Of a stretch of DNA of 33,453 bases, positions 1 to 33,453 are shown in pieces. The position numbers were made by a program, and so were the translations under genes. Under the pieces are notes generated by a model, which ran no database searches, had not been told where the DNA came from, and saw only the letters and a program-made list of their open reading frames with translations. The stretch comes from Acidobacteriota bacterium. GTDB taxonomy: Bacteria; Acidobacteriota; Polarisedimenticolia; Gp22-AA2; AA152. The stretch is from assembly GCA_022616665.1 (NCBI GenBank), contig JAKEFJ010000210.1, forward strand, positions 1 through 33,453, written 5' to 3'. Within the stretch, counting starts at the first letter, position 1; the number at the start of each line of letters is the position of its first letter.

Positions 1-146
1 AGGGCGTAGACATTGCCGGAAAGCGGCTCCAGCTTGAAGATCTCGTCAGGCTTCCGGTCGTGATGCGATTGGGCGAAACCGAGGGCCCACCCGAGGGTGG
101 AAAGGGCGGCGCAAGTGACAAACAGTAAAAGGGGACGGGGTTTCAT
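1..146 (-). CDS. Exported protein, N-terminus only (runs off the left edge)
   Basis: An ATG at 146-144 opens a frame that stays open to the window edge (48 codons seen). An AGGAG Shine-Dalgarno lies five bases upstream. The first 25 or so residues (MKPRPLLLFVTCAALSTLG onward) form a typical signal peptide with a basic n-region and a hydrophobic core. The mature start contains a stretch reading FKLEPLSGNVYAL, which resembles the first strand of MBL-fold metallo-hydrolases, but no metal motif is in view, so the family is only a guess. It follows the DUF21/CBS gene on the same strand by 46 bases and is probably co-transcribed with it. Confidence 0.6.
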   Translation of the reverse strand, partial: MKPRPLLLFVTCAALSTLGWALGFAQSHHDRKPDEIFKLEPLSGNVYA

Positions 147-192
147 GGTCACTCCTGGGCGGTTGACTAGGATAACTCCCCCGCGGCGCCTT

Positions 193-1254
193 TCAGGCGG
201 GTGAGGGGGCGGGCTCGAACTCGTCCTGGATCTCTCCGAAAATCTCCTCGATGATGTCTTCCATCGTGAGGATCCCGATGGCCGTGCCCTTCTCCTCCAC
301 GGCGGCGATGTGGATCCGCTTTCTGCGCATTTCGCGAATCACCGCATCGATCCTATCTTGAGGTGAAACCACCAGAATCGGCCGCAGGATTCGATCCAGA
401 TCCAAGGAGGCTCGGTCGTACGGGCTCAGCCACACCACGTCCTTCACATTGATGACCCCCACGAAGCGCAGGCCTGCCTTGTCCGCCACCGGATAGCGGG
501 TGTGCCCGGACTTCCGGCCGCGCTCCAGATTGGCTTCCAGGGGCAGCAGTGGATTCCAGACAATCGTGCGGGATCGGGACACCATCACGTCGGAAGCCTT
601 CTTGTCGGAGAAGCGCGTGGCCCGCTGCATGATCTCCATTTCCGCGGGCGACAGAATGCCGTGGTGCGAAGACTCGGTGAGCACCATCCTCAGCTCCTCC
701 TCGGAACGGCGCATCTCCTGCTCGGTGTGCCGCACCCCCAAGGCGCGCAGGGCGAGCATGGAGAGGGCATTCATCAATACCAGGAGAGGATAGGAGAGCA
801 GGTAAAACAGGCGCAGCGGGATGGCGATGCGCACCGTCAGACGGCCCGGCCTTCGGATGGCTGCGGATTTTGGGACCAGCTCCCCCAGGATGATGTGCAG
901 CGCGGTGATCAGAGCGAAGGCGGAGGTCAATGCGGCGGAGCGAACCGCCAGGGCGGAGCCGATGCCGAACAGGCCGAAGAGGGACTCGAAGAAGGGAGCA
1001 AAAGCCTCCTCCCCGATCCAGCCGAGTCCCAGGCTCATCACGGTGATGCCGAGCTGGCAGGCGGACAGGTAAGCGTCCAGATGATGGAGGATGTCCGCGG
1101 CCAGAAGCGCCCGGCGGTCCCCCGAGAGCTCGAGCTCCCGGATTCGTGTTGGGCGAACCCGCACGATGGCGAATTCGGCCGCCACGAAGAAGGCGTTACC
1201 AGCCACCAGCAGCAGGGCGAGGGTGAGCCGGAGCGAGACGTGCGCCATATCCAA
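193..1254 (-). CDS. DUF21/CNNM membrane protein with CBS pair (TlyC/CorC-like), lacking the usual C-terminal domain
   Basis: This 353-residue inner-membrane protein has an N-terminal DUF21 region (about residues 1-190) with hydrophobic segments near 8-28, 60-80, 95-125 and 145-170, followed by a CBS pair (about 210-340) ending in the typical stretch TMEDIIEEIFGEIQDE. Family members are linked to Mg2+/Co2+ handling or efflux and were once called hemolysins. Most are about 420-450 residues and end in a CorC_HlyC domain; this one stops just after the second CBS domain, so that domain is absent. The start is TTG at 1254, with GGAGAG about six bases upstream; an in-frame ATG at 1248 is the alternative but is spaced less well. 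It lies 72 bases downstream of the HExxH gene on the same strand. The family call is firm; the transported ion is not known. Confidence 0.9.
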   Translation of the reverse strand: MDMAHVSLRLTLALLLVAGNAFFVAAEFAIVRVRPTRIRELELSGDRRALLAADILHHLDAYLSACQLGITVMSLGLGWIGEEAFAPFFESLFGLFGIGSALAVRSAALTSAFALITALHIILGELVPKSAAIRRPGRLTVRIAIPLRLFYLLSYPLLVLMNALSMLALRALGVRHTEQEMRRSEEELRMVLTESSHHGILSPAEMEIMQRATRFSDKKASDVMVSRSRTIVWNPLLPLEANLERGRKSGHTRYPVADKAGLRFVGVINVKDVVWLSPYDRASLDLDRILRPILVVSPQDRIDAVIREMRRKRIHIAAVEEKGTAIGILTMEDIIEEIFGEIQDEFEPAPSPA

Positions 1255-1326
1255 GAGATGCTCTCCACCCGGGAGGGTCCGAGGACCGGATCAAAATAGC
1301 CGCTTCGCGGGCGGATGTAAATTCGG

Positions 1327-1989
1327 CTAGGGGAGCAGGTCTAACTGGTTTCGAGCCAGAACGGTGCGCTCGCGGGAGGCGGGATCGGGAAGGAATCGCC
1401 GGTAGTGGGCCCAGGCATGGCGATCGCGGCGCAGGATGTAATCCCGGAAGGACTCGAAGTGCATCGTGTAATTCCGGAAGGCTTCGAGGTAATCGGCGTG
1501 GGTCAAGGTCGGGTACTCGCCTTCCTCGGCCTCGGCGAGGTTGTATCCCCAGGCCACCGCCTCATAGAAGTGCCGGTCCACCTCGGGACTCCCGAAAGAG
1601 GGGACGGGAGTGTTATCCCCTCGGGCGAGATGACGGGCATGAAAGTACTCATGATCGATGAGCAGCATCGCCCAGCCATCGCTTCGTCCCGCTTCCCGGG
1701 AATCGGCGTAAACGACCACGTCGTTCTTGACCCCGTGGCCGAGAAGCGGCGCGTCTTCAGGCAGAGTTGGATCTTCCCCCCCCTTCCTAACCAGACCCAT
1801 GTACAAGGTCAAGGGATGAAACCGGGTGGAGCCGGTGCGGATGGCCCCGATATAGTTGGTGTAGTCGGGGTGCATGGCGGCGAGGAGCCGCTCGAAGTCA
1901 TCTCCCGTGGAGATCGGCACTCCCGCGGCGCCCGCCAAGGAGGAAAGTAAGATCAGAATTGGAAAAATAAATCCCCTGCGCCGGCTCAA
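1327..1989 (-). CDS. Secreted HExxH putative metallopeptidase-like protein, family unknown
   Basis: The 220-residue product starts with a signal peptide (basic MSRRR, then a hydrophobic core to about residue 23, AGA cleavage region). It carries an HEYFH motif at residues 113-117, preceded by hydrophobic residues as in zincin active-site helices, and an acidic residue in FYEAVAWGYN (Glu143) that could be the third zinc ligand of a gluzincin-type site. The rest is not recognised. A reading as a periplasmic zinc protein, perhaps a peptidase, is inference. The start is TTG at 1989, with a purine-rich GGGGGGAAA stretch upstream; no in-frame ATG is suitable. It is the first gene of a minus-strand run with the DUF21/CBS gene and diverges from the operon starting at 2222. 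Confidence 0.65.
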   Translation of the reverse strand: MSRRRGFIFPILILLSSLAGAAGVPISTGDDFERLLAAMHPDYTNYIGAIRTGSTRFHPLTLYMGLVRKGGEDPTLPEDAPLLGHGVKNDVVVYADSREAGRSDGWAMLLIDHEYFHARHLARGDNTPVPSFGSPEVDRHFYEAVAWGYNLAEAEEGEYPTLTHADYLEAFRNYTMHFESFRDYILRRDRHAWAHYRRFLPDPASRERTVLARNQLDLLP

Positions 1990-2145
1990 ACCGGTTTCCC
2001 CCCTTCGTCCAGAAGCCTTGTGGGACGGGCACTTCAGAGGAACAACCCGACTTGAATATCCTCATACGACGAGATCGCCCGATGAGCAAGGGAAAAGAAA
2101 AACATCACTGTGGAATGTGGTCAATCCCGACATTCGGGAGGAGCC

Positions 2146-2175
2146 TTGACAATAAGCAGGGTAAATCCCTACTAT
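2146..2175 (+). promoter_or_regulatory. Sigma-70-type promoter for the 2222-6817 operon
   Basis: A perfect TTGACA -35 box (2146-2151) is followed after 18 bases by TACTAT (2170-2175), a 4/6 match to the -10 consensus. It lies 46 bases upstream of the ATG at 2222 within the 232-base divergent gap 1990-2221. No other convincing signal was seen in that gap. The role is inferred from sequence only. Confidence 0.5.
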
Positions 2176-2221
2176 TCTCGCGCTCCAGGGCTGCTATGCC
2201 TTTTCAGGGAGATCGATATAA

Positions 2222-2716
2222 ATGGCCAGGGATGCGTATACCAGCAATGGCGCCATCGCCCGCCGAGTCTATCGTGCCTTGAAGACCCCGACCGACAACA
2301 ACCGGAGGACCGATCCGATCCTCGCCTTTCATTTCAAGGGCCGGGGGGATTCGGTGATCATGCGCTGCAACAAGGAGCCGGAAATCAGCGTAAAAGGAAA
2401 GGACCAAACGGCGGGCGAAGTGAAATTCTTCGCCTATTCCGACTTCTCCGATTACGATGAAGGCAACGTAGTTTTCAATCTGAAGGATGAAGTGACGCTC
2501 GTTGAGCTTTACGGGAAGGGCTCGGTTGAGCCCATGCAGTGGGAGAGCTGGGAGAAGTTCACCCGCTGGCTGGACACCCTGAGCGAGGACGGAATCCAGA
2601 TCTCCCTCAAGCTCCCGTGCCTGGTTTACGAGTCGGTGCGCAAACAAAAGCCCTCCATGCAGAATTTCATCGTGGAATCCATCAAAAGAAGCCTCAAGGG
2701 CAGGGAAAAGGAATAG
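2222..2716 (+). CDS. Conserved-looking cytosolic protein of unknown function, 164 aa
   Basis: I do not recognise the family. The protein has no signal peptide or membrane segment and is charged and mixed alpha/beta in appearance. The C-terminal third is rich in basic residues (VESIKRSLKGREKE). It contains isolated cysteines (CNKE and LPCLV) without a metal-binding pattern. The ATG at 2222 is preceded by GGGAG at about 10 bases and by a good TTGACA promoter. The stop is only 7 bases before the ATG of the S55 peptidase gene, so the two are almost certainly in one operon. Codon use and GC match the neighbours, so there is no sign of recent transfer. Confidence 0.75.
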   Translation: MARDAYTSNGAIARRVYRALKTPTDNNRRTDPILAFHFKGRGDSVIMRCNKEPEISVKGKDQTAGEVKFFAYSDFSDYDEGNVVFNLKDEVTLVELYGKGSVEPMQWESWEKFTRWLDTLSEDGIQISLKLPCLVYESVRKQKPSMQNFIVESIKRSLKGREKE

Positions 2717-2723
2717 CCACCGA

Positions 2724-4529
2724 ATGATGCTCTCGAAGCGGTGGCTGTTCTCGGTTTGCCTGCTGGCAGCCCCCGGAGCCTGGGTGGCCCTGCAGCTCTC
2801 GTCGCCTGCCTCGGGGGAGTCGCCCTTCTTCGATCCCGCGCAGCTGCGCCCCGGCATGATGGGAGTGGGACGGACCGTCTTTCAGGGGGTGACTCCGGAG
2901 GAATTCCAGGTGGAGATCCTCGGAGTGCTCAAGAACGCCATCGGGCCGCAGCAGGACATGATACTCTCGCGCCTTCACGGGAAGAACGTGGAGCGCACCG
3001 GCGTCATCGCAGGCATGAGCGGGAGCCCGGTCATCCTCGATGGAAAGATTCTCGGAGCCGTCTCCTACCGGTTGGGCACCTTCGAAAAGGAAGCCATCGC
3101 GGGGATCACACCCATTGCCGACATGCTGAAGGCCGCCGACATGCCCCGCGCTCCCGCCCCGTCGCTCGCGGCCTCGCTGTTGAAGGAATGGGAAAGTCCC
3201 GGCACGGTCGCCGCGGCCACCCGTGCGGTCCCGATTCCCGGCATGGCGGCTTCCCTGGTCCCCATCGGGACGCCCTTGGTCTTCGCCGGTTACCCCGAGT
3301 CCTTGATCCGGGACGTCACGCCGCTATTCCAGGCCCGGGGGCTGGAGCCGGTGGCCGGGGGAGGCGGGCAAGGATCCGGAGCGGATTACCCCATCGCTCC
3401 GGGAGTGGCCATCTCGGTCCCTCTGGTGCGCGGGGATTTCAGTGTCGCGGCAACCGGTACCCTCACGCACGTTCAAGGGAACAAGGTTTGGGCTTTCGGC
3501 CACCCTTTTCTGGGCACCGGCCCGGTTCTTTACCCCATGGCCAGGGCCGAGGTAATTGTCACGTACCCCTCTCTCCTGGGCTCCTTCAAGATCGCCAACT
3601 CAACGTCGCTGATGGGAACCCTCCTTCAAGATAGGCTCACCTGCATTGAGGGAGAGCTGGGCGCCGCACCGGTGATGCTCCCGGTGACCGTCGGCGTGGA
3701 AAGTCCGACCGGAAACCGGCAGTTCTCCTTCGAGGTGGTTCAGGACGACGCGCTGACTCCCATCCTCGTGGGGATCACCATCCAGGCCAGCCTGCAGCGG
3801 ATTCTCGAGTACTCCTCCGAGACGACGCTGCGCGCCGAGATTCGCGTGCTGAGCGACAAGCACCCGACCCTGAGCTATTCCCTGATCGAATCGGATACCG
3901 GCGGTGTCCAGTCTGCCGCTGCCGGGGGAGTGGCCCGGGAGGTCGCGACGCTTCTGAACGTGATCTACGGCAACCGGTTCCGTGAGCTGCGGGTCACGTC
4001 CGCCAACGTCAAGGTCGTAGCCTTGCCCGAGGCCAGCTTGGCGCGGGTGAGCGAAGTCTCCATGAGCCCGTCCCAGGTTCGCTCCGGCGAAGACTTGACG
4101 GTGTGGGCCTCGCTGCAGCCCTACCGGGGAGAGGCCTTCCTCAAGGAATTCAAGGTCCGGATTCCGCCGGATACTCCCAAAGGGCCGCTGAATGTCCTGG
4201 TCTCCAGCGCCGCCAATTTGAACGGTTTGGAGGGGGGGGTGTTGCAACAACGGTTCAACGGGTCGCCCGGCGTGGATGAGCTCATCCGGTTCATCAATTC
4301 TCTCCGACGGGATGACGGGCTTTACCTTCAGCTGACGCGGCGCGGTCTCGGCGCGGTGGTTCAGGGAGAAACGCTCCCGGCGCTGCCCCTCTCGGTGGTC
4401 TTCACCTTGGGAAACAACCGGTTCACGGGAGAGGAATATCCCGCCCCGGAGCTTCCAGTGCTGGAGGTCGTGCAAAAGACCGATTTCGTCCTGACCGGCG
4501 GACGGCGCACCGCCATTCAGGTTCGCTGA
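2724..4529 (+). CDS. Exported SpoIVB/S55 peptidase-like protein
   Basis: This 601-residue protein begins with a signal peptide (hydrophobic core about residues 7-25). Residues about 35-140 match the S55 (SpoIVB) peptidase region: LRPGMMGVGRTVFQG, then the nucleophile loop GMSGSP at 97-102 (Ser99 or Ser101 as the likely nucleophile), followed by DGKILGAVSY. A second conserved block, WAFGHPFLGTGP, lies near residue 255. In Bacillus, SpoIVB is a signalling protease; homologues outside spore formers are exported proteins of unknown role. Here the GMSGSP block is N-terminal and a long beta-rich region follows, unlike SpoIVB, where the peptidase is at the C-terminal end. Two adjacent ATG codons (2724, 2727) could serve as start. 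It sits between a small orphan (7-base gap) and a propeller protein (26-base gap). Proteolytic activity is inferred from motifs only. Confidence 0.8.
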   Translation: MMLSKRWLFSVCLLAAPGAWVALQLSSPASGESPFFDPAQLRPGMMGVGRTVFQGVTPEEFQVEILGVLKNAIGPQQDMILSRLHGKNVERTGVIAGMSGSPVILDGKILGAVSYRLGTFEKEAIAGITPIADMLKAADMPRAPAPSLAASLLKEWESPGTVAAATRAVPIPGMAASLVPIGTPLVFAGYPESLIRDVTPLFQARGLEPVAGGGGQGSGADYPIAPGVAISVPLVRGDFSVAATGTLTHVQGNKVWAFGHPFLGTGPVLYPMARAEVIVTYPSLLGSFKIANSTSLMGTLLQDRLTCIEGELGAAPVMLPVTVGVESPTGNRQFSFEVVQDDALTPILVGITIQASLQRILEYSSETTLRAEIRVLSDKHPTLSYSLIESDTGGVQSAAAGGVAREVATLLNVIYGNRFRELRVTSANVKVVALPEASLARVSEVSMSPSQVRSGEDLTVWASLQPYRGEAFLKEFKVRIPPDTPKGPLNVLVSSAANLNGLEGGVLQQRFNGSPGVDELIRFINSLRRDDGLYLQLTRRGLGAVVQGETLPALPLSVVFTLGNNRFTGEEYPAPELPVLEVVQKTDFVLTGGRRTAIQVR

Positions 4530-4555
4530 TCAATCACGGAAGAAGGGGAGGAAGG

Positions 4556-6817
4556 ATGCGACGCGGGAGAAGGATGGGGCGATTCTTCATTTTGTCGGCC
4601 CTTGCAGGGCTGGCGGTGACGCAGGCATGGCCGGTCTCCACCCAGACCTGGAAGAATCGAACCCGATCAGAACGGGAACAGGGGGACTTGAACGGGGTTT
4701 CCTTGAAGGCCGACGGGACACTCACTCTCGGCCCGGCCTTCGAGACACTTGCCAGCGCCGCCGATCCTTATATTTGGTCACTGGCCCGCGATTCCAAAGG
4801 GACCCTTTATGCGGGCAGCGGCAACGACGGGAAGGTCTACCGACTGTCCAAGGGCGGGAAGCTCGAGAATTTTTTCGACTCGCCGGAGCTGGAGGTGCAC
4901 GCCCTCGCGCTGGATGCCAAGGACAATCTCTACGTCGGCACGTCGCCCCGCGGGAAAATCTACCGCCTCAGCCCTTCCGGAAAAGCGGAAGAGTTCTTCT
5001 CCCCCGATGAGACCTATATCTGGTCGCTGCTGTTTGACGGGAAGGGCAACCTGTTCGCAGGCACCGGGACGCAAGGGAGGATTTACAAGATATCGCCTGC
5101 CGGGAAGGGCGAAATCTTTCTCGACACCGATGAAACGCACGTTCGAGTCCTGGCGGAGGCTTCCGGAGGAGACCTCCTCGCGGGCACCGACGGCAAGGGA
5201 ATGGTCCTGCGGGTTGAACCTGCCGGAAAAAGCCAGGTGCTCACAACTTCCCCTCTGCCGGAGGTGACGGCTCTGGTGACAGGAAACTCGGGGAGGGTTT
5301 ACTTCGCTGCAGCGGGCCAGAGCAGCTCGCGCGCGGCGCAGCGCCCCGCGGCGGCGCCGGCGCCCCCTCGACCCGCTCAGGGACAGGCAGCGGAGGAGGA
5401 GAGGATTCCGGGACAGCCTCCCGCCGAGCCACCGGCTCCTCAGCCCCCTGCCCAGCCACAGCCGGCCGCCGCGCCGGCGCCGCAGACGGGCGCGGGAGTG
5501 GAGAGCAAGATTCTGGCGCTGGAAATGGACGGCTACACACGTGAGATTTGGTCGCAGCCAGGAGAGCTGATTCTTTCTCTGGCCATGGATCGCGATGGAC
5601 AGGTGATTGCCGGCGGGGGCACGGACGGAAAAATCTACCTCGTGGATCCCATCCGCTCCGAATCCACCCTCCTGGAGAAGGCCGACTCCTCTCAGGTAAG
5701 CGCTCTTCTCAAGGAGCCCGACGGGTCGGTCCTGGCGGCGGGAAGCAACCTGGGGGCTGTCTATCGCCTGGGGGGGAGGGTCGCCTCGGAGGGGTCTTTC
5801 GAATCCACCACCTTCGATACGAGGGTCTATTCGACCTGGGGCAAGATGAGCTGGCGGGACGAGACTCCCTCCGGCACTTCCGTGAGCATCCAGGTGCGGA
5901 CGGGAAACACTTCCGAGCCCGATTCCAGTTGGTCCGAGTGGTCCGCTCCCTATAAGGACCGTGAAGGCAGTCTGGTGGAGAGACCCGGGGCGCGCTTCGT
6001 GCAGTGGAAGGCAACGCTCAAGAGCGGTGGCGGCGGCAAGGACTCCCCACGGCTCGGGCAGGTGGATGTGACCTATCTCCAGCGAAACCTTCCTCCTGAG
6101 CTGAAGTCCGTGGATGTCCAGGCGCCGGGCACGGTCTTTCAGAAGCCCAACCGATCGTCCAGCAGCGTCGCGGTACCGGGGGAGGGCGCCAGTGCCCCGG
6201 GAAGGGGAGATCGCGACAAGGCAGCGCACCATCCCACCCAGCAGCCCAGGCCCCAGAGCGATCCCGAAGGGCGTGCCGCTCAGTGGGGCGCGTCGGATCC
6301 CAACGGCGACGATTTGGTGTATTCGGTTTATTACCGCGGAGCGGACGAGAGGCAATGGAAGCTCATGGAGAAGGACTTGACGGACTCTTTCTTCAGCTGG
6401 GATGCGACCTCTCTGGCGGATGGGACTTATCTTCTCCGGGTTGTGGCGGCGGATTCTCCTTCCAACCCGGAAGGGGCATTCCTCTCCGCCGAGCGGCTCA
6501 GTGATCCTTTCGACGTCGACAACAACCCCCCGCAAATCGGCCCCATCCAAGCCGCCGTCTCCGGCTCCGGCCTGAGAATGGAATTTGAGGTGCAAGATTC
6601 ATTCTCGGATGTGGGGGAGGTCGTCTACTCGGTGAATGCCCAGGAGTGGGAGTTGCTGCCACCCGCGGACGGCCTCACCGATTCGCCGCGCGAGGCATAC
6701 CGGCTGGTCATGAAAGACCTCGAGGGCGGAGAGCTGACGGTGGTGGTGAAGGCCAACGATGCGGCGGGAAACTCGGCCACTTCCAAGAAAGTGGTCCAGA
6801 TTGGCGCTCCCCGCTAA
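4556..6817 (+). CDS. Exported beta-propeller protein with Pro/Ala-rich insert and Fn3-like C-terminus
   Basis: This 753-residue protein has a signal peptide (about residues 1-30). From about residue 60 there are repeats of roughly 45 residues with the pattern D-x-KG-x-LYAG-x-G-x-x-GKIYRLSP-x-GK, i.e. propeller blades of the NHL/SMP-30/WD-like type. At least four are seen before a low-complexity Pro/Ala/Gln segment (about 255-320), and about two more follow (near 340-420). After that comes a beta-sandwich-like region (TWGKMSWRDETPSG, then VRTGNTSEPDSSWSEWS) and a C-terminal portion with Fn3-like segments. GGGGAGGAAGG lies just upstream of the ATG at 4556; Met7 is a second possible start. It is probably an extracytoplasmic binding or scaffold protein, possibly a substrate or partner of the adjacent S55 protein. 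No enzymatic residues are recognised. Confidence 0.75.
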   Translation: MRRGRRMGRFFILSALAGLAVTQAWPVSTQTWKNRTRSEREQGDLNGVSLKADGTLTLGPAFETLASAADPYIWSLARDSKGTLYAGSGNDGKVYRLSKGGKLENFFDSPELEVHALALDAKDNLYVGTSPRGKIYRLSPSGKAEEFFSPDETYIWSLLFDGKGNLFAGTGTQGRIYKISPAGKGEIFLDTDETHVRVLAEASGGDLLAGTDGKGMVLRVEPAGKSQVLTTSPLPEVTALVTGNSGRVYFAAAGQSSSRAAQRPAAAPAPPRPAQGQAAEEERIPGQPPAEPPAPQPPAQPQPAAAPAPQTGAGVESKILALEMDGYTREIWSQPGELILSLAMDRDGQVIAGGGTDGKIYLVDPIRSESTLLEKADSSQVSALLKEPDGSVLAAGSNLGAVYRLGGRVASEGSFESTTFDTRVYSTWGKMSWRDETPSGTSVSIQVRTGNTSEPDSSWSEWSAPYKDREGSLVERPGARFVQWKATLKSGGGGKDSPRLGQVDVTYLQRNLPPELKSVDVQAPGTVFQKPNRSSSSVAVPGEGASAPGRGDRDKAAHHPTQQPRPQSDPEGRAAQWGASDPNGDDLVYSVYYRGADERQWKLMEKDLTDSFFSWDATSLADGTYLLRVVAADSPSNPEGAFLSAERLSDPFDVDNNPPQIGPIQAAVSGSGLRMEFEVQDSFSDVGEVVYSVNAQEWELLPPADGLTDSPREAYRLVMKDLEGGELTVVVKANDAAGNSATSKKVVQIGAPR

Positions 6818-6843
6818 AGGACGGCGTTAGAGCGGCACCCTCC

Positions 6844-7941
6844 TCAGACTGTCCCCAGCGCCAGCGCATCCCCCTGGGCCAGCGTCCGGATGAGCTCTTC
6901 CTTGAAATAGTCCGTGCTGGAGCGAATCGGCTCGGGGACCCGCTGATCGTATGCCTGCCGGCTCCTGTCTATCTCGTCTTTGAGCCGGTCGTAGATATCC
7001 CTCTGCTTGCGCCCCACGACCACCACGTCCTCGTTGTAAAGGAGCAGTTCGGATACCAGCAGGCGCGCGAAGCGACGGGCGTCTTCGTGCAGGCGCGTCT
7101 CTTCGGGAGACAAGCCGGCCGAGCCGGTGGAGCTTTCCCGGGCGAAAGAAGCATATTCCAGCTCCTCATCCAGTGGATCGGGCTCGAGAATCTCCGTCGC
7201 CGGTGCGTCGTCGTCGGTCTCGGCCATCGGAGGGATACGAATCTCAACGTCGGAGTGCGCCACAGCTTCGGGAGCTTCCCGTCGGGCCTCGAGTGCGAGC
7301 TTGTCGGCGGCAAGAGACGCGACGCAAACCAGGGCCTCGGCCGAGGGGAAATCGCACAGAGGCGGTCCATCGCCTCCGTCGTCTCCGTAGAGGATCGCGG
7401 AGACTCGTCCCCGCACGATCAGGGGAGCGGCCACGGCGCCGCTGGGTAAGCGCTCTCCAGGAACCGGCGGCGGCAGCAGTGAGGCATATTCCGAAGAGTC
7501 TTCGCTGCGCATCGCCGCGCGTGACTCGATGGCGCCGCGCAGCAGCGCCACATTTGCCAGCGGGACCTTCAACGAGCGGGCCAGATCTCCTTCCTCGCTT
7601 TCCTGCAGTCCGACGGAACTCCAGCCATGGGCGGTTTCACCTCTAAGGAGGAACAGGCAGGCCCGGGAAAAGCACAGCGAAGCTCCCTCCAGGACGCGAT
7701 CCAGGAGAGCGATTTGATCCGCCGCCTGGGAGAGGCCCTTCACGCAGGCGACCAGGAACTGGGGTCCCTGGAAAGGGGCCGACTCCTCCCCCAAGTCGAC
7801 TTCCGGCTCGAGCGAGGCCAGCGATACCGGCTCGGCCATCTCACGGCCCAGGGCTTCGACTCCAACGGTGAACCGGGCCGCCCGTTCCTGGAGAATTCGC
7901 AGAACGTGGGCTTCGGCACCTTGTCGGTCGAGGGGAGCCAT
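6844..7941 (-). CDS. GAF-like sensory/regulatory protein of unknown role
   Basis: The product has 365 residues and is cytosolic, with no membrane segment. The first two thirds look like a degenerate GAF domain: alpha/beta segments such as SLCFSRACLFLLRGETAHGWSS, followed by AVAAPLIVRGRVSAILYGDD. The C-terminal part after an acidic linker is a conserved-looking helical block (HEDARRFARLLVSELLLYNE, then VGRKQRDIYDRLKDEIDRSR) that I recall from GAF-type proteins of Acidobacteria and Deltaproteobacteria. No kinase, cyclase or receiver domain is attached. The ATG at 7941 is chosen over a TTG at 7962 because GGGAGG sits eight bases before the ATG. It is convergent with the propeller gene (26-base gap). 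The ligand and partner are unknown. Confidence 0.7.
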   Translation of the reverse strand: MAPLDRQGAEAHVLRILQERAARFTVGVEALGREMAEPVSLASLEPEVDLGEESAPFQGPQFLVACVKGLSQAADQIALLDRVLEGASLCFSRACLFLLRGETAHGWSSVGLQESEEGDLARSLKVPLANVALLRGAIESRAAMRSEDSSEYASLLPPPVPGERLPSGAVAAPLIVRGRVSAILYGDDGGDGPPLCDFPSAEALVCVASLAADKLALEARREAPEAVAHSDVEIRIPPMAETDDDAPATEILEPDPLDEELEYASFARESSTGSAGLSPEETRLHEDARRFARLLVSELLLYNEDVVVVGRKQRDIYDRLKDEIDRSRQAYDQRVPEPIRSSTDYFKEELIRTLAQGDALALGTV

Positions 7942-8034
7942 GAATTTTCCTCCCGATTCCAATCAGGGTTTGGAGAGGGTAGAAAACGGCAGTCAAGCGG
8001 GCGGCATTATAGCAGAGGGAACCATTCCAACGGC

Positions 8035-9612
8035 TCAGTCCTGATAAACGATTTCCAGCCACTGTCTCGCGATCCGTCGCGAGCCATTGACATCGGCGCA
8101 ATTCAACGCCTGCTGGTAACGCAGAAGGGCGTCCTCGCGGCGCTGCAGCATGTCCAGCGTGTTGCCGGCGCGCAGCAGAAGCCAGCCTCTCCAGACGTCC
8201 GAGGAGTCCGCCGACAAGGCGATTCCCTTCTCGAAGGCGTCCAGGGCCTGAGGGTACTTCCGCAGCTTCATGTTGGCGATCCCGAGGCGAAAGAGAGCCT
8301 CGGGATCGTTGGGATGATCTTTCAGAAACTCCTCCACCTGACGAATGGAGGCGTCGTATTCACCGCGATCATAGAGGTAATAGGCGTGCTCCAGAGGGCG
8401 GAATGTCTCCTCGGGAGTGGTCACCAGGGCTTCCACCAGCCCCGTGGCAGGGGCGAAGGGGCGCGCGAGGGAATCGGGCTCCCGGAACCAGCCGTCCTGC
8501 TGTGCCTTCTCCATGATACGAAACCCCAGCGACGCGAAAGCGGCGGCGAACACCTCATCACGCGGTACTCCGAGTCTGTCGGAGAGCTGGTTTCCGTGCA
8601 GGGCGGCCAGGGCGCGCTTTACGTAGAGCTGGGATGCCTGCCGGAGGATCGCCAGCAGCGGGCTATTTTTCTTCAGGTAAGGAACGGCGACTTTCTTCCC
8701 ACTGTCGAGAATGCCCAGGGATATCAGCGTCTCTTCCGTCCGGGGATCGGTCCAGGGCAGGTGCGCCAGCGAGCCGTCCAGAATCCGCCGGCGCGTGGTG
8801 AAGTCTTGCACCGCCGGGTTGAGAGAAGAGATGGGGGTCCAGACATACTGAAGCGTTTCACTCCCCGAGCCGTAGCGATCCACCCCAACCAAGGAGGGGT
8901 CCCCAGGGATCTGCATCCAGAAATACCCTTCGTCCCTCATTCGTCGGGCGTCCAGCGCCCCCGCATCGATGAGCATCTCCTCGGCCGTTTTGGATTCGAG
9001 AATCTCCGACCAGGAGAGTGCGAACAGCCACGGAGCGAGCTTTTCCTTCTTGGCAGCCTTCTGCGCCTTCTTGAAATAGGGGCGAAGCTCCGGGTAGACG
9101 TTCCCGGCTGCTTTCTGGATCAGCTGATTAAAGAAGGCCACCGCGTCGCCGCGAATGAGGGGAAAGGCAGGGCGATAGAGATTGGCCGTTTTCCGGACCA
9201 TCCGCGCAGCCATGAGATCATCCAAAGCGACGTCCAGATCCGGCAGTCCCAGCTTCTCCAGATCCTCTCTGGTGGCGCCGTCCTGCAGGGCGAGAAAAAT
9301 GGCACCCAGGACCGGGTCGGTCAGGATCTCGGGGCCCCATGCTTCTCGGAAGTTGCCGAGATAAACCACGCCGCTCAAGTAATCGCCAGGGACACCCGAT
9401 TCGGAGGGAGCCACAAAAGCGAGCGGGATTTCCGATCCCGTCGGCCCGGGTGTGGGCTGGGTCTGGCTGTCCTGGGCCCTAGGGTGCTCCGGGAAGACTG
9501 TGACGGCGCACAAGAGCGACATCAAGAAAGCCGGAATCCACAGGGAACCGAAGGAACTCTCTGAATTTCGGCTCTGCAACAAAGGACCTCTCAGAAAAGC
9601 GGTGCACGGCAT
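8035..9612 (-). CDS. Exported TPR protein with a winged-helix-like middle region
   Basis: The frame gives 525 residues. A hydrophobic segment (about 25-42, ending PRAQ) looks like a signal peptide with an overlong n-region, so a start at TTG 9579, which has GAGAGG seven bases upstream, may be the real one. Residues about 85-150 (DPVLGAIFLALQDGATREDL, then LMAARMVRKTANLYRP) have the spacing of a winged helix-turn-helix fold, odd for an exported protein. The C-terminal 110 residues (about 410-515) hold two to three TPR repeats (AYYLYDRGEYDASIRQVEEF; ALFRLGIANMKLRKYPQALD). TPRs usually mediate protein contacts. The gene diverges from lpxC across a 295-base gap and lies 93 bases upstream of the GAF-like gene. 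Function is not assigned. Confidence 0.7.
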   Translation of the reverse strand: MPCTAFLRGPLLQSRNSESSFGSLWIPAFLMSLLCAVTVFPEHPRAQDSQTQPTPGPTGSEIPLAFVAPSESGVPGDYLSGVVYLGNFREAWGPEILTDPVLGAIFLALQDGATREDLEKLGLPDLDVALDDLMAARMVRKTANLYRPAFPLIRGDAVAFFNQLIQKAAGNVYPELRPYFKKAQKAAKKEKLAPWLFALSWSEILESKTAEEMLIDAGALDARRMRDEGYFWMQIPGDPSLVGVDRYGSGSETLQYVWTPISSLNPAVQDFTTRRRILDGSLAHLPWTDPRTEETLISLGILDSGKKVAVPYLKKNSPLLAILRQASQLYVKRALAALHGNQLSDRLGVPRDEVFAAAFASLGFRIMEKAQQDGWFREPDSLARPFAPATGLVEALVTTPEETFRPLEHAYYLYDRGEYDASIRQVEEFLKDHPNDPEALFRLGIANMKLRKYPQALDAFEKGIALSADSSDVWRGWLLLRAGNTLDMLQRREDALLRYQQALNCADVNGSRRIARQWLEIVYQD

Positions 9613-9720
9613 GGCAGGAAGCGGATCCAGAGGGGGTCATGTTAACAGAGGCGGTTCATTGCCTCAAAAAGCCCCTCGATGGCGTGCTCCGAAACGCCCG
9701 GTGCGAGCATTCGCGGAAAA

Positions 9721-9737
9721 GCCACAGCTTCTGTGGC
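9721..9737. repeat. Short perfect inverted repeat in the lpxC upstream gap
   Basis: GCCACAG and CTGTGGC are perfect 7-base arms around a CTT loop. No T-tract follows on either strand. It lies between the divergent TPR gene and lpxC, about 40 bases upstream of the probable lpxC -35 box. It could be a protein-binding palindrome or a chance hairpin. Apart from this and the promoter at 9778-9819, I see nothing else in the gap 9613-9907. Confidence 0.5.
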
Positions 9738-9777
9738 AGAAAAGAGAATCGAGGGACACGATCGGGCCTCCAGGGTA

Positions 9778-9819
9778 TTGGATGATTCCTCATAAGTCAT
9801 TATAAAATAATAGCTTATG
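9778..9819 (+). promoter_or_regulatory. Probable lpxC promoter overlapping an AT-rich palindrome
   Basis: TTGGAT (9778-9783) and TATAAA (9801-9806) are separated by 17 bases, a good sigma-70 layout. The -10 box sits in the centre of a 29-base imperfect palindrome (9791-9819) with arms CATAAG and CTTATG and inner arms TTAT and ATAA. This is one of the few AT-rich stretches in the window. A repressor bound to the palindrome would block the -10 box. The regulator is unknown. Confidence 0.5.
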
Positions 9820-9907
9820 TCTGCATCTCGAAATCAAGACGCGCTTGGCATGGACTCTGCTCTCCTGCTCTCCGCCCCAATGCCGGGGCCTGGGTACCGG
9901 GGAGAAG

Positions 9908-10837
9908 ATGTTCGAGCAGAAAACGCTACGGAGTGAAGTCAGCTTTCAAGGTCACGGCCTGCACTCCGGCAAGCCGGTTTCCCTTCGAGTTCTCCCAGCC
10001 CCTCCCAACAGCGGCATCAAGTTCGTTCGAACCGATCTGAACCATCATCTGATTCCGGCGCGAACGGAGTGCCTGGGAGACACACGGCTCTCCACCACGC
10101 TCACGCGGCACGGGATTCAGGTGGGCACGGTGGAGCACCTGCTGGCGTCGCTTGCCGGACTGGGAATCGACAACGCCCAGGTGGAGCTGGACGGCCCCGA
10201 AGTCCCCATCCTGGATGGAAGTGCCTCCCCCTTCGTCGAGGCCTTCATGGAAGTGGGGCTTCTCCGTCAGGAATCACTCCGAGATTTTCTCACCGTCCTG
10301 AAGCCCGTGGTCGTCGCTGACGGCGACAAACGGCTCGCCGTCTTCCCTTCAAACGATTTGCGCATCACCTACGCCATCGACTTCCCCCATTCCGCCATCG
10401 GTTACCAGGAGCGGGAATTCCGCGTCTCTCGGAGCACCTTCGCGGAGGAGATCGCCCCGGCGCGGACTTTCTGCCTGTACCGTGACGTGGCAGAAATGCG
10501 GCGCCAGGGCCTTGCGCTGGGAGGAGACCTGGGCAACGCGGTGGTCGTGGGAGACGATGGAATCCTCACCGGCTCGCTGCGCTATCGCGACGAGTTCGTG
10601 CGTCACAAGATCCTGGACCTGATCGGGGACCTGAGTCTCGTCGGGCGCCCCATCCGAGGTCACGTGGTAGCGTTCAAGGGGGGGCACCGGCTTCATACGA
10701 CCCTGGTTCGCCGCCTCCTGGAGATGCCGGACGCCTGGGCCCTCAGCGCCGGGCGGGAGTCACTTCCCTCCCAGGTGGTGCGAGGCTTCGAGCGGCAGAA
10801 AGCGGGTTTTCTCCCAGGACAGGCCCTCACCGCCTGA
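9908..10837 (+). CDS. lpxC: UDP-3-O-acyl-N-acetylglucosamine deacetylase
   Basis: LpxC removes the acetyl group from UDP-3-O-acyl-GlcNAc, the committed step of lipid A synthesis in the cytosol. The zinc ligands His77 (in TVEHLLASLAGLGIDN), His233 and Asp237 (HKILDLIGD) are all present, as are the catalytic Glu76 and the conserved His260 of the KGGHRLH block. The spacing matches E. coli LpxC with a five-residue offset. The length from ATG 9908 is 309 residues, close to the usual 305. GGGGAG lies just upstream of this ATG; a longer frame back to TTG 9845 adds residues that do not fit the family. The gene is direct evidence for a diderm cell with lipid A. It is followed by a GC-rich hairpin and then by the DUF4390-NtrYX genes. 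Confidence 0.97.
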   Translation: MFEQKTLRSEVSFQGHGLHSGKPVSLRVLPAPPNSGIKFVRTDLNHHLIPARTECLGDTRLSTTLTRHGIQVGTVEHLLASLAGLGIDNAQVELDGPEVPILDGSASPFVEAFMEVGLLRQESLRDFLTVLKPVVVADGDKRLAVFPSNDLRITYAIDFPHSAIGYQEREFRVSRSTFAEEIAPARTFCLYRDVAEMRRQGLALGGDLGNAVVVGDDGILTGSLRYRDEFVRHKILDLIGDLSLVGRPIRGHVVAFKGGHRLHTTLVRRLLEMPDAWALSAGRESLPSQVVRGFERQKAGFLPGQALTA

Positions 10838-10845
10838 GAGAGCGC

Positions 10846-10873
10846 CCGGGGTCCCGCCCCGGAAGCTTGTTTT
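10846..10873 (+). terminator. Possible weak intrinsic terminator after lpxC
   Basis: CCGGGG and CCCCGG form a 6-bp GC stem with a 5-base loop (10846-10862), starting nine bases after the lpxC stop and followed by AAGCTTGTTTT. The T-run is short and displaced, so termination is likely partial at best. Confidence 0.35.
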
Positions 10874-10946
10874 CCCCACACCGGTTCCACTAAACTCACC
10901 CCGCCGAGAAACCCTGACCCTCGCGGTTCCCTCGAAAGAAGTGTGG

Positions 10947-11540
10947 ATGCGGCGGATCCTTCCCGGTCTCGCTCTCCTGATCGTCCTCACGAGCCCGGTT
11001 TCGGCTGCGGAGGAAACTCCATCGCCGGATCCGAAGAGCTCCCCCAGCATCGCAGGATTGAACGTGGAAATCCGCGATGGATTGGTGCTGGCGTCCTTCC
11101 AGCTCGTGGGAGCGCTGGATTCCGAAACGCGCACACGCATCGCCTCGGGGCTGGAGACGACCTTCGATTATCGGGTCGAGCTAGTCCGGCGGCGCCGCTT
11201 TTGGCCCGATGCTCGGGTCCGGCAGCATCGAATTCTGACTTCGGCGAAATTCGACAGCCTGTCGCGCCAGTATGGCCTGACACTGAAACTGGACGGGGAG
11301 GTCGAGCGCAGCTCCACAACCGACAGGGCAGAAGAAATGGAGCGGTGGCTCACCGGGGTGAAAGAAGTCTCCCTCGGAATGGCTTCGGAGCTGCTCCCGC
11401 AAGAGGAATATGCCGTGAGGGTCAAAGCCGACTTTCCGCCCCGCTTCATCCTGCTGTTCATTCCCTGGGACCGGGACACCGCCTGGGTCCGAGGTGCGCT
11501 TCCGCCCCTTCCCGTGACCGAGCATGAGCCGCACCCCTAG
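10947..11540 (+). CDS. DUF4390-type exported protein upstream of an NtrY-like kinase
   Basis: This roughly 197-residue protein has a signal peptide (MRRILPGLALLIVLTSPVSA). The mature part has strands and helices matching DUF4390, including IRDGLVLASFQLVGALDSET and RTRIASGLETTFDYRVELVR. DUF4390 proteins are commonly encoded next to ntrY-like kinases. Its role is unknown, but an extracytoplasmic input to the kinase is plausible. The start can be GTG 10941 or ATG 10947; ATG is preferred. The stop overlaps the start of the kinase gene by 17 bases, which implies translational coupling. No cysteine or catalytic motif is visible. Confidence 0.8.
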   Translation: MRRILPGLALLIVLTSPVSAAEETPSPDPKSSPSIAGLNVEIRDGLVLASFQLVGALDSETRTRIASGLETTFDYRVELVRRRRFWPDARVRQHRILTSAKFDSLSRQYGLTLKLDGEVERSSTTDRAEEMERWLTGVKEVSLGMASELLPQEEYAVRVKADFPPRFILLFIPWDRDTAWVRGALPPLPVTEHEPHP

Positions 11541-13749
11541 CCACCGGCCGCGTAGAGTTCGCACCGACCGCCTGGTTCTCTTCGGCCTCGCGGCGCTGCT
11601 GGCATTCTTTCTGGCCGGGTATTTCCTGGCCCGCCGGGCCCAGGAGTTCTCCTGGCCCTACCTTACGAATTCCGTTCTTCTTTCCTTCCTGGGAATCACC
11701 AACGCCATTCTGATCCTGACGTTGCTGAGCCTGCTCATGCGAAACCTCATCAAGACGCTGAGCGAGCGGAGGCGCAACATCCTGGGTTCGCGCTTCAAGA
11801 CCAAGCTGGTGTTCACCATGCTGGCCCTGTGGTTCGTGCCCTCGGGAATCATCTTCTGGGCGGCCCTGCACGCCATTCAGGGGAGCGTGGACCGCTGGTT
11901 TTCCACGCCGGTAGATCGGATTGCCGCGGGCTCCCAGGCCGTCGTGGACGCCTTCTATGGGGACTACGAACGCCGCGCCGCGAGCGCGGCGCTGAGAATC
12001 GGCGAACACCTTCAATCGCTGCATCTCCTGAATTCGGACACCTCCGAAGCGAGGATTCACCAGGAGATGGAGGCCATGCTCAAGTCGGAGCGAGTCGACC
12101 TGGTGAGCCTCTACCGCGGGGAGGGAGAGCCGCTGATCGTGGCGGATCCCCTCCTGCCGCGCATCGGCGAGCTGGAAGGCATTCCCTCCCAAGTTCTGGG
12201 TAGGGCAAAAAGCGGGGAGCCATTTCATTGGATCTCACGGCTTGGAAGCGGCGTGGTGGTGCGCTGCGGCGCTCCAGTCGAAGCCCCGGGAGGGGCGCCG
12301 GCGGCCCTGGTGGCGGCCGGTTTTTACATTCCCAAAGACATGGCCCAGCTCACCAGCCAGATCAGCGATTATTCAGAGAGATACCGACAGGACAAGGCGC
12401 AGAGGCGGTCCATCAAGAACGTCTACATCTTTGCCTTCGCCTTCATCACCTTGCTGGTGCTTTTCTCCGTGACCTGGATCGGCCTTTACCTGGCCCGGGG
12501 GGTCACCGAGCCTATCGGCATGCTGGCGGAAGGAACCCGGGAGGTTTCGTCTGGAAACCTGGACTTTCACCTGGAGGTGAGAACCCGGGATGAGCTGGGA
12601 ATCCTGGCGGAGTCCTTCAACAAGATGACCGCCGATCTGAAGGGCAGCAAAGAGACCATCGAGCGCTCCAACCGCGACCTCGTTCGGAGCAATCAGGAGC
12701 TGGAAGAGCGCCGGCGATACATCGAGGCCTTGCTCCAGAACATCACCACCGGCGTCATCTCCCTGGACGCCGCGGGGATCGTGACGACGCTGAATCGGGC
12801 CGCGTCGAGAATCCTCGGCCTGGAGTCCGGACGGGAGGTCGTGGGCCTGCCCTACCTCGGTGTACTGGCGGCGCCCGAGATGGGCGATCTTCGCAGCGCG
12901 GTGGAGAAGAGCCTGAGGGATCGGGATCTGACCCCCGCACGGGAAATGGCCTTGAGCGTCCAGGGAAATCCCCTGACCCTGGCGGTCTCTTTTTCGCCGC
13001 TGGCGGACGGGAGGGGAGGGGCGCCGGGGCTGCTCCTCGTGTTGGAAGACCTGACGCCCCTCATGCGGGCCCAACGAGTTGCCGCCTGGAGGGAAGTGGC
13101 GCGGCGCCTGGCCCATGAGATCAAGAACCCTCTGACCCCCATCCAGCTCTCGGCCCAGCGAATCCTCAAGAAGTTCAAAGAGGGAAGCCCGGAGCTTCCC
13201 GAGGTTCTGGAGCAGGGAACCGAGGCGATCGTCCGGGAAGTTTCGGGTCTCAAGCGGATGGTGGACGAATTCTCGCACTTCGCGAGGCTGCCGGCCGTGA
13301 ATCCGGTCTCGTGCGATCTTCACGCACTCATCGACGACACGGTGGCGCTGTACGGCGGAGTCGGCGGCGCGCTGAGTTTTGAAAAGCGCTATGATCCGCG
13401 CATGCCTAAGGTCCTGCTAGATCCGGAGCAGATGAAACGGGTGTTCGTGAACCTGATCGACAACGCCCGGGACGCCATGGGGGGCTCCGGGCAAATCACT
13501 TTTTCCACCACCTACCATCCCGAAGTGGAATCGCTCCGGGTGGAAGTGGCCGACGAAGGGCCGGGGATCCGGCCCGAGGATCGGGATCGACTCTTTGTTC
13601 CTTATTTCTCAACCAAGAAAAAGGGTACGGGCCTGGGGCTCGCCATCGTGAACCGAATCGTCTCCGACCATAGCGGGTACATACACGTCGCAAACAGACG
13701 GCCTCGGGGGGCATGCTTCGTCATGGATCTGCCTGCCCGCAGGGCTTAG
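11524..13749 (+). CDS. NtrY-type membrane sensor histidine kinase
   Basis: The protein has 741 residues. It has N-terminal transmembrane segments (about 15-37, 44-66, 92-114), an extracytoplasmic loop of about 180 residues, a further transmembrane segment near 296-320 and a HAMP domain (about 326-375, EPIGMLAEGTREVSSGNLDF). A PAS domain follows (about 395-510). The HisKA box LAHEIKNPLTPIQLSAQRIL holds the phospho-acceptor His531, and the ATPase domain shows N, G1, F and G2 boxes (DNARDAMGGSG, DEGPGIRPEDRDRLF, FSTKKKGTGLGLAI). This is the NtrY layout. It phosphorylates the sigma-54 activator encoded nine bases downstream. In other bacteria, NtrY/NtrX-type pairs respond to nitrogen, redox or envelope signals; the signal here is not known. 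Confidence 0.93.
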   Translation: MSRTPSHRPRRVRTDRLVLFGLAALLAFFLAGYFLARRAQEFSWPYLTNSVLLSFLGITNAILILTLLSLLMRNLIKTLSERRRNILGSRFKTKLVFTMLALWFVPSGIIFWAALHAIQGSVDRWFSTPVDRIAAGSQAVVDAFYGDYERRAASAALRIGEHLQSLHLLNSDTSEARIHQEMEAMLKSERVDLVSLYRGEGEPLIVADPLLPRIGELEGIPSQVLGRAKSGEPFHWISRLGSGVVVRCGAPVEAPGGAPAALVAAGFYIPKDMAQLTSQISDYSERYRQDKAQRRSIKNVYIFAFAFITLLVLFSVTWIGLYLARGVTEPIGMLAEGTREVSSGNLDFHLEVRTRDELGILAESFNKMTADLKGSKETIERSNRDLVRSNQELEERRRYIEALLQNITTGVISLDAAGIVTTLNRAASRILGLESGREVVGLPYLGVLAAPEMGDLRSAVEKSLRDRDLTPAREMALSVQGNPLTLAVSFSPLADGRGGAPGLLLVLEDLTPLMRAQRVAAWREVARRLAHEIKNPLTPIQLSAQRILKKFKEGSPELPEVLEQGTEAIVREVSGLKRMVDEFSHFARLPAVNPVSCDLHALIDDTVALYGGVGGALSFEKRYDPRMPKVLLDPEQMKRVFVNLIDNARDAMGGSGQITFSTTYHPEVESLRVEVADEGPGIRPEDRDRLFVPYFSTKKKGTGLGLAIVNRIVSDHSGYIHVANRRPRGACFVMDLPARRA

Positions 13750-13758
13750 GGTCCACTC

Positions 13759-15126
13759 ATGTCCAGAGCCAGAATCCTGGTGGTGGATGACGAGGAGGGA
13801 GTGCGTGCCTCGCTGATGAGCATCCTCCGGGATGAAGGCTATCTGGTGGAAACGGCGGAGTCCGGTGAAAAGTGCTTGGAGCTGCTCGGGAAAAACGAAT
13901 ACCAGGCGGTATTCCTGGATGTCTGGATGCCTGGCAGGGATGGGATGGAAATCCTCACGGAAGTGACCGCTCGGCCGGGTGCCCCGGCGGTGGTCATGAT
14001 TTCGGGCCACGGCACGATCGAGACCGCGGTCAAGGCGGCCAAGATGGGGGCTTACGATTTCATTGAAAAGCCCCTGTCGCTGGAAAAAGTGACCCTGACG
14101 CTGCGCAACGCCCTCAAGCAGCGGCGGCTGGAGGAGAAAAACCGCCTCTTGAAGGAGGAGCTTTCACAGGATGAGACGCTGGTGGGAAACTCCCCACCCA
14201 TCCGGAGGCTGCGGGAAGAAATCGCCCTGGCGGCTCCCACCCACGGTCGGGTGCTGATCCTGGGCGAGAATGGAACCGGCAAGGAGTTGGTAGCCCGGAT
14301 GATCCACTCCAGGAGCCTGCGCAAAGAGGAGCCCTTCGTTGAGGTGAACTGCGCCGCCATCCCGGAGGAGCTGATCGAATCGGAGCTCTTCGGCCACATG
14401 CGAGGCGCCTTCACAGGGGCGGTGGAGAACAAGCGCGGAAAATTCGATCTGGCGGACGGTGGGACCCTGCTTCTAGACGAAATCGGCGACATGAGCCTGC
14501 GGACGCAAGCCAAAGTTCTGAGGGTGCTCCAGGAACAGACTTTCGAGCCGGTGGGAGGAGCAGGCACGACCCGCCAGGTCGACGTGCGCGTGATCGCCGC
14601 CACGAACAAGGATTTGGCCCAATCCATCGCCCGGGGTGAGTTCCGTGAGGATCTCTATTTCCGTTTGAATGTCATCCCTCTAATGGTCCCTCCCCTGCGC
14701 GAGCGCCGCGAGGACATCCCGGCACTCACCCGGCACTTCCTCGAGCGCTTCGGCGCCGAGTATGCCCGGAGACGGGAGGTTTCGCCGGAAGCCCTGGAGA
14801 CGCTCAAGCGGTACGACTGGCCCGGGAATGTTCGGGAGCTGCGCAATACCCTGGAGAGGATGGTGATCATGACCGCCAAGAGCGAAATCCGGCTGGAAGA
14901 CTTGCCAGCGGCGGTCAGGGGGCAGGAGAAGGACAGCAGCGGCGCTTGGGAGGCCTATGACGGCACCTCCCTCAAAAAGGCCCGGGCCGCCTTCGAAAGA
15001 CGGTTCATCACCCACAAGCTGCAGGAGGTAGGGGGAAATGTGGCCCGCGCAGCGGAGCTGCTGGGGGTCGAGCGAAGCCACCTCTACCGGAAGCTCAAGG
15101 CCTACGGAATCAAAGAGGGAAGCTGA
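13759..15126 (+). CDS. NtrX/NtrC-type sigma-54-dependent response regulator
   Basis: This 455-residue regulator has a receiver domain (1-120) with phospho-acceptor Asp54 (FLDVWMPGRDG), then an AAA+ domain with Walker A GENGTGKE (near 170), the sigma-54 contact loop GAFTGA (near 215) and Walker B LLLDEIGD (near 240). It ends in a Fis-type helix-turn-helix (AARAAELLGV-like, VARAAELLGVERSHLYRKLK). All key residues are present, so it should activate sigma-54 promoters when phosphorylated by the kinase encoded just upstream. The pair reads most like NtrX from its layout and its NtrY partner. No sigma-54 (-24/-12) promoter was convincingly found in the window. Confidence 0.94.
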   Translation: MSRARILVVDDEEGVRASLMSILRDEGYLVETAESGEKCLELLGKNEYQAVFLDVWMPGRDGMEILTEVTARPGAPAVVMISGHGTIETAVKAAKMGAYDFIEKPLSLEKVTLTLRNALKQRRLEEKNRLLKEELSQDETLVGNSPPIRRLREEIALAAPTHGRVLILGENGTGKELVARMIHSRSLRKEEPFVEVNCAAIPEELIESELFGHMRGAFTGAVENKRGKFDLADGGTLLLDEIGDMSLRTQAKVLRVLQEQTFEPVGGAGTTRQVDVRVIAATNKDLAQSIARGEFREDLYFRLNVIPLMVPPLRERREDIPALTRHFLERFGAEYARRREVSPEALETLKRYDWPGNVRELRNTLERMVIMTAKSEIRLEDLPAAVRGQEKDSSGAWEAYDGTSLKKARAAFERRFITHKLQEVGGNVARAAELLGVERSHLYRKLKAYGIKEGS

Positions 15127-15137
15127 GAATTCGCGTC

Positions 15138-15166
15138 TTGACTTGAGCGGGGGAGTCTGCTAAAAG
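15138..15166 (+). promoter_or_regulatory. Probable sigma-70 promoter of the rrf2-PHP-radical SAM operon
   Basis: TTGACT (5/6 match) at 15138-15143 and TAAAAG (4/6) at 15161-15166 are separated by 17 bases. They lie about 75 bases upstream of the GTG start of the Rrf2 gene and 11 bases after the NtrX stop. Since Rrf2 proteins often repress their own operon, this region is a likely operator site, though I see no clear palindrome in it. Confidence 0.5.
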
Positions 15167-15241
15167 TAGCGGCGCCTTTTGGAGTTACGCGGTTTTTTGA
15201 GGCTGAAATCGGCCCGGAATGCAGTGTCTGAGAGGAATTCC

Positions 15242-15682
15242 GTGCGGTTGAACCGAGCTGTCGAATACGGCATTGAAGGTCTGACAGTCCTGGCGCGCGC
15301 CGACCGGCGCCGGTCCACTATGCTCCGGGAAGTTTCCAGGGCGACTTCGATTTCCGAGACCTTTCTCGCCAAGATTTTCCAAAAGTTGGTGCATAGCGGC
15401 CTGGTCCGCTCCCGGCGCGGTTTCCGCGGCGGCTTCTTCCTGGCTCGCCCAGCCAGCCAAATCACGCTGCGCGAGGTGATTGAGGCGCTCCAAGGTCCGA
15501 TTTCCTTCCCGATCCCGCGACGGGCACCCACGCCGAGTCAGATTCCTGACGCCGGCGAGCGCGGGCTCCTCCAGCAGGCCCTCGAGCGGACCCAGGCCAA
15601 GGTAAGGGCCGTGCTGGAGGAAACGACGGTTGCCGACCTGACCACGAACGCCTTCGCAGCTCCCAGTGAAAAGCTCGTTTAA
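15242..15682 (+). CDS. Rrf2-family transcriptional regulator
   Basis: The 146-residue product has the Rrf2 winged helix at its N-terminus: MRLNRAVEYGIEGLTVLA, then LREVSRATSISETFLAKIFQ and the wing RRGFRGGFFLARPASQITL. The helix LREVIEALQGP follows, as in the family. The start is GTG at 15242, with AGAGGA five bases upstream; Rrf2 proteins begin immediately with this strand/helix, so a longer TTG start is rejected. IscR, NsrR and RirA bind an Fe-S cluster through three cysteines; this protein has no cysteine at all, so it should sense something else or act without a cluster. It lies 38 bases upstream of the PHP gene and is the likely local regulator of the radical SAM operon. Confidence 0.88.
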   Translation: MRLNRAVEYGIEGLTVLARADRRRSTMLREVSRATSISETFLAKIFQKLVHSGLVRSRRGFRGGFFLARPASQITLREVIEALQGPISFPIPRRAPTPSQIPDAGERGLLQQALERTQAKVRAVLEETTVADLTTNAFAAPSEKLV

Positions 15683-15720
15683 GCTCTTTTCGGACAGAAT
15701 TAGTCCGGTTTGGAAGGTGC

Positions 15721-16701
15721 ATGAGCGCTTGTGAGGTGGGACCTACCGATTTCCGGGTGGATCTCCACGTCCATACCAGGCACTCGCGCTTGCGATCCCT
15801 GCCGGTGCTGAAGGCCCGGGACTGCTACTCCCGGCCCTCCGAGGTCTACCGTCGGGCACGGCAGCGTGGAATGGATCTCGTCACCTTCACGGACCATGAC
15901 ACCATCGAGGGTTGCCTGGAGCTGCTGGAGCGGAAAGGGCCCCTGGGTGATTTCTTCATTTCCGAGGAAGTCAGCACCTGCGATCCGCGCTCGGGCTGCG
16001 GCTTCCACGTGAGCGTATTCGGCATCGACGAGAGTCAGCACGGAGAAATCCAGAGGTTGAAGCGGGACGTGAGGGAGCTTGCCACCTATTTGTCCAGAGA
16101 GAGGATTCCCGCCTCCCTCAATCACGTCGGATCCTCGCTGGTGCGGCGGTTGCCGTCGCTCGATGAGCTGGTGGAGGTGGTAGCGGCGTTTCCTCTCATC
16201 GAGACGCGCAATGGGGCCCAGCTGCCCGCCTCCAATGCGGTGGCCGAGCTCCTGGCGCAAAAGCTGGAGAGCGACGGGCGGCAAGTGGGAAGGACGGGAG
16301 GCAGCGATGCTCACACCACCCGCCGTATCGGCTGGACCTGGACGAAAGCCAAGGCAGTCGATCGTGAGACCTTTCTTGCCTCGCTGGGCGCCGGGCGGGT
16401 GGAATCGGAGGGAGTCTCAGCCAGCCTCGCGCCCATGGTGCGGGACGTCTACCATATCGTCAGAAAATACTACGGCGATCTCGTGCGCAATGGCCACGAG
16501 CATTTCGCGCCTGGGGAGAGGCGGGTGCCTGCGGCCTGCGCGCTCCTGAGCTTTCCCCTGCACTTGGTGGCTCTTCCGGCCACCGCGACGCTGTACCGGC
16601 AGATGCGGGTGCTCGGGGCGTCCCTAGAGTTGGCCAGGGATTTAGCTCGTTTGTCACGGGAGGGCTCCCTTGCGGTGCCCGCCGAGGCGGAGATCGCTTG
16701 A
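15721..16701 (+). CDS. PHP-domain metal-dependent phosphoesterase
   Basis: The protein has 326 residues. All PHP metal-site motifs are present in order: DLHVHTRHS (motif I, residues about 14-22), TFTDHDTIEG (motif II), SEEVST (motif III Glu), NHVG, and GGSDAHT (C-terminal Asp-His). It should be a cytosolic phosphoesterase or nuclease-like hydrolase with a two- or three-metal centre. The substrate is unknown. The last 90 residues are extra to the PHP core and include a hydrophobic stretch (ACALLSFPLHLVALPATATL) that may pack on the membrane. GGAAGG lies just upstream of ATG 15721. Position between the Rrf2 gene and the Tes-like radical SAM gene suggests a lipid-phosphate or phospho-intermediate substrate, but that is inference. 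Confidence 0.87.
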   Translation: MSACEVGPTDFRVDLHVHTRHSRLRSLPVLKARDCYSRPSEVYRRARQRGMDLVTFTDHDTIEGCLELLERKGPLGDFFISEEVSTCDPRSGCGFHVSVFGIDESQHGEIQRLKRDVRELATYLSRERIPASLNHVGSSLVRRLPSLDELVEVVAAFPLIETRNGAQLPASNAVAELLAQKLESDGRQVGRTGGSDAHTTRRIGWTWTKAKAVDRETFLASLGAGRVESEGVSASLAPMVRDVYHIVRKYYGDLVRNGHEHFAPGERRVPAACALLSFPLHLVALPATATLYRQMRVLGASLELARDLARLSREGSLAVPAEAEIA

Positions 16702-16702
16702 C

Positions 16703-16727
16703 GGTCCTGACGGAAACCGTCAGGACC
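16703..16727 (+). other. Perfect 11-bp hairpin directly after the PHP stop codon
   Basis: Arms GGTCCTGACGG and CCGTCAGGACC are perfect complements around an AAA loop, beginning one base after the TGA. No T-tract follows, so it is not a classic intrinsic terminator. It may stabilise the upstream mRNA end, set the PHP/radical SAM expression ratio, or act as a DNA operator. The rest of the 193-base gap to the radical SAM start (16702-16894) shows only the AGGAG ribosome-binding site. Confidence 0.7.
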
Positions 16728-16894
16728 TACGTCGATTCCAGGATTTCATGTACGCGGGAAGGCGCGCTCCGACCGGCGCGACCCCCGTTCCCCCCATCCG
16801 GTCGGAAGCGTGCAGAACCGGTCGAAGCCCTGCGGATTCTCGAATCACGATTCCTCGGCTGTCGTGCCGGGGACAGGAGAAAAGGAGTGGGATC

Positions 16895-18934
16895 ATGAAT
16901 CAAGCCGCCGTTCTCCATGAAGAAAAGCAGAAGCGAAAGAAGGGCACGGGCAGCGAGCCCGTCCGTGCCGTCAGCATCCAGAAGGTGAGCGGACCTCAGG
17001 TAAAGCCGGCGGCCACGCCGCGCGGAGTCGCCAGGCGCGTCGCCCGGCGGGTGATCGGCTCCTTCGCGCACCACCTGGCCAACACCGCCTGGAATACCTT
17101 TCAGGCCGCGAATCGCATGATCCCCCAGAAGCGGCTGCAGCCAAAATGGGCCCCGGCACCGCTCTTGAAGAGCTATGAGCGGAGCAAGCCCCCTTTGGGA
17201 TTTCCGCGGGAGACCGATTCCCTCTGTCCGAAGTGTGTGCTGGAGGTTCGTGCCGCCATCATGGAGGGGAAAGAGGACTGGCAGGTCTTGATCCAGGGAA
17301 AACCGGGAGAGATCAAGGCCCGCATCGTGGAGCGGGACGGCAGGATTTATATGGAGAAAGACTGCTCCCGACACGGACACTTCGAGGACTTGATGGCGGT
17401 GGACGCCGAGTTTCTCAAGCGGATGGAGAAGCTCTATCCTGGACGGGATTTCAGGATGGGCAAGGACAATCTCCATCACCATGGCTCCTCGTCGATCCAG
17501 TTTGGACGGGGCGCGGTCCTCACCGTGGACCTGACCAATCGGTGCAACATGATGTGCAACCCCTGCTTCATGGACGCCAACCAGGTGGGTTACGTTCATG
17601 AGCTGACCTGGGAAGACATCCGGGAACTCCTGGACAACGCCATCAGCATCAAGCCCCGCCGGCAGCTCTCGGTGCAGTTCTCGGGAGGCGAGCCCACCAT
17701 CTCCCCCTACTTCCTGGACGCGGTGGCGTATGCCAAGAAGCTGGGCTACCAGTCCACGCAAGCGGCCTCCAACGGGATTCGCTTCGCCCAGGAGCCCGAG
17801 TTCGCCAGGAAGGCAAAACAGGCGGGGCTGCGGCTCGTCTACCTACAGTTTGACGGCGTGGGAAATGAGAACAACCAGCACCGGAAAGTGGGCAATCTCT
17901 ACGACGTGAAGCTGCGAGCGCTGCAGAATCTCAAGGCAGCCGGGATTGACGTGACGCTGGTGGTCACCGTGGTGAACACGGTCAACAACCATCAGGTGGG
18001 CCCCATCGTGAAGTTCGCCATCGAGAACATCGACAAGATCAATGCCGTGTCGTTCCAGCCCGTCTCGTTCACGGGGCGGGACGATGAGATCCTCGATGAG
18101 GATCGGCACCGCCAGCGTTACACGCTCTCCCACCTGGCCCACGACGTGAAAGAGCAGCTCGGGGTCACCGAACCGCTGAGGGATTGGTACCCGCTGTCGG
18201 CCTCGGGGCCGTTCTCGGACCTCAAGGACCAGCTGGACGGCGTGGAGGCCCAGTTCGGATCGCTCAAGTGCGGTTGCCACCCGAACTGTGGGATCGGCAC
18301 CATGCTCCTGGTGAACCAGAACACCAAGGAGATCCTCCCCATCCCCCAGCTGCTCAACACCGATCAGCTTCTGGAAGACCTGAAGCAGGTGAACGATTCC
18401 GCCCGCGGGAAATTCATTACGGTGGCCCAGGTGGCCATGTCGGTGCTCCGGAACTTCCGATTCGAGGAGGCGCCGAAGGGAGTCGGGTTCTGGCAGCTGC
18501 TGAAAATCATCGACGGGCACAACGGCGGACGACTCAGCCTGGCTGAGAAGGCCCGCTACGAATGGCGCATCATGCTGGTGGCCGGAATGTGGTTCCAGGA
18601 CCTATTCAACTACGATTTCCGGCGCACCGAGATGTGCATCATTCCGTATGCCACCCAGATGGGGGAAATCTCCTTCTGCGCCTATAACACCGGAGTGGGC
18701 TGGCGGCAGATCGTCGAGCACGTCCACCAGACTGCCACCACCGCCGACTGGTTCGCCCGCAAGGGCCGCCATGCGGTCTACGCGGGAGGGAAGAACGTGC
18801 CCCTGCCGGACCAGGCATTGGTGGCGGGCGGCGCGCTCCCCACGGCCACCTCGGTAGCCGTGCCGGGCCTGAGAATCCTCTCCTCCCCTGCCCAACAGGC
18901 GGGGGCCACTGCGGGGGGCTGCGGCTGCCACTGA
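16895..18934 (+). CDS. Tes-like radical SAM enzyme (tetraether/membrane-spanning lipid synthase family)
   Basis: This 679-residue protein has a basic N-terminal extension (about 1-95). A CPKC pair (Cys111, Cys114) with a later Cys157 in the CSRHGHFEDL block resembles the extra metal site of Tes. The radical SAM CX3CX2C is Cys217, Cys221 and Cys224 (NRCNMMCNPCF), followed by FSGGEPT. Further along come FQPVSFTGRDD, a block I associate with Tes (MJ0619) and its homologues, a second cysteine set CGCHPNC (459, 461, 465) and a third, MCIIPYAT with FCAYNTG (Cys581, Cys595). Tes joins lipid tails carbon-to-carbon, using several Fe-S clusters; bacterial homologues are proposed to make membrane-spanning lipids. 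The exact reaction here is inference. AGGAG lies seven bases before ATG 16895; a longer frame exists but lacks support. The C-terminus ends GGCGCH. Confidence 0.82.
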   Translation: MNQAAVLHEEKQKRKKGTGSEPVRAVSIQKVSGPQVKPAATPRGVARRVARRVIGSFAHHLANTAWNTFQAANRMIPQKRLQPKWAPAPLLKSYERSKPPLGFPRETDSLCPKCVLEVRAAIMEGKEDWQVLIQGKPGEIKARIVERDGRIYMEKDCSRHGHFEDLMAVDAEFLKRMEKLYPGRDFRMGKDNLHHHGSSSIQFGRGAVLTVDLTNRCNMMCNPCFMDANQVGYVHELTWEDIRELLDNAISIKPRRQLSVQFSGGEPTISPYFLDAVAYAKKLGYQSTQAASNGIRFAQEPEFARKAKQAGLRLVYLQFDGVGNENNQHRKVGNLYDVKLRALQNLKAAGIDVTLVVTVVNTVNNHQVGPIVKFAIENIDKINAVSFQPVSFTGRDDEILDEDRHRQRYTLSHLAHDVKEQLGVTEPLRDWYPLSASGPFSDLKDQLDGVEAQFGSLKCGCHPNCGIGTMLLVNQNTKEILPIPQLLNTDQLLEDLKQVNDSARGKFITVAQVAMSVLRNFRFEEAPKGVGFWQLLKIIDGHNGGRLSLAEKARYEWRIMLVAGMWFQDLFNYDFRRTEMCIIPYATQMGEISFCAYNTGVGWRQIVEHVHQTATTADWFARKGRHAVYAGGKNVPLPDQALVAGGALPTATSVAVPGLRILSSPAQQAGATAGGCGCH

Positions 18935-18959
18935 TTTCCCGGGTGCTGTTTTTGGCTAT

Positions 18960-18990
18960 GGGCGGGAGCCCTCAACTGGGGCTCCCGCCC
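18960..18990 (+). terminator. Strong GC-rich hairpin terminator after the radical SAM gene
   Basis: Two perfect 12-bp arms (GGGCGGGAGCCC and GGGCTCCCGCCC) flank a 7-base loop, 25 bases after the stop. ATTTCGCTTTC follows, giving a poor but present T-rich tail. It probably ends the rrf2-PHP-radical SAM transcript. Confidence 0.75.
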
Positions 18991-19046
18991 ATTTCGCTTT
19001 CAAAGGAGGCCCCCGCTTCCGGCTCGCCTTCCAGGTCGTTTCTGCC

Positions 19047-19075
19047 TTGATTCCTCTGCCGCCCGCCCCTATCCT
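19047..19075 (+). promoter_or_regulatory. Weak candidate promoter for the small exported orphan
   Basis: TTGATT (19047-19052) and TATCCT (19070-19075) are 17 bases apart, each a 4/6 match, in the gap between the terminator and the ATG at 19138. The call rests on spacing alone in a GC-rich stretch. Confidence 0.28.
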
Positions 19076-19137
19076 TCCCTGGCCCGCCGGACCGACCCCG
19101 GGTTCCAAGAGCCAAGTAGGCGGGCAAAGAGGGAAAA

Positions 19138-19635
19138 ATGTCAGGCTTGCTGAAACGTGCAGCGATGACGATTCTGGGCGTGGCTGTGATGCTGGGCTTC
19201 TGGACGGTCAAAGGCTGGTTCACCGACGAGGCGAGTGCCTCACTGTCGCATATCCCCCAGAAGGTCTGGGACGGGGGGGGCGGAACCGTCGTCTTCGAAG
19301 TCGAAAGTTCCGACCCGGCCCGAGTCTCGATTTCCTTCGAGACGAATGACGCGGTGAATTCGGAAGATCACAAATTCCTTGAAAGCTGGGAAAAAGTCGG
19401 CACCGGCGCCCACACCTTTTCCATCGAGGTGCCGTCCAGTGTGGGGGGAACGGCGGAGATCAGCGCGGAAAATCCCAAGATCGGCTCACGCGTCCGCATC
19501 GCGGTCAAAGTGGATGGTCGGATTGTGGCGGAGGATTTCAACACTCTCACCGAGCCGCTCCAGCCCGGCTACGGGTTCTTCGCCCAGGTGCACCTGGAGG
19601 ATTACGCCAGCGGGAAGCTTGAGGAGGACGACTGA
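19138..19635 (+). CDS. Small membrane-anchored or exported beta-rich protein, unknown
   Basis: The protein has 165 residues. A hydrophobic segment (about 8-22, MTILGVAVMLGFW) after a basic start acts as signal peptide or anchor. The rest is a probable beta-sandwich: alternating strands such as TVVFEVESSDPARVSISFE and RVRIAVKVDGRIVAEDF. It has no cysteine and an acidic C-terminus (KLEEDD). I do not recognise a family. It follows the Tes-like gene on the same strand but after a strong terminator, so it is likely expressed separately. Immediately after its stop begins a copied fragment of the 3' end of the radical SAM gene found at 22503. Confidence 0.7.
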   Translation: MSGLLKRAAMTILGVAVMLGFWTVKGWFTDEASASLSHIPQKVWDGGGGTVVFEVESSDPARVSISFETNDAVNSEDHKFLESWEKVGTGAHTFSIEVPSSVGGTAEISAENPKIGSRVRIAVKVDGRIVAEDFNTLTEPLQPGYGFFAQVHLEDYASGKLEEDD

Positions 19636-19691
19636 GGCGCGCTGCAGCTTTCGGAAGGCCAGATTGGCGAGCAAGTAGTGCCTGCAGATGT
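19636..19691 (-). pseudogene. Fragment duplicating the 3' end of the B12-type radical SAM gene (copy A)
   Basis: About 56 bases match 22527-22582 in the same orientation with five mismatches, including a 32-base identical core (19640-19671 versus 22531-22562). Read on the minus strand it encodes HYLLANLAFRKLQRA, identical to the C-terminal part of the radical SAM protein at 22503-23864. No rest of a radical SAM gene is attached, so this is a remnant or a duplication scar. It begins one base after the stop of the small orphan gene. Confidence 0.8.
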
Positions 19692-19711
19692 TTTCTCTGC
19701 AGATGTTTTCT
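19682..19711. repeat. Tandem 15-bp direct repeat
   Basis: CTGCAGATGTTTTCT occurs twice head to tail (19682-19696 and 19697-19711) without mismatch. The first unit overlaps the end of the copied radical SAM fragment, and the second abuts the TTGACA box of the next promoter. Confidence 0.9.
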
Positions 19712-19712
19712 C

Positions 19713-19742
19713 TTGACACTCTCCTGATGAATCAGGTATAGA
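19713..19742 (+). promoter_or_regulatory. Promoter with palindromic operator in its spacer
   Basis: A perfect TTGACA (19713-19718) and TATAGA (19737-19742) are 18 bases apart, 37 bases before the GTG of the TPR/FG-GAP gene. The spacer contains the perfect palindrome CCTGAT-GA-ATCAGG (19723-19736), ideally placed for a dimeric repressor or a MerR-type activator. The regulator is unknown. Confidence 0.6.
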
Positions 19743-19779
19743 TGACCGAATTCGCCCCCAGAACAAGGCTAACGTGTAG

Positions 19780-22428
19780 GTGCTTCCCAAAGGAACGACA
19801 TACTCTCGCCTTCTGGGCTCTTTCGGCCTCGTCCTAGTTGTTTGTCTGCTGAACTGCGGCTCTCCTCGGCGGCAGCCGGCTGCTGAGTCCCCCGATGTCC
19901 AGCTTGCCAGGCAACTTTTGAGGCAGGGTGATTTGGGGGGCGCGAGCCTCGCCTTCAACCGGGCTCTCGGGAAGGACCCGCGCGACGCTTCCGCTCTGCT
20001 GGGGATCGTCACACTGCTGGTGCGCGAAAACCGCCTTTCGGAAGCTGAATCGAAGGTACAGGCCTTTCGACGTGAAGTTCCCGAATCGCCCTCTGCCGAT
20101 TTGGCCCTGGCCCAGGTTGCCTTTCACAAGGGGGACCTCAAGCTTGCAGGAAATCTCCTGGATGCTTCAGTCTCCCACCTGCCTCCGGTTCCCTCCTTTT
20201 ACCCCACGGCTGCCTCGCTTTATCACGCTCTCGGCCGAACCAGTCGCGGTGTGAAAGTCCTGAAGAAAGCCTGGGAAGCGGGAATGACGGATGCACAGGC
20301 GCTGGAGATGATGGGAAATCTCAGCCTGAAGGTGATGGACCCGAAGCAGGCGGAGGCCGCCTTTCGAGCGGCCCTGAGGGCGGGAGGCAATTCGGTCGAG
20401 CTGCACCGCAATCTGGGGAGATCGCTGCTGCTGCAGAATCGCAGGGTGGGGTCGGGTCAGGAGTTCGAGGCTGCCCTTCAGCTTGATCCGTCCGATCCCT
20501 ACTCGCTCTACTACCTGGGCTTTCTGCGGCTGGAGGAAGGGAATTCCGCCAAAGCGGTGGAGTTGTTGCAGAGTTCGCTTCAGGGTGACGGCCTGAACCC
20601 CAAGGCCCAGTACGCGGTCGGTCGGGCCCTGCTCCAGCTCGGACAGATCGAGGCGGCGGAGTCGCATTTTGGCCGTCACGCGGAATTGATGGAGCGCCTC
20701 TACCATCAGCCCATCTCAGGGAGGGGAGAAGAAAACGGTGAGCGAGAATGGATCCGGTGGGACGACGCGAGCCAGGATGAGCCCGCGAGCGATACCACGG
20801 AAACGAAGAAGGAGTCGGCGGCGGGAGGCAGGTTCCATTTCGTAGATGTCGCTGATGAGGCGGGAATCCAGCTGGCCAACGTGAGCGGTGGCCGCGAAAA
20901 GGATTACATCGTAGAGAGTCTGGGAAGCGGCGCCTGTTGGCTGGACTACGACGGTGATGGGTGGCTGGACCTGTTCCTTCCCAACGGCCGTTCCATGTCG
21001 GCTTCGGCAGGTGAAGTCCCCCGAGACGCGCTTTACCGGAATCGTGGCAACGGCAAATTCGAGGATGTGACCGTCGCCGCCGGAATCCGGGATACTGGCT
21101 GGGGGCACGGCTGCGCGGTGGGTGACATCGACAATGACAGCGACCCGGATCTATATGTCACGAACCGCGGTCCCAACGCTCTGTTCCGGAACAATGGGAA
21201 TGGCACCTTCACAGATGTTTCCCGCGGATCAGGGGTGGAGGATCCCCAGTGGAGCACGAGCGCTGCCTTCGCCGACTATGACGGCGATGGGTGGCTGGAT
21301 CTCGCCGTGGCGAACTACATCGACTTCGACCTGGCGAGCACGCCAAGGCCGGGCTCGGGAGAATCCTGCCGAAGCCTCGGAATGCCGGTTTTCTGCGGTC
21401 CACGCGGACTTCCGCCGGCCCGCACTCGCCTCTACCGAAACCGGGGCAAGGGGCAATTCCAGGACGTCACCGAGACAGCCGGAATCCGGTCCGCGCGCGG
21501 GGTTTACAGCCTGGGGGTGGTATGGGGAGATGTGGACAACGACGGGGATCCCGATCTCGTCGTGGTCACCGATTCCACGGCCAACCTTCTGTTTCTGAAC
21601 CGTGGAAACGGCACCTTTCAGGAGGAGGGGACGAAGGCGGGCGTGGCCTTCAACGACGAGGGACGGGAACAGGCCGGTATGGGGGTGGACCTGGCCGATT
21701 ACGACAACGACGGCGATCTGGACATGATCGTGACCAACTTTTCCCACGACACCAACACGCTTCGCCGCCAGGACTCGCCCGGCACTTTCAGCGACGTCAC
21801 GTTCGCCTCGGGTGTCGGTCCGCCTTCGTTCTCGACGCTTGGGTGGGGCGTGGGGTTCGTCGATCTCGACAACGACAGATGGAAAGACATCCTGGTCGCG
21901 AACGGCCACACCCAACCGCAGGTCGATGACTATGAACTGGGGACCCGATACCGGGAGCGCAAGCTCCTACATGTCAACCTTGGGAATGGGAAGTTCGAAG
22001 AGGTGGGAGCCGATGCGGGTCCCGGTCTCGCAGTGGAGACTCCGAGCCGCGGGGCGGCCTTCGCCGACTTCGACAATGATGGGGATCTCGACATCCTGGT
22101 TAACAACATCGACGGCAGGCCCGAGCTGCTGCGCAACGACACCGGGAATCGCTCGCACTGGATCGGCCTCAAATTGGTGGGCAGGAGTTGCAACCGCGAT
22201 GCAATTGGAGCCCGGGTGACCCTCCGGACGGGAAAGGGAATCCAGGTCGCCGAGGTGCACCCGGGCTACTCCTACCTCTCCTCCAACGATCCGCGCATTT
22301 TCTTTGGACTGGGGTCCGGCCCGGTCGCGGCTCCAATCGAGGTTCGGATCCGTTGGCCCGGTGGCGGCGAGCAAATCCTGCGCGACCCGCCGTTGGACGC
22401 CTATACAGTCATCCATCAAGCGGACTGA
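19780..22428 (+). CDS. TPR plus FG-GAP/VCBS plus ASPIC/UnbV exported lipoprotein (CRTAC1-like)
   Basis: The protein has 882 residues from GTG 19780. The N-terminus is a lipoprotein-type signal ending LLNCGS (Cys26), although Asn at -1 is not ideal. Residues about 40-310 are TPR repeats (for example YYLGFLRLEEGNSAKAVELL). Residues about 350-760 carry seven FG-GAP/VCBS-type repeats with calcium-binding-like D-x-D-x-DG loops (DYDGDGWLDLFLPNG, DIDNDSDPDLYVTNRG, DVDNDGDPDLVVV, DFDNDGDLDILVNN among others), forming a propeller. The last 90 residues match the ASPIC/UnbV domain (GARVTLRTGKGIQVAEVHPG, then RIRWPGGGEQ). Such proteins are expanded in Acidobacteria and Planctomycetes as surface proteins of unknown role. 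The gene stands alone between two copies of a radical SAM 3' end and has its own promoter. Confidence 0.9.
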   Translation: MLPKGTTYSRLLGSFGLVLVVCLLNCGSPRRQPAAESPDVQLARQLLRQGDLGGASLAFNRALGKDPRDASALLGIVTLLVRENRLSEAESKVQAFRREVPESPSADLALAQVAFHKGDLKLAGNLLDASVSHLPPVPSFYPTAASLYHALGRTSRGVKVLKKAWEAGMTDAQALEMMGNLSLKVMDPKQAEAAFRAALRAGGNSVELHRNLGRSLLLQNRRVGSGQEFEAALQLDPSDPYSLYYLGFLRLEEGNSAKAVELLQSSLQGDGLNPKAQYAVGRALLQLGQIEAAESHFGRHAELMERLYHQPISGRGEENGEREWIRWDDASQDEPASDTTETKKESAAGGRFHFVDVADEAGIQLANVSGGREKDYIVESLGSGACWLDYDGDGWLDLFLPNGRSMSASAGEVPRDALYRNRGNGKFEDVTVAAGIRDTGWGHGCAVGDIDNDSDPDLYVTNRGPNALFRNNGNGTFTDVSRGSGVEDPQWSTSAAFADYDGDGWLDLAVANYIDFDLASTPRPGSGESCRSLGMPVFCGPRGLPPARTRLYRNRGKGQFQDVTETAGIRSARGVYSLGVVWGDVDNDGDPDLVVVTDSTANLLFLNRGNGTFQEEGTKAGVAFNDEGREQAGMGVDLADYDNDGDLDMIVTNFSHDTNTLRRQDSPGTFSDVTFASGVGPPSFSTLGWGVGFVDLDNDRWKDILVANGHTQPQVDDYELGTRYRERKLLHVNLGNGKFEEVGADAGPGLAVETPSRGAAFADFDNDGDLDILVNNIDGRPELLRNDTGNRSHWIGLKLVGRSCNRDAIGARVTLRTGKGIQVAEVHPGYSYLSSNDPRIFFGLGSGPVAAPIEVRIRWPGGGEQILRDPPLDAYTVIHQAD

Positions 22429-22437
22429 AACAGTCCG
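22421..22437 (+). other. Short perfect hairpin across the TPR/FG-GAP stop codon
   Basis: CGGACTG and CAGTCCG are perfect 7-bp arms around an AAA loop; the TGA stop lies at the arm/loop junction. There is no T-tract. It sits in the convergent gap before the radical SAM gene and has the same AAA loop as the hairpin after the PHP gene. Confidence 0.5.
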
Positions 22438-22502
22438 AGCCTCGTGTGGCCCGCCTGTCCCTACTCTGAATTTAGGAACCCTCTACTGAAGCCGGAAGGC
22501 TC

Positions 22503-23864
22503 TCAGAAAAGGTAAGGGTGCGTGCCGGCACGCTGCAGCTTTCGGAAGGCCAGATTGGCGAGGAGGTAGTGCATGGAGATGTGCAGATTGCGCGGCGCCG
22601 GCGGCAGGAATCGGCGGACAATGGAGCGCATGGAGAAGAAATCCCGATAGGTGGCCCAGTATTTGGCCACGGCGGTCTCGGGTGACATCTTCAGGGGCCG
22701 GATCACGGCGTTGCCGTAGTGATAGTCGTCCCAGTCGCGGGTAAGGATACGTCCCTCCCGATCCATCCGGTCGAAGAAGCGCGTGCCGGGGTAGGGCAGC
22801 GGCAGGTGAAATTTCGCCAGCGCGACCTTGTTCTGGATTAGGAACTCCAGGGTCCGATCGAAATCCTCCGGTGCGTCATCGTCCAGCCCCAGCATGATGA
22901 GGGCGACGATTTGAATCCCCCGCTCACGAATCTCCCGAATCATCTCCGAGTATTCCTTGGCCTTCGCCCAGTTCTTGTTGATCTCCGAGAGATTGCTCTG
23001 CCGGATGGTCTCGAAACCGATGGACAGCAGGAAACAGCCGGAGTCGGCAGCCAGATCCAGCAGCTCGTAATCCTGTGCGATCTGGATGGTGCACTGGCTG
23101 CACCAGCGCATCTCCTGAGGAGCCATGGCGCTGAAGAGCTCCTTGGCGTAGGTCCTGTTCGCCACGGGATTGTCGTCCATGAAGAGGACGCTTCGGGAGC
23201 CGAGGGAGCGAACATCCTTCAAGTCCCTGATGACGTCGCCTACCGGTCGCATCCTGAAGCCGCTGGAATGGTACTGGGCCACCGAACAGTAATCGCAGGC
23301 GAAGGGGCAGCCGCGAGTGACCAGCAGCGGGAACTGGAAGTAGTAATCCCGGTAGAGGGATTCCCGCATCAGCTCCTTGCGAAACAGCGGAAGACTCTCG
23401 AGGTCCATCCTGGGAAGATCTTTCCAATCGTGCAGCCGGTCGGATCGGTAGACCCGCTTCTTTAAGCCTCCGGAGCGAAAATCCTCCAAAAGCTCCGGCC
23501 AGGCGTACTCCGACTCCCCCAGGACGATCGCGTCGCAATGCTGCAGCGCCTGGTCGGGATTCAGCGAAACCCACTGCCCGCCCATCACCACCGTCTTGCC
23601 GAGCGCTCGGTACGAATCGGCCATCCGGTAGGCGCGGCCGATCTGCAGCCCCATGGCGGTAATGCCAACCAGGGCCGCGTCGGTGCTTTGCGGAGGAGGC
23701 TTCATGAAATCATCCACCAGCTCCACCTGGAAGCCGGATGGAGTGAACGCTTTCAGGTAGACCAGGGTCAAAGCCGAGGTCCAGTACCGCTCGCAGCGCG
23801 CCACGCTGCCATCGGGGTTGTTGTGGGACGAGGAGATCAGGAGGATTTTGTCGCGGCGATTCAT
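22503..23864 (-). CDS. Cobalamin-type (class B-like) radical SAM enzyme
   Basis: The protein has 453 residues. Residues 1-130 form a B12-binding-type Rossmann domain (KILLISSSHNN, then ALVGITAMGLQIGRAYRMAD and VVMGGQWVSLNPDQAL). The radical SAM CX3CX2C is Cys186, Cys190 and Cys193 (RGCPFACDYCSV). Downstream blocks (LFMDDNPVANRTYAKELFSA, LLSIGFETIRQSNLSEINK, LPLPYPGTRFFDRM) are typical of this B12-radical SAM superfamily, which includes hopanoid methylases and archaeal GDGT ring synthases. The substrate cannot be told from the sequence. Its ATG overlaps the stop of the glycosyltransferase gene (ATGA), so they are translationally coupled. The last 18 codons are duplicated at 19636-19691. Confidence 0.85.
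   Translation of the reverse strand: MNRRDKILLISSSHNNPDGSVARCERYWTSALTLVYLKAFTPSGFQVELVDDFMKPPPQSTDAALVGITAMGLQIGRAYRMADSYRALGKTVVMGGQWVSLNPDQALQHCDAIVLGESEYAWPELLEDFRSGGLKKRVYRSDRLHDWKDLPRMDLESLPLFRKELMRESLYRDYYFQFPLLVTRGCPFACDYCSVAQYHSSGFRMRPVGDVIRDLKDVRSLGSRSVLFMDDNPVANRTYAKELFSAMAPQEMRWCSQCTIQIAQDYELLDLAADSGCFLLSIGFETIRQSNLSEINKNWAKAKEYSEMIREIRERGIQIVALIMLGLDDDAPEDFDRTLEFLIQNKVALAKFHLPLPYPGTRFFDRMDREGRILTRDWDDYHYGNAVIRPLKMSPETAVAKYWATYRDFFSMRSIVRRFLPPAPRNLHISMHYLLANLAFRKLQRAGTHPYLF
22527..22582. repeat. Direct repeat copy B, inside the 3' end of the B12-type radical SAM gene
   Basis: This is the intact partner of the fragment at 19636-19691, with 51 of 56 bases identical and the same orientation. 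The two copies bracket 2.8 kb that holds only the TPR/FG-GAP gene and its promoter. Confidence 0.85.
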
Positions 23865-24553
23865 GGGGCCTTTCCCAGCAGCCTGCGCAGGGAAAAACCC
23901 ACCACACAGGCGCAGATGCGGTAGGTGTCCCGCACCGGGCGGAAATGGCTCAAGGCACGGCCATCGGGCACCAGCAGGGAAATGGGAATGGTTTGAACTT
24001 TCCTGCCCGAGGACGATGCCACCAGGATCGCCTCCATTTCCAGCTCGTAGGCTTCTCCCTTGAGTCGTGCCGACTGGAGAAAGGGCGTGGAGTACAGGCG
24101 GAATCCGCTCTGCGAGTCGGGGACGTGGAGCCCGGTGAAAAAAGCCAGGGCCGAAGAGGAGAAACGGTTGCCAAACCGACGCGGGCGGGACATCTCCGAA
24201 AAGGCCTGCCAGCGGGAGCCGATGATGAGGTCGGCGCCGCTGGCGCGGAAGGATTCCACCAGCCGGGGGATGTCGTCGGGATCGTGCTGCCCGTCGGCAT
24301 CCAGCGTGACCACCGCATCCACCCCTGTTCGGGCAAGCTCGGCGAAAGCGGTCCGAAGGGCCGCCCCTTTTCCCCGGTTTCGCGAGTGGGTGAGAACCTG
24401 GGCTCCGGCTCGACGGGCCCGGTCGGCGGTATCATCGGTGGAGCCGTCATCCACCACGTAGACCCTGGAGAGGTGCGCCCGGGCCTTGCGAACCACAGCG
24501 GAAATGGTGAGGGAAGCATTGTAGGCAGGGATCACGGCCACGATGTCACCCAA
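23861..24553 (-). CDS. Family 2 glycosyltransferase (polyprenyl-phosphate hexosyltransferase-like)
   Basis: The protein has 230 residues with a GT-A fold: VAVIPAYNASLTISAVV at the start, VVDDGSTDDT (Asp35-Asp36), NRGKGAALRTAF and the metal-binding DADGQHD (Asp85, Asp87). These motifs are those of dolichol/undecaprenyl-phosphate mannosyl- or glucosyltransferases. It lacks the C-terminal transmembrane domain found in some members, so it would act on the cytosolic face of the membrane. The start is TTG 24553, supported by GGGAGG seven bases upstream; there is no suitable ATG. It lies 36 bases after the ACP gene and overlaps the B12-radical SAM gene by four bases. The acceptor is probably a polyprenyl phosphate or other lipid, but this is inference. 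Confidence 0.87.
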   Translation of the reverse strand: MGDIVAVIPAYNASLTISAVVRKARAHLSRVYVVDDGSTDDTADRARRAGAQVLTHSRNRGKGAALRTAFAELARTGVDAVVTLDADGQHDPDDIPRLVESFRASGADLIIGSRWQAFSEMSRPRRFGNRFSSSALAFFTGLHVPDSQSGFRLYSTPFLQSARLKGEAYELEMEAILVASSSGRKVQTIPISLLVPDGRALSHFRPVRDTYRICACVVGFSLRRLLGKAP

Positions 24554-24589
24554 GAGAGCGCCTCCCGGGGAATGGAGTCGTCCCGGGCA

Positions 24590-24859
24590 TCAGGCCGAGG
24601 CGTGGGAGCGCGAGATGTGCTCGGCCAGAGAGTTGACGGAGGCGAGAATCTCCCGTCCCTCTGCCGCGCTGGCAATGCGGATTCCGTACTCTTTTTCGAC
24701 ACCCACCACCAGATCGAGCAAATCCACCGAGTCGAGGTCGAGTCCGCCTCCGAACAGAGGATCGGCGTCGCCGATGGATTCCGGCGAGACATCAGTCAGG
24801 CGCAGTCGCTTGACGATGAAACTCTTGATTTCCTGCTTGAGCTGAAGCAAGTCGGGCAT
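24590..24859 (-). CDS. Acyl carrier protein
   Basis: The protein has 89 residues and is acidic and helical. The phosphopantetheine site is Ser44 in GLDLDSVDLLDLVVGVEKEYG, a good match to the DSL-type motif (here DSV). The helix pattern and length fit a stand-alone ACP. It is probably charged by the acyl ligase encoded 88 bases upstream and would feed an acyl chain to a pathway with the adjacent glycosyltransferase and radical SAM enzyme. It is unlikely to be the housekeeping fatty-acid ACP, as no fab gene is nearby. The ATG at 24859 has only a weak ribosome-binding site (ATCCCC region). Confidence 0.9.
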   Translation of the reverse strand: MPDLLQLKQEIKSFIVKRLRLTDVSPESIGDADPLFGGGLDLDSVDLLDLVVGVEKEYGIRIASAAEGREILASVNSLAEHISRSHASA

Positions 24860-24947
24860 GGCGCGGGGATGTTAACAGGCGCCCAGCCGCGGCGTCAACG
24901 CCCATTTCGACGCGGTTAGATGCGCCCCATTTCCAAGTGCGATGGGT

Positions 24948-26432
24948 TCAGCGTCCAGTCAGGAGGGAATGGAGACGCGCGGTGTCCACTTTGCCTCGGG
25001 CGGTGCGCGGCAAGGCCGGCAACAACAGCAGGCGGCGGGGGACCCGGTAGGCCGTCAGGTGCTTTCGGCAGTAGCGCAGCAGCGTGGCCTCGCGAAGTCC
25101 ATGCACGCCCACAACCGCCGCGGCGACCAATTCCCCCCGGAGGGAATCCGCGATGGAAAGGACCACCACCTCGCGCACTCCCGGCGCTCCGCCGAGAACC
25201 CGCTCCACCTCCTCCGGAAAGACCTTGCGTCCCCCGACGTTAATCATGCGGTCCAGTCGGCCCTCCAGGAAGATCCGTCCCGCCGAGTCCTTCCGGCCCA
25301 GATCACAAGTCTGGAAACGGCCGCGGAACAGGCGGGGTCGAGCTCCGGCACCGACGTATCCCAGCGCCACCGCGCTTCCCCTCACGACGATCCTGCCCGA
25401 ACGGCCTGCCGCGCCTCTCGACATCTCCCGGGTTGGCTCCAGGGCGACTCGAACGCCTTTCAGCGGTGCTCCCACGCCTCCGGGACGAGCCCCGTTCTTG
25501 GGGGACCTTTCGCAGGAAATCGCGCCGCACTCGCTGGCTCCGTAAAAATTCCTCAATGGGTTTCCGGTGCGCTCCGCGAACTTGCGGGCCGTCTCGCATG
25601 GCAACGGAGCCCCGGCGGAAACAGCCGGGCTCAGACGGGAAAGCAGATTGTCCGACACGCGTGAGGCGAGCAGAAGATCGAAAAGCAGCGGAACTCCCGG
25701 AAAGAAAAGAGCCTGGTGCCGGCCCAAGGCCTTGCGGAGCAGCTCAGGGAAGGGGTGCTCCAGGAGAACCAGGGGAATGCCAAGAAAGAGACAGGGGGTG
25801 AGCAGGGTGGAGAACCCGTAGGCATGACTCAGCGGAATGGCCGCCAGGGATCGTGTCGAGGTGGAGAGTTGCAGCGTGCCGGAGATATTCCTAGCGTCGG
25901 CGAGCATCTGGCGGGCGGAGAGGGCCACTCCTCTCGGCCTTCCCGCGGAGCCCGAGGTGGTGCGCACCAGAACCGTTTCCGTGGGAAGCGGCAGACGGCT
26001 GCGCGCCGCGATGGGAAGAAGCCTGAGGAGTGGCAACGGAGGCAGAAAGATGCTCTGCGATCCGGCGGGAGCCTCCTGGGAATCTTGCAGGACAGCGTGG
26101 GGAGAGAACTGTTCCAGCCGGCTCTGTTGATCGGATGGAGAGGCACTCGCCTCGGAGAGGATGGGCACGTAACCCAGATTCCAAAGTGCGGGCAGGGTCA
26201 CCAGCAGGGCCAGGGGATGGGAGATCTGGACGAGAATTCTGGCACCCGGGGGGAGCCGAACTCGCGAGATGGCGTCGGAGGCGCGTCGGATCTCGGCGAG
26301 CAGAGCCGGGCCCGAGAGATTGAGCGGGCCGGGAAGGAATTGAAGAAAATCGAGCCGGGGGCTGCGCTCCAGGCGCCGCTGGACAAGGGCGAAGAGGTCC
26401 GGTGAGGACTCGCGGGCCCGGAGCGCGGACAC
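24948..26432 (-). CDS. AMP-dependent acyl-CoA/acyl-ACP ligase
   Basis: The protein has 494 residues and belongs to the ANL superfamily. The P-loop motif A3 is TTSGSAGRPRG (residues 158-168). A4-A5 are represented by PLSHAYGFS and YGASECGAIS, the hinge by DLGRKDSAGRIFLEGRLDRM with INVGGRKVFPEEVE, and the catalytic lysine by RTARGKVD near the C-terminus. It activates a carboxylic acid as an adenylate and passes it to a thiol. With an ACP gene directly downstream, acyl-ACP formation is the likely role; the chain is unknown. The start is set at GTG 26432, four bases after the FtcD stop, with AGGCGAG upstream; the open frame continues into the ftcD gene but that extension does not look like this family. 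Confidence 0.87.
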   Translation of the reverse strand: MSALRARESSPDLFALVQRRLERSPRLDFLQFLPGPLNLSGPALLAEIRRASDAISRVRLPPGARILVQISHPLALLVTLPALWNLGYVPILSEASASPSDQQSRLEQFSPHAVLQDSQEAPAGSQSIFLPPLPLLRLLPIAARSRLPLPTETVLVRTTSGSAGRPRGVALSARQMLADARNISGTLQLSTSTRSLAAIPLSHAYGFSTLLTPCLFLGIPLVLLEHPFPELLRKALGRHQALFFPGVPLLFDLLLASRVSDNLLSRLSPAVSAGAPLPCETARKFAERTGNPLRNFYGASECGAISCERSPKNGARPGGVGAPLKGVRVALEPTREMSRGAAGRSGRIVVRGSAVALGYVGAGARPRLFRGRFQTCDLGRKDSAGRIFLEGRLDRMINVGGRKVFPEEVERVLGGAPGVREVVVLSIADSLRGELVAAAVVGVHGLREATLLRYCRKHLTAYRVPRRLLLLPALPRTARGKVDTARLHSLLTGR

Positions 26433-26436
26433 TACT

Positions 26437-27345
26437 TCACTCGCCTGTCTGCGCCAGTCGGTTTTCCAGCACCTGGGAAGGGTCGAAACCCTCCAGCTGC
26501 AGGTAGAAATCAGCGGCGGCGAGCAGTGCGTCGCCGGGAACCAGTCCCACGATCTCGCTCCCCACCACCGGGACGCCATATCGGGCGGCTTCAATGCGCA
26601 CCATTTCCACAACCCGGTGCAGCGGGGTCTTGCGGAAATGGGTCATGTTGATCGAGACCTGGGCAAGGCCCCGTCCGCTCAGGGCAACTCCCATGGCCTT
26701 GCAGTAACGCAGGCCTCCGCTGCTGTGGCGGATGGCCCGGGCGATCTTCTCGGCAATCTCCACGCGGGGAGTGCCCAGGTTCACGTTGAAGGCGATGAGA
26801 AACTCGCGGGCCCCCACGACGGTGGCTCCTGCCGAGGGATGGGGTGCCTGCGGGCCAAAATCGGGGAGCCAGCGCGGGTCCCCCATTTTCTCGCGCAGCG
26901 CCTCGAACTCCCCCTTGCGAATCTCGGCCAAATTGCGTCGGTGCTCGGCAGTGGCCGCCTCTTCATAGAGGTAGACCGGAAGCGAGAACAGCTTTCCCAC
27001 TTCTTCTCCCACGGAACGTGCGAGCTCCACGCACTCCGACATGGTGGCCCCGGACACCGGCACAAAGGGAACGACGTCCACGGCCCCCAACCGAGGGTGT
27101 TCCCCCTGGTGCCGGCGGAGATCGATCTTGGGCAGCGCCGCGTGAAACAGGGCGAGGATGGAGCGGCGCACTTGCTCGCCATCGCCGGCCACAGTCAGCA
27201 CGGAGCGATTGTGGTCGGCGTCCGAAGAGAGGTCCAGCACGCGTCCACCGCCCTCGACCTGACGCACCGCGGAGACGATTTCCTCGATCACATCCTTGCG
27301 CCGGCCCTCACTGAAGTTGGGAACCGCCTCAATAATCTTCGGCAA
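26437..27345 (-). CDS. ftcD: Glutamate formimidoyltransferase
   Basis: FtcD moves the formimino group from formiminoglutamate to tetrahydrofolate in histidine breakdown. The opening IIEAVPNFSEGRR and later blocks (DHNRSVLTVAG, RLGAVDVVPFVPV, YLYEEAA, VGAREFLIAFNVNL, AQVSINMTHF) match the family across the whole length. It is a single-domain type without the cyclodeaminase. The start is TTG 27345, with GGAGG five bases upstream, giving 302 residues; ATG 27366 is in frame but lacks a ribosome-binding site and would increase the overlap with gshA. No other hut gene is in the window. It overlaps the end of the glutamate-cysteine ligase gene and lies four bases from the acyl ligase, so all three are co-transcribed. 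Confidence 0.93.
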   Translation of the reverse strand: MPKIIEAVPNFSEGRRKDVIEEIVSAVRQVEGGGRVLDLSSDADHNRSVLTVAGDGEQVRRSILALFHAALPKIDLRRHQGEHPRLGAVDVVPFVPVSGATMSECVELARSVGEEVGKLFSLPVYLYEEAATAEHRRNLAEIRKGEFEALREKMGDPRWLPDFGPQAPHPSAGATVVGAREFLIAFNVNLGTPRVEIAEKIARAIRHSSGGLRYCKAMGVALSGRGLAQVSINMTHFRKTPLHRVVEMVRIEAARYGVPVVGSEIVGLVPGDALLAAADFYLQLEGFDPSQVLENRLAQTGE

Positions 27346-28708
27346 GGCTTCCTCCGGGCATTTCATAGGGTTTCAGCGTCAGACGCGAGCATTCCTGGAC
27401 CAGCCGCCGCGCATCCCCTTTCCAGTCGCCGAGCCAGCGCTGCTGGAGGATCTCTGCCGGACAGGCTCCTTTTCCGTCCAGCATCTCCGCCAGAGGATCG
27501 AGGAGGTCCACGGGCTCACCCTGCGAGGCCAAGCCTTCCCGGGCGATGCCGAGCAGTTTTTTCCCCGCGTCCAGCGCCGTGAGCTTGCCCAGTCGGGCCT
27601 CGGTGCCGGCCCTGCCCGCCTCCCTGTGAAAGGACTGGCGCTCTTCCCAAGAAAGCGGGGCCACCAGCTCCCAGGCCTCCCGCAAGGCGGCGGGATCATA
27701 GAGGATTCCCTTCCAGAGAGCCACCTGAGAGACCGCCAGAGCCGGGTCTCCCGAGTCGCCCCCCCGTATCTCAAGGTGCTGCTTCATCCTCACTTCGGGG
27801 AACAGCGTGGTCAGGTGGAGCTGAAAATCCGATAACGTGGCACGGTGCCCGCGGAAACCCCGGCGGATGAATTCCCGAAAGGGAAGTCCCTCGAGGTCGA
27901 CATAGGTTCCCTGCCGGAGAATGAACATCGTGGGGACATCCAGCGCGTACTCCCGGTAGTCGGAAAACGAGGCCTTGGGGTCAAAGGCGAAGGGGAGCAG
28001 ACCGCAGCGGGCTGGATCGGTATTCTGCCAGACCCAGCTTCGATAGCTCATGTACCCGGTTGGCCGCGCTTCGCAGAGCGAGGAATTCGCGTAAAGCGCG
28101 GTGATCAGCGACGTGAGGCCCATCGCCGCGCGGAACTTATCCAGGGCATCTTGCTCGTCGGAGTAATCGAGGTTGATCTGAACGCCGGCAGTCTGCTTCA
28201 TCATGACATGGCCCAAGGTCCCGGTTTTGGCCAGGTAGGACGACATGAGACCGTAGCGGGGCTTGGGAACCCAGCTGACGTCCGAAAGGGGGGTCAAAGG
28301 CTGCAGCCCCAGGCCGAGCCAGGTGATGCCCAGCGGCTCCGAGTGCTGCTGAATCAGTGTCGTGAAGCGCGCGACTTCGTCGCGCAAGTCAACGAGACGG
28401 CCGTGGACAGCGCCGGAAAGCTCCAATTGACCTCCGGGCTCGATGGTCAGGCGCGGGCCTTCCCCGTCCAAGGCAATGATATTGCCCCCGGCATAGACAG
28501 GCCGCCACCCGCCCCGAGCCACCAGCCGGGCCAGAATCGCAGAGAGCGAGTGCTGACCGTGGTAGGGAATCGCCCGCCCGCTGTCGAGGAACACTCCCAG
28601 CCTCTCGTACTCGATCCCGACTCCCCAGTCCTCCCGGGGACGGGCACCCCGCTCGAAATAGTCTTCCAAATCCCCCGGGCCGCTGAGGACCGGGTCGCGC
28701 TCCGGCAT
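27329..28708 (-). CDS. gshA: Glutamate-cysteine ligase (GCS2/plant-type)
   Basis: The protein has 459 residues. Family landmarks are present: GVGIEYERLGVF near the N-terminus, LTIEPGGQLELSGAVH (substrate and metal site), MMKQTAGVQINLDYSDE, and FPEVRMKQHLEIRGGDSG. This matches the plant/alpha-proteobacterial type that makes gamma-glutamylcysteine, the first step to glutathione or to ergothioneine-type thiols. No glutathione synthetase or ergothioneine gene is in the window, so the end product is open; EgtA is an alternative name. The ATG at 28708 has AGGAGA four bases upstream. It lies 79 bases after the ParA-like gene on the same strand and overlaps ftcD at its 3' end. Confidence 0.93.
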   Translation of the reverse strand: MPERDPVLSGPGDLEDYFERGARPREDWGVGIEYERLGVFLDSGRAIPYHGQHSLSAILARLVARGGWRPVYAGGNIIALDGEGPRLTIEPGGQLELSGAVHGRLVDLRDEVARFTTLIQQHSEPLGITWLGLGLQPLTPLSDVSWVPKPRYGLMSSYLAKTGTLGHVMMKQTAGVQINLDYSDEQDALDKFRAAMGLTSLITALYANSSLCEARPTGYMSYRSWVWQNTDPARCGLLPFAFDPKASFSDYREYALDVPTMFILRQGTYVDLEGLPFREFIRRGFRGHRATLSDFQLHLTTLFPEVRMKQHLEIRGGDSGDPALAVSQVALWKGILYDPAALREAWELVAPLSWEERQSFHREAGRAGTEARLGKLTALDAGKKLLGIAREGLASQGEPVDLLDPLAEMLDGKGACPAEILQQRWLGDWKGDARRLVQECSRLTLKPYEMPGGSLAEDY

Positions 28709-28787
28709 GATCTCTCCTGAACAGGTTGGGGGATTCTAACTATTCCCGGGGGTGATTCCTAGCGCGTCGATGACAGGGAGAGTGTGG

Positions 28788-30476
28788 CTAGCGAGGCCGG
28801 GCCTCTTCTTCCGGCGTCTCCGGCTCCAACCGGCGCATGTACTCGCGGCAAACCACGGTCGGGTCCAGTCCCAGGCAAAGTGCGAGCTGGCGGAGGAAGC
28901 CTCGGAGGAAAACCGGCTCGGGAAGATCGGCGAAGCGGTCCTCTTCCAGGGCTTCCAGAATGGCGGGGCGGATCTTCGTTTTCTCCACGATGGTTTCCAA
29001 AGTCAGCTTTTTCTCTTCGCGATGCTTGCGCAGAGACGCGCCGGTCACCGGAAGACCATCCCCGGGAACCGCTGGCTGGACGGGCTTTGCCTGCTCTTTC
29101 GCCGGGGCTCTTGCCGCATCGTCCCGGGCGGAGACCGGCAAGGCGGTAACCGATTCGGGCACGCTGGGAGCTGTGGCTCGCGAGGATCCCGACCCTTCCG
29201 TTTCCGGGCTCTTCACCTGCTCCGGCCGCAGGACTCCCTGGGATACCAGCTTGCGGTCGTACTCGGTCCGGGTTTCAAGGAAGATGAGAGTCCGGTAGGC
29301 GGACTCCAGCTGAGAGGCGATTCGTTCGATTTGGGAGTTGGAGAGCAGCGGGTGACGGAAGGTATTCTCCGGGTCATAGGCCCGCTTGAGGATCTGGTAG
29401 CCGAGTTGGATTTCCCTGGAGGAAGCCCCCGGCGCCAGCTCCAGCATGCGATAGTGATCCACCTCTCCCAGGCTCCGGTGGAGAGGCAGGGGCCGCTTTT
29501 CCTGGGTGCGATACGGCGCGATGAGAGCCGAAACAGCCCTCTCGATTCCCTGGGTGGCTGGAGAATTGGGGTACTGCTGGGAAAGGGGTTTGCGCTTTTG
29601 CACGGCCTGGAGGACTGACAGATCGTATTCCACGCAGCCCAGGCTGGTCATCTCCAGCCCGAAATACTTTTCCAGCCCGCTTTGGAGCACGGGAGCAATC
29701 TCCGAGTCCGCGTCGCCGCGAACCTGGTTCAGGATCAAGCTCAAGCGGATGGGATCCAGTGTCTTCAGCACCCGCTCGACCAAGGCCGTCTCACCCTCGC
29801 TTCGCAGCCGCTCCAGCGCCGAACGGAAGGAAGACAGTCCTTCTGAGCTCCCTTCGTCCAGGCAGCGGGCTATGTCCAGCTTTTCCTGTTCATCGGCGGA
29901 CAGCGCTCCCTGGAGAGTCTTCTCCAGAAACGATTCCATGAACAGGAAGACGGATTCCACTGAGGCCGGTTCAGGAGTCGCAACCAGAATGCCTCCCCCC
30001 GACCGCTGGAACAGCTCCAGAACTTCTCCACCACGCCCGGACCCGCAATCCACCAGTACCTGGTCCACTCCCAGGGAGGCTGCCTGCCTGGAAAACCTCT
30101 CCAGAATTCGGCCGCGCTGCTCCTGGGGAAGGGGGCTGAGGGAGCCGGAGAGGAGCTTCAGCCCCGAGACCGACGTGTCCAGGAGCAGTGAAGCCAGTGA
30201 GACCTCTTCAGGCTTGGCGGAGAGTTTCTCTAGGGTCTTGGATGGGGTGCCGATACCCAGGTAGGTGTGAAGATTGGCCCCCTCGAAATCCAGATCCGCC
30301 ACCGCCACTTTCTTCCCAAGCCGGGCCATCTGGATGCCCATGTTGGCCACCAGAAGGCTCCGGCCCACGCCCCCCTTGCCCCCCGCGACGGCCCATATCG
30401 CGGGCGCCCGGGAGGAGGAGCCGGAACCGGGGGAGGGTGGCGGCGCGGGGCGGACCGGCTCAGGCGGCTGGTTCAT
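28788..30476 (-). CDS. ParA/MinD-like ATPase fused to a J-like segment and a RodZ-type HTH
   Basis: The protein has 562 residues from ATG 30476. Residues 25-325 are a ParA/MinD/FlhG-type domain: AGGKGGVGRS (32-40), AVADLDFEGANLHTYLG and VLVDCGSG. The signature lysine (Lys34) is kept, but the canonical P-loop lysine is Arg39 (codon CGG). Residues about 339-410 resemble a J-domain (DHYRMLELAPGASSREIQLG, then TEYDRKL) without the HPD tripeptide. A Pro/Ala linker (415-475) leads to a RodZ/HTH_25-type helix-turn-helix (478-545, GASLRKHREEKKLTLETIVE, then PEPVFLRGFLRQLALCLGL). No transmembrane segment follows, unlike RodZ. It may link a cell-position ATPase to cytoskeletal or DNA partners. Its start overlaps the spoVR 3' end by 17 bases. 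A longer frame upstream lies inside spoVR and is rejected. Confidence 0.82.
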   Translation of the reverse strand: MNQPPEPVRPAPPPSPGSGSSSRAPAIWAVAGGKGGVGRSLLVANMGIQMARLGKKVAVADLDFEGANLHTYLGIGTPSKTLEKLSAKPEEVSLASLLLDTSVSGLKLLSGSLSPLPQEQRGRILERFSRQAASLGVDQVLVDCGSGRGGEVLELFQRSGGGILVATPEPASVESVFLFMESFLEKTLQGALSADEQEKLDIARCLDEGSSEGLSSFRSALERLRSEGETALVERVLKTLDPIRLSLILNQVRGDADSEIAPVLQSGLEKYFGLEMTSLGCVEYDLSVLQAVQKRKPLSQQYPNSPATQGIERAVSALIAPYRTQEKRPLPLHRSLGEVDHYRMLELAPGASSREIQLGYQILKRAYDPENTFRHPLLSNSQIERIASQLESAYRTLIFLETRTEYDRKLVSQGVLRPEQVKSPETEGSGSSRATAPSVPESVTALPVSARDDAARAPAKEQAKPVQPAVPGDGLPVTGASLRKHREEKKLTLETIVEKTKIRPAILEALEEDRFADLPEPVFLRGFLRQLALCLGLDPTVVCREYMRRLEPETPEEEARPR

Positions 30477-31944
30477 GCAGGTCGGCCTCTTCGAAAGATT
30501 CGCCGGTGAAAGAGATGAGCTTGGGCTTGTCCTCCACCATCGTGGCGAGGCAAGCTGGCCGTTGCCAGATCCGCTGAACGTTTCTGAGTGTCTCGCGGGC
30601 GTAGTCCATCCGCAGAGGGACCCCCTCAAAGCGGTGACGAAGGAGCAGCTCTCCCTTGTTCCGATAATTCCCGTCCGCCACTTCCATGAAAGGCAGCCCG
30701 CGATTGGTGAGCTGGAACAGGAGCTTCAGCTTGATTTCCCTGAAGCTGCGGCTGCTGATTTGGTAGAGGCCTGTCTTGGGGTTGAAATCGTAGACGAACA
30801 TCTTGTGCCGGCGGCAGAATTCCTCGGTGAGGTAGTTGTCGATGAAGGTCACGTCGTTGCAGAAGCGGCGGACTTCGAAAATCTTTTCTCTGCCCCGTCG
30901 AACGTTCTTGTCCCAGCGGGAGCGCTCCTGAAGGTCTTCGCATTCGTCAAATTCCTTCCCGAAGCGCCCCTTGTCCCAGCGCTCTTCGATGTCCCGAAAG
31001 AGTTCCACGCCCAGCTTGTAGGGATTCAGCCGCCCCGGGTGGGTCGCCACCGTTCCCGAGTGGTGATCCGCATAGTCAATCACCTCGGCGTCGGTGAGGC
31101 ACCGCTCGGTCATGATCTTGGAATGCCAATAAGTGGCCCAGCCCTCGTTCAGGATCTTGGTCTGCGCCTGGGGCGCGAAGTAGTAGGCTTCTTCCCGGAC
31201 GATGCTCAGGATGTCGCGCTGCCAGTTCTCCAAGGGAGAGTATTCAATGAGGAATTTGAGGACATCCCGGGTGGGCTCCTCCGGAAAGCTCTTCTTCCGA
31301 TCCGCCGCCTCTTGAATCCGCCTCTCCTCCCGGGCGAGGATGTCGGGAGGATTGATGTAGTCCTGCATGTACTCCTTGCTCTTCAAGCGGCGGGCCGATC
31401 GCTGAGGCTCCGCCGGATCCGCGGTGGGCCGTTCGCGCACGATGAACAGGGAATGGGGGTCGATGAGATTCTCCACCGACAGGCACAGGTCGATGAAGTT
31501 CTCCACCTTGTCCACGCCGTACCGGTCCATGTACCGGCGCACCCGGGTGGCGTGGTTGGCCATCTCATCCATCATTTTCCGGTTGGTCTTGGAGAACCAG
31601 ACATTGTTCTTGAAGAAGTCGCAGTGGGCGTAGACGTGGGCCATGACGATCTTCTGATCCACGTCGGCGTTGCACTCCAAGAGGTAGGCGTAGCAGGGAT
31701 CGTTATTGATCACCATCTCGTAGATCCGCTGCAGGCCGAAGGTGTAGCCCTTCTGGAGCTGCTCGAATTCCATCCCGAAGCGCCAGTGCGGGTAACGGGT
31801 GGGGAATCCGCCGTAGGCGGCCACTTGGTTCAGCTTGCGGTAATCCAGCACCTCGAAGACCACCGGAAAGAAATCCAGGCCGTAGGAGCGGGCCTGGGTT
31901 TCGATCTCCTTCTGGAGGGCCGCCAGCAAAGGCGAGAGGCTCAC
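30460..31944 (-). CDS. spoVR: SpoVR-family protein
   Basis: The protein has 494 residues. It matches SpoVR/YcgB along its length: [81 protein letters not shown] and [20 protein letters not shown]. In Bacillus it is linked to spore cortex formation, in E. coli to stress and stationary phase; the biochemical role is unknown. The start is GTG 31944, whose GTGA overlaps the stop of the DUF444 gene, with GGGGAGGGGG directly upstream. The longer frame in the window is an extension into the DUF444 gene and is not real. It is the third gene of the PrkA-YhbH-SpoVR module. Confidence 0.95.
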
Positions 31945-33047
31945 CGCCCCCTCCCCAGGAATTCCTTGATGGACTGATGGATGGATTCCTTGCTCTCGAT
32001 TTTGGAGAGAGCCACCGCCTCTTCGTCCGGGAAGGCCTCCTTCAGATCCAGCAGGAACTGGCCTGTGCCGTAGGGGCTCTCTACCTGACCGTAGCAGAAC
32101 AGGTTGACGGTGGGAAGCAGGTCGTCCCGGAGCAGGCGGACGCACTCCTGGGTGTCCCCCTGGGACCAGTTGTCGCCGTCGGAGAAGTGGAAGCAGTAGA
32201 CGTTCCATTCCTGCGCGGGATAGTCGGTGCGGGTGATGTCCAGAGCGAGCCGATAGGCGCTGGAGATCACCGTACCACCGCTCTCCCGGGTGTGATAGAA
32301 AGTCTCCTGATCCACCTCCCGGGCCTCCGCGTCATGAATGATGTACCGGATCTCCAGCCCCTTGTAGTGGTGCCTGAGCCAGGTGTCGATCCAGAATGAC
32401 TCGATGCGGACGATTTCCTTCTGCTCCTCTCCCATCGAGCCCGAGACATCCATCATGTAGAGGATGGCCGCGGTGGTTTCGGGCAGGATGGTGGGCCTCC
32501 AGGTGCGGTACCTTTTGTCCTCCCGGATGATGAAGGGAGCCGGGATCGCGCGGCGGTACGTTCCGCTGGCCAGAGAGCGCTTCAGCATCTCCTTGTAGGT
32601 GCGCCGGAAATGCCTGAGGGTTTCCGGGCCCGTTGGGGCAATGCCGGTGTATTTGGACTTCTCGGCCACGATGTTCTTCTTCCCCCGGGGCTCGATGCGG
32701 GGAAGCGCCAGTTCCTCTCCGAGCATCTCCGCCAGCTCCTCCAGGCTGACCTCAACCTCCAGGATGTGCTGGCCCGGGGCGTCACCGGCCTGTCCGCTGC
32801 CATCCTCCGGCTCCGCGGCACCCAGCACCGTCCCGAGGTCACCCTCGCCCTGACCCACTCCTCCCGACTGGCGGCTGCCGTGCACGAAATGGGGGATGGA
32901 GATTTGGGGCAGGGGAATGCTGATGAGATCCTTGCCTCGACGACCGATGAGCTCGCCCCGGGAGATGTACTTGCGCAGGTCCTGCTTGATCTTGCCGCGG
33001 ATGATTTGCTTGAAGCGATGGTGGTCCTGCTCGATTCGAAGGATCAT
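31941..33047 (-). CDS. yhbH: YhbH/YeaH (DUF444) protein with von Willebrand A-type domain
   Basis: The protein has 368 residues. The N-terminus [20 protein letters not shown], followed by [10 protein letters not shown] and [11 protein letters not shown], is the YhbH form. A MIDAS-like metal motif DVSGSMG (Asp200, Ser202, Ser204) marks the von Willebrand A-like part. A Gly/Gln-rich, low-complexity segment (about 57-92) separates it from the N-terminal region. It is the conserved partner of PrkA kinase and SpoVR. ATG 33047 is used; the ribosome-binding site is weak. It lies 72 bases downstream of the prkA stop and overlaps spoVR by four bases. Confidence 0.95.
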
Positions 33048-33119
33048 GGCGGCATCCGGGATCGCCCCGGGGAGGGACAGTAGAGGGAGGGGCCCCGGCT
33101 CGTCACGGGGCAGCTTTCT

Positions 33120-33453
33120 TCAGTCCCGCGCGTCCCCCCGGGCGAAGATGCTGGCGATGTAGTTCAGCACGTCCGTGGCGCAGACGTCACAGTAGCTGTA
33201 GTCCTTGATGAGGCGGCTCTTGACCACGTCGATCTTCTCCTGGGTCTCCTTGTCCACCACGCTGCTCACCAGGCTCGTGAGCTTGATGGAGTCCTTCTGG
33301 TCTTCGAACAACTTGAGCTCCAGGGCCTTGTGAAGTCGCTCATTGGTGCGGTAGTTGAAGGTCTTCCGCTCTACGGCCAGAGCGCCGATGTAGTTCATGA
33401 TCTCCCGCCGAAAATCATCCTTGCGATTCTCCGGGATGTCGATCTTCTCTTCG
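33120..33453 (-). CDS. prkA: PrkA-type serine protein kinase, C-terminal part (runs off the right edge)
   Basis: The last 110 residues are seen; the frame is open to the window edge. The sequence [20 protein letters not shown], followed by [20 protein letters not shown] and [20 protein letters not shown], and ending [20 protein letters not shown], matches the C-terminal domain of PrkA/YeaG kinases. The kinase/AAA+ part lies outside the window. PrkA is the lead gene of the PrkA-YhbH-SpoVR module, and the order here is the standard one. Confidence 0.93.

Follow-up and report, generated by a model that had tools for sequence, protein, structure and literature searches.

A bacterial Tes-family radical SAM protein without the N-terminal [4Fe-4S] site of archaeal Tes is a strong candidate for membrane-spanning lipid synthesis in Acidobacteria

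Introduction

Acidobacteria have long been known to contain membrane-spanning lipids, and iso-diabolic acid and the brGDGTs are the basis of a widely used climate proxy. The enzyme that forms the membrane-spanning chain in these bacteria is unproven, and a 33,453-nucleotide stretch of DNA from an Acidobacteriota bacterium (GCA_022616665.1, contig JAKEFJ010000210.1; hereafter the window) raises the question of whether one of its products, the 679-residue protein P0001, is such an enzyme. The initial annotation, made from the letters of the window, had read P0001 as a Tes-like radical SAM enzyme producing a lipid of this kind.

The lipid hypothesis for bacterial homologues of Tes is itself already published: 456 such homologues were found and a role in brGDGT synthesis was proposed for them (Zeng et al., 2022; PMC8941075), and a pathway in Solibacter was built from homologues of Tes and PlsA (Halamka et al., 2022; PMC10087280), while a study of 2025 gives the activity of the bacterial Tes homologues as unconfirmed (PMC11868695). 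With MA_1486 as the query, the reported identities were 42% in Koribacter, 40% in Solibacter, and 32% in Edaphobacter aggregans, which has a single homologue and makes iso-diabolic acid and small amounts of brGDGT (PMC8941075). Iso-diabolic acid has been reported in subdivisions 1, 3, 4, and 6 of the Acidobacteria (PMC13274423), and Pyrinomonas contains it along with fatty acids that are mostly iso-branched (PMC4644332).

Results

P0001 belongs to the Tes family

The features of the gene and its product are collected in Table 1. In the 679-residue translation, all the motifs to which the initial annotation had pointed were found at the positions claimed for them, namely CPKC at 111/114, CSRH from 157, CX3CX2C formed by C217/C221/C224, FQPVSFTGRDD from 387, CGCHPNC at 459-465, C581, C595, and the GGCGCH end. 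As orthologues occur in more than 150 genomes at 56-88% identity across most of the length, these matches, together with those to Pfam Radical_SAM (PF04055, E = 9e-22) and to the Tes profile described below, place the observation far beyond chance.

Table 1. Coordinates of the P0001 gene and of its sites in the window
Feature	Position	Strand	Basis
Ribosome-binding site AAGGAG, preceding the ATG at 16895	16882..16887	+	Same start, after the same kind of site, in two close relatives (L002, L003)
P0001, Tes-like radical SAM protein of 679 aa (CDS)	16895..18934	+	ORF, Tes profile, PDB match, fold
Amphipathic helix in the N-terminal extension, residues 45-73	17027..17113	+	Confident in the predicted model
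Rubredoxin-like iron site C111, C114, C157, H160	17225..17374	+	Invariant in 57 sequences
Lost N-terminal [4Fe-4S] site, residues 190-206	17462..17512	+	C73/C77/C80/H83 of MJ0619 replaced by N/H/S/Q
Radical SAM cluster motif C217, C221, C224	17543..17566	+	Invariant; Pfam PF04055
SAM-closing loop equivalent FQPVSFTGRD (Q388, S391, R395)	18053..18082	+	Aligned to Q268/S271/R275 of MJ0619
CGCHPNC; C465 as first of the ligand positions in the C-terminal auxiliary cluster	18269..18289	+	Alignment, motif counts
Met565, equivalent of the labile ligand Met439	18587..18589	+	M in 35/35 clade A and 24/24 clade B rows
C-terminal auxiliary cluster ligand positions C581 and C595; Y585, equivalent of Tyr459	18635..18679	+	Invariant
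GGCGCH tail	18914..18931	+	Predicted disordered; close relatives only

A profile search placed residues 107-612 in the NCBIfam Tes family (NF045702; E = 7e-105, 351 bits), as had been supposed, although the score did not reach the curated equivalog cut-off of 450; the second match, TrsS, attained 217 of the 490 bits required. Pfam further matched residues 139-168 to a zinc-ribbon family named after HMPTM. In the PDB, the best match by sequence was MJ0619/GDGT-MAS of M. jannaschii (PDB ID: 7TOL, E = 6e-69), and those to SkfB (2e-6) and PqqE (1e-4) were far weaker. An AlphaFold2 model built from 57 aligned sequences (mean pLDDT 79.6, pTM 0.83), in which the helix of residues 45-73 was confident and disorder was predicted from residue 641 onward, likewise returned 7TOL as the top Foldseek match in the PDB (TM 0.85, normalised to the whole length of the target; E = 8e-35), the runner-up fold being MoaA with a TM of 0.50. 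Profile, sequence, fold, and the tree described below thus agree that P0001 is a genuine Tes/GDGT-MAS homologue. A grouping with the peptide-modifying SPASM enzymes, which had been named as the result that would speak against a Tes assignment, was not obtained: SkfB and PqqE matched more weakly, MoaA gave a TM of only 0.50, and the Pfam search detected no SPASM domain in P0001.

The catalytic residues of archaeal Tes are conserved and one cluster site is lost

Four metal cofactors are present in MJ0619: one iron in a rubredoxin-like site (C9, C12, C33, H36), the radical SAM cluster, and two auxiliary [4Fe-4S] clusters, of which the N-terminal one is bound by C73, C77, C80, and a histidine and the C-terminal one has the labile Met439; Tyr459 lies near the substrate, and Q268/S271/R275 belong to the SAM-closing loop (Lloyd et al.; PMC9433317). 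Judging from conservation, the cysteine ligands of the C-terminal cluster would be C338, C455, and C470. When P0001 was aligned with MJ0619, C157/H160, C217/C221/C224, Q388/S391/R395, C465, M565, C581, Y585, and C595 fell on the matching residues, all of them identical in the 35 of 35 rows of clade A (the group of P0001, defined below), and C111 and C114 fitted the first half of the rubredoxin site. By this alignment, what had been listed as an extra CPKC plus CSRHG site corresponds to the rubredoxin-like site, the FQPVSFTGR block to the SAM-closing loop, and C465/C581/C595 to the catalytic auxiliary cluster. From the homologous positions we infer that the cysteines would cluster in the model as well.

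The correspondence breaks off at the N-terminal cluster. In the stretch from the rubredoxin CxxH to the radical SAM motif, the three-Cys motif was present in none of 101 clade A sequences, whereas at least three Cys residues were found there in 31 of the 31 clade B sequences checked. The two halves of the rubredoxin site are separated by 42 residues in 98 of the 101 clade A sequences, versus 20 in clade B and MJ0619. Of 80 named loci, 78 have the motif CGCHPxC and two have CSCHPxC, so that C459 and C461 are fixed extra cysteines beside the catalytic cluster. The N-terminal helix, with a hydrophobic moment of up to 0.56, occurs in clade A and is missing from clade B; from the model, one might guess that it is a membrane-surface anchor.

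The contrasts with archaeal Tes drawn in the initial annotation held in part. The basic N-terminal extension was borne out at about 100 extra residues, whereas the GGCGCH tail was rejected as a functional feature of the clade, being confined to close relatives, and both the missing cysteines of the N-terminal auxiliary cluster and the 22-residue insertion in the rubredoxin loop had been overlooked. The Tes-like assignment stands as family membership, and P0001 is not a copy of archaeal Tes.

Two clades of Tes relatives in Acidobacteriota

A Tes relative was present in 209 of 396 genomes of the phylum Acidobacteriota, and scores against two queries divided these relatives into clade A, the P0001 group with its 56-88% identity to P0001, and clade B, about 35% identical to clade A. 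Against MJ0619, clade B reaches 41% identity and clade A 31%. Clade A by itself was found in about 168-170 genomes, clade B by itself in 26, and both in 14 (hand count from the listings). In the contigs of named genomes, at least 574 relatives were detected and 80 were kept, comprising 47 from Acidobacteriota, 26 from Myxococcota (four strains of Sorangium cellulosum as well as Minicystis rosea among them), one MAG each from Gemmatimonadota, Latescibacterota, and KSB1, and a small number without assignment; the nearest named relative among the matches listed was Acidobacteria bacterium AA152 (88%). AA4 bears the label gp22, and the host can be placed among the acidobacteria near soil subdivision 22. 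The genes of Sorangium cellulosum and Minicystis rosea (L087, L093, L095, L096, L097) are clade A genes. Some acidobacterial genomes, such as G119 among those of f30, contain a second clade A copy (identities to P0001 of 59% and 58% for the G119 pair), and further functional splits are therefore possible.

In the tree, rooted on a TrsS-like row (L029) with a very long branch, clade A formed one group with 100/100 support on a stem of 2.8 changes per column. The topology suggested that clade A arose inside the bacterial B group; the placement relative to the archaea is weak, since MJ0619, itself on a long branch and taken from the PDB alignment, was the only archaeal row. In terms of its sequences, clade A is a bacterial branch defined by loss of the N-terminal cluster, the 22-residue insertion, and C[GS]CHPxC, and it spans Acidobacteriota and Polyangia.

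Set beside the published values, the homologues of Koribacter and Solibacter look like clade B and that of E. aggregans like clade A, the identities having been obtained with different queries (MA_1486 versus MJ0619). The Koribacter and Solibacter homologues, published with identities of 40-42%, are probably members of clade B (PMC8941075), and the 32% homologue of E. aggregans, an iso-diabolic acid producer, fits clade A (31%) better than clade B (41%).

Clade B, but not clade A, goes with DUF2229 genes

Ger has been described from Thermotogota (PMC13274423), and DUF2229 (PF09989), for which the control Thermotoga maritima gave a match, was used for Ger/PlsA-like proteins as a marker rather than as proof, because it also occurs in proteins other than Ger. 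No DUF2229 match was found in the host genome (89.5% complete) or in the eleven relatives of the same genus, family, and order that were searched. Across the phylum, DUF2229 was present in 28 of 40 clade B genomes, 23 of about 168 with clade A only, and 36 of about 180 without any Tes relative. By Fisher's test with hand-counted group sizes, clade B differed from clade A only (p = 5e-12, a nominal value because the genomes are related), and clade A only did not differ from the genomes with neither (p = 0.15). Clade B thus goes with the DUF2229 ether-lipid genes and clade A does not. On one contig in each of two genomes (G222:C20 and G333:C59), about 2.3 kb separate the clade B match from the DUF2229 match, both being on the same strand. 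The DUF2229 gene of these two genomes, of about 1040-1070 aa and apparently next to clade B, makes a candidate tetraether locus in Acidobacteriota.

Gene neighborhood

An operon logic was sought by clustering the ORFs around the 80 named loci and was abandoned: no neighbor was conserved throughout the clade, and no conserved neighborhood spoke for lipid synthesis. Among the neighbors that recurred, each at a few loci, were an EcsC-like protein, a protein kinase, a phosphoesterase, an FAD oxidoreductase, and a short-chain dehydrogenase. In the window, a gene for an Rrf2-family regulator without cysteines (15179-15682, +) lies two genes upstream of the Tes-like gene, and only five related loci have an Rrf2 gene in the roughly 1.1 kb upstream of theirs. 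A sensor kinase and an NtrX/NtrC-type response regulator are encoded as a pair at 11524-15126 (+), related ORFs being found near the Tes-like gene at several loci. A second radical SAM gene (22503-23864, -) encodes a 453-aa protein that has a B12-binding domain and bears a weak resemblance to HpnJ, BchE, and B12 radical SAM proteins of lipid biosynthesis; this protein could modify a lipid.

Discussion

The P0001 clade is, in our view, a strong candidate for membrane-spanning lipid synthesis in Acidobacteria. With a probability of roughly 0.6, we propose that the clade A enzyme is a Tes-family coupler that would join iso-branched acyl tails into ester-bound membrane-spanning lipids of the iso-diabolic type. 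Reasoning from the chemistry of MJ0619, two phospholipids would be bound with their iso-branched acyl tails in a hydrophobic tunnel, and SAM cleavage at the C217/C221/C224 cluster would generate a 5'-deoxyadenosyl radical, by which a hydrogen would be abstracted from the end of one tail. A sulfur of the C465/C581/C595 (Met565) cluster may hold the resulting carbon radical until, in a second SAM turnover, the radical of the second tail displaces the first from the cluster with formation of the C-C bond, the presumed product being iso-diabolic acid or a homologous dicarboxylic chain that spans the membrane. The N-terminal [4Fe-4S] cluster would not be needed for this reaction, and electrons may enter via the rubredoxin-like site. 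Clade A loci carry the labels of subdivisions 1 (L125), 3 (L085, L104, L127), 4 (L119, L121, L122), and 6 (L090, L103), which fits the reported occurrence of iso-diabolic acid (PMC13274423).

A rival reading is that clade A makes ether-linked brGDGT directly, as archaeal Tes does, with the ether bonds formed by Elb or Agps enzymes. A role in brGDGT synthesis has been proposed in print for the bacterial Tes homologues (PMC8941075; PMC10087280), and it would agree with the small amounts of brGDGT made by E. aggregans with its one 32% homologue. For clade A we consider this reading unlikely, as no Ger/PlsA-type DUF2229 gene was found in the host genome or its order, and such genes are no commoner with clade A only than without Tes, in contrast to their frequency with clade B. 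This absence argues for ester-bound diacids rather than tetraethers, and because of it the chains in the host are probably ester-bound; the phosphatidic acid bound in the solved Tes structure is ester-linked (PMC9433317).

The long stem of clade A also means that the substrate or the reaction may have shifted, and loss of the N-terminal cluster could mean a lost or altered activity. Both features, the fixed C459 and C461, and the N-terminal helix would suit an enzyme that descends from Tes but carries out a different reaction on lipid tails, such as macrocyclisation, desaturation, or coupling at another position; we nevertheless give this little credence, since no row shows a change in the ligands of the catalytic cluster, Met565, Tyr585, or the SAM-closing loop. 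A peptide or cofactor as the substrate is quite improbable: radical SAM families do diverge widely and the neighborhood holds no lipid-coupling genes, but the Tes match runs over the whole length including the C-terminal domain, the best PDB match is 7TOL, and the SPASM-type relatives are more distant as described above.

If clade A does couple iso-branched tails, its relation to clade B could be one of divided function, an extension that we put forward tentatively. Clade B together with Ger/PlsA might lead to ether-bound brGDGT, and clade A to ester-bound iso-diabolic acid in Acidobacteriota and to unrecognised membrane-spanning lipids in Polyangia (Sorangium, Minicystis). No report of membrane-spanning diacids in these Polyangia or in Gemmatimonadota was found in the accessible literature, and the same literature yielded no description of a two-clade split with different cofactor sets; nor did the cluster loss, the extension into Polyangia, or a division into two clades that differ in their partner genes turn up there.

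Clade A offers one named candidate for the chain-forming enzyme: it is sharply defined, occurs across the producing subdivisions, has one cofactor fewer than archaeal Tes, and is also present in cultured myxobacteria, and it thus gives a measurable iron count and strains to test. Searching by Tes homology alone lumps together two clades that differ in their cofactor sets and partner genes.

Set among known systems, P0001 represents a known kind of enzyme in a distinct bacterial form. With Tes MJ0619 (PDB ID: 7TOL, 7TOM; NF045702) it has in common the fold (TM 0.85), the rubredoxin-like site, the radical SAM cluster, the C-terminal auxiliary cluster with its Met, the Tyr, and the SAM-closing loop. 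It departs from MJ0619 in its identity of 31% and a score under the curated cut-off of the family, in the roughly 100 additional N-terminal residues including the helix, in being without the N-terminal [4Fe-4S] site that MJ0619 possesses, and, as in the rest of clade A, in the 22-residue insertion of the rubredoxin loop and the two extra cysteines (C459 and C461) at the catalytic cluster. Clade B belongs to the same family with the same catalytic residues but retains the archaeal layout, that is, CPxxCGxC plus His for the N-terminal cluster and the 20-residue rubredoxin spacing. The radical SAM (seleno)protein TrsS (NF045646) has the N-terminal part of the Tes profile in common, with a much weaker match. 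Mss (Sahonero-Canavesi, 2022), likened here by description, resembles P0001 in its proposed tail-to-tail coupling and in the Tes-like catalytic architecture of its published models (PMC13274423).

Follow-up and report, generated by a model that had tools for sequence, protein, structure and literature searches.

A MinD-like and J/HTH fusion protein with arginine in its P-loop, encoded beside PrkA, DUF444 and SpoVR in an Acidobacteriota bacterium

Gene row and domain composition of the fusion protein

The window, that is the whole stretch of DNA that was analysed (33,453 nucleotides), originates from a soil bacterium of the phylum Acidobacteriota. A row of minus-strand genes in it encodes, in this order, PrkA, a DUF444 protein, SpoVR, a three-domain fusion protein, a glutamate-cysteine ligase and a formiminotransferase (Table 1). 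The fusion gene starts with an ATG at position 30476 and ends with a stop codon at 28788-28790, and the stop of SpoVR overlaps its start by 17 nt. A promoter and terminator scan of positions 26000-33453 gave no more than shuffled sequences give.

Table 1. Positions in the window of the genes in the row and of the domains and motif of the fusion protein.
Feature	Position	Strand	Basis
PrkA, C-terminal 110 residues, cut by the contig end	33120..33452	-	98% identical to the PrkA C terminus of locus L033
DUF444 (YeaH/YhbH) protein	31941..33047	-	Domain profiles
SpoVR	30460..31929	-	Pfam; the upper limit is that of the Pfam domain, not a start codon
Three-domain fusion protein (P0001)	28788..30476	-	ORF of 562 aa; identity to full-length relatives in genus and family 70, 62 and 60%
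MinD/FlhG-like P-loop domain, residues 25-325	29502..30404	-	Pfam CbiA/ParA; structure match to FleN 5j1j
Deviant Walker A motif KGGVGRS, residues 34-40 (Arg39 codon 30360-30362)	30357..30377	-	Direct reading, relatives compared
J-like domain, residues 340-412, YDP instead of HPD	29241..29459	-	Pfam, structure, family alignment
RodZ-type HTH (HTH_25), residues 479-548, with F523/F527 pair	28833..29042	-	Pfam, alignment
Glutamate-cysteine ligase (GCS2), downstream of the fusion gene	27329..28708	-	Domain profiles
Formiminotransferase (FTCD), further down the row	26437..27366	-	Domain profiles

The original prediction, made from the DNA sequence, had described the protein as a fusion of a ParA-like ATPase, a J-like block and a RodZ-type HTH, and all three parts were confirmed. 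Pfam matched ParA (E 2.8e-13) and CbiA (E 5.4e-11) across residues 27-297. An AlphaFold2 model built with nine sequences reached a mean pLDDT of 75.8 and contains three ordered parts, with low confidence for the linker 424-475. In a comparison against the PDB, the P-loop domain was matched by FleN (5j1j) with a Z score of 27.1 over 242 residues at an rmsd of 2.5, and further by FlhG (4rz3, Z 26.7) and MinD (3q9l, Z 25.2); the comparison of the full model covers mainly the P-loop domain (model residues 23-375), and the absence of other families from it is uninformative. The protein has a SIMIBI fold with the motif order of the MinD type. FleN/FlhG, the best PDB match by both sequence and structure, shares this fold and motif order, but the identity is about 20%, the window protein has Arg for the P-loop Lys and J-like and HTH domains are attached to it. 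No flagellar genes occur among the annotated neighbours. The protein had been proposed to be a positional ATPase; placement in the FleN/FlhG/MinD group holds as the best structural match, whereas the positional role is unproven.

For the J-like block, the Pfam DnaJ profile gave E 2e-4 and 21.8 bits over residues 340-407, below the cut-off of 27.8, and it exceeds this cut-off in the relatives L072 and L084. Folded by itself, the block adopted a J fold with a pLDDT of 82.5. Its best PDB matches were J domains, which formed the top rows in Foldseek (best E 1.3e-3, probability 1.00), and VIA-align yielded a Z score of 12.1 to 4wb7 over 71 residues at an rmsd of 1.8. The fold is that of DnaJ-type J-domain proteins, but HPD is absent across the family, as had been noted for the window protein itself: it was found in 0/103 J domains, a set that includes overlapping loci and hence does not equal 103 genomes. 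Because of this absence, Hsp70 stimulation is unlikely, a functional J co-chaperone was ruled out and the chaperone-like role suggested earlier is not supported.

The HTH was matched strongly by HTH_25 (E 2.1e-22 and 79.2 bits over residues 482-540 in the protein, 83.6 bits in the genome search; cut-off 24.6), and its best matches are RodZ-type domains (4gqm, 2wus). The fusion protein shares this domain and its aromatic pair with RodZ but has neither a transmembrane helix, as predicted, nor a periplasmic part, the highest 19-residue Kyte-Doolittle mean being 1.28. The same genome encodes a separate HTH_25 protein with a transmembrane helix, like ordinary RodZ, and this protein together with the absent helix rules out the fusion as an ordinary RodZ. 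A plasmid origin was also rejected, its sole trace being one weak HTH-only plasmid match, as was a defence origin, for which PADLOC gave nothing beyond a weak similarity between the P-loop region (residues 26-66) and PDC-M28B at E 1.3e-6.

RodZ-type HTH domains are known for binding MreB, which bears on two alternative functions of the protein. In one, the HTH would bind DNA and the protein would autoregulate its own operon like a type Ia ParA, with the P-loop domain serving for dimerisation. The strong HTH_25 match and the location of the gene within the row to be controlled are consistent with such a regulator, and large HTH-bearing ParA proteins autoregulate according to a part of PMC9178275; their HTH is N-terminal there, whereas it is C-terminal here and closest to RodZ-type domains, and autoregulation is considered improbable. 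In the other, the protein would be a positioning adaptor whose HTH docks on MreB filaments and keeps its complex near the cell wall machinery. Residues F523/F527 align with RodZ-type MreB contacts (E. coli F60/Y64 and Chlamydia Ct009 Y66/F70, as given in a section of PMC4047632), the pattern Y/F-x3-F occurs in 35/41 HTH rows of the family and MreB is encoded in the same genome. The aromatic pair, however, is probably a general feature of HTH_25 and not diagnostic, and the genome has its separate RodZ-like protein, which makes an MreB-bound adaptor quite improbable.

The P-loop lysine and the nucleotide pocket

The P-loop of the window protein reads AVAGGKGGVGRSLL. As had been predicted, the signature Lys (K34) is present and Arg stands at position 39, encoded by CGG. 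Because Arg39 replaces the P-loop Lys, the protein is a variant of MinD/ParA and not a standard member. The whole architecture was found again together with Arg in 10 related genomes, in which the codons differ, and a local exception or a sequencing error was thereby ruled out. In 23 readable full ATPase-J-HTH fusions the residue is Arg 11 times, Thr 10 times (L044-L051, L053, L056), Val once (L052) and Lys once (L043); three ATPase rows with an unreadable P-loop, among them two full fusions truncated at the ends of their contigs, had been dropped before counting. L041 is included among the full fusions, the different frame of its HTH being attributed to an assembly slip. Arg is present in every one of the 11 fusions read from the window's order (the window and L033-L042), and L043 is the one relative of the same architecture with the ordinary Lys. 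The original observation is real and more general than its reader knew; it included neither the Thr and Val forms nor the PrkA-DUF444-SpoVR-GCS2 row and the two-gene form described below.

The Arg codons in the 11 fusions are CGC (6), CGG (4) and CGA (1), with no AGR. Six pairs gave dN/dS values of 0.10-0.26 at dS 0.47-1.64, and Arg is held at the P-loop position by selection. Since the Arg clade forms one group in the tree (SH-aLRT 90), Arg most likely arose once. The rest of the pocket is conserved in this clade, with K34, S/T40, D61, D63 and D143 each present in 11/11 members and N250 in 10/11. In the Thr/Val fusions the Asp at switch-I position 63 is lost to Ala, Ser or Asn in 11/11, N250 is kept in 3/11 and the signature Lys in 6/11. 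Two grades of pocket therefore exist, one intact except for the Lys-to-Arg change in the Arg clade and one broadly worn in the Thr/Val forms. The further losses in the Thr/Val lineages would suit a decaying relic, in which the gene would be degrading and both the fusion and the loss of Lys would belong to that process, but the low dN/dS, the open reading frames and the gene row that is stable throughout the order make such decay highly improbable.

The P-loop Lys is present in 45/45 compared relatives other than full fusions, drawn from L057-L092 and L160-L179 and including two ATPase-J fusions (L061, L062) and one ATPase-HTH fusion (L172); omitted from the 45 were ATPases for which no J or HTH neighbour was found, unreadable rows, one duplicate, L054 and L055 (both Lys), and L130-L159 (30 loci, all Lys, with genomes overlapping those of L160-L179). 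The four ATPase-J fusions without an HTH (L054, L055, L061, L062) all have Lys. This invariance argues against an active ATPase, in which Arg39 would take over the function of the Lys, the protein would cycle like FlhG/MinD and the HTH and J arms would be partner sites. In addition, Walker A Lys-to-Arg changes generally reduce hydrolysis strongly. Such an enzyme would nevertheless account for the retention of the other catalytic residues, including D63, D143 and the signature Lys, in 11/11 Arg members, and Arg is a conservative change under purifying selection; an active ATPase is considered unlikely.

The tree contains about three changes of fusion state and four of Lys loss, and at most three independent pairs; with so few changes, fusion and Lys loss form an association without statistical support. 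The tree is of a quick kind in which long branches meet, and L043, L044/L045, L052 and the f14/f39 group have no resolved positions in it. Neither fusion nor operon membership needs the loss of Lys, because L043, which has the same gene row, keeps it. Three other forms were noted among the relatives. In the window's order, a second relative (L054, L055, L061, L062), an ATPase-J protein without HTH and with the motif KGGTGKS, occurs beside the Arg-bearing three-domain protein. Of two ATPases without J or HTH, L086 has the P-loop GGGKKGVGK and Ser at the switch-I position, and L090 has KGGVGTS, in which Lys is lost, and Asn at the switch-I position.

Distribution and two-gene form

A search of 297 genomes of the phylum returned whole-length fused relatives from the genus, family and order of the window as well as from some additional families; of 41 genomes covered by a class-wide search, 15 had a match with an E value of 1e-25 or below. 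In other lineages a separate gene for the J or J/HTH part mostly comes after the P-loop gene, in many cases with an overlap between the two, and this two-gene form is present in both phyla examined. In the second phylum, probably Myxococcota, the profile from alignment A1 matched at E 1e-30 in 143/193 genomes. A J domain was found there in the neighbouring ORF at 30/30 loci and as a neighbour in 19/20 larger regions, with eight genomes common to the two sets. The exception, L172, encodes at 3192-4631 an ATPase-HTH fusion that keeps Lys and in which no J domain was detected.

Because the same domains mostly occur elsewhere as two adjacent genes, the fusion is probably the derived state. Neighbour genes are shared by L052 (fused, KGGVGVS) and L071, L072 and L075 (two genes, KGGVGKS), which suggests that a two-gene locus became a fusion there. 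No shared function is apparent among the neighbours of the two-gene form, which include SelA, a pseudouridine synthase, a polyprenyl synthetase, GGDEF proteins and others. At L165 and L164, in the phylum of genome G304, SelA and an S4-domain pseudouridine synthase are encoded close to the two-gene module. The window also encodes a PAS/HAMP sensor kinase (11524-13746, plus strand) followed by a sigma-54 response regulator (13759-15123, plus strand), and similar kinase/regulator pairs lie near some two-gene loci.

Association with the PrkA, DUF444 and SpoVR genes

DUF444 and SpoVR lie upstream of and next to the fusion in 13/13 other related fused loci from the same class. PrkA was seen in 11 of these 13; in L041 and L045 the contig stops before reaching it. 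Of 12 genomes searched in the window's order, 11 have SpoVR as a single copy beside the fusion, and it was not found in the twelfth, which is 63% complete. Among 22 fusion-bearing genomes searched, 17 encode the glutamate-cysteine ligase and 15 of these have it beside the fusion; of the two others, one has the fusion at the edge of a contig and the ligase on a different one, and the other, the Lys-bearing G110, has the ligase elsewhere. In eight genomes with the two-gene form that were searched, the ligase is adjacent in 0 of the 5 that encode it. As both SpoVR and the ligase were not found in some fusion-bearing genomes (f39, L052), neither is an obligate partner.

PrkA, DUF444 and SpoVR together form a widely conserved stress module. 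YcgB (SpoVR), YeaH and YeaG are described as co-conserved in part of PMC2375023, and a portion of PMC4664914 links E. coli yeaG (PrkA) and yeaH (DUF444) functionally in sustained nitrogen starvation. For B. anthracis PrkA, a part of PMC13001217 reports protease and kinase activities that are negligible, and a function in sporulation and stress. The window has the three genes of this PrkA-YeaH-SpoVR module directly upstream of the fusion and differs from the module as known by an extra P-loop component and the glutamate-cysteine ligase, an addition for which no report was found in the open-licence literature.

Proposed role of the fusion protein and related P-loop variants

From the observed architecture, the fixed Arg, the conserved pocket, the two-gene relatives and the gene row, the following explanation is proposed, to which a probability of roughly 45% is assigned as a whole. 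The ancestor would have been a two-gene module of a MinD/FlhG-like ATPase and a cytosolic adaptor with an HPD-less J fold and a RodZ-type HTH. Fusion of both genes, in the direction favoured by the two-gene relatives, would have given one cytosolic protein, in which the P-loop Lys became fixed as Arg in the window's order with retention of the remaining nucleotide pocket. Judged from the conserved residues, with the pocket kept except for the Lys-to-Arg change, this protein most likely binds nucleotide with weak or absent hydrolysis, although Arg39 may allow some ATPase activity. It would then act as a standing dimeric scaffold instead of a cycling switch, using its J-like and HTH arms to hold or position the PrkA/DUF444/SpoVR stress machinery. 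The contact with these three proteins is suggested by the gene row, as guilt by association. More generally, a MinD-like switch fused to a J-like/HTH adaptor, with its Lys replaced by Arg, Thr or Val in several lineages, may have become a fixed scaffold and, in one class, an added component of the PrkA-YeaH-SpoVR module; this broader reading is held only tentatively and must be called doubtful.

A MinD-like partner in the same gene row would provide a handle on the location and the driving force of the PrkA/DUF444/SpoVR complex, and the two-gene form indicates which proteins belong together. The fusion family also offers a natural series of Lys, Arg and Thr/Val forms for the question of when a P-loop switch can dispense with its lysine.

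New here is the fusion of a MinD-like protein with a J/HTH part, combined with a changed P-loop and linked to the PrkA stress operon in one class. No description of it was found in the open-licence literature; the kind itself is known. BcsQ, assigned to the SIMIBI superfamily in a part of PMC7439463, has its P-loop tabulated as RGGVGTT in PMC9178275, and loss of the P-loop Lys is therefore already known in the superfamily. This non-canonical P-loop resembles the Thr forms of the fusion family; the window protein differs from BcsQ by its KGGVGRS motif and by a weak score of 27.2 bits against a cut-off of 157.85. The KGGVGR motif is common to the window protein and the NCBIfam family NF047398 (KGGVGR-motif variant AAA ATPase), whose profile was matched at E 0.001 or better by 12/12 members of alignment A1. 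Membership in this family was ruled out, as the window protein reached 36.5 bits, where 90 are required, and aligned over residues 25-74 only. Another P-loop protein of the same genome (contig C68, 799-1068, minus strand) scored 36.7 bits to the KGGVGR family, also under the cut-off.
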